A DNA stretch of 64,000 nucleotides from NCBI GenBank assembly GCA_019359505.1, contig JAHHHD010000020.1:1-64000 (forward strand), in the 5' to 3' direction. This stretch comes from Drouetiella hepatica Uher 2000/2452. GTDB lineage: Bacteria; Cyanobacteriota; Cyanobacteriia; Elainellales; Elainellaceae. Every line of letters starts with the position of its first letter. Position 1 is the first letter of the stretch. Of the stretch, positions 1-64,000 are shown one piece after another. Both the position numbers and the translations under genes were made by a program. The notes beneath the pieces are model-generated. The model had not been told where the DNA came from. It made no database searches and saw only the letters and a program-made list of their open reading frames with translations.

Positions 1-59
1 ATGAACAGAGGTTCAAAGATTTCCCATTCTGCATCAGTGAGGCTGCTGGAATACGGCAT
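1..59 (-). CDS. IS5-type transposase, N-terminal fragment at window edge
   Basis: Starting from the ATG at 59-57 the minus strand reads MPYSSSLTDAEWEIFEPLF and runs off the window. This is the usual N-terminus of cyanobacterial IS5-family (DUF4096-type) transposases, where S-L-T-D-x-E-W opens a helix-turn-helix DNA-binding region. Only 19 residues are visible, so the DDE catalytic domain and intactness cannot be judged. It sits inside the element that interrupts leuA and points in the same direction as leuA. Confidence 0.7.
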   Translation of the reverse strand, partial: MPYSSSLTDAEWEIFEPLF

Positions 60-122
60 AGTTGCTAGATTAGACGGCTTCAAGCACCTTAAAGCAGAAG
101 CCGGAAGATGTCAAATGGGTTC
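1..122 (-). mobile_element. End of an IS5-type insertion sequence (partial)
   Basis: The window opens inside an insertion sequence read on the minus strand. Its terminus is placed at base 122, where the leuA reading frame stops matching the family and sequence starting GAACCCATTTGACATC begins. About 60 bases of leader follow, then a transposase start codon at 59. The rest of the element lies outside the window, so the other inverted repeat and the target duplication cannot be checked. The boundary is inferred from loss of leuA similarity and may be off by a few bases. Confidence 0.7.
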
Positions 123-526
<404 letters not shown>

Positions 527-810
527 TTAGGATTGTGAATCAAATTTTGAAAAGTAACGGCGATCGAATTTTTTGGAAAAATTGCTGTAGGGACTGGGCT
601 ATCAGACTGCCGTAAACTTAAATCGTGATAACCCATAGACAGTCGTAGTGATGCTGCTAGAAACAGAAAATTGAGTTCCATAAGAACCTCTGAGAGAATA
701 GGTAAAGGATAGATCTGCAACGCTAAAAACCATGACAAAGTGGACGGCAGAACACCGACTTTTCCTTTGTCATTTCCGCTAAGAATCCGCCAAGAACAGG
801 TCAACTGGTC

Positions 811-890
811 GGTAGTCCTTGAGGAGTAAGGATTTTTTGTTGCGTAAACAAAGCTCACGCAGCGAAAAATCCTTACCTAAATACCACGAC
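811..890. repeat. Palindromic repeat family A, copy 1
   Basis: The core is an inverted repeat, GTAAGGATTTTTT against AAAAATCCTTAC, at 826-876. It is flanked by GGTAGTCCTTGAGGA on the left and CTAAATACCACGA on the right. The same flanks and arm tips recur at 2589-2667 and, inverted, at 3578-3662. The middle of the hairpin is less perfect than in the other two copies. Confidence 0.75.
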
Positions 891-1160
891 CAACGGGTCA
901 TGCAAGCATGAAGAGTAGAAGAGGAAAGATTGGGGTAGAAAAATTGGGGTTGGGGTAAAAAATTATTTGCGCACAAAGCGCAGTCGGGAAGCACCCGACA
1001 GCAGCAAAAATAGTTGTAGAGACTGCTTTGCGAAATTCATACGAGTACCGTAGTTCAGCACCATCATAGGGGATGATGCCTGAATGGGTCAAGACTTTTC
1101 GGAAACATTTGGCGGTTATGACCTAATGAGCTATGGCTCTAGTGGTCTGCCGATTGTTAC

Positions 1161-1223
1161 TGACGGGTTGGGGTGGATGAGTGGATGAGAGTTTCCCATC
1201 CACTCATCCACCCCAACCCGTCA
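1161..1223. terminator. Perfect 27-bp inverted repeat
   Basis: Bases 1161-1187 are the exact reverse complement of 1197-1223, with a 9-base loop AGAGTTTCC. The arm includes GGGTTGGGGTGGATGAG. It lies just downstream of the photolyase-domain genes, so it could end their transcript, although no U-run follows. Similar GGTGGATGAGTG words recur at 20195-20380. Confidence 0.6.
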
Positions 1224-1241
1224 ACCGTTACCTGACTAATC

Positions 1242-1655
1242 CTAGACCGTCAACCACGATCGCTCATGCTTTCTCCAGTAGCGAGAGAAACGGCGCGGCG
1301 AAGAATGATCCGTGACAGGAAAGATTTCTGGATAGGTTACTAAATCGATCGATTTTTGAAGTTCATTTTGCCAGCCTTTAATCATGTGATTGGGAGTTTC
1401 AGTCGTCACCACTTCACTGATTGCCAGGTCTTTTATGAGCTGCAACAGAACTGCAACCGTTTCACCCTTATAAATTTGAATGGATGGAATTTCTAATAAC
1501 GCTTCATAAATAAACTGAATGCGATGTTTCGCAATATTCTGCGCCTGCAAATAAGGCGCATCAAACACATAAACTTTGGGAGCATCAGCATAGTCTTTGA
1601 CCATCTGATGTTCGGGATTTAGACTATCTTCGTTAAACCAGATTAGAGAAGGCAT
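1242..1655 (-). CDS. Photolyase N-terminal alpha/beta-domain-like protein
   Basis: A 137-residue protein resembling only the N-terminal Rossmann-like domain of photolyases and cryptochromes. It begins PSLIWFNEDSLN (compare the usual LVWFRxDLRxxDN), has a VYVFD strand near residue 28 and an R-x-x-F-I-Y-E-A-L helix, and then the strand-loop IYKGETVAVL that matches the family's RxGxPxxVL. The charged R-x-D-L-R motif of true photolyases is eroded. It lies 34 bases downstream of a gene for the FAD-binding C-terminal domain, so the two halves are separate genes in reversed order and probably cotranscribed. They may form a two-subunit photolyase-like flavoprotein. Activity cannot be judged. The start is ATG at 1655, without a clear Shine-Dalgarno. 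Confidence 0.65.
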   Translation of the reverse strand: MPSLIWFNEDSLNPEHQMVKDYADAPKVYVFDAPYLQAQNIAKHRIQFIYEALLEIPSIQIYKGETVAVLLQLIKDLAISEVVTTETPNHMIKGWQNELQKSIDLVTYPEIFPVTDHSSPRRFSRYWRKHERSWLTV

Positions 1656-1689
1656 AGGAGAGACTTAAGGCTAGATGTGCTAATGCAGA

Positions 1690-2517
1690 CTACTGATACT
1701 GTCCAGGCGATCGCCCGCTCGGTTCCGGCATGTAAGCCCCCTCAAACAATCGTTCTGCCAACTCTTCATAAGAGTAATTAAAGGGATCGCCCTGTTTTGG
1801 ATCACCCGGCAGGAGGGAACCAGCATAGCGTTCTAAATTCTCTCGATTAAAAATGTATGGCTTGGTAGAAAAAGTCGAGGCTACCCACTGCCAGGACAGA
1901 TGATTGCTCGCAAAATCGCCATCAATCAGCAGACTATACATCCAGTCGGCTCCGGCTCTCCAGGACACCTTGCGGAAGTGAACGACATAGCTGGCTAAGT
2001 ACATACGGGCGTGGTTATGCAGATACCCTGTCTCTTTCAGCATATGAATCAGGGTATCCATTGAGGGAATGCCCGTCGTGCCAGCGGCAATGTCTTCAGG
2101 CAGCGATCGCTGATGCTGATTCATCGGCACTTTGGGTTTCTCCATATCCTTGAGAATGCGATCGCCCTCTTCTTCATACACCAGATGGAAGAACGCCCGC
2201 CATGCCAATTCTGAAACAAACGCCTCGACCGACTTGGAGCGTGACTGTTTCAATGCCCATTGCCGCAGTTCCTCTAGCTCCAAACATCCCCGGCTGACAT
2301 AGGGCGACAGCTGGCTGACTTCGCCATCCAGAAAGTTTCGCTGCTTGCCGTATTTCTCTAGCCGAAAGCTTTGCAGCCGAACCAGCCCTGCTGTTCTGCC
2401 TCCCACATGGGGTGAAAGCTCTCCCGAATCTTCTACAAAAGGAAACTCAGATTGCAGATAGGTGGCGATCGCCTCGCGGTCGGCTAACTCTAAGTCAGTG
2501 CGTAGCTGCTGCATCAT
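1690..2517 (-). CDS. Photolyase-type FAD-binding domain protein
   Basis: A 275-residue protein made of the all-helical FAD-binding domain of the photolyase/cryptochrome family. Recognisable blocks are FVSELAWRAFFHLVY (family: F-x-R-E-L-x-W-R-x-F-Y), GIPSMDTLIHMLKETGYLHN, the RMYLASY helix, and the FAD-contacting LLIDGDFASNHLSWQW followed by STKPYIFN. It lacks the N-terminal antenna domain; a separate gene for such a domain follows 34 bases downstream. Without that domain it could act as a flavoprotein DNA-repair or light-sensing subunit. The open frame extends to a TTG at 2532, but ATG codons at 2517 and 2514 are likelier starts. Family membership is clear; the function (CPD, 6-4 or other) is not. 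Confidence 0.82.
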   Translation of the reverse strand: MMQQLRTDLELADREAIATYLQSEFPFVEDSGELSPHVGGRTAGLVRLQSFRLEKYGKQRNFLDGEVSQLSPYVSRGCLELEELRQWALKQSRSKSVEAFVSELAWRAFFHLVYEEEGDRILKDMEKPKVPMNQHQRSLPEDIAAGTTGIPSMDTLIHMLKETGYLHNHARMYLASYVVHFRKVSWRAGADWMYSLLIDGDFASNHLSWQWVASTFSTKPYIFNRENLERYAGSLLPGDPKQGDPFNYSYEELAERLFEGAYMPEPSGRSPGQYQ

Positions 2518-2588
2518 GAAGAATTGTATCAATACTCTCTCATTCTATCTCCATATCGCACAGGGCGTTCTTAATCAAAATAATTCTG

Positions 2589-2667
2589 GGTAGTCCTTAG
2601 GAGGTAAGGATTTTTAGTGGCGTGGGCAAAGTCCGCGCCACTAAAAATCCTTACCTGAATACCACTA
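2589..2667. repeat. Palindromic repeat family A, copy 2
   Basis: A near-perfect hairpin at 2603-2655 whose arm reads GGTAAGGATTTTTAGTGGCG. Its flanks, GGTAGTCCTTAGGA and CTGAATACCACTA, match copy 1 at 811-890. It sits upstream of the photolyase pair in a gap of about 530 bases (2518-3051) that holds no supported gene. Confidence 0.8.
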
Positions 2668-3051
2668 TCTAATCTTGTTTTGCTAGAGACAGAAATTCTA
2701 CAGGGAAACCACTAGGATACGTTTGTCGTAAGTTTTGTCTTAGAAAAGTACAAGGGAGGCAAAAGTCGCTGATCAAAGATTTAGAAGTTCGCAGCAAGGC
2801 AGTGCGGAAAGCCTGTAAGCTAGTCGATTTAGCTTTGCTATTCAGCACTGTCTTCCCAATAAATATTGCGATCGCTACCACGATAACTGCCTAATCTGGC
2901 AATGCCCAAGCTAGCTATTCTGCGAACGAAATCAGCATTTAATCTAATGCTTTTTACCATCTCCACCGTGCTTTGATCATGGACGGAACTTGATGAACAG
3001 AGTAGCTACATTTTCACATCGCTTTAATCTCAGATCAAGGTAAAAATAGTG

Positions 3052-3525
3052 ATGAACATGAAGACCGCGAAACGCGCAATTACAACCGGACTGTTAGGTA
3101 CGAGCCTCTTCTTTGCGGAAGCTAATTTTTCTTCAGCTCACGCAGCTCAGCAGTTTTCTTGCAACGGACAAATGAGTAATGGATGGACTTACTCCGCCGA
3201 GTATTTAGATGGGCGCTTTACCCAAATTCGCTGGCAGCGATCTGGGCAACCGCCTCAGGTATCTCGTCTTACTTTCAAGTCCAATAATGCACAAGGGCAA
3301 CCTATCTATAAAGGAGGTCTATTTGCAGCTGTTACCGTGACACTGGTCGATCTCTCGCGTGGAGATGTTCAAGTAGGCTCACAAATTTCTGTAGGCGTAG
3401 AGGAGTGGGGCTGGTCTAGAGGAAACTGCGGCACTGCATCATCAGATAGTGAGAGTGAAACAGTTTCGCCTAAACTAACTATCTCAACCAGTATTTCTCC
3501 CTACGTCGATCCTAGCGTCTTCTGA
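3052..3525 (+). CDS. Small secreted protein of unknown function
   Basis: A 157-residue protein with an N-terminal export signal: basic MNMKTAKRA, a hydrophobic stretch to about residue 22, and an Ala-rich cleavage region SSAHAAQQ near residue 32. The mature part begins FSCNGQMSNGWTYSAEY and later has a second Cys (RGNCGT), so the pair may form a disulfide in the periplasm. The tail after about residue 125 is Ser/Thr-rich. I do not recognise the family. ATG at 3052 is preferred over the GTG one codon upstream. It stands alone between two family A palindromes. Confidence 0.7.
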   Translation: MNMKTAKRAITTGLLGTSLFFAEANFSSAHAAQQFSCNGQMSNGWTYSAEYLDGRFTQIRWQRSGQPPQVSRLTFKSNNAQGQPIYKGGLFAAVTVTLVDLSRGDVQVGSQISVGVEEWGWSRGNCGTASSDSESETVSPKLTISTSISPYVDPSVF

Positions 3526-3577
3526 CCTCTGGAGCCAAAAGGTTCGACTAGCAAGCGTCTCAACATCTCCTTGAAAC

Positions 3578-3662
3578 AGTGGTAACAGTATTTTAGATAA
3601 GGATTTTTAGCGGTATGGGCTTTGCCCATACCGCTAAAAATCCTTACCTCTTAAGGACGACC
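3578..3662. repeat. Palindromic repeat family A, copy 3 (inverted)
   Basis: A hairpin at 3598-3646 with arm TAAGGATTTTTAGCGGTATG and a TTT loop region. Its right flank, CTCTTAAGGACGACC, is the reverse complement of the left flank of copies 1 and 2, so this copy is inverted. The inner arm (CGGTATGGGC) differs from copy 2 (TGGCGTGGGC), but both arms changed together. It lies between the secreted-protein gene and the convergent fasciclin gene, where it could end both transcripts. Confidence 0.8.
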
Positions 3663-3717
3663 GAAACAGCTACAGAGCCTATCCTTATCAGCAGTGCTTG
3701 ATGTCCTTCCATGACGC

Positions 3718-4119
3718 TCATCCCATCAAAATCACCGTATCGATCACATGAATAATGCCGTTATCTGCGGCAATATCGGCAGTTACAACGGTTGCGTTCT
3801 TGACCTCAAAGCCGTTTGAGCAATTAATGGGAATGGGTGAACCTTCTACTGAGGTGACCGTTCCCAGCTTTGCCAGATCTGCCTGGGTCAATCGCCCGGA
3901 AACCACATGAAATTTAAGAATTCGAGCAAGCTGAGGAATATTTTGCACCAAAGTCTGAATAGTTCCAGGCGGAAGCTTAGCAAAGGCTTCATCATTGGGA
4001 GCGAAGACGGTGAAAGGGCCTGGACTCTTCAGCGTTTCTACCAAACCTGCTGCCTGAACAGCCGTCACTAGCGTTGAGAATGCACCCGCGCTCACTGCAA
4101 TATCTACAATGTCTGCCAT
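3718..4119 (-). CDS. Fasciclin (FAS1) domain protein
   Basis: A single FAS1 domain filling the whole 133-residue protein: [21 protein letters not shown] at the N-terminus, then the conserved [17 protein letters not shown] (H1 box), [10 protein letters not shown], and the C-terminal [11 protein letters not shown] (H2 box). FAS1 domains mediate adhesion and occur in many cyanobacterial small proteins. No signal peptide is visible, so location is uncertain. It stands alone, convergent with the secreted-protein gene upstream. Family assignment is firm; the biological role is unknown. Confidence 0.93.
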
Positions 4120-4260
4120 AGCTCTAAAAATTGCTATAAATTCTACTGACTTACAGTCTAGGTTCTGAAGCCGATCGCATTGTCAGGAAAGTCATTCGAT
4201 TTCTTCAGTCTCACTATAGAGATCAGCCAGGATTTGAAGCACGATCGTAGCCCTTCAAGT

Positions 4261-4387
4261 ATGGCAACCGCCAAGGCGGTTAGGACGGGGACATTCAGGG
4301 TGGGGGCGCTTCGCTCCCTACCCTGAATGTTCTAAGCAACCAGTCCCAAGCAAAACAGTCCCAAGCAAAACAGTCCCAAGCAAACGG
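4261..4387. repeat. Family E palindrome followed by three 15-bp tandem repeats
   Basis: At 4266-4281 is the short palindrome AACCGCCAAGGCGGTT followed by AGGACGGGG. Next comes a longer hairpin at 4291-4330 (arm ACATTCAGGGT). The AACCGCC-GGCGGTT, AGGACGGG, ACATT order recurs at 5831-5893 and, inverted, at 24700-24766. Bases 4341-4385 are three head-to-tail copies of CAGTCCCAAGCAAAA, the last ending in C. Confidence 0.8.
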
Positions 4388-4411
4388 GCAACAGCCATAA
4401 CAGACTACTGC

Positions 4412-5518
4412 TCATCGCTCATCATTGACTGCTAAAGGAATGGTTGCCTGAACAGTCGTCTGCTGACCCACAGCACTCTCGATCGCCAGCCCCCCTCCGT
4501 GCAACTCCAGCATTCGCTTGGCGATAATCAACCCCAACCCAGAACCTTGCTGTTCATAAAAACGGCGATCGAACTGCATGTAGGCTCCCAAACTAGCAAT
4601 TTGCTCTGAAGTCATGCCGCGCCCAGAGTCGGCAATCTGCACCACAAAATTTTGCTCTGTGAGGTAGCTGCTGATCTCAACGACAGTTCCGGGCTGGGAA
4701 AACTTGAAAGCATTACCAATCAGCTCTTCCATGGTTTTTTGCAGCCTAGTGCCTGACATACGCAAATTGGCTTTTTGCAGTTTCAAGGATAGGTCTGCGG
4801 ATCGATCTGCCTGAAGGGCAAGCCGAGCCGCGATTTCGGCAATTTGAGCCTCTCCCCCAAAAGTTTCTCCTGCACACAAAACCGCCCGTCGATCGGGATC
4901 ATGAGCGGCAATCTCAAGCTGGGCATAGCAAAGAAAATTTTGGATTAACCGATAGAGGCGATCGGCTGAGCTATGAATTCCTTCAGCAATTTCTAGAATT
5001 TCGCTACGGCTGATCGACTCATACTCGCCCATCAAGATTTCTGAAAATAGCAGAATGCCGTTAAGAGGCGTATGGAGTTCGTGGGGCAGAAACAGAGCAA
5101 TGTTGTTCCGGAGCGCTTCTAACTGCTGCTGAGATTGGGTACGGAATAGATCGTGCCGTGCAAATCGACTGGCGATCGCTTCCAACAGCTCTTCTGCGGT
5201 GCAGGGTTTGACCAAATAATCATCTGCACCTAAGTTCATGCCATGTCGCAGATCCGTCTTTGTTCCCCTAGCGGTCAAGAAAATGAATGGAATGGTTTTG
5301 ACGATCGGGTTTTGCTGCAAAGTTGATAAGACATGATAGCCATCGACATCAGGCATATTCACATCACAGAGAATGAGGTCGGGTAGATACTCTTGAGCCA
5401 TCTGGATACCTTTAGTGCCTAGGTCAGCGTTCATGACGCCAAACCCTTCAATTTGCAGCAAGTCAGAGATGGATTCTCGAATCATCTGCTCATCTTCAAT
5501 CACCAGGATGGTTTTCAT
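4412..5518 (-). CDS. Response regulator-histidine kinase hybrid
   Basis: A 368-residue soluble two-component protein. Residues 1-120 form a receiver domain: acidic ED pair, phospho-acceptor Asp52 in LILCDVNMP, and Lys104 in YLVKP. It is followed directly by a histidine kinase core with the H-box FLPHELHTPLNG (His146), N-box ELIGNAFKFS and G-boxes IADSGRGM and GSGLGLIIAKRM. The receiver-first order with no membrane segment suggests it is driven by phosphotransfer from another kinase. The H-box reads FLPHELHTPL rather than the commoner SHELRTPL. No partner gene is adjacent. It is transcribed away from the regulator at 6207. Confidence 0.92.
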   Translation of the reverse strand: MKTILVIEDEQMIRESISDLLQIEGFGVMNADLGTKGIQMAQEYLPDLILCDVNMPDVDGYHVLSTLQQNPIVKTIPFIFLTARGTKTDLRHGMNLGADDYLVKPCTAEELLEAIASRFARHDLFRTQSQQQLEALRNNIALFLPHELHTPLNGILLFSEILMGEYESISRSEILEIAEGIHSSADRLYRLIQNFLCYAQLEIAAHDPDRRAVLCAGETFGGEAQIAEIAARLALQADRSADLSLKLQKANLRMSGTRLQKTMEELIGNAFKFSQPGTVVEISSYLTEQNFVVQIADSGRGMTSEQIASLGAYMQFDRRFYEQQGSGLGLIIAKRMLELHGGGLAIESAVGQQTTVQATIPLAVNDER

Positions 5519-5701
5519 GATCTACAAAGCTTTTGAAGCTAAGGGCGGCATTGCTGGAAGCGGGATAAAATTCCTTCATTCGCAGTCCTTCTTCCTTAGG
5601 AAAAGGCAGTTCGGATGGCTTTACACCGGGAGGGTGCAGGAACATCGGTCAAGTCTATAGAGGCGGCTACTTTTCGATTAAAGAGTACGGTACTGGTATT
5701 C

Positions 5702-5754
5702 ATGCAATGATTTTTATGGGGTGAGCTTCGCCCACCCCATAAAAATCATTGCAT
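5702..5754. repeat. Long palindrome (ATGCAATGATTTTTATGGGG arms)
   Basis: An inverted repeat with 22-bp arms, starting ATGCAATGATTTTTATGGGG and closing CATTGCAT, around a loop containing AGCTTCGCC. No second copy with these arms was found in the window, but its architecture (long A/T-rich base, GC-rich tip) matches the other families. Confidence 0.8.
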
Positions 5755-5828
5755 TTCAAGAACTACCAATAATACATTTCAAACAGCGCCCCACAGGCTA
5801 ATTCTATTGAACTTACCTACAATTTATA

Positions 5829-5896
5829 GCAATCGCCGAGGCGGTTAGGACGGGACATTTGGGGTGGGGCGCTGCGCCCCACCCCAAATGTCCTAA
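5829..5896. repeat. Family E palindrome, copy 2
   Basis: AATCGCCGAGGCGGTT (5831-5846) is followed by AGGACG and then a perfect 41-base palindrome at 5853-5893: 20-bp arms beginning GGACATTTGGGG around a single central T. The order of modules is the same as at 4261-4330. Confidence 0.85.
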
Positions 5897-6206
5897 ACAA
5901 ACTGGCGACAGCTATATCTACAAACTAAGGTGTCAAACCTGCGATATCGAATCTTTATTTGAAATCCGGCTCTAAAAAGTTCATTTCCTATAAAACTAAT
6001 TTGAATGAATGCTTTTTCCTTCGGAGATAATACTGAAGTGGAAAGGCAGTTAAGCGGAAAAAGCTGAACTTTCTTCAAGCTCACATTCCCTTCAGAAAAG
6101 GGTCTAAAAGCAAGCAATATAGATTAAAATCACTGGATTCTACATCTACAATAGCCTGATATCTATATAATCTGGATGTAAGACCACCCGTTTAGGAGAA
6201 CCTTCG

Positions 6207-7130
6207 GTGATACATGCTACCTTGCACCAGCTCAAAGTATTTGAGGCAACTGCGAGACATGGCAGCTTTACTAGAGCCGCCGAAGAGCTATTTCTAACCC
6301 AGCCCACAGTTTCAATGCAGGTGAAGCAGCTGACTAAGGCGATCGGTCTGCCGCTTTTTGAGCAGGTTGGCAAGAAGCTCTACCTCACCGATGCAGGGCG
6401 AGAGCTTTTTTCCACCTGTCAAGACATTGCTCAGCGGCTCGATCAGCTAGAGATGACGGTGGCGGATCTCAAGGGCATGAAGCAAGGCAAGCTGAAGTTG
6501 GCAGTTATCACCACCACCAAGTATTTTATGCCGCGCCTCTTGGGGCCTTTTTGTCAGCAGTATCCTGGTATTGATGTGTCGCTGGCCGTCACCAATCATG
6601 AGCGGGTCATCGATCGCCTCGCCAACAATCAAGACGATCTCTATGTCATGAGCCAGCTTCCAGACAGTTGGGATATTAAAGCGCATCCGTTTTTAGATAA
6701 TTCACTGGTTGTCGTTGCGCCCAGCACCCATCCTCTAGCCAGCGAAAAGCAGATTCCCTTGAAGCGGCTGACCGAAGAAATATTTATCATGCGAGAGCCA
6801 GGATCGGGCACAAGGGGCGCATTTCAAAGTTTGCTAGATGCCCATCATCTGACGGTGAAAGTGCGGCTAGAACTGGGCAGCAATGAGGCGATTAAACAGG
6901 CGATCGCTGGAGGTCTAGGGCTATCTGTCCTATCGCGCCACACGCTGATGCTGGATGGCTCTACCAATGAACTCACTATCCTGGACGTTGAGGGCTTCCC
7001 GATTCAGCGACAGTGGTATGTCGTTTATTTAGCAGGTAAGCAGCTTTCGGTGGTGGCAAGCACTTTCTTGGAATATCTTAAGGCAGCAGCGCCTACCGTG
7101 TCTGGGAGCTTTATGAGTCTGCCAGGGTAG
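6207..7130 (+). CDS. rbcR: LysR-family regulator, RbcR/CbbR type
   Basis: A 307-residue LysR-type transcriptional regulator. The N-terminal winged helix (about residues 5-65) includes LHQLKVFEATARHGSFTRAAE and LTQPTVSMQVKQL. The C-terminal substrate-binding fold starts at KGKLKLAVITTTKYF (about residue 90). The protein closely follows the cyanobacterial and plastid RbcR type, which controls RuBisCO and carbon-concentration genes and senses metabolites; no target genes are adjacent except a distant ccmK at 31393. The start is GTG at 6207, supported by AGGAG nine bases upstream; the nearby ATG at 6214 is out of frame. It could be a CcmR-like paralogue, but the DNA-binding domain favours RbcR. 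Confidence 0.88.
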   Translation: MIHATLHQLKVFEATARHGSFTRAAEELFLTQPTVSMQVKQLTKAIGLPLFEQVGKKLYLTDAGRELFSTCQDIAQRLDQLEMTVADLKGMKQGKLKLAVITTTKYFMPRLLGPFCQQYPGIDVSLAVTNHERVIDRLANNQDDLYVMSQLPDSWDIKAHPFLDNSLVVVAPSTHPLASEKQIPLKRLTEEIFIMREPGSGTRGAFQSLLDAHHLTVKVRLELGSNEAIKQAIAGGLGLSVLSRHTLMLDGSTNELTILDVEGFPIQRQWYVVYLAGKQLSVVASTFLEYLKAAAPTVSGSFMSLPG

Positions 7131-7146
7131 AAGCCAGGGCAGGGTG

Positions 7147-7195
7147 AGAAGCCAGGTGTCAGGAGTCAGGTGTCAGGAGTCAGGAGGCAAAGCAG
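7147..7195. repeat. 14-bp tandem repeat CAGGTGTCAGGAGT
   Basis: Two full head-to-tail copies (7153-7166 and 7167-7180) and a partial third lie in the 68-base gap between rbcR and the glycosyltransferase gene, just upstream of its start codon. Confidence 0.8.
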
Positions 7196-7198
7196 GAA

Positions 7199-8176
7199 AT
7201 GCCGCAGATTAGCGTGGTTATTCCGACTTACAACTGCGATCGCTATCTTGCTCAGGCGATCGAGAGTGCGCTGAGTCAGAGTCTTTCCGCTTGCGAAGTG
7301 ATTGTGATTGACGACGGCTCAACGGATGCCACCTCAGAGGTTTTGCGACATTACAAGCCTCAAATCCGGTCAGTGCGCCAAGTGAATCAGGGAGTGGCGA
7401 TCGCCCGCAATCACGGCATTAATCTAGCTCAGGGCAAGTGGGTGGCATTTCTGGATGCGGATGATTTTCTGTTCCCCGATGCGCTGATGGCAAGGGGGGC
7501 GATCGCGGAGTCTAGCTTGAAATCTCACCCCAATCTGGGCATTGTTCATAGCGGCTGGCAGCGGGTGAATGCTGAGGGAGAAGCTCTGATGGCAGTAGAA
7601 CCCTGGCAGCAAGTCCCTCAGCTCAATTTGGAAAGCTGGCTGCGCTGGAAGCCTGTCTTGCCCAGTGCCATGCTGTTTCGGCACGATTGGCTGGTGCGAT
7701 CGGGCGGTTTCGATCCTCGGTTTCCCCCGGCAGAAGATACTGAGCTAGTGCTGCGGCTATCGCAGATGGGCTGTGAGGCAGTGTGGCTGAAGCAAATGAC
7801 CGTCAGCTATCGTCAGCATCAAGACAGCGTCATGCACAAAGGTTTGCCCCAGGCGCGATCGCTGTCTGCTGTCATCGACCATTTTTTTGCCCAGCCCGAT
7901 CTGCCCGAAAGCATTCGCTGGCTGGAGCCACAGGTGCGCTACAACACGCTGATCTGGATCGCCTGGTACTTGCACTACACGGGACACCGTACCGAAATGG
8001 CAGAGTATCTGCGCCGATCGCGCGCCCATTCCAATCACTCGCTGATAGAGGCGATCGTGCACTGGGCAGACAGCTTTACGGCATTTTCGAGGAACTGGGG
8101 CAGCGAATTTGATCCGGTAAAACTGGCGCGATCGGCAGAGTGGCAAGGGTTGGTGAGCGCAATGGGCGATCGGTAA
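7199..8176 (+). CDS. Family 2 glycosyltransferase
   Basis: A 325-residue GT-A-fold glycosyltransferase of family GT2. The N-terminus PQISVVIPTYNCDRYLAQAIESAL is diagnostic, followed by VIVIDDGSTDAT (nucleotide-sugar binding) and the metal-binding FLDADDFL near residue 89. An acidic PPAEDTELVLRLSQMG near residue 180 corresponds to the catalytic-base/acceptor region. It has no membrane segments, so it acts in the cytoplasm on a lipid- or surface-polysaccharide acceptor. Neither donor nor acceptor can be predicted. It follows rbcR on the same strand but is not obviously linked in function. Confidence 0.93.
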   Translation: MPQISVVIPTYNCDRYLAQAIESALSQSLSACEVIVIDDGSTDATSEVLRHYKPQIRSVRQVNQGVAIARNHGINLAQGKWVAFLDADDFLFPDALMARGAIAESSLKSHPNLGIVHSGWQRVNAEGEALMAVEPWQQVPQLNLESWLRWKPVLPSAMLFRHDWLVRSGGFDPRFPPAEDTELVLRLSQMGCEAVWLKQMTVSYRQHQDSVMHKGLPQARSLSAVIDHFFAQPDLPESIRWLEPQVRYNTLIWIAWYLHYTGHRTEMAEYLRRSRAHSNHSLIEAIVHWADSFTAFSRNWGSEFDPVKLARSAEWQGLVSAMGDR

Positions 8177-8195
8177 AACTCAAAACTCTCCTAAC

Positions 8196-8984
8196 TCAAA
8201 ACTCCAAAGTTGCCCAGTCTGGCTCTCGGTAGTAGCGGGTCATGTCGTCGAATTTGCGTAGCTCGGCGCGATACAGCCCTACATCATGCATCTCGTCAGA
8301 CTCTAGCCACTGGTTGTTTAGCTCGATCAGAGCTTTGCTGAGGCGATCGCCATCTGCACCGTTGGTTGCCTCGCTGAAATAGCCCAGAGTAATGTGAGCC
8401 GTAAAGTTGTATTGCTGCTCTACGCCGAGGGCAATCAGATCAGAATTTTGGTAAAGGGTGCGCCGGAGCTGAATGACGCGATCGTAGGAGTCTTGTTCTC
8501 TAGGAACCAGGCAAACGCCCAGCGCGCGCGTTCGGAGGAATAGCCCAATAATCTGCCAGTAGATAGGCTTCTCACCTTGGACAGAAGCCTCGCTCTTGAG
8601 GAAGCTCTCTGCAACACAGTCGTTGAGCCGTTCTTCAAAAGCGGGATCTTCCTGAGCATGATCGAAGGCACTTGCCCAGATCAGATCGGCTAACGTGAAG
8701 TGAAAGCTTTCTGCCGGAACAGGAATCAGCAAGTTTGGCTCTAGCTTGTCCAAGATCTGCTGTTGATATTGATGAAGATGGGTGTAGACTGCCCCGTTTT
8801 GACTATCATCTGCCCAAGGGGGAGTAATGACGGTGTAGCCTGGAAAGGCAGCGGGTTGAATGGTGCCGTCTGGCTGCTGCTCAAACTTGGGAGAGGGCTG
8901 GATGTACTGTACCTGGGACTGAAAGGTTTCAGGCAGCGTTGCCCGCACCACTCGGTTTACATAGACTTGATAGTTGTCGTCCAA
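8196..8984 (-). CDS. 2H phosphoesterase-like protein (DUF1868 type)
   Basis: A 262-residue protein with two H-x-T motifs spaced as in the 2H phosphoesterase superfamily: SFHFTLADLIW (about residue 94) and FTAHITLGYFSE (about residue 199). The overall pattern agrees with the DUF1868 group known in cyanobacteria. Such folds hydrolyse 2',3'-cyclic phosphates or cyclic ADP-ribose-like substrates. The substrate here is unknown. The open frame starts with TTG at 8984, preceded by AGGCAGG; no closer ATG is in frame. It is convergent with the glycosyltransferase gene, 19 bases away. Confidence 0.75.
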   Translation of the reverse strand: MDDNYQVYVNRVVRATLPETFQSQVQYIQPSPKFEQQPDGTIQPAAFPGYTVITPPWADDSQNGAVYTHLHQYQQQILDKLEPNLLIPVPAESFHFTLADLIWASAFDHAQEDPAFEERLNDCVAESFLKSEASVQGEKPIYWQIIGLFLRTRALGVCLVPREQDSYDRVIQLRRTLYQNSDLIALGVEQQYNFTAHITLGYFSEATNGADGDRLSKALIELNNQWLESDEMHDVGLYRAELRKFDDMTRYYREPDWATLEF

Positions 8985-9110
8985 TCTTGCCTGCCTTCTG
9001 TTCCAACTGTAGGAAGATCTAACTGAGCGTGAAATCTTGCGGGATCACTTGGGAGATCAAAATGCAAGTTCCCAATTTAATTTAACGGTAATTTACCCTA
9101 TTGTTCTGCT

Positions 9111-10097
9111 ATGTCAGTGTATCTATTTTGGGGAGATGATGATTTTGCGCTCGATCGAGCCGTGAAAGACCTGCGCGATCGCACCCTTGATCCTGACTGG
9201 GCAAGCTTCAACTACGATAAGCTGCCGCCTGACGCATCTGATGCAGTTGTGCAGGGCATTAACCTGGCTCTGACTCCTCCCTTTGGTGCGGGGCAGCGGC
9301 TGGTGTGGCTAGCCGATACGACCCTCTGCCAGCGCTGCTCTGAAGAATTGCTCAGCGAGCTAGAGCGATCGCTCCCCACTCTGCCTGATACCACCGTACT
9401 GCTGCTAACCACATCCAGCAAGCCCGATGGTCGGATAAAATCCACCAAGCTGCTACAAAAACACGCCGAAATCCGCGAGTTTACCAACATTCCGCCCTGG
9501 AAAATGGATTTACTAGCCCAGCAAGTCCGGCGAGCTGCTCAAGACATGGGCGTGAAGCTAACGAGCGGAGCTGTGCAGCTTTTGGCGGAGTCCGTGGGCA
9601 ACAACTCACGGCAGCTTTTTATGGAGCTAGAGAAGTTGAGGCTGTACGGCGGCGACAATGCTCAGCCTTTGGGTGAAGCTGCCGTGACGACGCTAGTGAC
9701 GACCTCGACTCAAAACAGCCTTCAGCTTGCGGCTGCTATTCGTCAGGGCGACACGGGGCGATCGCTGACTCTCATCACCGATCTAATTCGCCAGAACGAA
9801 TCGCCGCTGAGAATTGTTGCCGTGCTGGTGGGACAGTTTCGCACCTGGCTATGGGTAAAGCTGATGCTGGAGGCAGGCGAACGGGACGAGCGAGAAATTG
9901 CCCAAGCCGCCGAAATTAGCAACCCTAAGCGGATATATTTTCTTCAACAAGAGGTAAAGCCGCTATCGTTGCTCAGCCTTCAGCAAACCCTGCCCTTGCT
10001 GCTAGAGCTGGAGTTTGGGCTAAAGACAGGCGCAGAACCTCTGGCATTGCTGCAAACCAAGGCGATCGAGCTGTGTCAACTCTACAGGAGAGTTTAG
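9111..10097 (+). CDS. holA: DNA polymerase III subunit delta
   Basis: A 328-residue clamp-loader delta subunit. It opens MSVYLFWGDDDFALDRAV, the degenerate P-loop-like N-terminus typical of HolA, and continues through TVLLLTTSSKPDGR and LAESVGNNSRQLFMELEKL (domain II), then NSLQLAAAIRQGDTGRSLTLI and VGQFRTWLWVK (collar domain III). HolA opens the beta sliding clamp for loading onto DNA. Length is normal. It is a single-gene unit, followed 68 bases later by the aminotransferase gene. Confidence 0.95.
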   Translation: MSVYLFWGDDDFALDRAVKDLRDRTLDPDWASFNYDKLPPDASDAVVQGINLALTPPFGAGQRLVWLADTTLCQRCSEELLSELERSLPTLPDTTVLLLTTSSKPDGRIKSTKLLQKHAEIREFTNIPPWKMDLLAQQVRRAAQDMGVKLTSGAVQLLAESVGNNSRQLFMELEKLRLYGGDNAQPLGEAAVTTLVTTSTQNSLQLAAAIRQGDTGRSLTLITDLIRQNESPLRIVAVLVGQFRTWLWVKLMLEAGERDEREIAQAAEISNPKRIYFLQQEVKPLSLLSLQQTLPLLLELEFGLKTGAEPLALLQTKAIELCQLYRRV

Positions 10098-10165
10098 ATT
10101 CAAGCCCTCTTCCCCGCGTCACACACTAAAATCGTAGGGTTGTCACCTGAGATTTTTTGCCTGCC

Positions 10166-11344
10166 ATGTCTGCTAGATTTCAACTTGCCGATCGCCTGGA
10201 GCCACTCCGATCGAATGTTTTTGCCGACATGGACAGGGCAAAGGCTAGAGCTAGAGCTGCCGGGTTGGAAATTATTGATTTATCGTTGGGTTCTTCTGAT
10301 TTGCCTGCGCCTGATGCGGTGCTGGAGGCGATCGGTCAATCCCTATCAGACTCCAGCACCCACGGCTATCTGCTGTTTCATGGCACCCAGGCGTTTCGGC
10401 AGGCGGCGGCACAGTGGTATGAGCGCAAGTTTGGCATAGCGGTTAATCCGGAAACTGAGGTTTTGCAGCTGATTGGCTCTCAAGAAGGCACGGGTCATCT
10501 GCCGCTGGCGGTACTCAATCCAGGGGATTTTGCCCTGCTGCAAGATCCGGGCTATCCTTCCCATGCAGGTGGCGTTTATCTAGCAGGTGGGCAAGTGTAC
10601 ACCATGCCTCTACGGGCAGATAATCATTTCCTGCCTGTGTTTGCCGAAATTCCTGCTGCGGTGCTGGCGCAGGCTCGGCTCATGGTGCTGAGCTATCCTC
10701 ACAACCCCACAACGGCAACGGCATCTCTGGCGTTTTTTCAGGAAGCGGTTGCTTTCTGTCAGCAGCATCAGCTGGTACTGGCGCATGATTTTCCCTACCC
10801 GGATATGGTGTTTGATGCCACAGATATACCGCCCTCGGTGCTGCAAGCTGATCCGGATAAAACGGTGTCGATCGAATTTTTCACGATGTCTAAGTCTTAC
10901 AACATGGGCGGCTTTCGGGTCGGCTATGCCATCGGCAACGCGGAGATTATCAGCGCCCTGCGGCGAGTGAAGGCGGCGATCGATTTCAATCAGTATTTGG
11001 GCATTTTGAATGGAGCGATCGTCGCTTTATCGGGCGCACAGGACAGTATCAGAGTCTCTGTAGACACCTTTCGTCAGCGCCGGGACGTATTTGTGGCGGC
11101 GCTGCACCAGATCGGCTGGCAGGTGGCTCTACCCAATATTGCTCTGTATGTGTGGGCAAAGCTGCCGGAGCGCTGGTCAGAGAATTCGATCGGCTTTTGT
11201 CAGGCGCTGGTGGAAAAAACGGGCGTGGCCGCATCTCCGGGAGCTGGGTTTGGTAAGTTTGGCGAGGGCTATGTGCGGTTTGCCTTGGTGCATCCACCAA
11301 CCGTGCTAGAAGAGGCGGTGAGACGCATTGCCCAAGTTCTATAG
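10166..11344 (+). CDS. Class I/II aminotransferase (PLP)
   Basis: A 392-residue PLP-dependent fold-type I aminotransferase. Motifs: SLGSSDLPAPDAV near the N-terminus, LIGSQEGTGHLPLAVL (phosphate cup), LSYPHNPTTATA, HDFPYPDMVF, the Schiff-base lysine in FFTMSKSYNMGGFRVGYA, and a C-terminal GYVRFALVHP holding the substrate-carboxylate Arg. It resembles the LL-diaminopimelate/aspartate aminotransferase group, but the exact amino donor cannot be told. The open frame begins at a TTG (10157); the ATG at 10166 fits family N-termini better. Confidence 0.92.
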   Translation: MSARFQLADRLEPLRSNVFADMDRAKARARAAGLEIIDLSLGSSDLPAPDAVLEAIGQSLSDSSTHGYLLFHGTQAFRQAAAQWYERKFGIAVNPETEVLQLIGSQEGTGHLPLAVLNPGDFALLQDPGYPSHAGGVYLAGGQVYTMPLRADNHFLPVFAEIPAAVLAQARLMVLSYPHNPTTATASLAFFQEAVAFCQQHQLVLAHDFPYPDMVFDATDIPPSVLQADPDKTVSIEFFTMSKSYNMGGFRVGYAIGNAEIISALRRVKAAIDFNQYLGILNGAIVALSGAQDSIRVSVDTFRQRRDVFVAALHQIGWQVALPNIALYVWAKLPERWSENSIGFCQALVEKTGVAASPGAGFGKFGEGYVRFALVHPPTVLEEAVRRIAQVL

Positions 11345-11378
11345 CGTTGCTTGCTTAGAGTCTATCAAAGCTAAGGGT

Positions 11379-12773
11379 TTACCAAAATGCCCCATTGACG
11401 AATTCGCCCCAGAGCGTGTTGATTGCAGCGCTGTAGTTGATGGTGTAATTGGCTTTTTGGGAGGCTCCGCGATCGGGGAGATAGAGCGATAGCCCTGTGC
11501 TGCGATTGGCGATCGCCGTGTAGTTTTGAATCACGGTGCTGCTATGGGCATTCAGGACAACCTGAGCCGCCGATTGCAGTGCGGCAGAAACTCCTGGGCT
11601 GCTGACGAAACCGCTAAACAATCTGCCCACATCACAGAAGTTATTCGAGTCGTGGTCTGTGTCAAAAACGTTGGCTAAACTATCGCGCCAGAAGTCCAGC
11701 GTGTCCAGATCGCTGCGGGTGGCGCTGGTGGTCAGCGCTGTGGCAAAGCTGCCGATCGCATGGGTGAAGCTAGAGGAATTACTGTTTCTCAAAGCCGTTA
11801 GGTCAATTGCCGAGAGCGTTTCGTTGCCTCTGGAATAAGTTTGACCATAGCGAGTCACCACGGAAGAACCGAGCTGTGCTGCCGTCATGGCTGGGTTAGC
11901 CTTCAAGTCTTGCAGCACGGGCGTATAGTTCCAGCCTGAGCCGGGTTCCAACTCCTGAGAACCGACGAAAACGGAGGCATGATCAGCAATTTGAGTGGCA
12001 AATTCCGTTGTGCTCATGAGGCAAGCATCGGCGCCCACCATGTCAACCTTGGCGGGAAGTCCGCCTAAGACGCTGTTGAGTTCGCCGCCGCTCATGCCGT
12101 CACCTGTGGCATCGTCATAGGACACGTTGTATCCGCTGCCATGTCCCCACATGACTAGCGCGTAGCGATTGGCTTTGTAGGTGCTGGTGCCCCAGTTGAC
12201 AAAGTTTTTTAAGGTGTTGGCACTGCCCATATTGACTTCACCGACGCTAGTGCCCCAGTTGGCACTTGGCTTACCCCCTTTTTGCACCAATCCACGGCGG
12301 GTGTCTGTCCAGTTGCCATAGGAAGAGTCATAGCCAGCGGTGCGATCGAGCTGCACCACAATATTGACTTTGCCGTCTGAGCCAGCTGCCGCCAGCTCCA
12401 AGAAATCTTGAATGGCGTACTTCTCAAGATTGTTGCCTGCCATATAAACCATCACCGTCCATTCGGCAGTCGCGTTTTGCCCTGCGTTTCGGAAAGGAGT
12501 CGATCGCTTTCGCCGCTGTTTTTTAGCGGGACTGGTGCGTGCGCGATCGCTTTTTGTCTGAACAGTTTGCCCAGTCGAGGAGGATTTCGATTGCAGACTG
12601 GACGGATGAGCAGATTTATGGAGAGATAATGTATCAAATGAACTCAGCAGATTGCCAGACTGTCGAGAGAATGAAGGTCGAGAGGATGAAGCCGGATGAA
12701 AACCTTGAGTTTGGGAGCGATGAACCTGAGAGCGATCGGCAGATGAGGGTGTCCATGGCGGTTGCGTCGTCAT
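11379..12773 (-). CDS. Clostripain-like cysteine peptidase (family C11)
   Basis: A 464-residue protein. After about 105 residues of Ser/Gln/Lys-rich low-complexity sequence ending in basic KKQRRKRS, the C11 peptidase core starts at WTVMVYMAGNNLE. Catalytic residues are visible: His in VMWGHGSGYN and Cys in VGADACLMST, with SLYLPDRG towards the end. C11 enzymes cleave after Arg/Lys and usually self-process; the basic cluster before the core could be such a site. No signal peptide is seen. The role is unknown; in cyanobacteria these caspase-fold enzymes are often linked to stress. It stands alone, convergent with the aminotransferase gene. Confidence 0.9.
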   Translation of the reverse strand: MTTQPPWTPSSADRSQVHRSQTQGFHPASSSRPSFSRQSGNLLSSFDTLSLHKSAHPSSLQSKSSSTGQTVQTKSDRARTSPAKKQRRKRSTPFRNAGQNATAEWTVMVYMAGNNLEKYAIQDFLELAAAGSDGKVNIVVQLDRTAGYDSSYGNWTDTRRGLVQKGGKPSANWGTSVGEVNMGSANTLKNFVNWGTSTYKANRYALVMWGHGSGYNVSYDDATGDGMSGGELNSVLGGLPAKVDMVGADACLMSTTEFATQIADHASVFVGSQELEPGSGWNYTPVLQDLKANPAMTAAQLGSSVVTRYGQTYSRGNETLSAIDLTALRNSNSSSFTHAIGSFATALTTSATRSDLDTLDFWRDSLANVFDTDHDSNNFCDVGRLFSGFVSSPGVSAALQSAAQVVLNAHSSTVIQNYTAIANRSTGLSLYLPDRGASQKANYTINYSAAINTLWGEFVNGAFW

Positions 12774-13266
12774 GAGAATTTCTCTCCGATTTTCGCTAAG
12801 GGTAATTACGGATAATTGTAGCAGCCTGGATATTACTCACACAAAATTTACTAGATTTTACGGAGGATATTTCATATTTAAGGTGACGAAGTCGCCGTCA
12901 AAAATCTGACAAGCCATGGTCGACTTCTAAACAGCAAGCCTTAATAAATTAAGGTAGAGCGCCGACTTGGAACTCCTGGAAGTACGGCTCTAAGTGCTTC
13001 CATCCTTAGCTTTATGGCAATCTCCACAGCTTTAGGCAACAGCTAAAAACTGCAAAAAGAAGTATTTATCAGGGTGCAAGGATTTTTGGTATAAAAATAT
13101 GCTTTTAGGCTGACTTCACTGTAGGAAGTTGAGCTTTCCAACCTAGCAACTTATGCCTGATCTATAAGAACTCTGAAGTGAAGAAAACCGTTGAATTACG
13201 GATGGGGTAACTCTCTAATTCTATGTATATTTTATTGCAGAGTAATAGGATATTATCTGAAAATCT
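12774..13266. other. AT-rich 493-base gap, no feature recognised
   Basis: This gap separates the divergent C11 peptidase and PEP-CTERM genes. I see no palindrome family member, RNA motif or gene. A TATAAAAATATG stretch near 13090-13105 could be a promoter element. The size leaves room for two promoters and regulatory sites. Confidence 0.4.
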
Positions 13267-14163
13267 ATGCGTAACTCTCTCTATAAGCACGGCTGGGCTG
13301 CTCAGGTGCTTTCTGCTACTTTAACGATCGCAGGATTAGCGACATTTTCAGCTATTTTTGCATCGGCACAAGCCGCATCTTTGACGTTTGATACGCAGGC
13401 TTTTACAGAGATTCCTGCCAGCACTAAAATCACGCTAGATGATCAGTCGGCTGGTTTAGGTAAGATCCTCTTTAAAGCAGATGTATCAGGTATTGCTGAT
13501 CTACGAGGTCTGTTTTTTAATGTCAGTGATGATTCACTTTTAGCAGGATTGCAAGTCAGTAGTCTGCAATATCTTGATGCCTCCGGTAAGACTATCAGTG
13601 TCGCCGACCAGAATATTGCTTATTCTTTTGGGGCTAGTAGTATTACCAGTGTGGGCAGCAAGAGCAACACCATGCGAGGAGATGGAAATTCTCATGTTTT
13701 TGATGCTGGCGTGGAAATTGGCAAGGAGGGAATTGGCAAAGGAGATGACTTCCGCTCTGCTTGGTTTACTCTCTCGCTATCAGATTCCTTCTTAAAAACT
13801 GAAGCGGGGGCTAAGTTTCAAGATGGGCTACAGTTGAGCTATTTCTCAAATCAAGACTTTGGCGTGCGTTTAATGAGCGTAGGTGCCGATCGCCGTGACA
13901 GCAGCAAGCTTGCAGGTACTTCCCCAATACTTTCTCCTACCAATCCTACTCCCATCGTCACGCCTCCTGCGCCTGATCCTGCGCCCGTAGTCGTTGCACC
14001 ACCCGTCCTAAACTTGCCCCCTGTTGCGATTGTGCCTCCTACTCCTGAATCGCCAGAGCCGACTAGAGTTCCTGAGCCTGGAACAGCAACGGCACTGGCA
14101 ATTGTTGCCATAGGGTGTTTCAAGCTGCTAAAACGCCAGCAGTCTGCTCAAAGCCAAATTTAA
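13267..14163 (+). CDS. PEP-CTERM anchored exported protein
   Basis: A 298-residue exported protein. An N-terminal signal peptide (MRNSLYKHGWAAQ, hydrophobic to about residue 36, cleavage near AQA-A) precedes a beta-rich extracellular domain (about residues 38-215). A Pro-rich linker (about 220-265) follows, then the sorting tail VPEPGTATALAIVAIGCFK with basic KRQQ at the end. PEP-CTERM tails are processed by an exosortase and anchor proteins at the cell surface or in exopolysaccharide. The substrate domain is not recognised. It is a lone gene behind a long leader. Confidence 0.9.
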   Translation: MRNSLYKHGWAAQVLSATLTIAGLATFSAIFASAQAASLTFDTQAFTEIPASTKITLDDQSAGLGKILFKADVSGIADLRGLFFNVSDDSLLAGLQVSSLQYLDASGKTISVADQNIAYSFGASSITSVGSKSNTMRGDGNSHVFDAGVEIGKEGIGKGDDFRSAWFTLSLSDSFLKTEAGAKFQDGLQLSYFSNQDFGVRLMSVGADRRDSSKLAGTSPILSPTNPTPIVTPPAPDPAPVVVAPPVLNLPPVAIVPPTPESPEPTRVPEPGTATALAIVAIGCFKLLKRQQSAQSQI

Positions 14164-14257
14164 CCAAATTTTCCTAATGGAAGCACGGGCGATCGTTCAC
14201 TTGAGAGGTGATGAACGATCGCTTTTCTTGTGGTTAGGTTATCCATCTCGTACCGAT

Positions 14258-14350
14258 TTAAACGATATTTGTGGGCACATCGAACCTCAGAAGGGGCTTA
14301 GCATTGCCAAGCCCGTACCGGGATCTGTCGTGGTTCCAATTCAAATTGGC
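14258..14350. repeat. Dispersed repeat H, copy 1
   Basis: About 93 bases running from TTTAAACGATATTTGTGGGC through ACATCGAACCTCAG and GGATCTGTCGTGGTTCCAA to CAAATTGGCATC. The same order occurs at 61700-61790 with a few changes and a short deletion in the GGGGCTTAGC segment. Translated in one frame both give ICGHIEPQKGL, but this is explained by DNA repetition rather than a gene. Confidence 0.8.
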
Positions 14351-14351
14351 A

Positions 14352-14477
14352 TCACTAGATCGCAAATTAGGGTTTTGTGGCGCGCGCCACAAAACCCTAA
14401 AAGCTGGATTTCAAAGGCGCTCTGCGCCTTTGAAATCCAGCTTTTAGAAAAATTAGGAGGACTTTGCGACCTACTGA
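14352..14477. mobile_element. MITE G, copy 1 (126 bp)
   Basis: A unit bounded by imperfect inverted ends that approximate TCAGTAGATCGCAAA. Inside are two palindromes: TTTTGTGGCGCGCGCCACAAA (14372-14395 region) and a longer one with arm AAGCTGGATTTCAAAGGCGC at about 14400-14446. The same 126-bp unit, in the opposite orientation, occurs at 36978-37103. No coding capacity. It lies between the PEP-CTERM gene and the end of recD2. Confidence 0.82.
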
Positions 14478-14503
14478 GGACATTTGGGGTGGCACATTCC
14501 TCT

Positions 14504-16738
14504 CTAATCCTGCTGAAGTCGCTGTGCTAAAAGCGTATAGCGCTGCTGATCTCTGATTTGACGAATGGCAAGGGCGATCGCTTTCTGGGGCGCAACCAAA
14601 ATGGCTAGCTTGCGGGCGCGAGTCAGCCCGGTGTAAAGCAAATTGCGGCTGAGCATCAGGTAGTGCTGCATGTAGAGCGGCAAGATCACCACCGGATACT
14701 CGCTGCCCTGGGATTTGTGGATGCTGACTGACCAAGCCAGGGTAATTTCATTAATGTCGGCAGAGTCGTAGGTGACAAGGCGATCGCTAAACTGCACCTG
14801 AATCGACTGTTCTTCTGGATCGATCGCTTCAATCACGCCCATGTCACCGTTAAATACTTCGCGGTTATAGTCGTTGACTTGCTGAATGATGCGATCGCCC
14901 ATCCGCAGCGTCATGCCGCCGCGCGTCAGCTCTGATTTAGCGTAGCTGGCAGGATTGATTAATTCCTGCATGACTTTGTTGAGGTTGCGGGTGCCGACTA
15001 CGCCGCGCGTCATGGGGCACAGCACCTGTACGTCACGGGACGGCTCAAAGCCGAGACTCGGAATCAGATCGGTGATCAAATCTCGAATTGCCTGTACGCC
15101 CTGCTCCGGTTCGGGAGCAGCTAGCCAGAGACAATCTGACTGCGGCTGATTTGAGACGGGTTCTAACGCCGGAAACTGCCCATGATTAATCCGGTGGGCA
15201 TTGCTGACAATCTGGCTGGTCTGTGCCTGTCGAAAGACCTCCGTGAGTCGTACTACCGGAATCCGGTTGGAGTGAATCAGATCAGCCAGCACATTTCCGG
15301 CTCCAACGCTGGGCAATTGGTCAATGTCGCCCACTAGCAAAAGCTGAGCATCCAGCGGCACTGCCTTGATCAAAGAATTTGCCAGAAACAAATCCAGCAT
15401 GGAGGCTTCATCGACGACGATCGCCTCCACGGGCAGAACATTCTCGCCATCGCGCTTGAATTTGAAATTGCTGGGGTCAAACTCCAGCAGCCGATGGATG
15501 GTTTTTGCCTCCTGCCCAGTCATTTCGCTGAGGCGCTGGGCGGCGCGTCCGGTGGGGGAAGCCAGAGCGATCGCCTTGCCCATTGCCTTCCAAAGCGCGA
15601 CGATCGTTCTCGTACAGAAAGTCTTGCCCGTGCCGGGGCCACCCGTCAGCACCATCACCCGATGCTGAGCCGCCATTTCTACCGCCTGTCGCTGCTGAGC
15701 AGAAAGCTGAAGTCCGGTTTTCTCGGTGAAGCGATCGATCCAGCGCTGCACTCGCTCCAAATCGATGGTCACAGGTTCACTCAGCAGGTAGAGCAGCCGT
15801 TCCGCCAGCTTGAATTCTGCGCCATAGAAAGGTGGACTGTAGCAAATGACCTGCTCTTCCAGTTCACCTACGCCCATCTGCACCACCAGCTCACCATCCT
15901 TTGCCATGGTCAAAATCAGGGCTGAGATTTGCGCTAAGTCAGGCTGATGGTCAGCAACGGTGAGGCGGTTGACGGTGCGATCGCTCAGTTCAGCCTGGGG
16001 CAAAAAGCAGTGCCCTTCTTCGGCGGCTTCGCTGAGCACATGCAGAATGCCGCAGCGGTAGCGAAACTCGGAGCTAGGATCAATGCCTACCTTACGGGCG
16101 ATCGCGTCGGCAATCACAAAGCCAATACCGTAGATATCGGTGGCTAACTGGTAAGGATTCTTTGTGACGATGGCGATCGAATCATCCCCATACTGTTTGT
16201 AAATCTTGACGGCATAGGTGGTAGACACGCCGTGCCCTTGCAGAAATAGCATCACCTCTTTGATGGCTTTCTGCGCTGCCCAGGCTTCCTGGATCATCTT
16301 CACCCGCTTCTGGGCAATGCCGGGAACCTCGCTCAGTCGCTCAATCTGGTTTTCAATAATGTCCAGCGTCTCTAGCCCGAAGTGCGCCACAATCCGCTTC
16401 GCCGTAACGCCACCTACGCCTTTAATTAATCCGCTGCCCAAATATTTTTCTAGTCCGGTCAGCGTTGCGGGCTTGGTTTCCCGGTACTGCGTCACCTGAA
16501 ACTGCTGTCCGTATTTGGGATGATCGCGCCAGATGCCCTCAAGCTGAAGCGTTTGCCCCGCCTGAATGTTGGCAAAATTACCGACGATCGTGATTAATTC
16601 ACTCGTGCGAGGAGCCTTCACCCGCGCCACCGTGTAGCCCGTCTCCTCAGAGTGAAAGGTCAGCCGCTCAATCACGCCTTGCAGCGATTCGGTAGGAGGT
16701 GAAGCAGGGGTACCGTAGGAAGGGGAGGAATCAGACAC
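14504..16738 (-). CDS. recD2: RecD2-type ATP-dependent DNA helicase
   Basis: A 744-residue superfamily 1B 5'-3' helicase. The N-terminal OB-like part (GVIERLTFHSEETGYTVARVK) and helix-hairpin-helix repeats (LIKGVGGVTAKRIVAHFG, EVPGIAQKRV) distinguish RecD2 from RecBCD RecD. Motor motifs follow: Walker A VLTGGPGTGKTFCTR, ASPTGRAAQRL, Walker B VVDEASMLD, LLVGDIDQLPSVGAG, and ITLAWSVSIHKSQGSEYP with GLTRARKLAIL near the end. RecD2 acts alone in DNA repair and fork maintenance. Length is typical. No RecB or RecC neighbours are present, as expected for this type. Confidence 0.95.
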   Translation of the reverse strand: MSDSSPSYGTPASPPTESLQGVIERLTFHSEETGYTVARVKAPRTSELITIVGNFANIQAGQTLQLEGIWRDHPKYGQQFQVTQYRETKPATLTGLEKYLGSGLIKGVGGVTAKRIVAHFGLETLDIIENQIERLSEVPGIAQKRVKMIQEAWAAQKAIKEVMLFLQGHGVSTTYAVKIYKQYGDDSIAIVTKNPYQLATDIYGIGFVIADAIARKVGIDPSSEFRYRCGILHVLSEAAEEGHCFLPQAELSDRTVNRLTVADHQPDLAQISALILTMAKDGELVVQMGVGELEEQVICYSPPFYGAEFKLAERLLYLLSEPVTIDLERVQRWIDRFTEKTGLQLSAQQRQAVEMAAQHRVMVLTGGPGTGKTFCTRTIVALWKAMGKAIALASPTGRAAQRLSEMTGQEAKTIHRLLEFDPSNFKFKRDGENVLPVEAIVVDEASMLDLFLANSLIKAVPLDAQLLLVGDIDQLPSVGAGNVLADLIHSNRIPVVRLTEVFRQAQTSQIVSNAHRINHGQFPALEPVSNQPQSDCLWLAAPEPEQGVQAIRDLITDLIPSLGFEPSRDVQVLCPMTRGVVGTRNLNKVMQELINPASYAKSELTRGGMTLRMGDRIIQQVNDYNREVFNGDMGVIEAIDPEEQSIQVQFSDRLVTYDSADINEITLAWSVSIHKSQGSEYPVVILPLYMQHYLMLSRNLLYTGLTRARKLAILVAPQKAIALAIRQIRDQQRYTLLAQRLQQD

Positions 16739-17060
16739 GGGGGCGATCGGCAGGGTCTTACTCTAGTTTGCCACTCTAGTTTGCCAATAAGTTGGGGCGA
16801 TCGAGCGCGAAGCGCTATGGCATCAATGGCTGCCCCACCCAAACCTTTGGGTATCTCTCCAGGACGCGCCAAAGGCACTGGCTAGGACGGTGAAGAGTCA
16901 AGGAGCAACGGTGGAGTTAAAAGCCTGACGGTTTGACCTTGGAGGGCGAGCGATCAAGCTCGGAGCTGAGATGTCGGAGCAATTTGCTCGATGTTCTGAG
17001 TTCTAAGCTTAGTTTTTGGAGTAAATAAGGTTGGAGTTTCGCGATCGGAGGTCGGAGTTT

Positions 17061-17187
17061 TGAAGTGGATCCCGAAAAATAGACAAGTAGCTAAGCTTTG
17101 AATACTCCTAAACTTGGAGTAAAAATCATGGCAAATAAACGTAAACAGTATAGCGCTGAGTTCAAAGCAAAGGTGGCGATCGTCATA
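17061..17187 (+). mobile_element. Remnant of an IS3-family element (left end only)
   Basis: A probable terminal repeat starting TGAAGTGGATCCCGAAAAAT is followed by an ATG at 17128 reading MANKRKQYSAEFKAKVAI, the standard N-terminus of IS3-family OrfA, whose next residues are normally a helix-turn-helix. Similarity ends after about 18 codons near 17181, at a GGCGATCG sequence. OrfB and the right end are absent, so the element is dead. Confidence 0.72.
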
Positions 17188-17369
17188 GGGCTTCGCCCCG
17201 CCAAAGGCGTACAATTTAGGTCGAAAGGTCATGGGGTTGTGTCTCAGGTGATTAGTTCATTAGATCTTGTTTTGACCTTTGACACAAACTATTTTACATA
17301 CCCTCCCACTCTCGTAACTAAAAAAGCTGGCGATCGCTCCCGCTTCTCTAAACTTACTAATTCTTGATT

Positions 17370-17577
17370 CACATTGCTTCTGTCATGCATCACATTGCTT
17401 CTGTCATGCATCACAATGGCATTACAACCGATCGCAATTCGATTGCATCGTCTCACATTGCTATTGCATCGTCTTACATTGCTATTGCATCGCCTTACAT
17501 TGCCATTGCATCACCTTACATTGCTATTGCATCACCTTACATTGCTATTGCATCGCCTTACATTGCCATTGTTGTGA
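17370..17577. repeat. Minisatellite with 21-bp unit
   Basis: Head-to-tail units of about 21 bp (core CATTGCTATTGCATC, with variants CATTGCCATTGCATC and spacers GTCTTA, GCCTTA, ACCTTA) span about 17455-17570. Related but shorter CATTGCTTCTGTCATGCAT units precede them from 17370. The 21-bp period is a multiple of three, so plus-strand frames stay open (one reads IAIASPY repeats), but there is no supported start context or family, and I do not call it a gene. Confidence 0.85.
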
Positions 17578-17634
17578 ATCACAATCTTATTGCAACAGCT
17601 CACGAGTCCCTAACTAGCCGCTCTAGCCATTAAA

Positions 17635-17708
17635 TCTCTTGCAGATTAAAGTTTTGTGGCACTAGATTTAGTGGGGACTGCGCCCCCACTAAATCCAATT
17701 CGCAAGAG
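17635..17708. repeat. Palindromic unit J, copy 1
   Basis: The outer inverted ends TCTCTTGC and GCAAGAG enclose an inner palindrome with arms GATTTAGTGGGG and CCCCACTAAATC (about 17665-17695). A unit with the same outer ends and a different inner hairpin is at 22555-22611. Confidence 0.65.
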
Positions 17709-17765
17709 GTCTATTATAAAATCCGCTGCCTAGTGGCATTAAAAGGTTTTGTCCCAAGGTTTTAA

Positions 17766-18698
17766 ATGCCTGAAAATCCAAACTCTAAAATTCAGAATAT
17801 AGAACCCAATCTCGTTTCCGGTCTTGCCCTTTGGCAGTGGCGAGAGCAGGCTCAGCAACAGGCGATCGCCTCCCAAGTGCCGATCGTCGAAATCGATTGG
17901 CTGCTGCAAGAAATCAGCGATATCGATCGCCTTAGTCTGCGCCTCGAATCCTTCAAAGATCGCGACTTCATTTCGCTTCAGATTCCCTTTGTCGAGTTGG
18001 CTTGCCTTTGGGAACAGCGGATTCGCGATCGCCGCCCCATTCAATACCTGGTGGGCAGAACCCCTTGGCGAAATCTTCTCCTACAGGTGTCTCCGGCTGT
18101 TCTCATTCCTCGCCCTGAGACTGAATTGCTGATTGATTTGGCGATCGCCGCCATCGAAAACCATCCAGATCTACAGCAGGGACATTGGGCAGACTTGGGG
18201 ACAGGAAGCGGGGCGATCGCCCTGGGTTTGGCAAACGCATTGCCCTATGCAGTGATTCATGCGGTGGATGTCAGCGCGGATGCCTTAGCGATCGCTCAAC
18301 AAAATGCTGAATTTTTGGGCTGGAGCGATCGGATTCAGTTCTATCAAGGCTCCTGGTTTGAACCCTTGGGTCATCTCAGAGGGGAACTTTGCGGCATGGT
18401 GTCCAATCCGCCCTACATTCCCAGCGCTCTCATTACCGACCTACAGCCCGAAGTAGCACGCCACGAACCTCACCTTGCGTTAGATGGCGGCGAAGATGGG
18501 CTAGATGCCATTCGTTTGCTGGTGGCGATTGCCCCACGCTATCTACGATCGGGCGGCATTTGGCTGATTGAAATGATGGCAGGTCAAGCGCAGCCCGTTG
18601 TTAATTTGCTGAAATCAAACGGCAGATATCAAAACATTCAGGTCTACAAAGATCTGGCTGGCATCGATCGCTTTGTCTTGGCGCATCGCATAGCTTGA
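17766..18698 (+). CDS. prmC: Release factor glutamine methyltransferase
   Basis: A 310-residue SAM-dependent methyltransferase of the PrmC/HemK family, which methylates the Gln of the GGQ motif in peptide release factors. An N-terminal helical domain ends with QYLVGRTPW. The Rossmann domain follows: LIPRPETELLID, motif I ADLGTGSGAIALGLA, HAVDVSADALAIA, and the catalytic VSNPPYIPS, then the EPHLALDGGEDGLD box. Length is slightly above the bacterial norm because of about 20 extra N-terminal residues. It is followed by the gene at 18807 on the same strand. Confidence 0.95.
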   Translation: MPENPNSKIQNIEPNLVSGLALWQWREQAQQQAIASQVPIVEIDWLLQEISDIDRLSLRLESFKDRDFISLQIPFVELACLWEQRIRDRRPIQYLVGRTPWRNLLLQVSPAVLIPRPETELLIDLAIAAIENHPDLQQGHWADLGTGSGAIALGLANALPYAVIHAVDVSADALAIAQQNAEFLGWSDRIQFYQGSWFEPLGHLRGELCGMVSNPPYIPSALITDLQPEVARHEPHLALDGGEDGLDAIRLLVAIAPRYLRSGGIWLIEMMAGQAQPVVNLLKSNGRYQNIQVYKDLAGIDRFVLAHRIA

Positions 18699-18806
18699 CA
18701 TTGTGGGCAAGTGCTGATTTACAGGCGGTCTGCAAGTGGGCAATCTGAGATAGACGATCGACAATAGAAAGGCAGGAATGCATACTTCAACAGCCGATCG
18801 CCTCCC

Positions 18807-19403
18807 ATGTCTCCACCCACCTGGACTATGCCACATCCACCGGATGTCCAGCCCGATTTGCCAGACCCTCCTCCTTCTGACGCTGAAGGTCAGCCATTCG
18901 ATCATCAGCCTGACGAGCAACTACTCGATGCTTCTAGCCTCAGCACCGTGCTAGATATGCTGGCAGTCATAGACTGTGCTGAAGACTTGGCGCTGCTTGA
19001 GTACTTAACTCCGCCCCAAAAGCGTCAAGTTTGGGATGCCACGCCAGAGGAAATTAAACTAAACCTCAAGCAAATTCGATTGGCTGCAAGTTCCAGCCCC
19101 AAAGCTTCAGGCAGTCTAGCTTCAGGCAATTCAGCTTCAGGCAGTTTAGCTTCAGGCAATTTAGCTTCAGAAACCTCTTTAGAAACTCCTGAGCTGCCCA
19201 ATTATCTTCAGGAAACCCGCCCAACTTCTGCCATCCAGACGGGCGATCGCGTCATCCTTCTAGCCAAGCCCCAACTCACAGCCACCGAAATGAACAGCAT
19301 TTGGGAAGTGATTAAAGTAGAGGCAGATCAGGTTTACGTTAGGGCGGCTGGAGTGAGCGATCGCCAATATCCCCTATCCTGGATAGTTCGCTACCCCCAC
19401 TAA
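18807..19403 (+). CDS. Hypothetical protein with Ser/Gly repeat linker
   Basis: A 198-residue protein I cannot assign. The N-terminal 35 residues are Pro/Asp-rich. A helical segment (about 45-100) contains LEYLTPPQKRQVWDATPEE. A linker repeats SGSLASGN (about residues 101-125; in DNA a 24-bp unit at 19110-19170). The C-terminal about 60 residues (IQTGDRVILLAKPQLTATEMN to LSWIVRYPH) look like a small beta-barrel, SH3-like domain. The stop codon overlaps that of the convergent permease gene by 4 bases. It is probably a cyanobacterial conserved hypothetical protein. Confidence 0.75.
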   Translation: MSPPTWTMPHPPDVQPDLPDPPPSDAEGQPFDHQPDEQLLDASSLSTVLDMLAVIDCAEDLALLEYLTPPQKRQVWDATPEEIKLNLKQIRLAASSSPKASGSLASGNSASGSLASGNLASETSLETPELPNYLQETRPTSAIQTGDRVILLAKPQLTATEMNSIWEVIKVEADQVYVRAAGVSDRQYPLSWIVRYPH

Positions 19404-20188
19404 GCTCCCATCCCCGAATACTGCCTCAACCCCTTGCGCCATAGCCACCGATTGGCAACAAAAAACAATCCAATCCAGCTCAGCGTCACTAAAAACCCCT
19501 GCGAAAGATTCACGGGCAATCCGACTAGAATACTGGCTGGGAAATTGATCAAGTAAGGGAAAGGTGTCCAGAGAACCACTTGGCGGACGATCGGCGGAAA
19601 GACCTCCAGAGGAGCAATTAGACCCGATAGGAATAAGTAAAACAAGAACCAAAAAGACTCGATCGCATTGGCGCGTTCAATCCAAAACGCCATCATGGCA
19701 AACGTGTATTGCGATACAAACCGCAACGTAAAAGCTAAAGTCACCGCCACAAGGCAGAGCAAACTGTTGGATAAACTCGGAATCCAAACCGCCTGGGGAT
19801 AGAGCAAAAAGAACAGCGCCATCAAAATTGCCGCAAAGGGCAGACGGGCAAACCGCTCAGCCACATGGGAAGCAAAGTGATGCCAACCCGGATCGAGCGG
19901 CTGCAATAGCCTAAAGGAGAGCTTGCCCTCCACAATTTCCCGCTCAAACTCCCAAATTACCCAGACGATCGTAAATTGCCGCACAAAAAACACGGCAATG
20001 AAGTAGCGGGTAAAGTCTAGCGGCGACAGCCCAAATCCTCCACCTTTTGCCGCCTCAGTCCAAACCCCCATGAGAATGATCGGCAAACTGCCGGATAGTA
20101 CCCAAAAAAACAGCTCTGCCCGGTATTCCAGCATGTAGGCGTAGTAGGTCAGGAGCAGCGTTTTAGCGATATGGAGGACGCGGTTCAT
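19400..20188 (-). CDS. ABC-2 type transporter permease
   Basis: A 262-residue inner-membrane protein with about six hydrophobic segments. It begins MNRVLHIAKTLLLTYYAYMLEYRAELFFWVL, the typical start of the PF06182 (DUF990) ABC-2 permease family, and contains FVRQFTIVWVIWEFEREIVEG and LDPGWHHFASH between helices. It should pair with the ATPase at 20393 in an exporter. Such systems often have two permease genes; only one is seen here. The frame is open upstream for 47 codons of Pro/Ser/Thr-rich sequence encoded by a minisatellite; the ATG at 20188 is chosen because family similarity starts there. Confidence 0.85.
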   Translation of the reverse strand: MNRVLHIAKTLLLTYYAYMLEYRAELFFWVLSGSLPIILMGVWTEAAKGGGFGLSPLDFTRYFIAVFFVRQFTIVWVIWEFEREIVEGKLSFRLLQPLDPGWHHFASHVAERFARLPFAAILMALFFLLYPQAVWIPSLSNSLLCLVAVTLAFTLRFVSQYTFAMMAFWIERANAIESFWFLFYLFLSGLIAPLEVFPPIVRQVVLWTPFPYLINFPASILVGLPVNLSQGFLVTLSWIGLFFVANRWLWRKGLRQYSGMGA

Positions 20189-20194
20189 GAGGGG

Positions 20195-20380
20195 AAGGTG
20201 AGGGGGTGGATGGGTGGGGGGTGAGGGGGTGGATGGGTGAGGGGGTGAGGGGGTGGATGAGTGAGAGGGTGGATGAGTGAGAGGGTGAGGGGGTGAGAGG
20301 GTGAGGGGTGGGTAAGTATTATGGATCATTTCTCACTCCACTCATCCACCCATCTACCCATCCACCCTCCACTGTGGTCA
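20195..20380. repeat. GTGAGGGGGTGGATG-type minisatellite
   Basis: Purine-rich short units (GTGAGGG, GTGGATGA) are repeated irregularly on the plus strand to about 20320. After a short spacer comes the complementary CTCATCCACCCATCTACCCA tract, so the region can also fold as an imperfect inverted repeat. It lies between the ABC ATPase and permease genes, directly upstream of the permease start. Confidence 0.8.
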
Positions 20381-20392
20381 AATTAAACAGCT

Positions 20393-21382
20393 CTAAGTCG
20401 CACCAGCCCGAAAGACTTGACCAATCACCTCTTCGATCGGCGGCTCCGAAACTTTGAGATCCACAATGGCTAGATCAGCCAGAATGCGAGAAAGAGTTTG
20501 GGTGAGTTTTTCTTGCGGGACGATAAATCGCGCCACGCAGCCTTCGACCGAGACCAATTCGCCATAGGTTTGGAGTTGTTGAGACGATCGCCCCTCTCCC
20601 AATTCCACCGTGACCTCGCGGCTGGGAGAGAACCTTTCTAACAAGCTATCCAGACCGCCATCATAAATCAACTGCCCTTCCCGAATCACCAGGACGCGTT
20701 TACACAAGGCGGTAATGTCTGCCATGTAGTGGCTCGTCAGCAAAATTGTTGCCTGATAGCGCTGATTGTATTCCCGCAAAAACTCCCGGACGCTGACCTG
20801 CGCATTCACGTCTAGCCCCAGCGTCGGCTCGTCCAGAAACAGCACCTTGGGACGATGAATCAAAGCCGCCAGAAACTCAGCTTTCATGCGCTCACCCAGA
20901 GACAGCTTACGTACAGGCTGATTTAGCTTGTCTCCTAGCAAAAGCATTTCGCTGAGTTCCCCCACGCGCTGCCGAAACTCGCGATCGCCAATGCCATAGA
21001 CCGCCGCATTGATTCGCAACGAATCTAAAGTCGGCAAATCCCAGATCAGCTGCTGCTTTTGCCCCATCACGAGGGTAATTTTCTCCAGAAAAGCGGGTTC
21101 GCGCCGGAATGGGTCATGCCCTGCCACCGTCACCCGACCGCTCGAAGGATGAATTAAGCCCGTCAGCATTTTCAGCGTCGTGGTTTTCCCTGCGCCGTTT
21201 GCCCCCAAAAAGCCCACCATTTCCCCAGCATCAATTTGGCAGGAGATCGACTGCACTGCCGGAACCGATCGATAGGTACGGCGAAAAAAGTGTGTCAAGG
21301 TACCCTTCAGACCGGGCTGCTTAATGGCAACCGGGTAAACCTTACTGAGGTTCTCAACGGTAATAATGGGTATAGAATCCAT
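20393..21382 (-). CDS. ABC transporter ATP-binding protein
   Basis: A 329-residue ABC ATPase. Walker A is GFLGANGAGKTTTLKML, the Q-loop lies in VMGQKQQLIWDLP, the signature is KLSLGERMKAE (a variant of LSGGQ), Walker B is VLFLDEPTLGLD, and the H-loop is TILLTSHYMAD. A C-terminal extension after about residue 245 is typical of ATPases paired with ABC-2 exporters. It lies between the LOG gene (1 base upstream) and the permease gene (about 200 bases downstream), forming an operon on the minus strand. The exported substrate is unknown. Confidence 0.94.
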   Translation of the reverse strand: MDSIPIITVENLSKVYPVAIKQPGLKGTLTHFFRRTYRSVPAVQSISCQIDAGEMVGFLGANGAGKTTTLKMLTGLIHPSSGRVTVAGHDPFRREPAFLEKITLVMGQKQQLIWDLPTLDSLRINAAVYGIGDREFRQRVGELSEMLLLGDKLNQPVRKLSLGERMKAEFLAALIHRPKVLFLDEPTLGLDVNAQVSVREFLREYNQRYQATILLTSHYMADITALCKRVLVIREGQLIYDGGLDSLLERFSPSREVTVELGEGRSSQQLQTYGELVSVEGCVARFIVPQEKLTQTLSRILADLAIVDLKVSEPPIEEVIGQVFRAGAT

Positions 21383-21383
21383 C

Positions 21384-22451
21384 TCATTTTTGCTCTGGGT
21401 GAGTGGCTTCTGGGGCGTTCATGCCGAGCTGATTAATCACGCCAATCATCTGGTACAGACGACCCAAGTCGCGCTGGTTAAAATGCAGGATCAGGCGAGG
21501 CAGATTGGCGGTGTCATTGCTGCTTTCTTTAGGTAAAGCCGCGCTCTTGCTAATTCTGCCTGTAACCAGCAAATCGCTAAAGTTTTGGTTCAGATGCTCA
21601 ACATCCTCGTCTGACAGCTCCAAGTTGAGGCGCAGCACTAGCTGCTCGCCCACATAGCGGCTAGAGTGAAAAACGCGGTAAAAACTTGCGATCGCCTTAC
21701 AGGCAACGTCAATGCGATCGGTAATCGTATACAGATGTAAATCTGGCTCACTAATCAGACCTGCCGACAGGAAGTGATCCCGTAGATAGGTATCCCAGCT
21801 TTTCCAGTAATCTCCGCCTGGAGAGTCAATCAGCACCACGGGCAAAAAGCCAGATTTCCCGGTCTGCATCAGCGTCAGGCATTCAAATGCCTCATCCTGT
21901 GTGCCAAATCCGCCTGGAAATGCCGCTACCGCATCGCTTTCTCGCAGGAAAAACAGCTTGCGCGTAAAGAAATACTTGAAGTTAATCAGCTTGGGGTCGC
22001 CCTCAATCACCGAGTTTGATCCCTGCTCAAAGGGGAGTTGAATATTTAGCCCAAAAGACTTCTCGACGCTTGCGCCCTCGTTTGCCGCCTGCATAATGCC
22101 GGGACCGCCGCCCGTCATCACCATGAATCCCTGCTCGGCAACCGCGCGCGAAAAGTCTTGCGCCATCTTATAGGCAGGGCGATCGGGTTTGGTACGCGCC
22201 GAGCCGAAAATGGCGATCTTCCGCACGTGCCGATAGGGATAAAACACCCGGAAGGCGCGTTCCATATCCTCTAATGAGGCGTTGAGAATTTTCCAATCGA
22301 GGCGATCGGCTTCTACCTCCGCCATGCGAACCAGCGTCGTCAATGCTTGCTGAATCAGCGCCCCATGCTTCATGTGAGGCAGCTGTTCTAGCAATTCACT
22401 AATTTCTGCCTGAAGCGGCTCCAGGGGATGAGAAGGGGTCAAAAAGTTCAT
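21384..22451 (-). CDS. LOG-family protein
   Basis: A 355-residue protein of the LOG (lonely guy) family, whose members cleave cytokinin or nucleoside 5'-monophosphates to base and ribose phosphate. The diagnostic motifs are present: FGSARTKPD, MTGGGPGIMQAANEGA and PGGFGTQDEAFE. It is longer than plain LOG proteins (about 190 residues), with about 80 extra N-terminal and about 80 extra C-terminal residues of unknown role. The stop codon lies next to the start of the ABC ATPase gene, so they are likely cotranscribed. Substrate specificity is not predictable. Confidence 0.9.
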   Translation of the reverse strand: MNFLTPSHPLEPLQAEISELLEQLPHMKHGALIQQALTTLVRMAEVEADRLDWKILNASLEDMERAFRVFYPYRHVRKIAIFGSARTKPDRPAYKMAQDFSRAVAEQGFMVMTGGGPGIMQAANEGASVEKSFGLNIQLPFEQGSNSVIEGDPKLINFKYFFTRKLFFLRESDAVAAFPGGFGTQDEAFECLTLMQTGKSGFLPVVLIDSPGGDYWKSWDTYLRDHFLSAGLISEPDLHLYTITDRIDVACKAIASFYRVFHSSRYVGEQLVLRLNLELSDEDVEHLNQNFSDLLVTGRISKSAALPKESSNDTANLPRLILHFNQRDLGRLYQMIGVINQLGMNAPEATHPEQK

Positions 22452-22554
22452 GAATTCTTTGGAATTGGCAGCATTCTATTCTATCGGGGTTTCTTAGAGA
22501 ATGCCCTGGCAACCTTAAAGAAACTCTGGTAGAGCAAGCCTCAAGATAATAAAG

Positions 22555-22611
22555 CCTCTTGCCAAATATCTCTGAAGGCATGGGAACCTTCAGAAACGTT
22601 TTCGCAAGAGG
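22555..22611. repeat. Palindromic unit J, copy 2
   Basis: The outer inverted ends CCTCTTGC and GCAAGAGG enclose an inner hairpin TCTGAAGG-CATGGGAA-CCTTCAGA. It lies just downstream of trxA and upstream of the LOG gene, both on the minus strand, so it may terminate the trxA transcript. The ends match copy 1 at 17635-17708 while the inner hairpin is unrelated. Confidence 0.65.
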
Positions 22612-22633
22612 TTTACGCAAGGGATGCGATCGC

Positions 22634-22957
22634 TTAAAGATGCTTTTCAAGCGTGGTCGCCAACGTGGTCTTGGGCACTGCACCCACAACCATGTCAACT
22701 TTTTGCCCATCCTTAAAAATCATCAGCGTCGGAATGCTGCGAATGCCGTACTGGCTGGCAACGCTAGGATTCTCGTCTGTATTAACTTTAACAACCTTGA
22801 TTTGCCCAACGAACTGTTCTGCGATCTCTTCAACTACAGGAGCAACCATCCGGCAGGGGCCGCACCAAGGTGCCCAAAAATCTACTAAGACCGGAACGTC
22901 GCTATCAAGTACTTCTTGCTTGAAACTGGAATCTGTAACTTGTGCGGCTGCTGACAT
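22634..22957 (-). CDS. trxA: Thioredoxin
   Basis: A 107-residue m-type thioredoxin, a general cytoplasmic dithiol reductant. The active site [10 protein letters not shown] (Cys32 and Cys35) and the cis-Pro loop [10 protein letters not shown] are present, and the C-terminus [14 protein letters not shown] is usual. The frame is open upstream for 55 codons, but family length and similarity start at the ATG at 22957, with AAGGA about 12 bases before it. The Yfr1 small RNA and guaB3 lie upstream in the order known from many cyanobacteria. Confidence 0.97.
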
Positions 22958-23104
22958 GCCTAGAAAGTCCTTGCCTACGTTTTCTGTTGAAATCTTACCA
23001 TAGCGAAAAGGACAGGCTGAGGATACTGGGTCTATACAAATGGACATAATCTGATCAAGCCGCTGGGTCAAGACTACGACCCCCAGACTACGACCCCCAG
23101 AAAG

Positions 23105-23174
23105 TAGGAACCGCCCGAACAATAGTCCAGGCGGAGTGTGGTGTGAGGAGTGAACGGAAACTTGCGTCTCCGCT
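23105..23174 (-). ncRNA. yfr1: Yfr1 small regulatory RNA
   Basis: The minus strand carries ACTCCTCACAC (complement of 23141-23151), the invariant unpaired core of Yfr1. It is flanked by a 5' stem-loop (CGGA...TCCG, 23155-23172) and a 3' terminator hairpin whose arms CCGCCTGGAC and GTTCGGGCGG (23111-23134, TATT loop) pair over ten positions with G-U wobbles. TAGAAT (complement of 23181-23186) is a plausible -10 box seven bases before a start near 23174. Yfr1 represses translation of porin and transporter mRNAs. The trxA-guaB3 interval is its established location. Ends are estimates. Confidence 0.9.
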
Positions 23175-23309
23175 TACTTTATTCTAAGCGACAGTTATAG
23201 AGTTTCGGGCGAGATCCGTCAGGCTTGAAAGCAAACTTATGTAAAGTCTCTTGACAGGAGTCAGTTTGTTTGCCAATTTGCCTCAGACTACAGATTCTCT
23301 TAGGAATTG

Positions 23310-24473
23310 CTACTTACCCATGCCCAACTGTTGCGCCTTTTGATAGACTTTGCCTTCCGTCAACAGCGAAGGGGCAATCACGACTTCCACCTGCTGCATC
23401 TCTCGGATATCTTTGGCTCCCAGAGTGCCCATACTGGTTTGGAGTGCGCCCAGCAAATTATGAGTGCCATCATCAAGCTGAGCTGGTCCCCGCAAAATCT
23501 GCTGAAGGGTGCCCGTGGTGCCCACTCGAATCCGGGTGCCGCGAGGAAGGACAGGGCTAGGCGTTGCCATACCCCAGTGAAATCCGCGACCGGGAGCCTC
23601 CTGCGCCCTAGCAAACGGCGAACCGATCATGACTCCATCGGCACCGCAAGCAATGCACTTGCAGATATCGCCACCCGTGATTAGGCCGCCATCTGCAATC
23701 ACAGGGACATATTTGCCTGTCTCGCGATAAAAGTCGTCACGAGCTGCCGCACAGTCTGCCACGGCCGTGGCTTGCGGTAGCCCCACGCCTAAAACTCCAC
23801 GAGAAGTGCAGGCAGCACCGGGGCCAATACCCACCAGCACAGCCGCCGCTCCAGCTTTCATCAGATTGAGGGTGACTTCATAGGTGACGCAGTTTCCTAG
23901 CACCACAGGCATCGGCATCTGCTGACAGAATTGAGCTAGATCGAGAGGCGTGATGGATTCAGGCGAGAGGTGAGCCGTAGAAACGACAGTCGCCTGAATG
24001 AAAAATAGATCGGCTCCAGCTTTGGCAACAGCAGCCCCATATCGGGAGGCTCCCACCGGAGTGGCGCTGACGGCAGCAATACCGCCCTGCTGCTTGATTT
24101 CTCGAATACGCTGCTCAATCAGCTCTGGCTTGACAGGCTCGGCATAAAGCTCCTGCATCAGCGGCACAAATTCAGTTTTGTCAACGGCAGCAATGCGATC
24201 GAGAATAGGTTCTGGGTCAGCGTAGCGGGTCTGAATGCCCTCCAAATTGAGTACGCCGAGTGCGCCCAGCTGCGAGAGCGCGACCGCCATCTTCACATCC
24301 ACTACGCCATCCATGGCGCTAGCAATGATGGGAATCTGACGCTCAATGCCGCCGATCGTCCAGCGGGTATCTGCCAACGAGGGGTCTAGGGTTCGCTGTC
24401 CAGGAACAAGCGCAATTTCGTCAATGCCATACGCTCTGCGGGCTGTTTTGCCCCTGCCAATTTGAATGTCCAC
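23310..24473 (-). CDS. guaB3: GuaB3-family IMP dehydrogenase-related protein
   Basis: A 387-residue TIM-barrel protein of the GuaB3 branch of the IMP dehydrogenase/GMP reductase superfamily. It lacks CBS domains, and begins [25 protein letters not shown]. The catalytic-loop Cys is in [15 protein letters not shown], the phosphate-binding segment in [16 protein letters not shown] and [12 protein letters not shown]. The enzyme acts at the IMP/XMP/GMP node; which reaction dominates is debated for this branch, so the call stops at family level. Its divergent neighbour on the trxA side is Yfr1. Confidence 0.93.
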
Positions 24474-24592
24474 GCTTACCGCCCTTCCTTTAGAGATATT
24501 AAAGCTAGACTACCAAATCTAGAGATTTATCGGGTTTAGATGGGGTGAATGAGACGTTATGGGACTAATTCGGATTCATGACCAATTTGCTT

Positions 24593-24766
24593 AAGGACAT
24601 GGATTGAACAAGATGTAATTTTTGGGGTAGGGGCTTAGCTAAGCCCCTACAGCAGATCGGTTGTATAGGTTTGTACAGGTTGTTCAATCCATGATCCTTA
24701 GGACATTGGCGGGACACTTCACGCCCCGCCAATGTTCCCGTCCTAACCGCCTTGGCGGTTGCTATA
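24593..24766. repeat. Nested palindrome cluster F1/E4
   Basis: The outer arms AAGGACATGGATTGAACA (24593-24610) and TGTTCAATCCATGATCCTT (24681-24699) enclose a perfect 24-base palindrome (24627-24650, arm GTAGGGGCTTAG). Directly after comes an inverted family E unit: GGACATTGGCGGG paired with CCCGCCAATGTTCC, then AACCGCCTTGGCGGTT (24745-24760). The related cluster at 61572-61692 combines the same modules in a different way. Together they fill most of the gap upstream of tyrA. Confidence 0.8.
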
Positions 24767-24813
24767 ACGCTCAAGAAATCAACGTAGTTGCAGAACATTA
24801 CCAGAGTAAAACC

Positions 24814-25650
24814 ATGAAAATTGGCATTGTTGGCTTGGGCTTAATTGGAGGTTCTTTGGCGATCGATCTGCGGCAGTTAGGGCACACTCTTTTGGGGGTA
24901 AGCCGTAAGGCAGAAACCTGCGAGGCAGCGATCGCTCAAAACATTGTCGATGATGCCAGTCTGGATCTGGCGCTGATGTCAGACGCTGATGTGGTGTTTC
25001 TCTGTACGCCGCTGGGAGCGATCGCCGCCACGACTGAGCAGCTCATTCCCCATTTGTCGCCCCACACAATCCTGACGGATGTTGGCTCGGTCAAGGTTTC
25101 GGTCGTGGAAACGATCGCGCCCCTCTGGCAAAACTTCGTGGGCGGACATCCGATGGCGGGCACGGCTGAGAGCGGTCTGGCTGCCGCCTTTTCAGGGCTG
25201 TTCACCGACAAAGCCTATGTGCTAACGCCAATTGAAGCTACGCCGCCTCTAGCCCTAGAAACGGTGGCGAATTTGGCGCGATCGCTTCAGTGTCAGGTCT
25301 ATCAATGCCATCCTGCGGCACATGATCGAGCGGTTGCCTGGATTTCGCATCTGCCTGTAATGGTCAGCGCCAGCCTGATTGCCGCCTGCCTTACCGAAAC
25401 AGATCCAACGGTGCTGGATTTGGCTCAAAAGTTTGCCAGCTCAGGGTTTCGAGATACTAGCCGCGTAGGAGGCGGCAATCCTGAACTAGGGATAATGATG
25501 GCGACCTACAACCGAGAGGAACTGCTGCGATCGCTTCACGCCTACCAACAGCAGATAGAGCAAATGATTCAGCGGGTCGAACAGCAAGACTGGGCAGCTC
25601 TAGAAAACTGCCTGACTCAAACCCAGCAAGCTAGACCTGAGTTTCTCTAA
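24814..25650 (+). CDS. tyrA: Prephenate/arogenate dehydrogenase
   Basis: A 278-residue TyrA dehydrogenase of tyrosine biosynthesis. The NAD(P)-binding GIVGLGLIGGSLAIDLR opens the protein. SKAVCTPLGAI-like VVFLCTPLGAIAATTEQL follows, then LTDVGSVKVSVV, FVGGHPMAGTAESGL and AWISHLPVMVSASLI. Cyanobacterial TyrA proteins are usually arogenate-specific and NADP-dependent; that is a family inference. No chorismate mutase or ACT domain is fused. The frame is open 51 codons upstream through repeat DNA; the ATG at 24814 matches the family start. Confidence 0.95.
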   Translation: MKIGIVGLGLIGGSLAIDLRQLGHTLLGVSRKAETCEAAIAQNIVDDASLDLALMSDADVVFLCTPLGAIAATTEQLIPHLSPHTILTDVGSVKVSVVETIAPLWQNFVGGHPMAGTAESGLAAAFSGLFTDKAYVLTPIEATPPLALETVANLARSLQCQVYQCHPAAHDRAVAWISHLPVMVSASLIAACLTETDPTVLDLAQKFASSGFRDTSRVGGGNPELGIMMATYNREELLRSLHAYQQQIEQMIQRVEQQDWAALENCLTQTQQARPEFL

Positions 25651-25668
25651 GGGGTCTGTGTCAATGAA

Positions 25669-26211
25669 TTACTCTGTCTCTAGGGGTTTGAACTTAAGCG
25701 ATCGCTCAAATTCAGCCAGCTCATCTCGATGAGCCGTGAGAGTCAACAAGCTCTGAGCAGTCTGCTCAGAGCCTCTAGGCAGTGGTTCAACCTTGAGTAA
25801 AACCTGCTCAGGTCGAGCCGATTTTTTCCAGTAAAAAATTCCGGCAAGCGGTGAAAAAATGGCTAGACCCGGCAAGAACTGAGCCGCCCCTGGAAAACGG
25901 AACGACAGCATCAGCGCAATGCAGAGCAGACCGATCGCCGCCATCAGCGTCAAAAAGATCGCTAGGAAAACGCTAGGGCGAACCATTCCCTCGTAGGTCA
26001 CCTGATTTTTGTCAGGGTCTACACCTACAATTCGGTAGGCACGCTGAACAAAATAGTTTTGGATCTCTTCTAACAAAGGTTCACCCTGCTGGGTCGCCAC
26101 TAGCTTTGCCACCTGAATCCGGTCTTTGGTGGAAGCGCGGATAAAGAACATCATCCCGATCGCCATGAGGGCAGTTAGTAGGGCAGTAGAAGCTAAGACA
26201 GTAATTTGCAT
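25669..26211 (-). CDS. CCB1-like membrane protein (DUF3529 type)
   Basis: A 180-residue protein with three hydrophobic segments (about residues 5-24, 80-103 and 108-125). Between them is EEIQNYFVQRAYRIVGVDPDKNQVTYEGMVRPS. The pattern agrees with my recollection of the DUF3529 family, whose plant member CCB1 helps attach heme c-i to cytochrome b6 of the b6f complex. A role in b6f assembly is therefore possible but unproven, and cyanobacteria are not reported to need every CCB factor. It is convergent with tyrA, 18 bases apart. Confidence 0.6.
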   Translation of the reverse strand: MQITVLASTALLTALMAIGMMFFIRASTKDRIQVAKLVATQQGEPLLEEIQNYFVQRAYRIVGVDPDKNQVTYEGMVRPSVFLAIFLTLMAAIGLLCIALMLSFRFPGAAQFLPGLAIFSPLAGIFYWKKSARPEQVLLKVEPLPRGSEQTAQSLLTLTAHRDELAEFERSLKFKPLETE

Positions 26212-26312
26212 CAGAGAGTTATTGGAAGGCTAACTGGTCTGCTCTGATCAAGACTTGATCAAAGGCGAATCTAGATCTTCTCGCAAAAGCTGCCTGAAGC
26301 GCTACTTTATGC

Positions 26313-26410
26313 CAATTTAAGACCCAAACAGGGCAGATAATTTTCGAGAGCCGCGCGGAGCGCGGCTCTCGAAAATTATCTGCCACCTCATCAATTTAAA
26401 TTGGTACCAG
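26313..26410. repeat. Palindromic repeat family B, copy 1
   Basis: The flank CAATTTAAGACCCAAACAG leads into a perfect inverted repeat at 26332-26384: arms of 25 bp starting GGCAGATAATTTTCGAGAGC around GGA, then CCTCATCAATTTAAATTGG. The tip AGCCGCGCGGAGCGCGGCT is shared with 45899-45945 (family C) and 61795-61843. A copy that has lost the hairpin is at 37265-37320. Confidence 0.85.
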
Positions 26411-26533
26411 ACCCGTCATATTTTAGGGCGTTGCCGACTCTAGGGATAGACTTTAGTGTAAGCAGAGCGGTTATACCAAAATTTATCCCTGGAGTCGCAC
26501 ATCGCGTACGATCCTGATTTTGGATGCTAAAAG

Positions 26534-26896
26534 CTAATGTAGCGAAGCATGAACCTGCTTACCAATATAGCCTTGCCATAGATGTGCAAATTCTTGCGCC
26601 CGCTGCTGCCAACCTGAGCAGATTTGGTACATGCGCCGAGGGCGACCTCGCCCTTCTACTTTTTTCCAGTACCCAGTAATGACCTCAGAGTCTTCTAGAA
26701 ATTTGAGAGCGCTATACAAAACCGTATCCGAGAGACGATAGCGAGGATGCTCATGCTCCAGCAAGCTAATTAGCTCTGTACCATAAGAGTCTTGACGCAG
26801 CAATATATTAAGCACATAGCAAACCGCTAGCTCCTTGTTCAAGTAGAACGGAGGAGGGCTTTGAAAAAACTGATAAATGTCTTCAAATGTAGTCAT
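26534..26896 (-). CDS. pex: PadR-family regulator, Pex-like
   Basis: A 120-residue winged-helix PadR-type protein. It reads TTFEDIYQFFQSPPPFYLNKELAVCYVLNILL, then SYGTELISLLEHEHPRYRLSDTVLYSALKFLE (recognition helix) and GYWKKVEGRGRPRRMYQI (the basic wing). This matches Pex, the Synechococcus protein that lengthens the circadian period by repressing kaiA. No kai genes are in the window. The frame is open further upstream; ATG at 26896 is chosen because GGATGAG precedes it, though ATG at 26905 is possible. A large noncoding region lies upstream. Confidence 0.75.
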   Translation of the reverse strand: MTTFEDIYQFFQSPPPFYLNKELAVCYVLNILLRQDSYGTELISLLEHEHPRYRLSDTVLYSALKFLEDSEVITGYWKKVEGRGRPRRMYQICSGWQQRAQEFAHLWQGYIGKQVHASLH

Positions 26897-26956
26897 ATTG
26901 CTCATCCAATTCAGCGAATGAATTGACGCTGGTAGTTTCTTCGGTAGTAGCACCAA

Positions 26957-27520
26957 TCTAATAGAGAGTATGAATCAGTTGGTTTAGAACAAAATCTACC
27001 TCATTCAATTTGCCCGATCGCCTCGGAACTCTCGTAAGTAAGGTTTACATCGATCGTAAATGCACCGATCTTGACTGAAACTTACTGCTTCGGCACCTAT
27101 TATTCTTCGGTTCTACAGCACAGAGACTGCTCAGATTCAGACTCAAAGGATATCGCTAAAAATGCGGATATTGACTTTGCTGATCTCTGCTTACCTATCT
27201 CTGGCTAAAAAGCATATTGCTTGCTGCCAGATAATAATTGATTGTACTCACTCGACTTAGGGTTTGTCTGTCTAACTCTAGGAGGAGGATAAAACCAATT
27301 GACTTTGTGGGGAGCTGATTAAAATGAACACGACCCATAGTTTTTCGAGAGCAAAAATCTTCGCCGCTACCCAGAGACGCTACCTATAGCGGTCTTTTAG
27401 TTCAAAAAACGCCCAAAACTGCTAGGCAGAATAAGATGATTTTTCTGCATGAGTCTTCATGAAACTTAACATACCGACATGAAAATTCTTGCTGCATTGT
27501 AGAAGCCAGCCGATGAGTCT
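26957..27520. other. Long leader region upstream of pex
   Basis: About 560 bases without a supported gene lie between the 3' end of the NarL regulator gene and pex. A tiny plus-strand reading frame at 27324-27389 (21 codons, GGGGAG nine bases upstream of ATG) is the only candidate and is weak. TTGACT at 27299 followed by AT-rich DNA might be a -35 element. A small RNA could hide here, but no known motif is seen. Confidence 0.35.
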
Positions 27521-28177
27521 TTAAACCAACCCTGCTCGAAGAGCCACTACTGCTGCCTGGACGCGATCGTCCACAGCTAGTTTGTTCATAATGCCGCGAA
27601 CGTGGGTCTTAACGGTGTTGGGGCTGAGGTAGAGTACTGCCGCAATTTCTGGATTACTCATTCCCTCTACCATTAGCTTAAGCACCTCTAACTCACGCTG
27701 CGAGAGCTGTCCTACGATGCCATGTCCAACGGCAAGGGTGGGTTTGAGATGCTCCATCACCAGCCTTGCCACTTGGGGATCAAGGTAGCTAGCCCCCTCA
27801 CGGGCAGCCCTAATGGCAACCAGCAGGTTATCCACGCTAGTACCTTTGACACAGTAGGCATCTGCGCCACTGGCCAGTGCCCCAATCACCTCATGCTCCG
27901 TCGTGTGAGAAGTCAGCATCACGACACGCACAGAAGGCATAATCTGCTTAACTTGCTGAGTAACGGCAATGCCGTCCTGTCGCGGTAGCCCAATATCCAT
28001 CACAATGACATCCGGCTTTACCTTCTTCACTTCTTCAACCGCCAGATAGCCATCTTCTGCTTGCCCAACGACTAAAATATCAGGCGCATTGGACAGAGAT
28101 TGCTCTAGCCCTAGCTGCATCATCGGATCATCTTCGACAATTAGGACGCGGGTCGGCGTTTCTGGAGAAGAGGGCAT
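27521..28177 (-). CDS. NarL/FixJ-type response regulator
   Basis: A 218-residue response regulator. The receiver domain (residues 9-125) has VLIVEDDPMM, phospho-acceptor Asp61 in VIVMDIGLP, and the Lys of YCVKGT. A LuxR-type helix-turn-helix follows (LSQRELEVLKLMVEGMSNPEIAAVLYLSPNTVKTHV, about residues 158-193), ending MNKLAVDDRVQAAV. It binds DNA as a phosphorylated dimer. No cognate kinase gene is adjacent, so signal and targets are unknown. The same-strand HlyD gene lies upstream, separated by a 131-bp mobile unit. Confidence 0.94.
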   Translation of the reverse strand: MPSSPETPTRVLIVEDDPMMQLGLEQSLSNAPDILVVGQAEDGYLAVEEVKKVKPDVIVMDIGLPRQDGIAVTQQVKQIMPSVRVVMLTSHTTEHEVIGALASGADAYCVKGTSVDNLLVAIRAAREGASYLDPQVARLVMEHLKPTLAVGHGIVGQLSQRELEVLKLMVEGMSNPEIAAVLYLSPNTVKTHVRGIMNKLAVDDRVQAAVVALRAGLV

Positions 28178-28237
28178 AGCTTTTAGAGAATATTAACTCC
28201 AGAATAATATGTAGCCGCTCTATGTGGTCATTAATGT

Positions 28238-28386
28238 GATGATTATCAGCAGTTCTCATTATGGATTTCATGTCGGGGAGTTCGCGCCCGCAGGACGCGA
28301 ACTCCCCGAACAAAGCCGGAAAAAAGCCCGCCGCCAGCGGGCTTTTTTCCGGCTTTGTTTCAAAATGAGAATTGCTGGATGATTAT
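28238..28386. mobile_element. MITE I: 131-bp unit with 9-bp target duplication
   Basis: The unit 28247-28377 begins CAGCAGTTCTCATT and ends with the reverse complement of CAGCAATTCTCATT (one mismatch in 14). GATGATTAT directly flanks it on both sides (28238-28246 and 28378-28386), a textbook 9-bp target-site duplication. Inside are two strong hairpins: 28274-28308 (arm CGGGGAGTTCGCG) and 28309-28359 (arm AACAAAGCCGGAAAAAAGCC). It has no coding capacity, so it must have been moved by a transposase encoded elsewhere. The hairpins should terminate transcription between hlyD and the NarL gene. Confidence 0.9.
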
Positions 28387-28412
28387 GCAGTCATACCGAT
28401 TGATCCAGATGC

Positions 28413-29786
28413 CTATCGAGTTGAGAAGGCTTCATCAAATCGCTTTGTAACTGGCTCTAGAAGGAAGGTGAGGATCGATCGCTTGCGGGTGACAATTTCT
28501 GCGGTAGCTGCCATTCCGGGCGTTAGCTCTGCATCTTTGCCATTCACCCGAATGGTGTCTCGACTCAGCCTTACCTTGGCTTTGAAGACCAGACCTAAGT
28601 CTCTATCAGCCGTTGCATTGGGGCTAAGGCTAATCACTTCGCCGCTAATGGTGCCAAATTCCTGAAAGGGGAAAGTGGCAACCTTGATTTTAGCGGGCTG
28701 TCCTTTTTCGATAAAGCCAATGTCGCGGTTGAGGACTTTGACCTCTAGCAGCAGATCGTGACCATCCGGCAAAATGGACAAAAGCTCATCTCCAGGCTGC
28801 ACAGTGCGCGATCCTAGGGTTGCCTCAACGTTGTAGACCTTGCCATCGATCGGGGCTGTGATCACTTGCCCTTCAGCTCTAACTTTGGCTAAAGCAAGCT
28901 GCCCTTGAATATCTGCAAGGCTTTCTCGACGCTGGGTCAACTGGGTCAAGATTTCGCTTTGGCGCTCGGCTGAGAGGCGATCGGCAGACTGCTGCGCCGA
29001 TTCGTAAGCCTGCTGCGCCTGTTGGATAGTTTCCTGCTGCGACAAAATTTCTTGCTCCAGCGACGAGGCTCTATCCTGCGCTTCAGTCAGCTGATCTTGG
29101 GCTTGCAGATAGTCCAGACGGGGAACCGCGCCATCCACCAACTGGCGGAGGCTAGCTTCTCGGTTACGGGCATTTGCCAGAGTGGACTGGGCGTTTATCA
29201 GATTTTCCTGCAATTTATCCAGCTGCACTCGCGTTTGGGCGATCGCCGATCGTTGCCGCTGCGCGTCGGCTGTGGCGGCGGCTTGTTTGGTGTCAAATTC
29301 CTGTAGACGAGCTGCCAAAAGCTGATCTTGCGTCGCCGTTCCCGCATTGGTCTGTCCCTTGCTTTCAGCCTCCAGACGGGCAATATCTTGTTGCACAAGC
29401 TGAGCATTTTTCTGAAGGCGATCGACTTCGCTCTGAGACAGCTTAGGATCTTCCTCCAGCAGCACATCTCCTTTTTTCACCTGCTGCCCTTCTTTGACGT
29501 GAATTTCTCGAATCACGCCGCCTTCCAAGGCTCTGACCGGACGCACCTGCACGGAGGGCACTAGCTCTCCCTGGGTCACCGCCACCTCATCCACGATGCT
29601 GAAGTATGCCCAACCAATCACCCCAAAAATCAGCGCTGACAGCGTACCTGCCAGCATGCGAGTGTAGAGTGGCGGCAGTTCCCGCACCGCTTTACCCAGT
29701 TCATAGGAGAGGTAATCTTCTGGGCTAACAAACTGCTGGCGGGTTTGGCGGGCTTGAGCGGAGGCGGTTGTAGGGAGCGTTTCCAT
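28413..29786 (-). CDS. HlyD-family membrane fusion protein
   Basis: A 457-residue periplasmic adaptor of a type I secretion-like exporter. One membrane segment (about residues 43-64, LAGTLSALIFGVIGWAYFSIV) follows a short cytoplasmic tail. Then come the lipoyl half-motif VIREIHVKEGQQVKKGDVLLEED, a long coiled coil rich in Gln/Ala/Glu (about 115-300), the second lipoyl half ITAPIDGKVYNVEATLGSRTVQPG, and a beta-barrel region ending GMAATAEIVTRKRSILTFLLEP, the usual HlyD C-terminus. No ABC or peptidase-ABC partner is in the window, so the exporter it serves is elsewhere. Confidence 0.93.
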   Translation of the reverse strand: METLPTTASAQARQTRQQFVSPEDYLSYELGKAVRELPPLYTRMLAGTLSALIFGVIGWAYFSIVDEVAVTQGELVPSVQVRPVRALEGGVIREIHVKEGQQVKKGDVLLEEDPKLSQSEVDRLQKNAQLVQQDIARLEAESKGQTNAGTATQDQLLAARLQEFDTKQAAATADAQRQRSAIAQTRVQLDKLQENLINAQSTLANARNREASLRQLVDGAVPRLDYLQAQDQLTEAQDRASSLEQEILSQQETIQQAQQAYESAQQSADRLSAERQSEILTQLTQRRESLADIQGQLALAKVRAEGQVITAPIDGKVYNVEATLGSRTVQPGDELLSILPDGHDLLLEVKVLNRDIGFIEKGQPAKIKVATFPFQEFGTISGEVISLSPNATADRDLGLVFKAKVRLSRDTIRVNGKDAELTPGMAATAEIVTRKRSILTFLLEPVTKRFDEAFSTR

Positions 29787-29904
29787 AGAAATCAGAAGGT
29801 TAAGGTTTTGCGTAGCAGAATTGGCAAAGGTTTTGCAAGGATAAATTTGCAGGGCTTTATTTCAGCGTTCCCTTTTTCTAGGAGAATCTCCAGAAATGTT
29901 GGCC

Positions 29905-30207
29905 CTAACGCGATCGCTCCACCTCAAATCCTTTTAGCCCTGCTGATGGGCTGTACTCTACCGTCACTTGGCTGACCAGGGCTGCCGGAGGCCCTTGATG
30001 ACACCAGCGAATCATTTCTTCGATCTGAGGGCGATCGCCTTCAAACATCGCCTCCACTCGCCCATCGTGCAAATTTCGCACCCAGCCGTTGAGCTTTAGC
30101 AGCTGCGCCATGTCCCAGGTTGAAGCCCGGTAGCCTACGCCCTGCACTCTGCCAGAGACGAACACATGAGCCGCGATCGGGTTAGGCAGCGAGTCGGGTG
30201 GCAACAT
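29905..30207 (-). CDS. acyP: Acylphosphatase
   Basis: A 100-residue acylphosphatase, which hydrolyses carboxyl-phosphate bonds such as 1,3-bisphosphoglycerate. The signature VFVSGRVQGVGYRAST carries the phosphate-binding Arg, and LNGWVRNLHDGRVEAMFEG carries the catalytic Asn. Length is typical. The frame is open 21 codons upstream into the preceding gene; the ATG at 30207 is chosen for length and leaves a 7-base gap to that gene, so the two are probably cotranscribed. Confidence 0.95.
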   Translation of the reverse strand: MLPPDSLPNPIAAHVFVSGRVQGVGYRASTWDMAQLLKLNGWVRNLHDGRVEAMFEGDRPQIEEMIRWCHQGPPAALVSQVTVEYSPSAGLKGFEVERSR

Positions 30208-30214
30208 GATTGAA

Positions 30215-30589
30215 CTAGAGTTTTTCCTGGAGAGGTTTGCAGAAGTCTTCAATTCCTGTTTTGACGGCATAGAGAATCACGGGGATAGCAAGGGCAGATG
30301 GAATCGTTGTTTCGGTGGACAGGAGCTTGACGGCATTGGCGATCGATCCCGACAGCAAATAATCTTTGATGCCCGCCTGACAGATGAACGAGCGCCAGCG
30401 TTTTGCTAATCCCTCTAGCCAGCGATCGGATTCTTCTGGCTCCTGCCCGGACTGCAAAGCTAGGGCGATCGCGGCATCCTCCAAATCGCCCTCACAGTCT
30501 TCGAGCATATCGAGCGCCCGGAGGGAGGCAGGATCATCGGTAAGTTCAGCTCGGTAGCGTTCAATCTCTTCTAGGGTTACGGTAATCAT
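30215..30589 (-). CDS. Conserved hypothetical protein
   Basis: A 124-residue acidic, helical, soluble protein that I do not recognise. It starts MITVTLEEIERYRAELTDDP; the mid part EDCEGDLEDAAIALALQSG and WLEGLAKRWRSFICQAG suggests a small helical bundle, and the C-terminal 40 residues are more hydrophobic (SALAIPVILYAVKTGIEDF). It lies 7 bases upstream of acyP and is probably translated from the same message. Probably cyanobacteria-specific. Confidence 0.75.
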   Translation of the reverse strand: MITVTLEEIERYRAELTDDPASLRALDMLEDCEGDLEDAAIALALQSGQEPEESDRWLEGLAKRWRSFICQAGIKDYLLSGSIANAVKLLSTETTIPSALAIPVILYAVKTGIEDFCKPLQEKL

Positions 30590-30663
30590 GGGTTAGTGCT
30601 TCAAACTTTAGATTTTGAGTTTACGAGTTTTACCTCAAAACTTAAAGGGTTGGCATTTCAGCC

Positions 30664-30846
30664 CTAGCGTTTTGTCCATTGCAGACCGCTGACCACACCT
30701 GCCCCAATGGTGAGAAGCATCAGAACCCAGAGAATGCCGCCGGGTAAAAACGTCAGCAGACCGAAGCCGCGTAATATCCAAAGGGCGGTCGCCACGCCAA
30801 GCAGCGCCAAAAAAACAGTCGTCGTCGGTCTGAGGATTCGGGTCAT
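30664..30846 (-). CDS. Small two-helix membrane protein
   Basis: A 60-residue protein with two hydrophobic segments, VFLALLGVATALWILRGFGLL and GGILWVLMLLTIGAGVVSG, separated by a short Pro/Gly turn, and basic residues at both ends (MTRILR, QWTKR). It is similar in layout and partly in sequence to the protein at 30964-31152, so they look like tandem paralogues. Function unknown. The alternative frame start upstream gives unrelated sequence and is not used. Confidence 0.7.
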   Translation of the reverse strand: MTRILRPTTTVFLALLGVATALWILRGFGLLTFLPGGILWVLMLLTIGAGVVSGLQWTKR

Positions 30847-30963
30847 GGTCGTTCAGTATGCTAACCAAGAAGTGCGCTAACCAATGAGTTTGACTGATCG
30901 AGGTGGGTAATGAGTTCCCGGCAGGGGCGATCGCGCTCTACCTCACTGACTTTATTTTCGATT

Positions 30964-31152
30964 TTATCGATTTCGCAAGCCCATCATGATACCGCCGCCG
31001 ATCGACAGCAGCACCAGCGCCCAGATTACTGTCTCAGGAACAACTTTGACCCAGCCAAATGCCTGCACCAGCATAATGCCAGCCATCAAGATCAGCAGCA
31101 TTCCGGCTGCATATAGAAAAATACTCAGAGCTAAATTGGGAGACCGCCTCAC
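30964..31152 (-). CDS. Small two-helix membrane protein, paralogue
   Basis: A 62-residue protein with two hydrophobic segments, LSIFLYAAGMLLILMAGIML and VIWALVLLSIGGGIMMG, joined by QAFGWVKVVPE. Compared with the 30664 protein, the pattern F-G-x-x-x-x-x-P-x-x-x-x-W-x-L-x-L-L-x-I-G-x-G is shared. The start is GTG at 31152. The upstream DNA (31150-31205) contains irregular repeats of CTACATTCCT. Function unknown. Confidence 0.7.
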   Translation of the reverse strand: MRRSPNLALSIFLYAAGMLLILMAGIMLVQAFGWVKVVPETVIWALVLLSIGGGIMMGLRNR

Positions 31153-31392
31153 GCTACATTCCTCACGCTACATTCCTTCCGCTGAATTCCTAGCGCTACA
31201 TTCCTCGTAGCCTACGTTTTCGCCCCTATTGTGGCATGGGTGTGCATCTGAACGCTGGCTTTCAATTCTTAGATCCAGAATAATCTTCTGAGATAATCTG
31301 TGGCAGAGGGGCGATCGACCGTACAGGATCAACCGTACAATGATGGGTGCCGATGAATGTTGGCAATCCTCTTGTTTGTTTAGGAGAAAGTA

Positions 31393-31743
31393 ATGCCTGT
31401 TGCAGTTGGAGCACTTGAGACAAAAGGTTTTCCGGGAATCCTTGCGGCAGCCGATGCGATGGTGAAGGCGGGTCGGATTACCCTAGTCGGATACCAGCGT
31501 TGCGGCAGCGCTCGATTTGCGGTGATCATTCGGGGTGATGTTTCTGAGGTGAAAACCTCGATGGCGGCAGGGGTTGAAGCAGCTTCAAGCTGTTTCGGCG
31601 GCACGTTGGAATCTTGGGTGATTATTCCGCGTCCCCATGAAAACGTCGAGGCAGTTTTACCGATCGCCTTTACAGAATCCGTGCAGCAGTTCCGCGACTC
31701 AGTTGAAATCCCGCTGATTCAAAGAAGAGCGCCGGGGACGTAA
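31393..31743 (+). CDS. ccmK: Carboxysome shell protein, CcmK type
   Basis: A 116-residue single BMC-domain protein that forms hexameric tiles of the carboxysome shell. MPVAVGALETKGFPGILAAADAMVKAG is diagnostic, and IIPRPHENVEAVLPI is the usual closing segment. The pore loop reads RCGSAR (residues 36-41): Ser-Ala-Arg rather than the Ser-Gly-Arg of CcmK1/2, closer to CcmK4, with Cys37 beside the pore. It is alone, away from any ccm operon, like the satellite ccmK genes of other cyanobacteria that tune shell permeability. GGAGA lies upstream of the ATG at 31393. Subtype is uncertain. Confidence 0.93.
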   Translation: MPVAVGALETKGFPGILAAADAMVKAGRITLVGYQRCGSARFAVIIRGDVSEVKTSMAAGVEAASSCFGGTLESWVIIPRPHENVEAVLPIAFTESVQQFRDSVEIPLIQRRAPGT

Positions 31744-31749
31744 TTTAGT

Positions 31750-33564
31750 CTAGACAGCTACTTCTGAACCCTGAATCAGACTTTGAGCTGAGGGAGCAGC
31801 CTGGGTTGCGCTGAGCGTGGGCATCCACTTCTGGGCAATCGGCATTCGCCAACCTGTGCCGAAGGCGCGATCGGTAACTTTGATTCCAGGGGGTGCCTGT
31901 TTGCGCTTGAACTCAGCCCGGATGACGAGTTTGACGATGCGATCGACGGTTGCAGGATTGTGCCCCGAAGCCACAAGATCTGTAGGAGACTTGTGTTCGT
32001 GAATCAGCTGCGCCAGAATATCGTCCAGAATTTCGTAAGCGGGTAGCGAGTCCTGGTCAACTTGTCCGGGTTTCAGCTCGGCGCTGGGGGCTTTAGTTAA
32101 GATATTGGCTGGAATGACTTCGGACGCACCATTTAGCTTGCCGCTTGACTGGTTCAACCACTCGCAAATGGAATAGACCCGCGTTTTGGGCACATCGGCG
32201 ATCGCCGCCAAGCCGCCATTCATGTCGCCGTACAGCGTGCAGTAACCCACTGCCATCTCAGATTTGTTGCCCGTCGAGAGCAGCAGATGCCCAAATTTGT
32301 TGGAGATCGCCATCAGCAGACTGCCCCGAATCCGAGACTGGATGTTTTCTTCGGCAATGCCAAACTCGGTTCCGGCGAACAGCTCGGCAAAAGTCTGGTC
32401 GTAGGTTTTCATCAGGTCGCCGATCGGCATGAGCTGGGTCTGAATGCCAAGATTCTGAGCCAGCGCCAGCGCGTCTGAGATGGAGTGATCAGAGCTGTAG
32501 GGCGAGGGCATCAGCACCCCCAAGACATTTTCAGCGCCGATCGCCGCAGCCGCAACGGCAGCAACCAGTGCCGAGTCGATACCGCCGCTGAGTCCCAGTA
32601 CCACTTTTGAAAAACCGCACTTGCGAATGTAGTCCTGTACGCCTAGCACCAGAGCCGACCAGACTTCGGCATCGGGGGTGAGGGGCTGAGGGGCGATCGC
32701 TGCCACATCCAGCCGAAAATCATGAGTCGTAGGGTCAAACTCCACGATGACCAGATCGGGTTCAAAGGCTTTGCCGCGACAGACCATTTTGCCCTGGCGA
32801 TCGAATCCGACGCTGCTGCCGTCAAACAATAGGTCGTCATTGCCTCCCACCTGATTGGCATAAAGCATCGGCATCCTGTAGCGGTTGGCGGCATGGTGCA
32901 GCATGGCTTCCCGCAGCTTTTGTTTGCCGATCGTGTAGGGCGAAGCCGACAAATTGACGATGAAATCAACGCCCTGCTCTACCAATTCGGCGATGGGATT
33001 GGCGCGATAGTTGCGCTGTCCCCAGAATTCCTCGTCGTTCCAGACGTCCTCGCAGATAGTTACACCGATGGTGAGGGAATGAGGCAGTGGGGAGTGGGAT
33101 GGGATGTTGCCATTTTGATCTGCTGAGTCGTGCAAATCTAGGACAAAAGACGTGCTTTCTTGTCCGGGTTCAAAGTAGCGATCTTCATCGAAGACATCGT
33201 AGGTCGGCAGCAATCGCTTGTGGAAAATCTGCTGAATTTTGCCGTTTTCCAGCAGCGCCGTACTGTTAAACAAAGGCTTGCCGCCTTCCTGGGACGATCG
33301 CCTATTCGGTTCCACGGTGCCTACCAAGACCGTTAGCTCGCGCGGCAGATCGCCTGCCAGCTTTTCTAAGGTTTGCGACATGGCGGCAATGAAGGCGGGC
33401 TGCAACAGCAAATCGCGGGGTGGATAGCCGCAGAGCGAGAGTTCTGGTGTGAGCATCAGCCTTGCCCCTTGGGCGGCAGCCTGACGTGCCGCATCGAGAA
33501 TTTGCTGGGCGTTGCCCACTAGGTTGCCAATGGTGGGATTGAGTTGGGCGATCGCAATTTTCAT
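31750..33564 (-). CDS. nadE: Glutamine-dependent NAD+ synthetase
   Basis: A 604-residue two-domain enzyme making NAD+ from deamido-NAD, ATP and glutamine. The N-terminal nitrilase-type amidase has its triad: Glu in LTPELSLCGYPPRD, Lys in FHKRLLPTYDVFDE, and Cys in GVTICEDVWND. An extra Ser/His/Pro-rich loop of about 20 residues just before that Cys is unusual. The C-terminal synthetase starts with the ATP-pyrophosphatase loop VLGLSGGIDSALVAAVA and includes STGNKSEMAVGYCTLYGD. It is the last gene of the pncB-nadD-nrtR-mntA-hepT-nadE unit, 20 bases after hepT. Confidence 0.96.
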   Translation of the reverse strand: MKIAIAQLNPTIGNLVGNAQQILDAARQAAAQGARLMLTPELSLCGYPPRDLLLQPAFIAAMSQTLEKLAGDLPRELTVLVGTVEPNRRSSQEGGKPLFNSTALLENGKIQQIFHKRLLPTYDVFDEDRYFEPGQESTSFVLDLHDSADQNGNIPSHSPLPHSLTIGVTICEDVWNDEEFWGQRNYRANPIAELVEQGVDFIVNLSASPYTIGKQKLREAMLHHAANRYRMPMLYANQVGGNDDLLFDGSSVGFDRQGKMVCRGKAFEPDLVIVEFDPTTHDFRLDVAAIAPQPLTPDAEVWSALVLGVQDYIRKCGFSKVVLGLSGGIDSALVAAVAAAAIGAENVLGVLMPSPYSSDHSISDALALAQNLGIQTQLMPIGDLMKTYDQTFAELFAGTEFGIAEENIQSRIRGSLLMAISNKFGHLLLSTGNKSEMAVGYCTLYGDMNGGLAAIADVPKTRVYSICEWLNQSSGKLNGASEVIPANILTKAPSAELKPGQVDQDSLPAYEILDDILAQLIHEHKSPTDLVASGHNPATVDRIVKLVIRAEFKRKQAPPGIKVTDRAFGTGWRMPIAQKWMPTLSATQAAPSAQSLIQGSEVAV

Positions 33565-33584
33565 CTTAAGTTTCAGAAATAAAA

Positions 33585-33920
33585 TTACTCTGGTGTTTGG
33601 AGAAGGCTCTGAATACTAATTTTTAGCTCCGACAAATCACGATCGATGATGCCCCAAACTTCATTAGGATCTACATAGCCGTAATCATGAATTAAAAAAT
33701 CTCTGAGTCCGGCAATCTTTTTCCAAGGCACTTCAGGATGAGCCTGCTTAAAGCTTGTAGATAAACGTTTCGTTGCTTCGCCAATAATTTCAAAATTCCG
33801 AGCAACTGCGTCTTGAATCATCAGAGTGTCCATAAAACTCTTACGTCCACCCACGGTATAAGACTCGATTTTCTGAATACATCGCAAGATATCTTCTAAA
33901 TAGAGGTTATCAGCTCTCAT
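33585..33920 (-). CDS. hepT: HepT-like HEPN toxin (DUF86)
   Basis: A 111-residue HEPN-domain protein. The RNase motif R-x4-H-x-Y is intact as RDFLIHDY (Arg73, His78, Tyr80), in the block LRDFLIHDYGYVDPNEVWGI, and RNFEIIGEATKRLS is the other conserved helix. HepT toxins cleave RNA and are silenced when the partner MntA adds AMP to the Tyr of the motif. Its start overlaps the mntA stop in an ATGA, so translation is coupled. The pair lies inside the NAD operon, which is unusual for a toxin-antitoxin module. Confidence 0.92.
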   Translation of the reverse strand: MRADNLYLEDILRCIQKIESYTVGGRKSFMDTLMIQDAVARNFEIIGEATKRLSTSFKQAHPEVPWKKIAGLRDFLIHDYGYVDPNEVWGIIDRDLSELKISIQSLLQTPE

Positions 33921-34219
33921 AGAACTAAGGCTTCATAAACTACTTGCTTTCGGATGTCATGATGTAAATTTTCAAGTTTTATAACATCAACCTTTCGCCC
34001 CAGAAATTCCTCAAGCTCTTGCATTAAAGCAATTCGATCTAACAGATTGCGATCGGATTCAATTTCAACTAAAAAATCAACATCGCTGCTTTCTATTGCT
34101 TCCCCACGCGCCACAGAGCCGAAGATTCTCACGTTGTAGGCTCCATGCTTGGCAGCGATCGCCAAAATCTCCTCTCGCTTCTCTTTTAACTGCTCATAAA
34201 TGCCAATTTCAGAACTCAT
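33917..34219 (-). CDS. mntA: MntA-like nucleotidyltransferase antitoxin
   Basis: A 100-residue minimal nucleotidyltransferase. The catalytic motif RIFGSVARGEAIESSDVDFLVE gives G34-S35, D46 and D48 (GS-x10-DxD), and KVDVIKLENL supplies the third acidic position. MntA antitoxins inactivate HepT by transferring AMP from ATP. The gene overlaps hepT by four bases and begins 12 bases after nrtR, so it is built into the NAD operon rather than forming its own unit. Base composition looks somewhat more AT-rich than its neighbours, consistent with acquisition, but I did not compute this. Confidence 0.92.
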   Translation of the reverse strand: MSSEIGIYEQLKEKREEILAIAAKHGAYNVRIFGSVARGEAIESSDVDFLVEIESDRNLLDRIALMQELEEFLGRKVDVIKLENLHHDIRKQVVYEALVL

Positions 34220-34231
34220 ATTTTCTCGATT

Positions 34232-34972
34232 TCAAATAAACACCAGCGGCTTGTCTTTGAGGGGCGCAAAAGCATCGGCATCGAATCGATAAAGGCTGGC
34301 AGGTCGTCCGGCTCCGCGCGAAACTTTGACTCCGGTATCTAATAGAAACCCTAGCTTGAGGAGGCGCGATCGAAAGTTAGAATAGTCGGAAAAGTTCTCG
34401 CCTAAAACAGTGGTATAGAGCTGATAAAGATCGCTCAACGTAAACAGTTCCGGCAATACCTCAAACGCCACAGGGCTATATTCTAATTTGTTGCGCAGCC
34501 GCCGATAGCCATAGGTCAAAATTTGATTATGGTCGAAGGCAAGCTGAGGAATTTGTTTGAGTGGATACCAGGCAATGCCGCTAACACCATCCGCAATCAG
34601 CTCAGTTTCGGCAAACTGCACCAGGGCAAAATAGCTAACTGACAAATAGCGCACGCCATAGCAATTTTCTGCCTCGCGCGGATCACGCTCTGGCCCCCCA
34701 AAGGTGTAGAGTTGCTCCAAGTACAAATTCTCGGCGCGGATTTTTTCGGCTAAGACGCGATCGGCGGCATCCTCCAAAGATTCACCCTGGCGCACCAGCG
34801 TTCCGGGCAGGCTCCATTGCCCAATAAATGGCTCTTCGTGGCGCAGCACCAGCAGCACCAGCAGCCGATTTTGAGCCGTATCGACTGAGAAAATCACGTT
34901 ATCGACGCCCACCTTAAAGTCTGCTAAGGCATTGGGCGGATCAGCAGATTTCTTCTGGGTGCGTCCGGACAT
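34232..34972 (-). CDS. nrtR: NrtR-type Nudix-domain regulator of NAD metabolism
   Basis: A 246-residue protein with an N-terminal Nudix-like domain (about 12-150) and a C-terminal winged helix (about 160-235: FTLSDLYQLYTTVLGENFSDYSNFRSRLLKLG). The Nudix box GTLVRQGESLEDAADRVL lacks the REUxEExGU catalytic core, as in NrtR, which binds ADP-ribose instead of hydrolysing it. NrtR represses NAD-synthesis genes until ADP-ribose-type ligands release it. Its place between nadD and nadE fits exactly. It overlaps nadD by 49 bases, so translation is probably coupled. The operator should lie upstream of pncB (36943 onward), but I cannot identify it. Confidence 0.88.
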   Translation of the reverse strand: MSGRTQKKSADPPNALADFKVGVDNVIFSVDTAQNRLLVLLVLRHEEPFIGQWSLPGTLVRQGESLEDAADRVLAEKIRAENLYLEQLYTFGGPERDPREAENCYGVRYLSVSYFALVQFAETELIADGVSGIAWYPLKQIPQLAFDHNQILTYGYRRLRNKLEYSPVAFEVLPELFTLSDLYQLYTTVLGENFSDYSNFRSRLLKLGFLLDTGVKVSRGAGRPASLYRFDADAFAPLKDKPLVFI

Positions 34973-35547
34973 GGGTTTTCTTGCTCTCGATACAGGTGCT
35001 GCCGATGAATATATGCCTCGATCGGGGGCATAACAATATCTGGGTTGCCTTCTTCACGGTAATCCGTAGAGGACACTGCCGGAACGTCAAGATTGGCGAT
35101 CGCCACCCTGGCTCCCATCTGCTGCAATGGCTTCACCTCTACCTCCGTCAGCCGATAGCCCCAGCGAGGCACAACCAGCAGCTTGACTTGGGCTAGAAGC
35201 TCCTCAACCTGGTACCACCGAGGTAGCTGTGCCACCAGATCAGAGCCTATCACCAACGTGAACTCAGCGTTTGCCCAGGTCTGGCGCGCCCGTTCTACAG
35301 TGACGATCGCCCGCGGATGGCTCAGGTCTAGATGTAGATGCACGTTTTGCCGAGGCGGATCGATGGCGTTAATCAGCAGCTGCAGCATCGTCGATCGATG
35401 CTCTAACGGCGTTTGATGGGACTTAAATGGATTATCCGATGCCCAGACTGCTACCCGGTCATAGTGGTCGGCTAACCATACAATGATGGCTTGATGTCCG
35501 GCAGTTGGTGGATCGGCGCTGGTTCCAAACAGAGCGATTTGCGTCAT
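34924..35547 (-). CDS. nadD: Nicotinate-mononucleotide adenylyltransferase
   Basis: A 207-residue nucleotidyltransferase-superfamily enzyme that adenylates NaMN to deamido-NAD. IALFGTSADPPTAGHQAII carries the T/H-x-G-H signature (here T-A-G-H), and SSTDYREEG is the ISSTxIR-like segment contacting the ATP phosphates. The C-terminal 25 residues (YREQENPCPDAPRRN...) look like an unstructured extension that overlaps the nrtR start by 49 bases. It begins 15 bases after pncB. Reaction order in the operon (PncB, NadD, NadE) is complete for salvage of nicotinate to NAD+. Confidence 0.93.
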   Translation of the reverse strand: MTQIALFGTSADPPTAGHQAIIVWLADHYDRVAVWASDNPFKSHQTPLEHRSTMLQLLINAIDPPRQNVHLHLDLSHPRAIVTVERARQTWANAEFTLVIGSDLVAQLPRWYQVEELLAQVKLLVVPRWGYRLTEVEVKPLQQMGARVAIANLDVPAVSSTDYREEGNPDIVMPPIEAYIHRQHLYREQENPCPDAPRRNLLIRPMP

Positions 35548-35562
35548 GGCAAAAAGGAAACG

Positions 35563-36942
35563 CTAGAGGGGATTTTGTTCAGTATAAAAGCTGTGGATTT
35601 TCTCTTGAGTCTGTTGGGTCAGAGTTTGCAGATCTGGAGAAATGTGAGGGGCAATCCCTTCTGGTTGACGAATGTGGCGCAAGGTTTCTGGCAAAGCCAT
35701 AACAGAATGTCGAGTTCGTTGGGCAATTTCGCTGAGAGCCTCTGGGGATTGGAGGCGCTCGCCCGCTTTCATCACCCGTTGCAGCAGCGGTTTCTCGGTC
35801 GGCTTTGGCGTTTCAGTCATCAGACCCAGGCGATCGCCTACCCATTTTTCTGCCTCAAAACGACGGAAAACCTGCTTGCGTCCTGGATAGGTGGTTTTGC
35901 CTGTCGAGGCTTTCATCACCGGAATACTATCAATTTCTACTAGCTTGTACACGCCGTTGACGGGCGTACCTGTCACTAGCTTTGTCCCCAAACCGTAGCC
36001 CTGCAAATCAGCTCCTTCAGCCTGAAGACGGGCAATCTCGTACTCATCCAGGTCGCCGCTGGCAAAGATTGAAACCTGGGGAAGGAGCGATCGAATTTCC
36101 TTCGACAGAGCCGCCAGATCCCCCGAATCGAGCCGAATTGTGTCCAGGCTGATTTTACCTGCATTGACCTGAGCAGCAAGACGTTGGGCAGCAGCGATCG
36201 GATCATAAGTATCAATTAGCAGAGCCGCTCCGGGGAAATAGCGGTGAAAGGCAGTAAAAGCTTGATCTTCACTGCCCTCCAGCGCCGAGAGCGCCATGAC
36301 TAAGGCATGAGCCATCGTGCCGCTGGGGGTTTGCCCTAGCTGCAACGCTGCCAGCACATTAGAAGTGGCATCTAGCCCACCTGCTAGCGCCGCTCTTGCC
36401 GCCCACAGCGAAGCCTGCGGACTAAAGGCACGACGGGTGCCAAACTCTAAAAGCTTGACGCGATCGCCTGCCGTATCCCTTATCCGAGCCGACTTAGTGG
36501 CAATCAAGGTTTGGTAATTAATGGTGTTGAGTAGATAAGTCTCGACAATTTGCGCTTGCCACAGCGGAGCCTCGATTCGTAAGATTGGCTCATGGGCAAA
36601 GATTGCGGTGCCTTCAGGCACTGCCCACACATCTCCCGTAAAGCTACCCTCAGCCAGAATTTCCCAAAAGCGATCGGGCGCATGGGCAAAGATGCCTGTG
36701 TTCTGGAGCGCCACAATTTGCTCTGCGGTAAACCGAAATTGCTCTAGGTATTCCAACACCTGAGCTAGGCCCATGGCAATCAGGTAGCCAAAGTTTTCGG
36801 GTAAGCGCCGCACAAATAGCTCGAAGCTGGCGCGGCGCTGATCGATGCGATCGCCCACATAGCAAGCCGCCATGGTGAGCTGGTAGAGATCGGTCAGCAG
36901 ACTATAGTCTTGTGGTTGGACAAGCAAAGCAGAGTCTTCCAT
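35563..36942 (-). CDS. pncB: Nicotinate phosphoribosyltransferase
   Basis: A 459-residue type II-fold phosphoribosyltransferase that makes NaMN from nicotinate, PRPP and ATP. LLTDLYQLTMAACYV opens the protein as in the family. The phosphoribosylated His region is in LLEFGTRRAFSP, and DTIRLDSGDLAALSKEIR and IFASGDLDEYEIARL form the PRPP/phosphate-binding barrel end. KTTYPGRKQVFR is the C-terminal family signature. First gene of the NAD operon; 15 bases separate it from nadD. The 530-base upstream region contains MITE G copy 2. Confidence 0.95.
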   Translation of the reverse strand: MEDSALLVQPQDYSLLTDLYQLTMAACYVGDRIDQRRASFELFVRRLPENFGYLIAMGLAQVLEYLEQFRFTAEQIVALQNTGIFAHAPDRFWEILAEGSFTGDVWAVPEGTAIFAHEPILRIEAPLWQAQIVETYLLNTINYQTLIATKSARIRDTAGDRVKLLEFGTRRAFSPQASLWAARAALAGGLDATSNVLAALQLGQTPSGTMAHALVMALSALEGSEDQAFTAFHRYFPGAALLIDTYDPIAAAQRLAAQVNAGKISLDTIRLDSGDLAALSKEIRSLLPQVSIFASGDLDEYEIARLQAEGADLQGYGLGTKLVTGTPVNGVYKLVEIDSIPVMKASTGKTTYPGRKQVFRRFEAEKWVGDRLGLMTETPKPTEKPLLQRVMKAGERLQSPEALSEIAQRTRHSVMALPETLRHIRQPEGIAPHISPDLQTLTQQTQEKIHSFYTEQNPL

Positions 36943-36977
36943 GCTGGTATTTTCATAACCCTGGTATTTCTATAACC

Positions 36978-37103
36978 TCAGGAGATCGCAAAGTCCTCCT
37001 AATTTTTATCAAAGCTGGATTTCAAAGGCGTAGAGCGCCTTTGAAATCCAGCTTTTAGGATTTTGTGGCGCGCGCCACAAAACTCTAAAATGCGATCTAC
37101 TGA
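36978..37103. mobile_element. MITE G, copy 2 (126 bp)
   Basis: The same unit as 14352-14477, in the opposite orientation and of equal length. The ends TCAGGAGATCGCAAAG and TGCGATCTACTGA are imperfect inverted repeats. The inner palindromes are AGCTGGATTTCAAAGGCG (about 37011-37060) and TTTTGTGGCGCGCGCCACAAA (about 37060-37083). ACC flanks both sides and could be a 3-bp target duplication. It lies in the pncB upstream region. Confidence 0.85.
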
Positions 37104-37264
37104 ACCTAGGTAAGCGAGGGCGCTGGCGATCGCTTACCACCAATTATAGTAATAATAACCAAAATTGTCTACACTAATTATGTTGAGTCTTCAAAAAAGA
37201 ATGGGGTTCTTTAATAGGGCTTTTTAAAAGTGTTCTTTGGTAGGACAAGCCTTTTACTGATAAC

Positions 37265-37320
37265 AATTTAAGACCCAAACAGGGCAGATGATTTTCGAGA
37301 GCCTCATCAATTGAAATGGG
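37265..37320. repeat. Family B repeat that lost its hairpin
   Basis: AATTTAAGACCCAAACAG, then GGCAGATGATTTTCGAGAGC, runs straight into CTCATCAATTGAAATGGGGA. Compared with 26313-26410, the whole second arm and tip are missing while both outer flanks remain. The deletion joins the first arm at GAGAGCC to CTCATCAATT, as expected of slippage across a hairpin. Confidence 0.8.
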
Positions 37321-37471
37321 GATGACCTCCCGCTGATCTCCCTCAGCCATTCCGCGATTCAGCAATGCCCACCTAAATTGTGTAGGCTAGAATTTCTCTA
37401 TCTAGCCGCCCAGAGTTTAGCGGTGGCAAATTCAGCTCAGCCTTTTGATTATTTTGGCTCACTACCCTGCA

Positions 37472-38626
37472 ATGCAACGCCCCATCTACCTTGACTGCCA
37501 CGCCACCACACCCCTTGCCCCCCAGGTGCTTGCTGCAATGCTGCCCTACTTCACCGAGCATTTTGGCAATCCTGCCAGCACTCATCAGTACGGCTGGGAG
37601 ACGGAAGCGGCGGTCAAGCGATCGCGACAAATTTTGGCAGAGGCGATTCACGCCGCACCCGAAGAAATTGTGTTCACCAGCGGGGCAACAGAAGCCAACA
37701 ATCTGGCCATTAAAGGCGTGGCGGAAACCTATTTCTCTAAAGGTCGCCATCTGATTACGCTGCAAACTGAACATAGCGCCATTCTTGATCCCTGCCGCTA
37801 TCTCCAGACGCTTGGCTTTGAGGTCACGGTTTTACCCGTCCAGCCGGATGGATTGTTGAACCTAGATACTTTAGAGAAAGCAATTCGTCCCGATACCATC
37901 CTGGTGTCCGTGATGGCGGCTAATAACGAGATTGGCGTATTGCAGCCGTTATCAGAAATTGGCGCAATTTGCCGTCATCACCAGGTTTTGTTTCACACCG
38001 ATGCAGCTCAGGCGATCGCCAAAATTCCTTTAGATGTCCAGACTATGCAGATTGATCTAATGTCCCTCACCGCCCATAAGGTCTATGGGCCTAAGGGCAT
38101 TGGGGCGCTGTACGTTCGCCGCCGCGATCCAAGAGTGCAGCTTGCGCCCCAGCTTCATGGGGGAGGGCATGAGCGGGGAATGCGATCGGGTACGCTCTAC
38201 ACGCCGCAAATTGTTGGGTTTGCTGAAGCGGTGCAGTTGGGTCTGTCAGAGCTAGAAACCGAGGCAAAGCGACAGAGTAAATTGCGCGATCGCCTCTGGG
38301 AACAACTGCGATCGCTTCCAGACATCTACCTAAACGGACACCCGACTCAGCGCTTACCCGGAAATCTAAACGTTAGCGTAGAAGGTGTTGATGGACAGGC
38401 GCTGGCGCTGGGGTTGCAGCCCTTAGCCGCCGTTTCTTCAGGATCAGCCTGCACTTCAGCTCAGCTTGAACCCTCTCATGTGCTGACTGCCCTAGGACGA
38501 TCGCCCGCTCTGGCTCATGCCTCACTCCGGTTTGGCATTGGACGGTTCAATACTTTGGAAGAAATCGAGCGAGTGGCAATCGGGACGATCGAAACGATTC
38601 AATCTTTGCGGCAGCGAATTTTGTGA
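37472..38626 (+). CDS. Cysteine desulfurase (IscS/NifS family)
   Basis: A 384-residue PLP enzyme that takes sulfur from cysteine as a persulfide for Fe-S clusters and tRNA thiolation. IYLDCHATTPLAPQVLAAMLPY and FTSGATEANNLAIKG are typical. The PLP lysine is in SLTAHKVYGPKGIGALYV. The active-site Cys lies in VSSGSACTSAQLEPSHVL, a short loop as in group I (IscS/NifS) enzymes. The frame opens 9 codons earlier with a TTG; ATG at 37472 gives the normal N-terminus. The neighbour at 38791 is a tRNA wobble-uridine methyltransferase, and the two may work in one tRNA modification pathway. Confidence 0.94.
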   Translation: MQRPIYLDCHATTPLAPQVLAAMLPYFTEHFGNPASTHQYGWETEAAVKRSRQILAEAIHAAPEEIVFTSGATEANNLAIKGVAETYFSKGRHLITLQTEHSAILDPCRYLQTLGFEVTVLPVQPDGLLNLDTLEKAIRPDTILVSVMAANNEIGVLQPLSEIGAICRHHQVLFHTDAAQAIAKIPLDVQTMQIDLMSLTAHKVYGPKGIGALYVRRRDPRVQLAPQLHGGGHERGMRSGTLYTPQIVGFAEAVQLGLSELETEAKRQSKLRDRLWEQLRSLPDIYLNGHPTQRLPGNLNVSVEGVDGQALALGLQPLAAVSSGSACTSAQLEPSHVLTALGRSPALAHASLRFGIGRFNTLEEIERVAIGTIETIQSLRQRIL

Positions 38627-38629
38627 AGC

Positions 38630-38726
38630 TCGTTTTAAAGCCCAAGCGGGGCAGATATTTTTGAGAGCCGCGCGAAGCGCGGCTCTCAAAAATATCTGCC
38701 CCATAACACCAGTTTTAATTGGGACT
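38630..38726. repeat. Palindromic repeat family B, copy 3
   Basis: TTTTAAAGCCCAAGCG leads into an inverted repeat at 38648-38702, arms starting GGGGCAGATATTTTTGAGAG around the tip GCCGCGCGAAGCGCGGC, then ATAACACCAGTTTTAATTGG. Compared with copy 1, inner arm bases differ on both sides together (TATTTTTG/CAAAAATA versus TAATTTTCG/CGAAAATTA). It starts just after the cysteine desulfurase stop and can terminate it. Confidence 0.85.
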
Positions 38727-38790
38727 ACTTTTGGTTAGCCATGCTCCTCAAGTACCCCTAAGTCAACCTCATTGATGGCGTACTGCCTGT

Positions 38791-39696
38791 ATGACTCAGC
38801 TTCCTGAAGACCCGATCGCCTGGATACCCAAACTGACTAAAGATGGTTCGTTTACCTTTTTCTCACAAGAATTTGGTGAAATGTTTCATAGCCGTCAGGG
38901 AGCAAAGACAGAGGCGTTTCTCAAGTTTGCGACTGCCACCGATTTGGTGGAGCGATCGCAGCAGTCTTCTCTGCGTCTACTCGACGTTTGCTATGGGCTG
39001 GGCTACAACACGGCGGCGGCACTAGAAACTATCTGGGCGGCGAATCCAGACTGCCACATTGAAGTGCATGGGCTAGAGCTAGATGCCACGGTGCCCAATG
39101 CGGCGATCGCCTCTCCCTTGATTGAAACTTGGTCGCTCAAGGTGCAGGAAGTGTTGAAGGCGATCGCGCAAACTCACCAGTGCCATACGCCACAGCTCCA
39201 GGCAAAGCTATGGATCGGGGATGCCCGCCAGACGATTCAGCAGCTTTCTGGGTTCCTGGCTGACGCTGTCTTTTTCGACCCCTTCTCTCCCAGCTGCTGT
39301 CCCCAACTTTGGACAGTCGAATTTTTTCAGCAGGTGGCGAAATGCTTGTCACACAAGGGCAAGCTTGCCACCTACTCCCGTGCCGCAGCAGTGCGATCGG
39401 CTTTGCTAGAGGCGAGTTTCAAGATTGGCACAATTCCTTTAGGGGAAGCCCATGCAGGCGATCGTCGTTTGCCTCACGAGTGGTCGCAGGGTACAGTTGC
39501 CGCTTTTAAGGGCGATCGGCTTTGCCCTTTGTCGCTGATGGAGCAAGAGCATCTTCAGACTCGTGCTTCTGTCCCCTACCGCGATCCCCATCTATCAGAT
39601 TCAGCCGAGGTGATTTTGGCGCGATATGAGCAAGAGCGGCAGGTATGTCAGAAAGAAGCAACCTCTAGCTGGAGACAGCGTTGGGGCATTAAATAA
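38791..39696 (+). CDS. MnmC/MnmD-like tRNA methyltransferase domain protein
   Basis: A 301-residue SAM-dependent methyltransferase of the DUF752 (PF05430) type, the stand-alone methylating half of MnmC. It finishes mnm5 modification of the wobble uridine in certain tRNAs. MTQLPEDPIAWIPKLTKDGSFTFFSQEF and EMFHSRQGAKTEAFLKF resemble the family start. The SAM motif is LLDVCYGLGYNTAAAL, and AVFFDPFSPSCCPQLW contains the conserved D-x-F-S-P. The FAD oxidase domain of full MnmC is absent. It follows a cysteine desulfurase gene, fitting shared tRNA modification. Confidence 0.85.
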   Translation: MTQLPEDPIAWIPKLTKDGSFTFFSQEFGEMFHSRQGAKTEAFLKFATATDLVERSQQSSLRLLDVCYGLGYNTAAALETIWAANPDCHIEVHGLELDATVPNAAIASPLIETWSLKVQEVLKAIAQTHQCHTPQLQAKLWIGDARQTIQQLSGFLADAVFFDPFSPSCCPQLWTVEFFQQVAKCLSHKGKLATYSRAAAVRSALLEASFKIGTIPLGEAHAGDRRLPHEWSQGTVAAFKGDRLCPLSLMEQEHLQTRASVPYRDPHLSDSAEVILARYEQERQVCQKEATSSWRQRWGIK

Positions 39697-39701
39697 GGCA
39701 T

Positions 39702-39736
39702 CACTTTGAAAGGTGCGCGCTGCACACCTTTCAAAG
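39702..39736. terminator. Palindrome after the MnmD-like gene
   Basis: ACTTTGAAAGGTG pairs with CACCTTTCAAAGT around a GCGCGC-containing loop. It begins a few bases after the stop codon at 39696 and directly abuts MITE C copy 1. The TTTGAAAGG arm resembles those at 41055-41089 and 50807-50854. Confidence 0.75.
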
Positions 39737-39842
39737 TTACAGCGCTTTGCGCTTGGTTAAGTGTGGGTTATTTTTGTAGAAGCCTTGCTCCGCAAGGCTT
39801 CTACAAAAATAACTGTGGTTTATGCAATCGAAAATTGCTGTA
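39736..39842 (+). mobile_element. MITE C, copy 1
   Basis: A unit of about 107 bp with imperfect inverted ends: TACAGCGCTTTGCGCTTG on the left against TACAGCAATTTTCGATTG (reverse complement of the right end), about 14 of 18 matching. The central hairpin (39767-39813) has 22-bp arms GTTATTTTTGTAGAAGCCTT... around TCC. The ends read TA-CAGC...GCTG-TA, the target dinucleotide expected of IS630-type transposition. The same unit, inverted, is at 45871-45975. Confidence 0.85.
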
Positions 39843-39846
39843 GATC

Positions 39847-40791
39847 CTAAACCGCGTGTTGGCGATACCAGTCGATCGTGTTTTTCAAACCTTGCTTAAA
39901 CTCTACTTCGGCAGTAAAGCCAAAGGCTTTGGCGCGTTCGGTATCTAGGCAGCGTCGGGGCTGTCCGTTAGGCTTATCTACCTCCCAAACGATTTCACCT
40001 TTGTAGCCCATCAACTCACAGATCAGCATGATCAGATCTTTGATAGAGATTTCGTAACCTGTGCCCAGGTTAACGGGTTCAGTATCGCTGTAGAGCTGAG
40101 TGCCCATAACAATGCCGCGCGCAGCATCGGTAGAATAGAGAAACTCGCGCGTAGGGCTACCATCGCCCCAAACTGGAATTTGCTTATCGCCGCGCTCCTG
40201 CGCTTCGTGAATCTTGCGAATTAATGCCGGAATTACATGGGAACTGCTAGGGTCAAAGTTATCTTCAGGGCCATAAAGATTGACAGGGAGTAGATAGATG
40301 CCGTCGAATCCGTACTGCTGTTTGTAAGCCTGAAGCTGAACGAGTAGAGCCTTCTTAGCCACACCATAGGGCGCATTTGTTTCTTCGGGATAACCGTTCC
40401 AGATATCCTCTTCCTTGAAGGGAACGGGCGTGAACTTGGGATAAGCGCAGATGGTACCCACACAGGTAAATTTCTTTACCCCTGCCTGGTAAGCTGCATG
40501 AATCAACTGCGCTCCCATCATTAAGTTGTCGTAAAATAGCTCAGCAGGTTTGACCTGGTTTAAGCCAATGCCGCCCACATGAGCCGCTAAGTGAATCACA
40601 ATATCTTGCTGATCGACAGCACGCTGGCAAGCTTCCATGGTGCAAAGATCATAGTCGTGCGATCGCGGTACCGTAATCTTGTCTGGATCTGCTCCCGCCT
40701 TACAAAGCTGATCGACAACCTGCCGACCCAAAAAACCAGCTCCCCCCGTAACCAAGATACGCTGATTACCGAACTCTAAAGGTGTTGACAT
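39847..40791 (-). CDS. fcl: GDP-L-fucose synthase
   Basis: A 314-residue short-chain dehydrogenase-like epimerase/reductase converting GDP-4-keto-6-deoxymannose to GDP-L-fucose. [18 protein letters not shown] binds NADPH. The catalytic Ser/Tyr/Lys are in [11 protein letters not shown] and [16 protein letters not shown], and the [20 protein letters not shown] block is diagnostic. The frame is open upstream for 18 codons; the ATG at 40791 fits the family start. It follows gmd on the same strand, so the two enzymes are likely used together for surface glycans. Confidence 0.95.
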
Positions 40792-40940
40792 AGGTTTAGC
40801 TATTAAGTGAACTTGCTCAGAAATGAGAAATATCAAGTCATGCATGATTCAGCATGAAGCTTCAGCTGTGCATTTAAGCACACTCAAAATTGCGAAATGT
40901 TGGAACCTAGCAACAATTATTTACTCTGGTCACGCTTACC

Positions 40941-40966
40941 GTAAGTCTATTGTTCAATAGGCTTAC
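40941..40966. promoter_or_regulatory. Inverted repeat upstream of fcl
   Basis: GTAAGTCTATTG and CAATAGGCTTAC pair around TT with one T/G mismatch. It lies 150 bases upstream of fcl and 100 bases after the terminator of gmd, so it could be an operator or a secondary terminator. Confidence 0.45.
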
Positions 40967-41054
40967 AAACTCTAAACAATAATCAGAGTTAGGAATCATT
41001 GAAGATGCGATTGAGTATGTAATTAAGCCATTAGGGCTAATATTCTGAAACCGC

Positions 41055-41089
41055 TTTTTTGAAAGACGCGCTGCGCGTCTTTCAAAAAA
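41055..41089. terminator. Terminator-like hairpin after gmd
   Basis: TTTTTTGAAAGACGCG pairs exactly with CGCGTCTTTCAAAAAA around CTG. It lies 43 bases after the gmd stop codon (minus strand). A-tracts and T-tracts at both ends make it bidirectional. Confidence 0.8.
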
Positions 41090-41131
41090 AACAACGGCAA
41101 AATACAGCCCAGATACTCAATCTATCTTCTT

Positions 41132-42211
41132 CTACATGCTAAATTGACCCAGGCTCTCACGAACGGTAGCATTATCAAACACAGGCTGCACCGTGTGACC
41201 ATTTAAAGGGACTAAACCCAACGCCTTCAAGTCGGCTTCTACCATGAGATTAACCAACTGCTCAAAGGTGACGGAAGGTTCCCAACCCAGCTTTTGCTTC
41301 GCCTTAGCCGGATCACCAATCAGCAATTCCACCTCTGCCGGACGCAGATAGCGCTCGTCAAACTCTACGTAGTCATGCCAGTCGAGATTGACATAGCCAA
41401 AAGCGATATCCAGAAATTCCTTAATGGAGTGCGTTTCGCCCGTTGCCACCACGTAATCATCGGGCTGCTCTTGCTGAAGCATTAGCCACATGGCGCGAAC
41501 GTAATCCTTGGCATAGCCCCAGTCCCGCTTGGCATCCAGGTTGCCCATGTAGATCTTCTTCTGCTTACCCGCAACGATCCGCGCGATCGCCCGCGTGATT
41601 TTGCGGGTGACAAAAGTTTCTCCTCGACGGGGCGATTCGTGATTAAACAAAATGCCGTTGCAGGCAAACAGCTTGTAGGATTCACGATAGTTCACCGTCT
41701 GCCAGTGCGCATACACCTTGGCGCAGGCATAAGGGCTACGAGGATAGAAAGGCGTGTTTTCCCGTTGAGGAACCTCCTGAACCAAGCCATACATTTCTGA
41801 GGAACCCGCCTGATAGAAACGCACCTCTATTCCGGTTCGTTGCTGATAGTCACGAATGGCTTCCAAGAGCCGTAGGGTTCCCATTCCGACGGTATCTACC
41901 GTGTATTCAGGTGAATCAAAGCTGACTCGAACATGGGACTGAGCGCCCAAATTATAGATTTCTACAGGCTGAATTTCCTCAATAATACGACGCAGGGTTG
42001 TACCATCGGTGAGATCGCCATAGTGTAAAAACAAACGAGCTGCTTCATCATGGGGATCGTCATAGATGTGATCAATCCGATCGGTATTAAAGGTGGAAGT
42101 ACGACGAATAATGCCATGAACTTCGTACCCTTTCTCAAGCAATAGCTCGCTCAAGTAGGAGCCATCTTGACCTGTAATTCCGGTAATTAAGGCACGTTTT
42201 TTTTCTGTCAT
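41132..42211 (-). CDS. gmd: GDP-mannose 4,6-dehydratase
   Basis: A 359-residue short-chain dehydrogenase-type enzyme that makes GDP-4-keto-6-deoxymannose from GDP-mannose with internal NADP recycling. [29 protein letters not shown] is the family start. [29 protein letters not shown] (catalytic Ser/Glu region) and [14 protein letters not shown] (Tyr/Lys) are all present, then [17 protein letters not shown]. Length is standard. Gene order gmd then fcl on the minus strand gives GDP-fucose. Confidence 0.97.
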
Positions 42212-42752
42212 GCTGAGTTCCTTAGAAGTTAGAGATTATTGAGAATACAGAAAACTTAGATTTGGGCGTGATTTCTGGACGTGGTCTAGAGGGCGTGGTT
42301 TAGACAGATGGTACTGTCTGCCCAATTGATATTTTGCCATCTTGAGCGGTGAACCACGAACTGTCGAACCTTTTTCAGTCGCCGAATTATACAACAGACT
42401 TTATCTCTCCATAAAGCTCCGCCTCAGTGATCCTACTCAACACGAATCTGCTGGTCTGATGCAAAAATCATTTCAAGCCCAGCTTTCGAGAAGCTACAAA
42501 GCTTCAGAGTCGAGAGGATTAACGAATTCATCTGGGCTTCGAGTCATTTTCGAGTCATTTTCGAGTCATTATTTAAGTATTGACCCGATCGAAATCTCGC
42601 ATATTGCGTATATTCGGTAGACTGCACGACAAATCAGGGACACCTCTGCAAATTTCTTCACCAACTTAACAGAAAGTTAAGGATAAAGCCTGAGAAGATT
42701 TTGCGAGAGATCAGGTGTAAATCATGTGAGGTTCGTGAAGAGTGTCTTTAAC
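42212..42752. other. Gap upstream of gmd with short tandem repeats
   Basis: About 540 bases with no supported gene; reading frames are short and not recognisable. CGAGTCATTTT is repeated three times at 42540-42572. The promoter of gmd should lie within the first 100 bases. Confidence 0.4.
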
Positions 42753-44840
42753 CTACTCTTCGATCGCCAGAATTTGCGCCAAAAACGCCCAGCGATCGGT
42801 GACTTCCTCAATGACTTTGGCGGTAGGCTTTCCGGCTCCATGTCCGGCTTTGGTCTCAATCCGAATGAGCACAGGAGCCGTTCCTGCATGGGCAGATTGC
42901 AGCGCGGCAGCAAACTTGAAGCTATGGGCAGGCACAACGCGATCGTCATGATCCGCAGTAGTGATCAGCGTAGCGGGATAGGTCGTACCGGGTTTAAGGT
43001 TGTGCAGGGGCGAATAGGCATAGAGAGCCGGAAACTCCTCCGCGTTTTCCGCAGAGCCATATTCTGCACACCAAGCCCAGCCGATCGTAAATTTATGAAA
43101 CCGCAGCATGTCCATAACCCCAACTGCTGGCAGGGCTGCCGCAAACAAATCGGGGCGCTGAGTCATGCAGGCTCCCACCAGCAAGCCACCATTGCTGCCT
43201 CCAGCGATCGCCAGTTTCTGAGGCGAGGTGTATTGCTGGGCAATCAGCCACTCTGCTGCCGCAATAAAGTCATCAAACACATTCTGCTTATTTAACTTCA
43301 TACCTGCCTGATGCCACTCTTGACCATATTCGTCGCCGCCGCGCAGATTCGCCATCACATACACACCACCCATCTCCATCCAGACGATATTGCTGGGGGC
43401 GAAGGAGGGGGTGAGTGAAACGTTGAAGCCGCCATAGCCATAGAGATAAGTGGGGTTTTTGCCGTCCAGCTTTAGCCCTTTTTTGTGGGTAATAAACATG
43501 GGCACCTGCGTTCCATCTTTGCTGGCGTAGAAAACCTGCCGGGTCTCATAGTCATCCGGATCAAAAGATACTTGGGGCTGGCGAAACAGCGTGCTTTCAT
43601 CGGTCAGCAAGTTGTAGCGATAGATGGTGGTTGGCGCAGTAAAACTGGTGAAACTATAGAAAGTTTCAGTGTCATCCTGCTTACCGCCAAAGCCACCAAC
43701 CGAGCCGAGTCCCGGTAAGGCAACCTCACGGACAAAAGCGCCATCCAGATTAAAAATCTTGACCTGGGTGTGGGCATCTTTGAGATAGGATGCGACAAAT
43801 TGGTGGTTGAGTATCCCAATACCTTCTAGCGTTTCTGCGCTCTGAGGAATCAGTTCACGCCAGTCGGATTTTTGGGGAGCGGAGAGATCGATCGCGATAA
43901 TTCGACGGCGCGGCGCATCTAAATCTGTCTGTACCCAAAAAGTTTCGCCTTCGTTGCCAATGAAGCTATAGCTTGCTTCAAAATTGCTGACTAGCTCAAT
44001 GACTGGGCTATTGGGATTCGCTAAATCTTTATAAAACAGCAAGTTTTTAGAATCCGTACCTTTCCAGACCGAGATAATCAGAAACCGCCCATCTTCGCTA
44101 ACAAAGCCGCCAAAGCCCCACTCTTTTTGATCGGGGCGATCGTAGATCAGCACATCTTCTGACTGAGGCGTACCGAGCCGATGATAGTAAAGCTTTTGAT
44201 AGTAGTTGACGGCTTCTAGCTTCGCAGATTCATCTGGCTCGTCATAGCGAGAGTAGAAAAATCCTAAAGAGTCGTGCGTCCAAGATGCGCCAGAGAATTT
44301 CACCCACTTCAGATGATCGGGCAGGTCTTCGCCTGTTTCGATATCCCGTACCTTCCACTCTCGCCAGTCCGAACCCGAAGCCGACAGTCCGTAAGCCATC
44401 AGTCTGGCATCTTCGCTAATGGATAATCCGGCAAGCGCGATCGTCCCATCTGCTGAGAGCAGGTTGGGGTCAAGCAAAACTCTTGGCTCGGCATCTAGAC
44501 TGGGCAGCGTGTAGAGAACGCTCTGATTTTGCAAGCCGTCATTTTTGAAGTAAAAATAGCGATCGCCCCCGTTTTGAGAATTGCCTTGCTTAAATGGCGT
44601 ACCGAATTTCTCATAGTTCCAGAGCTGGGTGATCCGCTGCTTCAGGCGTTCTCGAATCGGGCTTTGCTCTAGGTAGGCAAACGTCACCTGATTTTGAGCC
44701 TCAATCCAGGCTTGAGTTTCGCTAGATTGGGCATCTTCTAGCCAACGGTAAGGGTCAGCAACGGACGTACCGTGGTAGTCGTCCACTTGGTCGAGCAAAT
44801 GCGCTGCGGGATAGGAAAAGGAGGGGCGATCGGGAGACAT
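42753..44840 (-). CDS. Prolyl oligopeptidase (family S9A)
   Basis: A 695-residue serine peptidase that cleaves short peptides after proline. The N-terminal YHGTSVADPYRWLEDAQSSETQAW is diagnostic. A seven-bladed propeller occupies about residues 70-420. In the C-terminal alpha/beta hydrolase domain the nucleophile Ser lies in AIAGGSNGGLLVGACM, the Asp in TTADHDDRVVPAHSF, and the His in ETKAGHGAGKPT. GYGGFNVSLTPSF contributes the oxyanion hole. No signal peptide, so it is cytoplasmic. The frame also offers an ATG at 44861; ATG at 44840 (MSPDRPSF) is preferred. Confidence 0.95.
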   Translation of the reverse strand: MSPDRPSFSYPAAHLLDQVDDYHGTSVADPYRWLEDAQSSETQAWIEAQNQVTFAYLEQSPIRERLKQRITQLWNYEKFGTPFKQGNSQNGGDRYFYFKNDGLQNQSVLYTLPSLDAEPRVLLDPNLLSADGTIALAGLSISEDARLMAYGLSASGSDWREWKVRDIETGEDLPDHLKWVKFSGASWTHDSLGFFYSRYDEPDESAKLEAVNYYQKLYYHRLGTPQSEDVLIYDRPDQKEWGFGGFVSEDGRFLIISVWKGTDSKNLLFYKDLANPNSPVIELVSNFEASYSFIGNEGETFWVQTDLDAPRRRIIAIDLSAPQKSDWRELIPQSAETLEGIGILNHQFVASYLKDAHTQVKIFNLDGAFVREVALPGLGSVGGFGGKQDDTETFYSFTSFTAPTTIYRYNLLTDESTLFRQPQVSFDPDDYETRQVFYASKDGTQVPMFITHKKGLKLDGKNPTYLYGYGGFNVSLTPSFAPSNIVWMEMGGVYVMANLRGGDEYGQEWHQAGMKLNKQNVFDDFIAAAEWLIAQQYTSPQKLAIAGGSNGGLLVGACMTQRPDLFAAALPAVGVMDMLRFHKFTIGWAWCAEYGSAENAEEFPALYAYSPLHNLKPGTTYPATLITTADHDDRVVPAHSFKFAAALQSAHAGTAPVLIRIETKAGHGAGKPTAKVIEEVTDRWAFLAQILAIEE

Positions 44841-44861
44841 GGGCAACCTGTTAAGCAACAT

Positions 44862-45335
44862 CTACCAATGTATACGCAGACGTAGGAGAAGAGGTTGCTC
44901 AATAGGCTAATTGGATGTGCGATCGCCATCTCTCCAGTCCCACAGCGCTGTGGGCTTGAGTCTACTTAGATTTCTTGCAGGGTGCTCTTGAGGTGTGGTC
45001 AAGAGTGTCACTGAGTGATGGCTTGGTTGTGGAGCAGACGATGTTGTAGAGCAGACGATCGCATTGATATGACAATCAATCAATTGGTTATCTTAAAAAG
45101 GAGGAACATTTGATTAGCAAATCTTTGCACGTAGAATTAGAGATTTATCTCGCGTACCTCATATTGGAACATTTGAGAGAACATCGCTATTGTCAAGGTT
45201 ACCAGAAATGAAATCACCACTATACTCATTTGTGGATACTGCCTAATTCATCTTTCTAGGATGGCTCAAGTTCAGATTATTCAGGTGTGATTGCTGGAGC
45301 TACGGTCTGAACTCAGGTAAGGTAAATGAGCGTTT
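44862..45335. other. Gap without recognised features
   Basis: About 470 bases between the peptidase gene and the CHAP gene. I see no gene, palindrome family or RNA motif. Sequence becomes AT-rich towards 45100-45250. Confidence 0.4.
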
Positions 45336-45890
45336 TTAGAATCTGCTCAACCGAATGTAACCATTGATATGCTCGTCAAAAGGTCGATAAAATATTCCCG
45401 TCTTGTTCCTAAAATTGCCTTCGGCTGTAGCGATTCCCTCTGGTTCAATACCCACCACAACCCCGATATGGTCTAGATCTACATTCTCAAGCAACCGATC
45501 GAACAGCACAATGTCACCCGGTGCTGGTTTGGCACTAACCCCGTTAGCTGCGTGATAAAACTGATTTTCGGGCAAGTTAGCCCAATCGTACCAAACACGC
45601 ACAACTCCCAAGGTTGAACGGTGAGATTCTGTAGGTTTTACAGGAAATGAAAATCCTGCTTGGAGACAGCAGTAGTAAACAAATGCACAACACCAGTCGA
45701 ATCCAATAGTTTTGTCAGAATATTTTGCCGTGCGATCGATTTTATTAAAAGCATCTCGAAATGTGCTGAGGTACTTCTCAATTTCCAACCCTGCTTTGTT
45801 CTCGTTTCCCCGCCGTTCTAGTTCTCCCTCTCGAAGCGCAACCTTAGCCAGTAAGACTCGCTTCTCTTCATACAGCAATTTCAATTGCAT
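45336..45890 (-). CDS. CHAP-domain peptidoglycan amidase-like protein
   Basis: A 184-residue protein with a CHAP (Cys-His amidohydrolase/peptidase) domain at about residues 45-180. The nucleophile is in GFDWCCAFVYYCCLQAG, the His in DLDHIGVVVGIEPEG, with ATAEGNFRN as the third polar position. CHAP enzymes cut peptidoglycan cross-peptides. There is no signal peptide. The first eight codons (MQLKLLYE) including the ATG come from MITE C copy 2 at 45871-45975, so the original start may be further inside (a GTG or TTG near VLLAKVALREGEL). Whether the gene is expressed is unknown. Confidence 0.8.
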   Translation of the reverse strand: MQLKLLYEEKRVLLAKVALREGELERRGNENKAGLEIEKYLSTFRDAFNKIDRTAKYSDKTIGFDWCCAFVYYCCLQAGFSFPVKPTESHRSTLGVVRVWYDWANLPENQFYHAANGVSAKPAPGDIVLFDRLLENVDLDHIGVVVGIEPEGIATAEGNFRNKTGIFYRPFDEHINGYIRLSRF

Positions 45891-45975
45891 AAACCACAGT
45901 TATTTTTGTAGAAGCCGCGCGGAGCGCGGCTTCTACAAAAATAACCCATACTTCGTTAAGCGCAAACCGCTGTAA
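45871..45975 (-). mobile_element. MITE C, copy 2
   Basis: The same unit as 39736-39842 in reverse. On the minus strand it starts TTACAGCGGTTTGCGCTT and ends TTGCTGTA. The central hairpin 45899-45945 keeps the base of copy 1 (GTTATTTTTGTAGAAGCC), but its tip is CGCGC-GGA-GCGCG instead of TTGC-TCC-GCAA. The TGTGGTTTATGCAAT segment next to the hairpin supplies the ATG of the CHAP gene. Confidence 0.85.
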
Positions 45976-46039
45976 CCTTGCGTCATTAGTGTCCGAGTGG
46001 CAGTTCCACGATATTGTTTGGCAAGTCTTTCAATAGAGT

Positions 46040-47040
46040 TGTTGGGAAACAAAAGCAGCTTTGGGACGAGGTTTTCCAATTTCCCTGGCCAATTTATGCT
46101 GCATCCAGATACAAGTTCCACAAACTAGCCGCATTTAGCATTAAGCGATTATCGAAATCAGGCACACGATTACGGTATATATCCGTAACCGAACGATAAC
46201 GCTTGATGCCCGCATGGGCATGTTCACACTTAACCCGTTGACGACTGAACTCGCGGTTCTCCTGCTTCTGTTGTTCGCTTAATTCCTTCCCCTTGGGTTT
46301 CTTGTGCGGCAAATGAACGTTATTAAACTCATTCTGTAATCCTTGAAATCCTAAATCTCCTTCTATGGCGACTTCATCGGGAATGTTGCCAACTAAGTCT
46401 TCTTCGTCCAGTTGTCGTTTGTCATGAATTTTGCCCCCTCTCGCCTTCGTCAGGAGGATGACTCGCTTTTTCGCGTACTGCCTGTGATGTGCTTACGGGT
46501 ATGCCGTTTCTTTTTGCCAGAGTAATGCTCCTTTTGTTTGTCGGAGTCTTTGGGGCGCTGCACTGGACGCTCCGTCCCATCGAAAATCACTTCTTTCACC
46601 TCTGGAAAGTGTTCTAGAAATTCCTCCATGCTCCGCACCTTGCGCTCTGGTAGTGCCTGTTTGACTCCTAAAGCCTGCTCAAAAACGGGGAGCAGACCAT
46701 GAACCCAGTCCCATGCACAGGAACAGTCAAAGCCAAACAACACACTCATTAAGTCGAAGGTAGGATAGCATTTGCAGTACAACAAAATGTAAAACAACTT
46801 GTCGCAACGGGTTCGTAAGGTTGCTTTTCGCCCCCTCCAGGTGCCCGTTGACGTTCTACATCGGGTTTCATCTGACTTTGCCGATACACTTCACTAAAAC
46901 TGGGCAAGAGGTTCTCAAATGCTTTGCGATTGAGTCCTGTCATTGCCCGCAGCAGGCGGTCATCCCGGAGAATGCGTTCTAAGTTCAGCAGGGGTAGAGC
47001 ATCATTGCAACTGCCGACTATTATCCCTTATTTCCCAACA
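46040..47040 (-). mobile_element. IS5-type insertion sequence, degraded
   Basis: An element of about 1001 bp bounded by inverted ends TGTTGGGAAACAAAAG (46040-46055) and, as reverse complement, TGTTGGGAAATAAG (47027-47040). It carries one transposase broken by frameshifts. Its right end sits inside the 3' part of an IS701-type transposase gene, so it inserted into an older element. No clear target duplication is visible. Confidence 0.72.
46094..46985 (-). pseudogene. IS5-type DDE transposase with two frameshifts
   Basis: Three reading-frame pieces add up to one DDE_Tnp_4-type transposase. The N-terminal piece has LERILRDDRLLRAMTGLNRKAF and breaks near 46820 after QRAPGGG. The middle piece, in another frame, reads YILLYCKCYPTFDLMSVLFGFD to FPEVKEVIFDGTERPVQRP and HTRKHITGSTRK. 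A second shift near 46455 leads into HDKRQLDEEDLVGNIPDEVAIEGDLGFQGL and HKKPKGKELSEQQKQENREF to the end at 46094. Both shifts look like single-base losses next to GGGGGCGAAAA and CGAAAAAGC runs. The protein is presumably dead unless frameshifting is programmed. Confidence 0.8.
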
Positions 47041-47937
47041 GGTGTACTGCGTGCTTACGCTCAAAATGATGTTGCCGCTAAGGTTGCTCATAACAAACCA
47101 GCTATCTGTTTTATCGGGTTCATCGGTGCTGCCTTTGGTAATTTGGTAGTAGCGCACAGCCCGATGAGTGCCAAAGATGATCTCGCGGATGTAGCGCCGT
47201 TGAGTCAGGTGTTCAGCCAGCGGTTGGTCATAAGCTTGCCAACGGTTGGAGCGGACTCGCTGTCCGTTAGGCATGAGCACCCCATGGTTGGAGCGAATCG
47301 CCACGATGTACGGTAGTTTGAGTTGGTGGAGAACCTCTATGAAACTGCCGCTTTCGCCATACAAGCTGTCGGCTAACACCCGCTCAATCACAAAGCCCAT
47401 CGCTTGAATTGCTCGAATCATCTCAACGGCGATCTGAGGTTTCGATTGGTACTCATCTCCTGCTTTCAATCGGGACTTGGGTTTGTAGATCTTGAACATT
47501 AAGGGATAGGTGATGCCCTCCACCACAGCATAGGCATTGACGCTGACGACTCCATTGGCGGTTTTACCGAGATTGCCAATGTACTGTTTTGCCACATAGT
47601 CGGTCGCTTCCCCCTTCTTCACGTCTCCGGTTTCATCCAGGCACAAACTAATCGCTCGAACCCCAATCTGCACTTGAATCAGGTGCAAGCGAATCGCTCT
47701 GAGTTGTTTGACATCCCACATTGCGTCGCGCAAAAAGTGATGGAGACTCTGCCCGTCTTTGAGTCCAGTCAGTTTGGCGATCTCCGGCAGCGTTTTGCGC
47801 GGCAGGGGACTGATAATGCCGACATGCAGCCATTTGAAACACTCATACAGGCGCACATCTTCAAACACCGATCGATACAGCAGACAATAATCGTCCATGT
47901 AACCAACTGTGGCGATCGACGGGCGTAACGCGATCAT
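47041..47937 (-). pseudogene. IS701-family transposase, 3' truncated
   Basis: About 299 residues of an IS701-family transposase remain, then the frame runs into the neighbouring element and stops at 47002. DYCLLYRSVFEDVRLYECFKWLH starts the protein, and the catalytic region includes CLDETGDVKKGEATDYVAKQYIGNLGKTANGVVSVNAY and VLADSLYGESGSF. Intact members continue past WFVMSNLSGNI with a W-x-E-Y-G-F-K-Q-x-K-N-E-L-G segment that holds the last acidic residue; this is missing. The rest of the gene is not found on the far side of the inserted element, so a deletion followed. Confidence 0.85.
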
Positions 47938-48380
47938 TTTCTCAAGGTAAACTCTACTCCCTTCCGTCTACTTTACTTTCCCAAAGGTAACAAAAGAGGA
48001 AATATAGGAATCAAATTTGATTTCTGAAAAGTTTCTGGAACCGGATCTCTGTATGGCTCAGGCTTCAGACTCAGCATACCTAGAAGAGATCAAACCGGAT
48101 TGCTATGGTGTCTTTCTATTTGGATGCACATTTTGCGCTCTAGATTGCAATTCGCGATCTCAACATGCTAGATGACAACCCGCCAAGAGCATCGCCGTCA
48201 CCCGTTATCTGCATTATCAGTTAATAAGAGCGATCGCACTGCCCTACTGCCAGGGCTAGAGCTTCTGAAAAGGCAGGTATTCATCCACTGGCGGCTATGA
48301 CTTTTCTGGAGATTGCTTCTGGGGTTGACCTTAGAATGTCAAGATGGAGAGGTTAGAGCGCCACTCATCAGAACTTGACT
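47938..48380. other. Gap between IS701 remnant and tab2
   Basis: About 440 bases. The first 60 probably hold the end of the IS701 element, but no inverted partner can be identified because the other end is lost. No gene or palindrome is seen further on; the tab2 promoter should lie within the last 150 bases. Confidence 0.35.
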
Positions 48381-49244
48381 ATGACAACGATTTGGGAGTT
48401 AGATTTTTACTCACGCCCTGTATTGGACGACAACCAGAAAAAGCTTTGGGAAGTGCTGATCTGCGAGAGTCCGGCAGACGTAAAAACGCGATCGACCGAT
48501 CTGTTTCGCTACTCCCAGTTTTTCCGCAACACCGAGGTAAATTCTGTTTCGCTGCGATCGGCATTGAAAACCGCTCTGGAACAGGCTCCTAAGCCACCGG
48601 ATAAAGTTCGCTTCTTTCGTCGGCAGATGAATAATATGATCACCAAAGCCTGTGAAGATGCAGGCATTCCGGCAGCCTCCAGTCGGCGGACTCTGGCACT
48701 GAACCAGTGGATTGAGGAGCGATCGCAAACCTACTACCCCACCTTGCCCAATTATCAGCCAGGAAGCAATATTTCTGTCACGATGCCCGCCATGCCCGCT
48801 AAGGCTTTGCCGGATGCCCTGATTGGCGAGAAGTGGACATTTGTCACCTTAGAAGCCAGCGCCTTCGACGAAATGACTGATTGGGAGATCGGCTTTAGCG
48901 AATCTTTTCCGCCTGCCATGTTTGGAGTCAGCCCCGACACTCCGATTCCAGGCGTGATTATCTACTCTTCGCGATCGCTGCCCCTAGCCGCCTGGATGTC
49001 AGGTCTGGAGCTTGCCTGTGTGCGATACAGCAGCGAATCGCCGACTCAGCTGGTTCTAGAAACAGGCGCAAACGAAGGCTGGATTTTGGCAAATTTGCCT
49101 ACCTCGCCGCTGCAATCCGAAGCCCAAAGTTTTGAAATGACCAAGCAGAAAGCCAACCGAATTCACTTCGTGGCGGTGCAGTCCGATGCCAACTCGGAAG
49201 CTTTTGCCGGATTTTGGATGATGCAGGAATTGAACCTAGCCTAA
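48381..49244 (+). CDS. Tab2/Atab2-family RNA-binding protein
   Basis: A 287-residue protein of the Tab2-like (DUF1092) family, found in cyanobacteria and chloroplasts. In algae and plants Tab2/Atab2 promotes translation of psaB mRNA for photosystem I. TTIWELDFYSRPVLDDNQKKLWEVLIC is the conserved N-terminus, and GWILANLPTSPLQSEAQSFEMTKQKANRIHFVAVQ is the usual C-terminal block. The role in cyanobacteria is inferred. The frame starts at a TTG two codons earlier; ATG at 48381 is used. It is a single-gene unit. Confidence 0.92.
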   Translation: MTTIWELDFYSRPVLDDNQKKLWEVLICESPADVKTRSTDLFRYSQFFRNTEVNSVSLRSALKTALEQAPKPPDKVRFFRRQMNNMITKACEDAGIPAASSRRTLALNQWIEERSQTYYPTLPNYQPGSNISVTMPAMPAKALPDALIGEKWTFVTLEASAFDEMTDWEIGFSESFPPAMFGVSPDTPIPGVIIYSSRSLPLAAWMSGLELACVRYSSESPTQLVLETGANEGWILANLPTSPLQSEAQSFEMTKQKANRIHFVAVQSDANSEAFAGFWMMQELNLA

Positions 49245-49299
49245 TGTCCCCTGATCCCAGAAGATAATTAGAGGGCATTGCTTAATCTGGGGATAAATT

Positions 49300-49334
49300 T
49301 TGGAAAGAGGCACTTAGCGCCTCTTTCCAAAAAA
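49300..49334. terminator. Hairpin between tab2 and tldE-like gene
   Basis: TTTTGGAAAGAGGC pairs with GCCTCTTTCCAAAA around ACTTAGC, with A/T-rich tracts on both sides. It lies 56 bases after the tab2 stop and should terminate it. Confidence 0.8.
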
Positions 49335-49439
49335 ATTATTCCTGAAATCAGCAACGTCAATTAGAGAACTTGCTGGGCTGTGCCTTCTTCAAAGCTGCAT
49401 CACAGACATAGCCTTCTCAGCCCCATCGATAGATCTCGT

Positions 49440-50777
49440 ATGAGTTTTGATAGCCCGATCGACCCTTTGCTGACCTCTGTTCTGCCCGATGAAAGATCAG
49501 CAGAACAATTGCTAGAACTAGCGCTGCGATCGGGTGCCGAAGCTGCCGAAGTCTTTCAGTCTAGTTCGCTGTCTCGCCCCGTTTTTTTTGAAACCAATCG
49601 GCTGAAGCAGTTGGAAAGCTCACAGGCTGAGGGAATTGCGCTGCGGCTGTGGCGAGATGGACGACCCGGATTAGCCGTTGCCTATGGGACAGTAGAGCCG
49701 CAGGCGTTGGTAGATCGGGCGATCGCCATTAGTCAGCTCAACGAACCCGAAGCTCTAGAACTCACCCCTGCTGCCAGAACCCACTATCCCGATTTGGGAA
49801 CGGCGGTCGCAGTCGATCAGCTTGTGGCATGGGGGCGAGAAGCGATCGCGCTGGTTCGTCAAGCCTATCCTGAGGTGCTGTGTAATGCGGAGTGGGAGTG
49901 CGATGCAGAAGCGACGCGGCTCATTAATTCCCTAGGGCTAGACTGCGGCTACACCGATACGACCCTAAGCTGCTACCTATCGGCAGAGTGGGTGCGCGGC
50001 GACGACTTTCTTTGTATTGCAGATGGGCAGACAAGGCGCACTCACCTCGACCCGATCGCCCTAGCGCAAGAGATTATTCAGCACCTCAACTGGGCACAGA
50101 AAAATGTTGCCCCCCCCAAGGGTCGCGTCCCTATTTTGTTTACCTCTAAAGCAGCCGATATGCTGTGGAGTACCGTCCAGGCGGCGCTGAACGGCAAGCA
50201 GGTGATTGAGCGAGCTTCGCCCTGGAGCGATCGTCTGGGAGAACCCGTCACCTCACCAATCGTTACCCTGTCACAGCAACCCGATTCAGGTCCTTTTAGC
50301 TGTCCCTTTGATGATGAAGGGACCCCGACTCAGCCCATTACCTTCATTAAAGACGGCGTGCTGCAATTGTTTTATACAGACCGGACGATCGGCAGGGCTT
50401 TGGGCAGCGGCACTACGGGCAACGGCTTTCGTCCTGGCTTGGGCAGCTACCCGACGCCGGGACTGTTCAATCTCGTCATTCAGCCGGGAGTGAAGCCCTT
50501 TTCAGAGATGATTGCGACTCTGGGACGCGGCATCATTATCGACCAGATGCTGGGCGGCGGCGCAGGGATTTCAGGCGATTTCTCGGTGAACGTAGAGCTG
50601 GGCTACCGGGTTGAAAAGGGCGCAATTGTGGGACGCGTCAAAGACACAATGGTATCTGGCAACGTCTATCAGGCTCTAAAGCACCTCACCGAGCTGGGCG
50701 ACGATGCCGACTGGAATGGCTCTTGCTATACTCCTTCGGCGATCGTCGAAGGCTTATCCACGACAGGACGCAGCTAA
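49440..50777 (+). CDS. TldD/PmbA-family metalloprotease-like protein
   Basis: A 445-residue protein of the TldD/PmbA (TldE) family, whose paired subunits form a protease barrel that degrades unfolded peptides. AEQLLELALRSGAEAAEVFQSS and ETNRLKQLESSQAEGIALRLWRDGRPGLAVAYG are the usual N-terminal domain, and ISGDFSVNVELGYRVEKGAIVGRVKDTMVSGNVYQ the C-terminal barrel. The HExxxH metal motif of TldD subunits is not seen, so this is the TldE/PmbA-like partner. The cognate TldD gene is not in the window. The frame opens 20 codons earlier; ATG at 49440 is preferred. Confidence 0.9.
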   Translation: MSFDSPIDPLLTSVLPDERSAEQLLELALRSGAEAAEVFQSSSLSRPVFFETNRLKQLESSQAEGIALRLWRDGRPGLAVAYGTVEPQALVDRAIAISQLNEPEALELTPAARTHYPDLGTAVAVDQLVAWGREAIALVRQAYPEVLCNAEWECDAEATRLINSLGLDCGYTDTTLSCYLSAEWVRGDDFLCIADGQTRRTHLDPIALAQEIIQHLNWAQKNVAPPKGRVPILFTSKAADMLWSTVQAALNGKQVIERASPWSDRLGEPVTSPIVTLSQQPDSGPFSCPFDDEGTPTQPITFIKDGVLQLFYTDRTIGRALGSGTTGNGFRPGLGSYPTPGLFNLVIQPGVKPFSEMIATLGRGIIIDQMLGGGAGISGDFSVNVELGYRVEKGAIVGRVKDTMVSGNVYQALKHLTELGDDADWNGSCYTPSAIVEGLSTTGRS

Positions 50778-50806
50778 AGGACACCCAGGTGTGTTTTGAA
50801 TGTGGT

Positions 50807-50854
50807 GTTGATTTTTTTGAAAGGGGCGCTTCGTGACCCTTTCAAAAAATCAAC
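50807..50854. terminator. Bidirectional hairpin between convergent genes
   Basis: GTTGATTTTTTTGAAAGG pairs with CCTTTCAAAAAATCAAC around a GGCGCTTCGTGACC tip (one mismatch). It lies between the convergent tldE-like and PCD-like genes, 29 and 29 bases from their stop codons, and should end both. Confidence 0.85.
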
Positions 50855-50883
50855 AGGCCTAGAGCATTACTGGACACCCAAAG

Positions 50884-51336
50884 CTACTTTGCCAGCTCGT
50901 CCATTTTTTTCGCCAGAGTCACATCTAGAGCAGAAATGCCGTTGGCGTCATGGGTCGTGAGGTCAACGGTGACGCGGTTGTAGACATTGAACCACTCAGG
51001 GTGATGATTCATTGACTCGGCAACCAGTGCGGCGCTCGACATAAAGCCAAAAGCCTCTACAAAAGACTTGAACTGAAACTGGCGGTGTAGCTTCTCATTT
51101 TGCAGCGTCCAGCCTTCGAGCTGGCTGAGGGCGGCAGTGAGTTCAGAGGCAGAGAGCTTGGTTGGGGCAGCCATAGGAGATATTTGGGAAATTAGGTTGG
51201 AGGGCATCGGGTCGGGAGTGCTGAAACTCGGCTGGCTGAGGGTTAATCCCCAAATCACTAGACCTGATGCTAGGGTAACAGCGATCGCCCTAGACAGGCT
51301 TTGCTTAAATCGAAACAAAAGTTTTCTCAATAACAC
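50884..51336 (-). CDS. Pterin-4a-carbinolamine dehydratase-like, with N-terminal leader
   Basis: The C-terminal 95 residues are a PCD/DCoH domain, which dehydrates 4a-hydroxytetrahydrobiopterin: LSASELTAALSQLEGWTLQNEKLHRQFQF, then the catalytic ESMNHHPEWFNVYNRVTVDLTTHDANG. The domain is preceded by about 55 residues with a basic start (MLLRKLLFRFKQSLSR) and a hydrophobic helix (AIAVTLASGLVIWGLTL), a likely membrane anchor or export signal, unusual for this normally cytoplasmic enzyme. An ATG at 51174 would give the plain domain, but no ribosome-binding site precedes it. Cyanobacteria may use it for other pterins. Confidence 0.85.
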   Translation of the reverse strand: MLLRKLLFRFKQSLSRAIAVTLASGLVIWGLTLSQPSFSTPDPMPSNLISQISPMAAPTKLSASELTAALSQLEGWTLQNEKLHRQFQFKSFVEAFGFMSSAALVAESMNHHPEWFNVYNRVTVDLTTHDANGISALDVTLAKKMDELAK

Positions 51337-51443
51337 TCAGGTAAACCTCTTTCAAATTAAAGTTTTTAGACTGGGTTCGTCGGATACTCCGCTCCTACCG
51401 ACTTTAGCTAAACCTAACTCGTGGGGTAGCTGCTTAAATAAGG

Positions 51444-51497
51444 ATCGCGGTTAGAGGTCACTGTTAGAGGTCACAGTTAGAGATCACGGTTAGATGG
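51444..51497. repeat. Short tandem repeat GTTAGAGGTCAC
   Basis: GTTAGAGGTCACTGTTAGAG, then GTCACAGTTAGAGATCACG, forms about three and a half units of 15-16 bases in the gap between two minus-strand genes, running into the 3' end of the gene at 51477. Confidence 0.65.
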
Positions 51498-51677
51498 GGA
51501 ACAGGTTTCCTGAGCAACCCAAGTCCAGGTTTGCCAATTCAGAACATAGCATCCTGACCCCGAAGGCAGCCAACGAGAAAGCGCCACACAGCCGCCGATC
51601 GTTCCTAACCCAATTAATAGCAAAACTACAGGGTAAGAACGTTTGTGCGGTTGATTAGGTGGGGAGTCATTTGCCAA
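51477..51677 (-). CDS. Small membrane-anchored hypothetical protein
   Basis: A 66-residue protein with one hydrophobic segment (VVLLLIGLGTIGGCVALSRWL, about residues 17-37) after a polar N-terminus (MANDSPPNQPHKRSY). The outer part contains two Cys and four Trp (CYVLNWQTWTWVAQETC). Unrecognised. Its last codons overlap a short tandem repeat. The ATG at 51677 is the only reasonable start. Confidence 0.5.
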   Translation of the reverse strand: MANDSPPNQPHKRSYPVVLLLIGLGTIGGCVALSRWLPSGSGCYVLNWQTWTWVAQETCSPSNRDL

Positions 51678-51726
51678 GCTTGTCCTCAGTTTGTCAGCCG
51701 TCTGTCAACTAGCTTAATCAATAGGC

Positions 51727-53391
51727 TCAGTCTGTAAACATACGATCGCTTGCCAGTGTTTCTCTGTTCAATGTCTCCACTGTAGCTTGACCAAACAGCG
51801 CGCCAAGAGCGATCGTCTGGGCGGCTGGCATTTGCCCATAGGTAAAGACGTAGGGAACATCTGGCGGTAGGCGAGGCACGATCGCCTCCAGCACATAGGG
51901 GCTGCCATACAAAACTAAAGCCTGGAGCTGCTCGGTTTCGATCAGGAAATAAAGCCAGTTTTGGGCGATCGGCGTGAGTCCGGCTGTGCCTCGGAAGGGA
52001 TTGCTGCGAACAAAGAGCTGTACTAAAGTCGGCTGGAAGGTATCCACCTCAGCCGAGAGCAGCATGGTGGGCGTGTAGCGATCGACAATTTGTAGCCCGT
52101 ACCCTCGCTCCATGGGTAGGGCAATGGCAGGCGATTGGCGAGGCAAGAATGCGCTGTTGAGCGCATCGTCTAGCAAGATTAGGTTGTGTCGCCGTTTAGG
52201 GATGGCAGTCTCCTCTAGGCGCGATCGCTCTGGGAAATGCACCCGCGTCGAGTCTTTGAGGATATTGCTGGCTGTGGCGATCGCCTCCGGCTGTGCCAAC
52301 TGCCCCAGCTGGATCGGCAGAGCTTGCACCTGAGAACCGCCCGATGGAGTGCAGACCTTTTGCTTAGCTTGCCAGATGCGCTCTAGAGAGGCATGAATTC
52401 GCTCTGGGGCAATTCTTCCAGTTTCTACGGCGGCACAGATAGCTTGAATCGCGCCCACGAGATCAACAGGCATCATCAGCACATCGGCTCCTGCCTCGAT
52501 CGCCAAGACGGGAGCTTCATTTGCGCCGTACTGCCGGGTGATTGCGCCCATGACTAGCGCATCGGTGACAATTAAGCCCGTAAATCCCATCCGCTGACGC
52601 AGTTCTTCGGCAACAGCTGCCGAGAAAGTAGCAGGGCGATCGTCTAGGCTCGGAACTTGCAGATGAGCGGTCATGATGGCATCCACGCCTTGAGCGATCG
52701 CCGCTTCAAAGGGCGGAAACTCAATCTGGGCAAGGCGCGACCGATTGTGAAGAATCAGCGGTAGATCGATATGAGAATCGATCGTCGTATCGCCATGTCC
52801 TGGAAAATGTTTAGCAGCAGTCAGCACCAAATGCTGCTGTGCCCCGCGAATAAAAGCCGCAGTTAGCTGACTGACGACCTCTGGCGTTTCACCCCAAGCC
52901 CGCAGATTGATCACCGGATTAGCCGGGTTGTTGTTAACATCCACAACTGGAGCCAGTAGCCAGTTAATGCCGAGCGCCACCGCCTCTTGTGCCGTAATTT
53001 TGCCAATTTGCTCAGCGTAGGCGATCGCCTGATTCAGGTTAGTTTGAGCGATCGCCCCTAGCGCCAGCGGCGGCGGAAACCAGGTCGCCCCAGCAAAGCG
53101 TTGTCCTACGCCTTCTTCAATATCGGCAGCAATCAGGAGAGGCACCTTTGCCCAGCTTTGAAGCTGCTGCGATCGTAGCCCCACCTCGGCAGCGCTACCG
53201 CCCAGCAAAATTACGCCCCCTACGCCATGCTGCACCCACTCTTGCAGCATGGCGGCAGGAGGCTCCCAATCTGGATACTGAATTTGGGCGTCAAACAGGT
53301 GTCCGGATGCGCGGACTACGATCATTTGAGCGACTTGCTCGGCTAGCGAGAGCGTTTTCCAGTCAGAGTGGGGCGCGTTGGCGAGGATCAT
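51727..53391 (-). CDS. Glycoside hydrolase family 3, beta-N-acetylhexosaminidase-like
   Basis: A 554-residue GH3 protein. The NagZ-type signature LTAAKHFPGHGDTTIDSHIDLP holds the His/Asp acid-base dyad, and GFTGLIVTDALVMGAI the catalytic Asp. NagZ removes N-acetylglucosamine from peptidoglycan fragments during wall recycling. It is longer than plain NagZ (about 340 residues) because of a C-terminal alpha/beta domain of about 190 residues that resembles the second domain of larger GH3 enzymes. No signal peptide. Divergent from nothing; rbfA lies upstream on the same strand. Confidence 0.92.
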   Translation of the reverse strand: MILANAPHSDWKTLSLAEQVAQMIVVRASGHLFDAQIQYPDWEPPAAMLQEWVQHGVGGVILLGGSAAEVGLRSQQLQSWAKVPLLIAADIEEGVGQRFAGATWFPPPLALGAIAQTNLNQAIAYAEQIGKITAQEAVALGINWLLAPVVDVNNNPANPVINLRAWGETPEVVSQLTAAFIRGAQQHLVLTAAKHFPGHGDTTIDSHIDLPLILHNRSRLAQIEFPPFEAAIAQGVDAIMTAHLQVPSLDDRPATFSAAVAEELRQRMGFTGLIVTDALVMGAITRQYGANEAPVLAIEAGADVLMMPVDLVGAIQAICAAVETGRIAPERIHASLERIWQAKQKVCTPSGGSQVQALPIQLGQLAQPEAIATASNILKDSTRVHFPERSRLEETAIPKRRHNLILLDDALNSAFLPRQSPAIALPMERGYGLQIVDRYTPTMLLSAEVDTFQPTLVQLFVRSNPFRGTAGLTPIAQNWLYFLIETEQLQALVLYGSPYVLEAIVPRLPPDVPYVFTYGQMPAAQTIALGALFGQATVETLNRETLASDRMFTD

Positions 53392-53447
53392 GTTGAGCTA
53401 GGATCACGTTGGGCTGAGATCGCAAGGGCAAGAGAGTTGAAGCGAAT

Positions 53448-54008
53448 CTATTTCTCTTGGGCACTGACGAAATTGTCATCTTCCAAGTCATCGTCCAGGT
53501 CATTCTCTTCCAAGTCATCCTCTAGGTCGTCATTCTCCAAGCCATCCTCTATGTCGTCGTCTAGATCATCTTCTAGATCGTCATCCTCTAGAGCCGCGCT
53601 TTCTGATTTGCTAGCCACTTCCCAGCGATCGCCCTCTGACTCAGGAATGTCTTTGCGCTCTCGGCTGAGCTGATTGATGAGCGAAAGAACTTTGGTGCCG
53701 CGATCGAAAGAAATATCTTCAATGAAAACTACTTCCGGGGTGCGGCGTAGGCGAATGCGCTGTCCTAACTCGCTTCGCACAAAGCCCGTTGCCGATTTTA
53801 GCCCCGCCATTGCCGATGCTTTGGCTTCGGGGGTGCCATAGATACTGACAAAAATCTTAGCATGTTGCAGATCTCCTGCCACCTGAACATCTGTGACGCT
53901 GACGATCCCCATGCCCACGCGATCGTCTTTAATGCCGGAAAACAGTAGCTGTCCGACCTCCCGCTTAATTGACTCCGCCACACGCGCAACCCGACGATCC
54001 GTAGCCAT
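53448..54008 (-). CDS. rbfA: Ribosome-binding factor A with long acidic tail
   Basis: Residues 1-125 form the KH-type RbfA domain that helps mature the 30S subunit: [46 protein letters not shown], and [21 protein letters not shown]. The last 60 residues are almost entirely Asp, Glu and Leu ([20 protein letters not shown] and similar), encoded by a repetitive DNA stretch at 53470-53600. Ordinary RbfA is about 120-135 residues, so the tail is an addition. It probably arose by repeat expansion. Start ATG at 54008. Confidence 0.95.
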
Positions 54009-54065
54009 AGTTTCTCTCCATCATGTGTCTGGCTGAGCCGCTCTTCCTTGAGCCGCGCTGAGCCG

Positions 54066-54269
54066 TCAAACTGCTTCCAGTCCCAGCATAGCGCGGAGCG
54101 TAAAGCTCAGCAGTATGAAACCGGACACCAAGAGCGCTATTGCCGCGATCGCCGTTGTGGGTCGCTTAAACATGGGCAGGAGCGGACTGAAGAACGTCAG
54201 CAATATGCCCAAGGTGAAGCTAATGAAGTAACGTGGATAGCGAGAAATGTTCGCGAAAAACTCTTCCAT
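54066..54269 (-). CDS. ycf33: DUF751/Ycf33-family membrane protein
   Basis: A 67-residue protein with two hydrophobic helices: FFANISRYPRYFISFTLGIL and AIAAIALLVSGFILLSFTL. The N-terminus EEFFANISRYPRYF is the hallmark of the DUF751/Ycf33 family, present in all cyanobacteria and many plastid genomes, with unknown function. It lies 57 bases upstream of rbfA on the same strand, a gene order common in cyanobacteria, so the two are probably cotranscribed. Confidence 0.9.
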   Translation of the reverse strand: MEEFFANISRYPRYFISFTLGILLTFFSPLLPMFKRPTTAIAAIALLVSGFILLSFTLRAMLGLEAV

Positions 54270-54346
54270 TGCCTCTAGCCTAGATAAACGATTGTGGATT
54301 GTCAGATCTTTCCAGTGCCCACGATCTTAGCAAGCTCCTGTTGAGT

Positions 54347-55672
54347 CTATTCTTTATATTCTCTAAAAGTTGTTTTCTCGATCTCCTTTAGAGCCGGATT
54401 GAGATCAAACCATCGCCCGGTTTGTCCTCGATACTCAAATACATAGAGACTCGCCAGCAGATGCTGATATTTTGGCTCATTGCCGATCGTCTTGCGTTGT
54501 GCCACTTCGTTGAGCAGCGACCATTGATCGTCTTTGACGGTGAGCGCCAAATCATCCTTATAAGTGCGAATAACGGCTTCTAGACAGTCTGCCGAGAAGG
54601 GCGGATCTTGCTGCTGGAGACAGCCAAACAGCAGACCCAACAGATTGCGCATATGACCGCCGCTAAATTGACAGAGGCGATCGAGTAAATCAGGATGGTC
54701 AAACAGTTCGGCTAGGCGATCGAGCCGCTGAGAAAAATGGGTTTCGGGAAAGGCACGAGCCAGCACCATCTGCCGCAGGAGCGCCATGCCTTCGAGATTG
54801 ACTGTACCGTCTTCCTGCAAAACGGGTACCATGGGCAAAACCTTGGGCGCAACGCCTCCCCCCAAACGGTTTTTGAGGGCTTCACCTTCGCTAGAAAACA
54901 TCAGAGCCAGCGGCACCGTGTAGACCACATGACAGTTGAGTTCGCGGAGCTGCATCCCCCGATCGATAAACAAATATTCTGGCTGCAATCGTCCAGAGCC
55001 ATTCAGCCGATTCTCGACGCGATCGAGGTTGTCTACAATCACGACCAAGCCCTGTTTCTGCCGTCGTTTGAGTTCGGCGATCGCCTTGTCCAGCAGCTCC
55101 TGATTCAGCGATTCTAGAATGCTGCTGGTGCGAGTTTCGAGATATTGGCGCAGCTGGCTGCGAAATTGCGGGCTGCTTTTGGTTTTGGCAATAACCTTGC
55201 CAATGCCGATCGAAAATTCCGCTTCAGCCGCCAGCTCGATCGGCGTTTTTAAGATTGCGCCCATTTCGGCAAACAGCCGCTCGAAGTAGCTGGGCTTGAG
55301 GCGAATGCCAATCTTTTCAAGACCTTGGCTGACCTGACGGGCGATCGCCAACAGAATATCGGTGACATCTACATCATCGACCTCCAGATCTTGATCTGCC
55401 TCAAAGTAAACGACATAGAAATTCTGCTGTTCTAGGTCGGCTTTGAGGCGATACAGCTCAGTGGATTTGCCGCAGCCAATATGTCCAGTGAAAAGCTGAC
55501 AGGTGGGTTCGTTGGGTGAAAGACGGGCGATCGTTCTTTCCAGAGCCTCAATGATCTTGCCGCCTCTGACGGACGCAAAGTCAATGTAATACGGCTGATC
55601 CTCTACGTTGCCTACAACTAATGTCCGGCTAGGATTACAAACTTTGGCAAATCGGGTCAGGTCAAGACTCAT
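54347..55672 (-). CDS. P-loop ATPase (STAND/AAA-like) of unknown function
   Basis: A 441-residue P-loop NTPase. Walker A is LFTGHIGCGKSTELYRL, Walker B is GLVVIVDNLDRVENR, and CQFSGGHMRNLLGLLFG looks like the sensor/helical region. The N-terminal YYIDFASVRGGKIIEALERTI precedes the loop. The C-terminus is a winged-helix-like segment ending YEYRGQTGRWFDLNPAL. Such proteins occur scattered in cyanobacteria, sometimes with signalling or defence genes; here the divergent neighbour is a diguanylate cyclase. A perfect 16-bp palindrome lies in the shared upstream region. Confidence 0.8.
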   Translation of the reverse strand: MSLDLTRFAKVCNPSRTLVVGNVEDQPYYIDFASVRGGKIIEALERTIARLSPNEPTCQLFTGHIGCGKSTELYRLKADLEQQNFYVVYFEADQDLEVDDVDVTDILLAIARQVSQGLEKIGIRLKPSYFERLFAEMGAILKTPIELAAEAEFSIGIGKVIAKTKSSPQFRSQLRQYLETRTSSILESLNQELLDKAIAELKRRQKQGLVVIVDNLDRVENRLNGSGRLQPEYLFIDRGMQLRELNCHVVYTVPLALMFSSEGEALKNRLGGGVAPKVLPMVPVLQEDGTVNLEGMALLRQMVLARAFPETHFSQRLDRLAELFDHPDLLDRLCQFSGGHMRNLLGLLFGCLQQQDPPFSADCLEAVIRTYKDDLALTVKDDQWSLLNEVAQRKTIGNEPKYQHLLASLYVFEYRGQTGRWFDLNPALKEIEKTTFREYKE

Positions 55673-55778
55673 GGAAATCTCAGAGCTTTAGATTTTGGAC
55701 TTTAGATTTGCAATTTAGGCGCTATTGCGGATTGCTTTTATCCTAACTGCCCTTGAATCACTAATTGCCGTGCTTTAG

Positions 55779-55813
55779 CTCAGAAGTTTGTGAGTAGCTC
55801 ACAAACTTCTGAG
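55779..55813. promoter_or_regulatory. Perfect 16-bp inverted repeat in a divergent promoter region
   Basis: CTCAGAAGTTTGTGAG and its exact complement CTCACAAACTTCTGAG are separated by TAG. It lies between divergently transcribed genes (ATPase at 55672 and diguanylate cyclase at 55985), where a terminator for either makes no sense, so an operator or a 5'-UTR hairpin is likelier. Confidence 0.6.
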
Positions 55814-55984
55814 TAAGAAATATATCAGCTTTATGTAGAAATTCAGTAGATTTTCGGGATTTATGGGTGGATTAAGTGGAAATCCTGATCCAGTTTTTTC
55901 ATGGCTAAGGCAAATTAAGCAAAACACCTATACGAATTCTAAACTCGCTACTTTCAACCTCAAGGAATATCAAGGAATATACAG

Positions 55985-57019
55985 ATGATTTCTAAGGGAA
56001 ATATCCTGATTGTCGATGACATCCCGGACAATCTTCGTCTCCTCGCTGGAATCCTGTTGCAGCAAGGCTATGATGTACGCACAGTTATTAGCGGACGGAT
56101 GGCGTTGATAGCTGCCGCAACTCTTCCTCCAGACCTGATCTTGATGGATATTTGTATGCAGGAAATGGATGGATACGAAGTCTGTCGGCATCTGAAGGCG
56201 ATACCCCAAACACGCGATATTCCCGTTATTTTTCTAAGCGCTTTGGATGGAGAAATTGACAGAGCTATGGCTTTTAGTGCAGGAGGCATTGACTACATTA
56301 CTAAGCCGTTTCAGATGGCGGAAGTGTTGGCGAGAGTCTCAACCCATCTCAAGCTGAGTCGTTTGCAAAAGCAGGTGCAGTCCCAGCATGAGATTCTCCA
56401 GCAGCAAATTCGCGATCGCAAAACAGTCGAAGATGCACTACAGCTTGCCAATCAAAAGCTTCTGCATCTGGTCAACACAGATGAACTGACCCATCTCGCT
56501 AACCGCCGTCGATTCGATGACTACATGACCCATGAGTGGAGCCGCATGATCCGCGAACAGCAGCCCATCTCGCTGGTTTTTTGCGATATCGACTGTTTTA
56601 AGCAGTACAACGACACCTATGGGCATCAGGCTGGCGATACCTGTTTGCAGAACATTGCAACAGTGCTAAAAGCGACTGCCAAGCGATCGACCGATTTGCC
56701 CACTCGGTATGGCGGCGAAGAAATGGTGGTCATTTTACCCAACACTCCAGCAGCAGGAGCTTTGCAAGTTGCCAAAGAGATTCAAATGGGAATTCGTCAC
56801 CTGCAAATTCAGCATATTGCCTCTCCTGTGAGCCGATATGTAACGTTGAGCTTTGGGGTAGCGACTCTAATGCCCACAATGGAGCTGGCTGCCAAACATT
56901 TGATCGCTGCCGCTGATGCCGCCCTCTACCAAGCCAAAGCTGAAGGTCGCAATCGCATCGTCACCGCCGACTATTCCGGCATAGATGCTTTGGAAGTCGC
57001 TTTTCAGGCTGTTATGTGA
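55985..57019 (+). CDS. PleD-like diguanylate cyclase with receiver domain
   Basis: A 344-residue response regulator. The receiver (residues 5-122) has VDDIPDNLRLL, phospho-acceptor Asp55 in LILMDICMQEMDGYE, and the Lys of DYITKPF. A coiled coil (about 125-165) leads to the GGDEF domain: ELTHLANRRRFDDYM, FCDIDCFKQYNDTYGH, and the active-site loop RYGGEEM. The c-di-GMP inhibitory site RSTD lies five residues before GGEE, so product inhibition is likely. It should make c-di-GMP when phosphorylated, and the large hybrid kinase that follows is a possible partner. A duplicated CAAGGAATAT precedes the start. Confidence 0.95.
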   Translation: MISKGNILIVDDIPDNLRLLAGILLQQGYDVRTVISGRMALIAAATLPPDLILMDICMQEMDGYEVCRHLKAIPQTRDIPVIFLSALDGEIDRAMAFSAGGIDYITKPFQMAEVLARVSTHLKLSRLQKQVQSQHEILQQQIRDRKTVEDALQLANQKLLHLVNTDELTHLANRRRFDDYMTHEWSRMIREQQPISLVFCDIDCFKQYNDTYGHQAGDTCLQNIATVLKATAKRSTDLPTRYGGEEMVVILPNTPAAGALQVAKEIQMGIRHLQIQHIASPVSRYVTLSFGVATLMPTMELAAKHLIAAADAALYQAKAEGRNRIVTADYSGIDALEVAFQAVM

Positions 57020-57075
57020 GCCAAGCTGTTACGTGAGCCAAGCTGTTATGTGAGCCAAGCTGTTATGTGAGCCAA
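57008..57075. repeat. Four tandem copies of a 17-bp unit across a stop codon
   Basis: GCTGTTATGTGAGCCAA is repeated four times head to tail (the second copy has ACG for ATG). The first copy contains the last codons and the TGA stop of the diguanylate cyclase gene, so copies carry the stop codon with them. A degenerate repeat of about 20 bp with core TTCCTAAAT follows at 57114-57172, before the kinase start. Confidence 0.85.
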
Positions 57076-57180
57076 ACTGCTATACCAACCCGATCGCATC
57101 AGATCTCTGTTAGATTGTATTCCCTAAATTTGGATTGCGTTTCCTAAATCTAGACTGTATTTCCTATAGTTATTCAGGCT

Positions 57181-60100
57181 ATGCTTCCATTTCCTTCTGC
57201 TGGTGGGCTTTTCAATAAGAAACTCTCGTTGAGATTAGTCTTGATTGTGCCCTTTGTGCTGCAAACAGTGGGAGCCGTTGGGCTGACCGGATATTTGTCA
57301 TTCCAAAGCGGACAAAAGTCGGTCAATCAGCTGGCAGAGCAGCTGATGACAGAGGTGGGCGATCGCGTTGATCAAACTCTGACAACCTATTTAGCAACGC
57401 CGCATTTGGTCAATCAACTCAATCTAGACGCGATCGATCGAGGTGACCTAAAGCTAGATCTAAATCGGTATGACCCTCAGCGCGAGAAGTATCTTTGGCA
57501 GCAGATGCGTCAGTTTGGCAACCTTTCCTGGATCTCGCTGGGTGCTGAGGTAGATGGGGCATACTCAGGCGCTCATCGAGAATACGGTAGCCCTGATGTA
57601 GAAATTGCGGTGGCAAATCAGTCTACGCAATCTCAAGTTATCTACTACTCCATGAATGATCGGGGAGAGCGAATTACGCCTGTAAAGGTTCAGCCAAAGC
57701 CCTACGATTCTCGTCAGCGTCCCTGGTATAAAGCAGCCGCTATGGCAGGCAAAGCGGCTTGGACAGGCATTTATTCTGGCTATACGACGGACACCGTTTT
57801 CATCGCTGCAAGTCAGCCCATTTATGGTGCCTCTGGCAAGCTGCTAGGCGTGAGTTCAGCAGATTTATCCCTTCAAAATCTTCAGAACTTTTTGAAGCAA
57901 ACTTATGTGAGTCAGTCGGGGCACGTGTTTATCATTGAGCGATCGGGAGAGCTAGTAGTCAGCTCTAGCCAAGAATCAGCTTTCGGGGCTGGACAATCTG
58001 GGGCAGGGCAGTTCCGTCGTCAGGCGATCGATAGCCAGGTGCCTGCCATTCAGGCGGCGGCTCGCCACATTCATCGGCTTAAACCCGTGAGTGAGGTCAG
58101 CAACCGCTCAAACTTTAGATTTCAAGAGGCGGAGCAGCGCTATTTTGCCAAAGTTTTGCCGCTTTCTGCGTCTGGTTTCAATAGCGCCAATCTCAAGATT
58201 TCTCATCTCCCCGATTGGCTCATTGTGGTGGTGGTGCCAGAAGCTGATTTCATGGCGCAAGTGAATGAAAATATGTCTCGGACAGTGCTGCTTTGCATAG
58301 CGGCACTGCTACTAGCCATTGGGTCGGGCATCTTGACTGCACAGTGGATAACGGCTCCTCTGCTGCGGTTGCAGCAGGCAGTTCAAGAAGTGGCGGCGGG
58401 CGAGTTCGATCGCCCGGTCGAGATTCACCGGAGCGGCGAGTTTGGAGAATTAGCGCGATCGTTTAACCAAATGAAAGTTCAGCTCAAGACTTTTTTGACC
58501 GCCTTTGAGCAAAGCGAACGAAAAATTGCCCAGCTTTTAGAGAGTTTGCCGATTGGGGTATCTACGCTAGATGCAAACGGCACACTCACTTATATGAATC
58601 CAGCAGGACAAGAACTTATCCCTCCGGGGGTTGTTCCGGGTGCTGCCCACAAAGATTTTCCTGAAATCTATCAGCTTTATCGGGCAGGAACCGAAGAGCT
58701 TTATCCCCATGAGCAATTGCCTGGAGCACGAGCGCTGAAGGGTGAATTTGTTGCGAATCAGCTCATAGAGGTGCGTCGGCAGGATGAGGTAATTTTGCTG
58801 GAGGTGCGATCGGCTCCCATCTTTGACGAGATGGGTCAGGTAATTTCTGCTATCACGGTGTTTCAAGACATCAGCGATCGCCAGCGTGCCGAGGCGGCAA
58901 TTCAACGCAGCGAAGAACAGTTGCGGCTGACTATGGAGTTTGGTCAGATTGCAAGCTGGAATTGGCACATTGCTACAGGCGACAACACTTGGAACGACAA
59001 GACCTATACGGTCTTGGACTATAGGCTTGGAAGTATTGAACCCACTTATAAGCACTGGCGCGATCGCGTTCATCCAGAAGATCTGGGGAGGGTCGAACAG
59101 GCTATTTTTGCCGCTCTAAAAAGCCGAACAGACTACCGCGCAGAGTACCGCATTCTCTGGCCGGACGGCAGTCTGCACTGGTTATTGGGTCAAGGACGCG
59201 GCATTTATGATCAGACAGGCAAAGCTGTACGAATGGCAGGAGTTTTAATCGACATCACCGATCGCAAGACAGCCGAGGCAGCTTTGCAAGACAGTGAAGC
59301 CCGCTTCCGAAGGCTAGCCGAAAACGTGCCAGGAGTCATCTATCGTTACATCATGCACCCTGATGGCACCGACCAATTTACCTACATCAGCCCTCGCTGC
59401 TCCGAAATCTTTGAGGTAGAAGCCGATGCCGTACGGCAAAGCTCTAACACGCTATGGAGGCTGATTCATACTGAGGATGCGATCAACCTCAAAACTCTGG
59501 CACCGATCGCCATCCGCGCCCTTCAGCCTTGGTCAATTGATTACCGCATCACAACTCCTTCTGGGAAAGTAAAATGGCTTCAAAACTTTGCTGCGCCCGA
59601 TGTGCAGCCCGATGGCAACGTGTATTGGGATGGAGTAGTCATTGATATTAGCGATCGCAAGCAGATCGAACAGCTTTTGTCAGATTACAACCGCACCCTA
59701 GAGGTACAGGTACAAGAACGCACTGAAGCGCTACAGCGCAGTGAGGCGACCTATCGCGCCATTCTGGAAGACCAGACCGAATTTATCGTCAAGCTAGATG
59801 CCGATGGGATGATTACCTACGCCAACGAGGTTTACTGCCGCCGATTTGGATTAAACCGCCAAGCTTTGCTCGGTCATCACTATGTTCCGGTTGTGTCTCA
59901 ATTAGATCGCGACTATGTGACTGAGTGTTTTATGGCTCTTCGCCCAGAGAACCCGGTAGTGACGGTCGAAAATCGCGGCGTGACTTGCCAGGGCGAGCGC
60001 TGGGCGCAGTGGATCAATCGCGGCTTTTTTGATCAGCATGGCAATCTCATCGCCATTCAATCGGTTGGGCGAGACATTCATGAGCGCAAGCAGGCTGAAG

Positions 60101-61569
60101 CAGAGCTGCGGCAAGCCAAAGAAGCTGCCGAAGCCGCAAACAAAGCCAAGAGCATTTTCCTTGCCAACATGAGCCATGAGCTGCGTACGCCGCTAAACGC
60201 CATTATTGGCTTCTCCCAGCTAATGACGCGCGATCGCCTCACGCCTCAGCAGCACAAGCAGCTCCAAACCATTAACCGCAACGGCGAATATCTGTTGCAG
60301 TTGATCAACGATGTCTTGTCGATCGCCAAAATTGAGGCGGGTCGCACCTCGCTCCAAGAAAATTCCTTTGACCTGTACGCGCTGCTAAAGGATATCGAAG
60401 AAATGTTTAGTCTGCGGGCACAGGTCAAAGGTATTCAGCTTTCGTGCCATCGCCATAGCGGCGTGCCGCAATTTATTCAGACGGACGATCGCAAACTGCG
60501 CCAGATTCTCACCAACTTACTCGCCAACGCCATCAAATTTACAGAGCGAGGCTTCATTAGGCTTCAGGTGAGCCGATTGCAGGAGGAAGACTCTAATCAA
60601 GAAGTACTGCTGTTTACCGTCGAAGATACGGGTTCCGGGATTGCACCTGAAGAAATTGACGGCTTGTTTGATGCTTTTGTCCAAGCTCAGGCAGGTCTCA
60701 GCTCCAAGCAAGGCACCGGGCTAGGGCTAACCCTATGTCGGCGCTTTCTCAACTTGATGGGGGGCAAGATTTTTGTCAATAGCTGTTTGGGTAAAGGCTC
60801 AGCCTTCCAATTCACGCTGCCTTTTGTCCCCTCTGCTCCCGTCGCAAACCTAGGTCTTTCTTCTGACCAAGTGAAGCTAGCTCCCAATCAGCCCACCTAT
60901 CGGATCTTGGTGGTTGATGATACTGAGGCAAATGCTCAGCTGATGGTGAGTTGGCTCATGGCAGCCGGATTTGAGGTACAAACTGCCCACAATGGCAAAA
61001 TGGCGATCGCCCTTTGGGAAACCTACGCGCCGCATTTGATCTGGATGGATATGCGAATGCCTGTGATGGATGGCTTGGAGGCAACTCGCCAGATTCGCGC
61101 TAGAGAGGCTGAATTTCTCCCCCAACTCTGCCCCACGCCCACCAAGATCATTGCCATTACTGCCACAGTGTTTGAGGAAGAACAGCAGCAAATTATGGCG
61201 GTTGGCTGCGATGACTTTGTGGGTAAGCCTTGCTCAGAAGCCGTTTTTTTGGAGACGATCCGCCATCATCTGGATGTTCAATATCTCTACGAAGCCTCAG
61301 AAGCTTATGTTCCCCTCAAAAACATGACATCAGATGTGTCAGCCTATCTAGATGCCTTCCAACAGCTGCACGCTCTGCAAGCCATGCCGCCTGAGTGGCT
61401 CAGTCAGCTAAACTTAGCTGCCCGTAGCGCTGACGAAAAAGCGATCGCTCAACTCCTAAAAGACCTTTCAGAAGAGCATTATGGACTCAGAAAGGCGATC
61501 GCTCAGCTGGTCAGCGAGTTTCAGCTAGAACACCTGATCAAGCTCACACAATCCCCTCAAAGTCGCTAG
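57181..61569 (+). CDS. Large hybrid histidine kinase with dCACHE, HAMP and four PAS domains
   Basis: A 1462-residue membrane sensor kinase. Two transmembrane helices (about 16-42 and 365-388) enclose a double-CACHE periplasmic sensor (RPWYKAAAMAGKAAWTGIYSGYTTD, about residues 180-205). HAMP follows (390-440), then four PAS/PAC units, each ending in a DITD/DISD-R-x-x-A-E-type signature (about 450-975). Next come HisKA with SIFLANMSHELRTPLNAIIG, HATPase with NLLANAIKFT, EDTGSGI and GTGLGLTL, and a C-terminal receiver (ILVVDDTEANAQL, IWMDMRMPVMDG, FVGKP). A helical tail of about 100 residues follows. The upstream gene is a diguanylate cyclase, 161 bases away. The signal is unknown. Confidence 0.95.
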   Translation: MLPFPSAGGLFNKKLSLRLVLIVPFVLQTVGAVGLTGYLSFQSGQKSVNQLAEQLMTEVGDRVDQTLTTYLATPHLVNQLNLDAIDRGDLKLDLNRYDPQREKYLWQQMRQFGNLSWISLGAEVDGAYSGAHREYGSPDVEIAVANQSTQSQVIYYSMNDRGERITPVKVQPKPYDSRQRPWYKAAAMAGKAAWTGIYSGYTTDTVFIAASQPIYGASGKLLGVSSADLSLQNLQNFLKQTYVSQSGHVFIIERSGELVVSSSQESAFGAGQSGAGQFRRQAIDSQVPAIQAAARHIHRLKPVSEVSNRSNFRFQEAEQRYFAKVLPLSASGFNSANLKISHLPDWLIVVVVPEADFMAQVNENMSRTVLLCIAALLLAIGSGILTAQWITAPLLRLQQAVQEVAAGEFDRPVEIHRSGEFGELARSFNQMKVQLKTFLTAFEQSERKIAQLLESLPIGVSTLDANGTLTYMNPAGQELIPPGVVPGAAHKDFPEIYQLYRAGTEELYPHEQLPGARALKGEFVANQLIEVRRQDEVILLEVRSAPIFDEMGQVISAITVFQDISDRQRAEAAIQRSEEQLRLTMEFGQIASWNWHIATGDNTWNDKTYTVLDYRLGSIEPTYKHWRDRVHPEDLGRVEQAIFAALKSRTDYRAEYRILWPDGSLHWLLGQGRGIYDQTGKAVRMAGVLIDITDRKTAEAALQDSEARFRRLAENVPGVIYRYIMHPDGTDQFTYISPRCSEIFEVEADAVRQSSNTLWRLIHTEDAINLKTLAPIAIRALQPWSIDYRITTPSGKVKWLQNFAAPDVQPDGNVYWDGVVIDISDRKQIEQLLSDYNRTLEVQVQERTEALQRSEATYRAILEDQTEFIVKLDADGMITYANEVYCRRFGLNRQALLGHHYVPVVSQLDRDYVTECFMALRPENPVVTVENRGVTCQGERWAQWINRGFFDQHGNLIAIQSVGRDIHERKQAEAELRQAKEAAEAANKAKSIFLANMSHELRTPLNAIIGFSQLMTRDRLTPQQHKQLQTINRNGEYLLQLINDVLSIAKIEAGRTSLQENSFDLYALLKDIEEMFSLRAQVKGIQLSCHRHSGVPQFIQTDDRKLRQILTNLLANAIKFTERGFIRLQVSRLQEEDSNQEVLLFTVEDTGSGIAPEEIDGLFDAFVQAQAGLSSKQGTGLGLTLCRRFLNLMGGKIFVNSCLGKGSAFQFTLPFVPSAPVANLGLSSDQVKLAPNQPTYRILVVDDTEANAQLMVSWLMAAGFEVQTAHNGKMAIALWETYAPHLIWMDMRMPVMDGLEATRQIRAREAEFLPQLCPTPTKIIAITATVFEEEQQQIMAVGCDDFVGKPCSEAVFLETIRHHLDVQYLYEASEAYVPLKNMTSDVSAYLDAFQQLHALQAMPPEWLSQLNLAARSADEKAIAQLLKDLSEEHYGLRKAIAQLVSEFQLEHLIKLTQSPQSR

Positions 61570-61571
61570 CC

Positions 61572-61692
61572 AGTAAGGGCTTAGCATTGCTAAGCCCTTA
61601 CTAAGCCCCTACCCCAAGCATTACATCTTGCTAAATCCATGTTCTTTAGGACATTTAGGGTCGGGCACCTCGCGCTCCACCCTAAATGTCCC
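61572..61692. repeat. Nested palindrome cluster F2/E5
   Basis: Two bases after the kinase stop, AGTAAGGGCTTAGCA pairs with TGCTAAGCCCTTACT (61572-61602). Then CTAAGCCCCTACCCCAAG, TTACATCTTG and AAATCCATGTTCTTTAGG recall cluster 24593-24766. A family E hairpin follows at 61649-61691 (arms GGACATTTAGGGT). The first hairpin probably ends the kinase transcript. Confidence 0.8.
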
Positions 61693-61699
61693 CGTCCTA

Positions 61700-61790
61700 T
61701 TTAGACGAATTTGTGGGCACATCGAACCTCAGAAGGGGCTTGGCAAGCCTGTACTGGGATCTGTCGTGGTTCCAACTCAAATTGGTATTA
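61700..61790. repeat. Dispersed repeat H, copy 2
   Basis: TTTAGACGAATTTGTGGGCA, ATCGAACCTCAGAAGGGGC, GATCTGTCGTGGTTCCAAC and CAAATTGGTATTAG match 14258-14350 in order; ATTGCCAAGCC-type bases in the middle are missing here. Both copies lie next to family E and hairpin elements, so they may be one larger composite. Confidence 0.8.
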
Positions 61791-61794
61791 GGAC

Positions 61795-61872
61795 GAGTTA
61801 TTTTTTGAGAGCCGCGCGGAGCGCGGCTCTCAAAAAATAACTCATTGGATCTAAGCGCGTAGCGCTGTATAA
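61795..61872. repeat. Family B/C hybrid palindrome
   Basis: The hairpin 61795-61843 has arms starting GAGTTATTTTTTGAGAGC with the tip GCCGCGCGGAGCGCGGC, as in family B. Its right flank, ATCTAAGCGCGTAGCGCTGTA, read in reverse as TACAGCGCTACGCGCTTAG, matches the end of MITE C (TACAGCGCTTTGCGCTTG). It thus combines a family B hairpin with a MITE C end. Confidence 0.75.
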
Positions 61873-61903
61873 ACTGGCTTTTAAGACGGTATAAAATTCC
61901 AAA

Positions 61904-62701
61904 TTGCCTCGCCTCATGCTTCACCTCTCCCAAGGCTTACTCAACCTCCTGACGCTCTGCCCCCGCAAGTTTCAATACACCTATTTGGATCAGCTCAATG
62001 TGCCGATCGCCCCGGAGCAGCAGGAGCGCATTAACTGGGGAAATCGCTTTCATTTACTTATGCAGCAGCGAGAGCTAGGGCTGAAGCTTGATCCAGAAGG
62101 CTTGCCTGAAGATCGGCAGATTCATCACTCAGTCGAGACTTTTATTCAGTCAGTGCCAGAGCTATTTTCGCCTAGCGCATTCTCCAGCCGTCAGAGCGAA
62201 CATGGGCGATCGCTCCATTTCCAAGGCTATCTGTTTACCGTCATCTACGATCTGCTGATTCTCGATCGGCATGAGGCGCAAATCCTGGACTGGAAAACCT
62301 ACCCTCGCCCTCAAAAACCCGACTGGCTGCTGCAAAATTGGCAAACTCGTCTCTATCCCTTTGTCCTGGCAGAAACGAGCGAATACAAGCCCGACCAAAT
62401 TTCCATGACCTACTGGTTTGTACAGCCTTCACCAGACGGACTGAAACCGCAGTGCTTTAAATTTTCCTACAGCGAAGCCCAACATCAGCAAACTTACCAG
62501 GACTTGACAACGCTGCTCGATCGCTTCACCCATAGCCTCCAGCGCTATCAGGAAACCCGCCAGCCTTTTCCACAAACGCAGTCCCTCAAACCCTGTGAGG
62601 TCTGCGCCTTTGCCCTACGCTGCCAGCGAGGTCAGCTTCAGCCGCCCCAAGACGAAGCGCCACTTGTTACCCTAGAGGAAATTCCAGAAGTTGCGCTCTA
62701 G
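61904..62701 (+). CDS. PD-(D/E)XK nuclease-family protein
   Basis: A 265-residue stand-alone nuclease of the RecB/Cas4-like PD-(D/E)XK superfamily. The active site is FTVIYDLLILDRHEAQILDWKTY (Asp, then D-x-K), with the motif-IV Gln/Tyr in WQTRLYPFVLAE. One Cys near the N-terminus (LTLCPRKFQYTYL) and three near the C-terminus (PCEVCAFALRC) match the pattern that holds a 4Fe-4S cluster in Cas4 and AddB nucleases. The start may be the TTG at 61904 or the ATG at 61916. No CRISPR or helicase genes are adjacent, so its partner is unknown. Confidence 0.87.
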   Translation: MPRLMLHLSQGLLNLLTLCPRKFQYTYLDQLNVPIAPEQQERINWGNRFHLLMQQRELGLKLDPEGLPEDRQIHHSVETFIQSVPELFSPSAFSSRQSEHGRSLHFQGYLFTVIYDLLILDRHEAQILDWKTYPRPQKPDWLLQNWQTRLYPFVLAETSEYKPDQISMTYWFVQPSPDGLKPQCFKFSYSEAQHQQTYQDLTTLLDRFTHSLQRYQETRQPFPQTQSLKPCEVCAFALRCQRGQLQPPQDEAPLVTLEEIPEVAL

Positions 62702-62756
62702 CGCTTGCTTTTGTATTTCTTTTGCATTTCTTTTTGCATCCCTCTCGTTCGCAACT

Positions 62757-63626
62757 ATGGCACACCTCAACCAACGCCATCCCGAAAATATTCAGGGCGA
62801 CTTTTACGTCGATCGCACCTGCATTGATTGCGATACCTGCCGCTGGATGGCTCCCGAAGTCTTTCGTGACATTGGCGACCAGTCGGCAGTCTATCATCAG
62901 CCGACTGAGGCAACCGATCGCCTCCATGCCATTCAGGCGCTGTTGTCCTGTCCCACCGCATCGATTGGCACCGTCGAGAAGCCTACGGATATTAAACTCG
63001 CCCAAGCCAGCTTTCCGATCGCGATCGCCGAAAATGTCTACCACTGCGGCTACCATGCCGAGGCTTCCTTTGGTGCCGCCAGCTACTTGATTCTGCGGGA
63101 AGAAGGCAATATTCTCGTAGACTCTCCCCGATTTGCGCCGCCCTTAGTCAAGCGGCTAGAGGAGCTAGGCGGCATTCGCTATCTCTATCTCACCCATCGG
63201 GACGATGTTGCCGACCACCAGAAGTTTCAGGAGCATTTTGGCTGCGATCGCATCCTCCATACCGACGATATCGGCAGTGGCACCCGCAATGTCGAAATTC
63301 AGCTGAGGGGTGCCGATCCGGTACAGCTCGCCCCCGACCTGCTGATCATTCCGGTGCCTGGGCACACCCAAGGGCATACCGTTCTGCTCTACCGAGACAC
63401 CTTTCTGTTCACGGGCGACCATCTTGCCTGGTCAGACGAACTCCAGCATCTTCATGCCTTCCGGAATGCCTGCTGGTACTCCTGGAAAGAATTAGGAAAA
63501 TCGATGCACAAGCTAGCAAGCTACTCATTTGAGTGGGTTTTGCCGGGGCACGGTCGCCGTTATCATGCCGATCGCGGTATCATGCAGCAGCAAATGCAGC
63601 AGTGCTTGACCTGGATGGAAACATAA
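62757..63626 (+). CDS. Ferredoxin-metallo-beta-lactamase fusion protein
   Basis: A 289-residue two-domain protein. Residues 1-70 form a bacterial-type [4Fe-4S] ferredoxin: RTCIDCDTCRWMAPEVF gives Cys22, 25 and 28, and LLSCPTASIG gives Cys65. Residues 85-285 are a metallo-beta-lactamase fold: LTHRDDVADHQKF (His147, Asp153, His154; two residues longer than the standard HxHxDH), PVPGHTQGHT (His203), FTGDHLAW (Asp221) and LPGHGRRYH. A redox-linked hydrolase is suggested; the substrate is unknown. ATG at 62757 is preferred over the in-frame ATG in the preceding gene. It follows the nuclease by 55 bases. Confidence 0.9.
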   Translation: MAHLNQRHPENIQGDFYVDRTCIDCDTCRWMAPEVFRDIGDQSAVYHQPTEATDRLHAIQALLSCPTASIGTVEKPTDIKLAQASFPIAIAENVYHCGYHAEASFGAASYLILREEGNILVDSPRFAPPLVKRLEELGGIRYLYLTHRDDVADHQKFQEHFGCDRILHTDDIGSGTRNVEIQLRGADPVQLAPDLLIIPVPGHTQGHTVLLYRDTFLFTGDHLAWSDELQHLHAFRNACWYSWKELGKSMHKLASYSFEWVLPGHGRRYHADRGIMQQQMQQCLTWMET

Positions 63627-63636
63627 ATCCTAAAAT

Positions 63637-64000
63637 ATGGCAGATATCAGCGGAACATGGCTCGGAACCTATTGGCAAGACGAAGCGCAAACTCGCTTTG
63701 AAGCTACGTTTGTGCAAGGTGGAAATGCGCTGAGCGGCGTAATCTTAGATGACGGTCATCTGGGAGAAGCAAATGTAGGCGGCGAGATCATTGGACGCAG
63801 CATCCAATTTACCAAACGCTATGTGGTCGGCTCCCAGCTCGCCATTCGCTACAGCGGAACGCTGTCTGAAGACGAGAATTTTATCCACGGCGATTGGAGT
63901 ATTAGTTCCAATCGCCGGGGCAGCTTGCAGGGTAAATGGGAGGCTCATCGGAGCGACAACGATCTGATGGCAGACTTAAAAAACCGCCTGTCTCAGCAAA
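63637..64000 (+). CDS. Lipocalin-like/avidin-type small protein, partial at window end
   Basis: The frame opens at ATG 63637 and is still open at the window end (121 codons). MADISGTWLGTYWQDEAQTR is followed by alternating strands (FEATFVQGGNALSGVILDDG, GEIIGRSIQFTKRYV, LAIRYSGTLSEDENFIHGDW and SLQGKWEAHR), an up-and-down beta-barrel look typical of small lipocalin-like or DUF-type proteins with the GTW-x-G-x-Y start. No signal peptide. Family not recognised; the remaining C-terminus is outside the window. It starts 10 bases after the ferredoxin-MBL gene, so the two are probably cotranscribed. Confidence 0.75.
   Translation, partial: MADISGTWLGTYWQDEAQTRFEATFVQGGNALSGVILDDGHLGEANVGGEIIGRSIQFTKRYVVGSQLAIRYSGTLSEDENFIHGDWSISSNRRGSLQGKWEAHRSDNDLMADLKNRLSQQ

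Follow-up and report, generated by a model that had tools for sequence, protein, structure and literature searches.

A split photolyase-like gene pair without Fe-S cysteines in Drouetiella hepatica, and the mutual exclusion of split photolyase pairs and cry-DASH in sampled Cyanobacteriia

The gene pair and its surroundings

The window, that is, the whole stretch of 64,000 nucleotides of Drouetiella hepatica Uher 2000/2452 analyzed here (contig JAHHHD010000020.1), carries two adjacent minus-strand genes corresponding to the two halves of a photolyase. The phr4-like gene (1690..2517) runs from an ATG at 2517 to a TAG at 1692-1690 and encodes a short photolyase catalytic (FAD) subunit of 275 aa, in an Fe-S-free form. 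It is followed by an intergenic gap of 34 nt (1656..1689), the length of which differs among relatives (3 nt in locus L121, for example), and by the phr5-like gene (1242..1655), which runs from an ATG at 1655 to a TAG at 1244-1242 and encodes, as a separate chain of 137 aa, a relative of the photolyase N-terminal alpha/beta domain. A preliminary description of this DNA had reported adjacent photolyase halves 34 bases apart with the C-terminal half first, and we confirm both open reading frames (ORFs) and their order, on the minus strand. If translation began at a TTG further upstream, at 2532, the phr4 product would have 280 aa; the ATG at 2517 is the likelier start because same-clade relatives begin with M-x-x-L-R-T-D or close to it.

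Purifying selection acts on both genes where dS is measurable. The dN/dS values are 0.070, 0.062 and 0.066 for phr4, where three of seven comparisons allowed dS to be computed and the last of these was near saturation, and 0.065 and 0.077 for phr5 (two of seven). Starting 18 nt beyond the phr5 stop codon, a 30-nt inverted repeat with 97% complementarity (1161..1223) is a possible end-of-operon hairpin.

A palindromic hairpin element (TAAGGATTTTT..., both arms) is present in three copies at 826-876, 2605-2653 and 3595-3649, two of which flank the pair, one on each side. These are its only mismatch-free copies in the 64 kb, all within the first 3.7 kb, and four more sites appear when two mismatches are allowed. 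Nearer the contig start, a minus-strand ORF of 127 aa (122-505), resembling the N-terminal part of a 2-isopropylmalate synthase as judged by eye, terminates at a stop codon close to the first base of the contig and represents either a truncated gene or an assembly edge.

The FAD half keeps the repair-site residues

The 275-aa protein matches the Pfam family FAD_binding_7 (PF03441) with an E-value of 9.3e-27 and 94.2 bits (cut-off 27). The match covers only positions 1-126 of the 203 in the profile, leaving the C-terminal third unmatched, and the alignment with class I photolyases of known structure begins near residue 172. Against the cry-DASH profile TIGR02765 it scores 99.8 bits, under the cut-off of 317.05, and is therefore not assigned to cry-DASH. 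By alignment columns, E103, W106, N168, W186, D199, D201, N205 and W209 are present in all eight rows of the clade to which the window belongs, and M172 in seven of the eight. They align with the same residues of the host genome's own class I enzyme, and in class I CPD enzymes these residues line the repair site and the FAD. We take their E. coli counterparts to be E274, W277, N341, D372, D374, N378 and W382, with W359 for W186 and M345 for M172.

Two features count against the reading that we favor below. In the column of E. coli R342, 42/42 Phr4-like rows shown have a histidine, and the window clade lacks a tryptophan corresponding to E. coli W306, where the alignment is gappy. In addition, positions 110, 173 and 181 are F, Y and F in 8/8 window-clade rows, whereas all three are W in 15/15 cyanobacterial rows of the Fe-S kind.

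The small protein as a relative of the photolyase N-terminal domain

By itself, the 137-aa protein matches PF00875 with an E-value of 0.016, under the Pfam cut-off, and a single-sequence search of the PDB gave nothing convincing (best E 0.044, ribosomal proteins). When it was searched as a profile with 27 relatives, the five PDB matches under E 0.1 were all photolyases or cryptochromes (E 0.0012-0.089), and unrelated proteins started at E 0.25. Within this Phr5 family, 26 of 28 members match PF00875 (best 2e-7) and 9 of 28 match Usp (best 0.0025). Aligned by hhalign with 31 standard photolyase N-domain sequences, the family gives a probability of 96.8% over 142 columns and an E-value of 2.5e-10, which refers to that single comparison; the alignment reaches the C-terminal end, where RFSRYW of Phr5 lies near YTPFWRNW of the photolyases.

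AlphaFold2 predicts an alpha/beta fold for the 137-aa protein with a mean pLDDT of 86, the block means for residues 111-137 being 52-62. The top Foldseek match of this model is the Thermus photolyase (E 3.0e-4). Universal stress protein (USP) rows appear from rank 4, interleaved with photolyases at similar E-values, with a query-length TM-score of 0.46 versus 0.66. In VIA-align 2 the top row is E. coli photolyase (1dnp), at Z 13.0 with an rmsd of 6.3 over 131, followed by Rhodobacter CryB, at Z 12.6 with an rmsd of 2.1 over 110; among the 50 rows shown, the best non-photolyase is a USP domain (Z 10.2, rmsd 2.6 over 105). The preliminary description had asked whether another Rossmann family aligns better. 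The nearest such rival, Usp, is weaker by Pfam, by TM-score and by VIA-align 2 Z-score, and was rejected. By profile and predicted fold, the 137-aa protein fits the photolyase N-terminal alpha/beta domain best.

The R-x-D-L-R motif, described earlier as lost from this protein, is indeed missing in all 28 aligned Phr5 proteins. Where the host class I photolyase has HRRDLR, they carry, for example, NEDSL or HGDCL.

The two chains occur together in Cyanobacteriota

The arrangement belongs to a kind of pair already in print. In Haney et al. 2022 (PMC9426592), phr4 and phr5 of marine Synechococcus are neighboring ORFs that encode the FAD and photolyase domains in inverted order, phr6 is their fused form in two Cyanobium strains, and Nostoc punctiforme has the same phr4/phr5 gene set. 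Like these, the window has the FAD half and the N-like half as separate genes with the FAD half first, and both proteins are homologous to other cyanobacterial ones, including the Nostoc punctiforme pair (L163). Its gap of 34 nt differs from the 7 bp given in that text.

To analyze the distribution of the two genes, 292 Cyanobacteriota genomes were searched, counting Phr5 at E <= 0.001 and the short FAD half at more than 100 bits, a threshold of our own. Phr5 was found in 57 genomes and the short FAD half in 59, and the FAD half is present in 57/57 genomes with Phr5. The two genomes with Phr4 only carry the FAD half inside a longer single chain: in G270 a single open frame of 582 codons encodes the FAD half and then Phr5, a natural fusion, and in G026 it shares a chain with a Z-like C-terminal part. 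In 39 of the 57 genomes the genes lie on the same strand within 2 kb, with the FAD half first in all. The remaining 18 pairs were not found linked: eight are on different contigs, which may reflect assembly breaks, and ten share a contig at a distance of more than 400 kb, so that Phr4 and Phr5 must be separate chains at least there. In the genome G042 (L027/L054/L097), an in-frame TAA lies near the C-terminal end of the FAD-half gene, either a mutation or a sequencing error.

Programmed frameshifting, an idea of Haney et al., was rejected as a general rule on the basis of the variable gap and the ten widely separated pairs, and no conserved frameshift signal was seen between the genes, the gap length varying among window-clade relatives.

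Related pairs also occur outside the phylum. Among the best 80 of 564 relatives from a scan of 84,980 species genomes, pairs are found under the record labels Chloroflexi or Anaerolineae, Bryobacter, Thermomicrobiales, Alphaproteobacteria and a Tatlockia MAG (many of the records being MAGs). Deinococcus plasmids carry the FAD half fused to a following Phr5 (AJ005, D. wulumuqiensis, D. psychrotolerans) or the halves split (QL22). One pattern scan of viral_contigs, sensitive to close relatives only, found no viral relatives.

One possible explanation is that the halves act apart, the FAD chain being a complete SPL-like photolyase and the small protein having a different role that needs no partner. 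SPL enzymes are described as CPD enzymes without the N-terminal domain (Xu et al. 2021, as cited in PMC9178010, PMC9649867, PMC9498864 and PMC13274461), an example being SePhrC of Synechococcus elongatus (PMC9178010), which we infer to be of the same kind as the window FAD half. The latter is likewise a chain without an N-terminal alpha/beta domain of its own, and the 18 genomes in which linkage was not found, ten of them with the genes far apart on one contig, would fit independent action. However, the window encodes in a second gene the very domain that SPL enzymes are said in those papers to lack, the 57/57 co-occurrence includes the ten distant pairs, and natural fusions, in G270 and on the Deinococcus plasmids, join the halves in the same order. 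We therefore consider separate action unlikely.

An Fe-S-free clade of the pair

According to PMC9426592, four Fe-S cysteines are found in all Phr4 and Phr6 proteins, and a (6-4) photolyase is proposed. We counted these sites by alignment columns. In a 59-row alignment, cysteine occupies the four columns in 55-56 rows and is absent from all four in the window, G229 and G026; in G241 the C-terminal end is disrupted and two Fe-S cysteines are missing. In a 68-row set of our choosing, 8/8 window-clade rows have none of the four, whereas all four are present in 15/15 other cyanobacterial rows, 10/10 rows of other pairs and 4/4 Deinococcus rows. The six rows of fused FAD+Z proteins have at most one of the four in register. 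Pairs labelled alphaproteobacterial have four Fe-S cysteines in one case of eight and the first only in the other seven (L149, L166, L175, L185, L200, L202 and L208), the site being absent there too.

The window clade, as sampled, comprises 11 genomes, ten of them in one family. Nine come from the survey of 388 Cyanobacteriia genomes, where they match the window Phr5 at 58-91% (identity then drops sharply, the remainder of the 85 pair-bearing genomes matching at 36% or less), and are joined by G229 (65%, from the 292-genome search) and the window itself. Nine clade loci examined together are all adjacent, with the FAD half first and without Fe-S cysteines as read from the sequences. The pair is uninterrupted in 10/11 clade genomes, the exception being G492 (68% complete), where the frame of the FAD half is interrupted. 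Among the matches listed, FACHB-471, Leptolyngbyaceae RM1_406_9 and an uncultured cyanobacterium are 79-91% identical in the FAD half. Compared with the Fe-S kind, the window Phr4 is 41-49% identical (well-aligned full-length matches) and the window Phr5 about 25-36%.

Because the Fe-S cysteines are missing, we file the window pair as a variant and not as a plain member of Phr4/Phr5. The arrangement is real, conserved and already described; what is new is the Fe-S-free form and the exclusivity, reported below, in the genomes sampled from the class. The Fe-S-free split pair is apparently undescribed, and in the open-licence literature we found no account of a split or Fe-S-free pair other than PMC9426592.

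Inverted single-chain photolyases and the position of the clade

A further known system with the FAD half first is Phr7/NewPHL, in which the FAD domain is followed by a Z-domain (Emmerich et al. 2020, as cited in PMC9426592 and PMC13274461). These are described as single-chain inverted ssDNA CPD photolyases, Phr7 being without the Fe-S cysteines (PMC9426592, PMC13274461), whereas the window pair has two chains. The statement in the preliminary description that normal photolyases are one chain with the N-domain first has to be qualified accordingly, as Phr6 and Phr7/NewPHL are published exceptions to the N-first order.

The Z-domain of the Burkholderiales kind of NewPHL is weakly related to Phr5 by hhalign (53%, E 1.4e-4), and that of the Prochlorococcus/alphaproteobacterial kind gave no hhalign match to Phr5; a kinship of Z-domain and Phr5 is only suggestive. 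Five fused proteins labelled Burkholderiales (L152, L181, L186, L188 and L197), which look like the Phr7/NewPHL kind, are 47-51% identical to the window in the FAD half, among the matches listed. Their C-terminal domain, and that of L087 in the Cyanobacteriota genome G026, may be a diverged Phr5.

In a first tree of 68 rows, the window clade stands beside the fused Burkholderiales FAD+Z proteins (97/88, bootstrap not settled), and the Prochlorococcus-type Phr7 falls elsewhere. After removal of long branches (9/68 rows: L002, L117, L125, L128 and five Phr7), the outgroup joins the tree within the window clade, which may or may not be a rooting artefact. Holding all pairs together without the fused FAD+Z proteins is not rejected (p-AU 0.154). 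A secure sister relationship of the window clade and FAD+Z was dropped, as the pruned tree shifts and tests of the competing topologies do not tell them apart (p-AU 0.154, 0.573 and 0.5). Fe-S may have been lost in the window clade or gained elsewhere.

Mutual exclusion of the pair and cry-DASH

To compare distributions, we scored the pair by Phr5 at E <= 1e-6 and cry-DASH by scores over the TIGR02765 cut-off in 388 Cyanobacteriia genomes. The two sets, of 388 each under the same settings, were taken as the same genomes, the second having none beyond the first. The pair is present in 85 genomes and cry-DASH in 224, with an overlap of 0 against 49 expected, and none of the 160 genera has both. 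Fisher p-values are 7e-40 by genome and 3e-15 by genus, neither corrected for descent, and lineages cluster. Two families (f1 and f18) contain both kinds, in different genera. In the window family (36 genomes), ten genomes have the pair, 22 have cry-DASH, none has both and four have neither, three of these being 69-78% complete. The exclusivity applies to the genomes sampled.

In PMC9426592, the "fourth member" in picocyanobacteria is one of phr8 (a cry-DASH-type gene), phr4/phr5 or phr7, and cry-DASH is described there, with reference to Selby and Sancar 2006, as repairing CPDs in single-stranded DNA. Taken with this reported activity, the mutual exclusion makes the job of cry-DASH the most likely role of the pair. 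The distribution is the strongest hint to its function. The two systems would share the role of ssDNA CPD repair, and the FAD half has the similarity to the cry-DASH profile noted above; they differ in that cry-DASH is one chain with the N-domain first.

For the one-chain form this argument may have been anticipated: the abstract of the original NewPHL paper reportedly describes NewPHL as taking the place of DASH-type photolyases in bacteria.

Proposed function and alternatives

The best reading of the pair is a two-subunit flavoprotein, one of the two possibilities raised in the preliminary description. We then propose that it is probably one photolyase in two chains, with CPD as substrate, likely in ssDNA, standing in for cry-DASH. 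The 275-aa chain would hold the FAD and the lesion-binding site, and the 137-aa alpha/beta chain, of the antenna type, would dock on it and may cap or stabilize the FAD site. Blue or UV-A light would excite the reduced FAD, from which an electron would pass to the pyrimidine dimer. The substrate would most likely be CPD in single-stranded DNA, an activity that we infer from the repair-site residues together with the distribution. The complex, its FAD content, its substrate and ssDNA preference, and an antenna on the small chain are all predictions. An AlphaFold2 model of the fused L197 with five sequences has a mean pLDDT of 44.9 and a pTM of 0.38, too low for an interface to be read.

In marine Synechococcus, disruption of phr4 lowers UV-C survival 20-30 fold, with a UV-B effect that was not measurable, and phr4/phr5 in E. 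coli gives UV-C protection with very little effect after UV-B (PMC9426592). This in vivo UV protection is that of the marine homologue.

A two-subunit (6-4) photolyase, as Haney et al. propose, would accommodate these observations, namely a marine mutant sensitive to UV-C and not to the UV-B dose used, and a pair that guards E. coli against UV-C and very little against UV-B (PMC9426592). The main sequence argument for it is the four Fe-S cysteines. As the window clade has 0/4 of them, that argument cannot hold there, although the UV-C result still allows a (6-4) enzyme. Moreover, the repair-site residues are those of the host class I enzyme, and the distribution of the pair mirrors that of cry-DASH, a ssDNA CPD photolyase according to PMC9426592. 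We consider a (6-4) activity of the window pair rather improbable.

A cryptochrome-like light sensor, the other possibility raised earlier, or a flavoprotein without repair could explain why the window clade has F, Y and F in place of three tryptophans and is missing the Fe-S ligands, as electron transfer may differ there. We found no support for this idea: the repair-site residues are kept intact, dN/dS is low, the marine homologues protect against UV-C (PMC9426592), and the sampled genomes with the pair have no cry-DASH. A sensor is very unlikely. That the pair is a degrading remnant or an assembly artefact, as might be suspected from a window beginning at the first base of its contig and from the interrupted FAD-half ORF of the incomplete G492, is scarcely credible given dN/dS values of 0.06-0.08 for both genes where measurable, indicating purifying selection, and an uninterrupted pair in 10/11 clade genomes.

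If the pair is one photolyase in two chains, the photolyase alpha/beta domain can act as a separate subunit, and the pair would be a natural system in which to ask for the role of the domain (antenna, FAD capping or stability) by omitting it. As none of the 388 genomes has both the pair and cry-DASH, the two are predicted to be interchangeable in function, and the Fe-S-free clade takes away the sequence argument for the (6-4) naming. The view that short photolyases lacking the N-domain are ancestral is affected too, as the sampled cyanobacteria encode the domain in another gene. It is tempting to speculate, at somewhat less than even confidence, that an Fe-S-free obligate two-subunit photolyase, with its alpha/beta domain supplied in trans, replaced cry-DASH in one cyanobacterial lineage, so that "short" photolyases have this domain separately, and that NewPHL descends from such a pair.

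Further photolyase-like genes of the host

The host genome contains two further photolyase-like genes with the N-domain and the FAD domain in one frame, of 479 and 566 aa. At the position of the FAD-contacting N of class I enzymes, the 566-aa frame (C57:73241-74587; L002, L004) has D. Frames of 554-617 aa similar to L002/L004 are found in many genomes of the family and score far under the cry-DASH cut-off.
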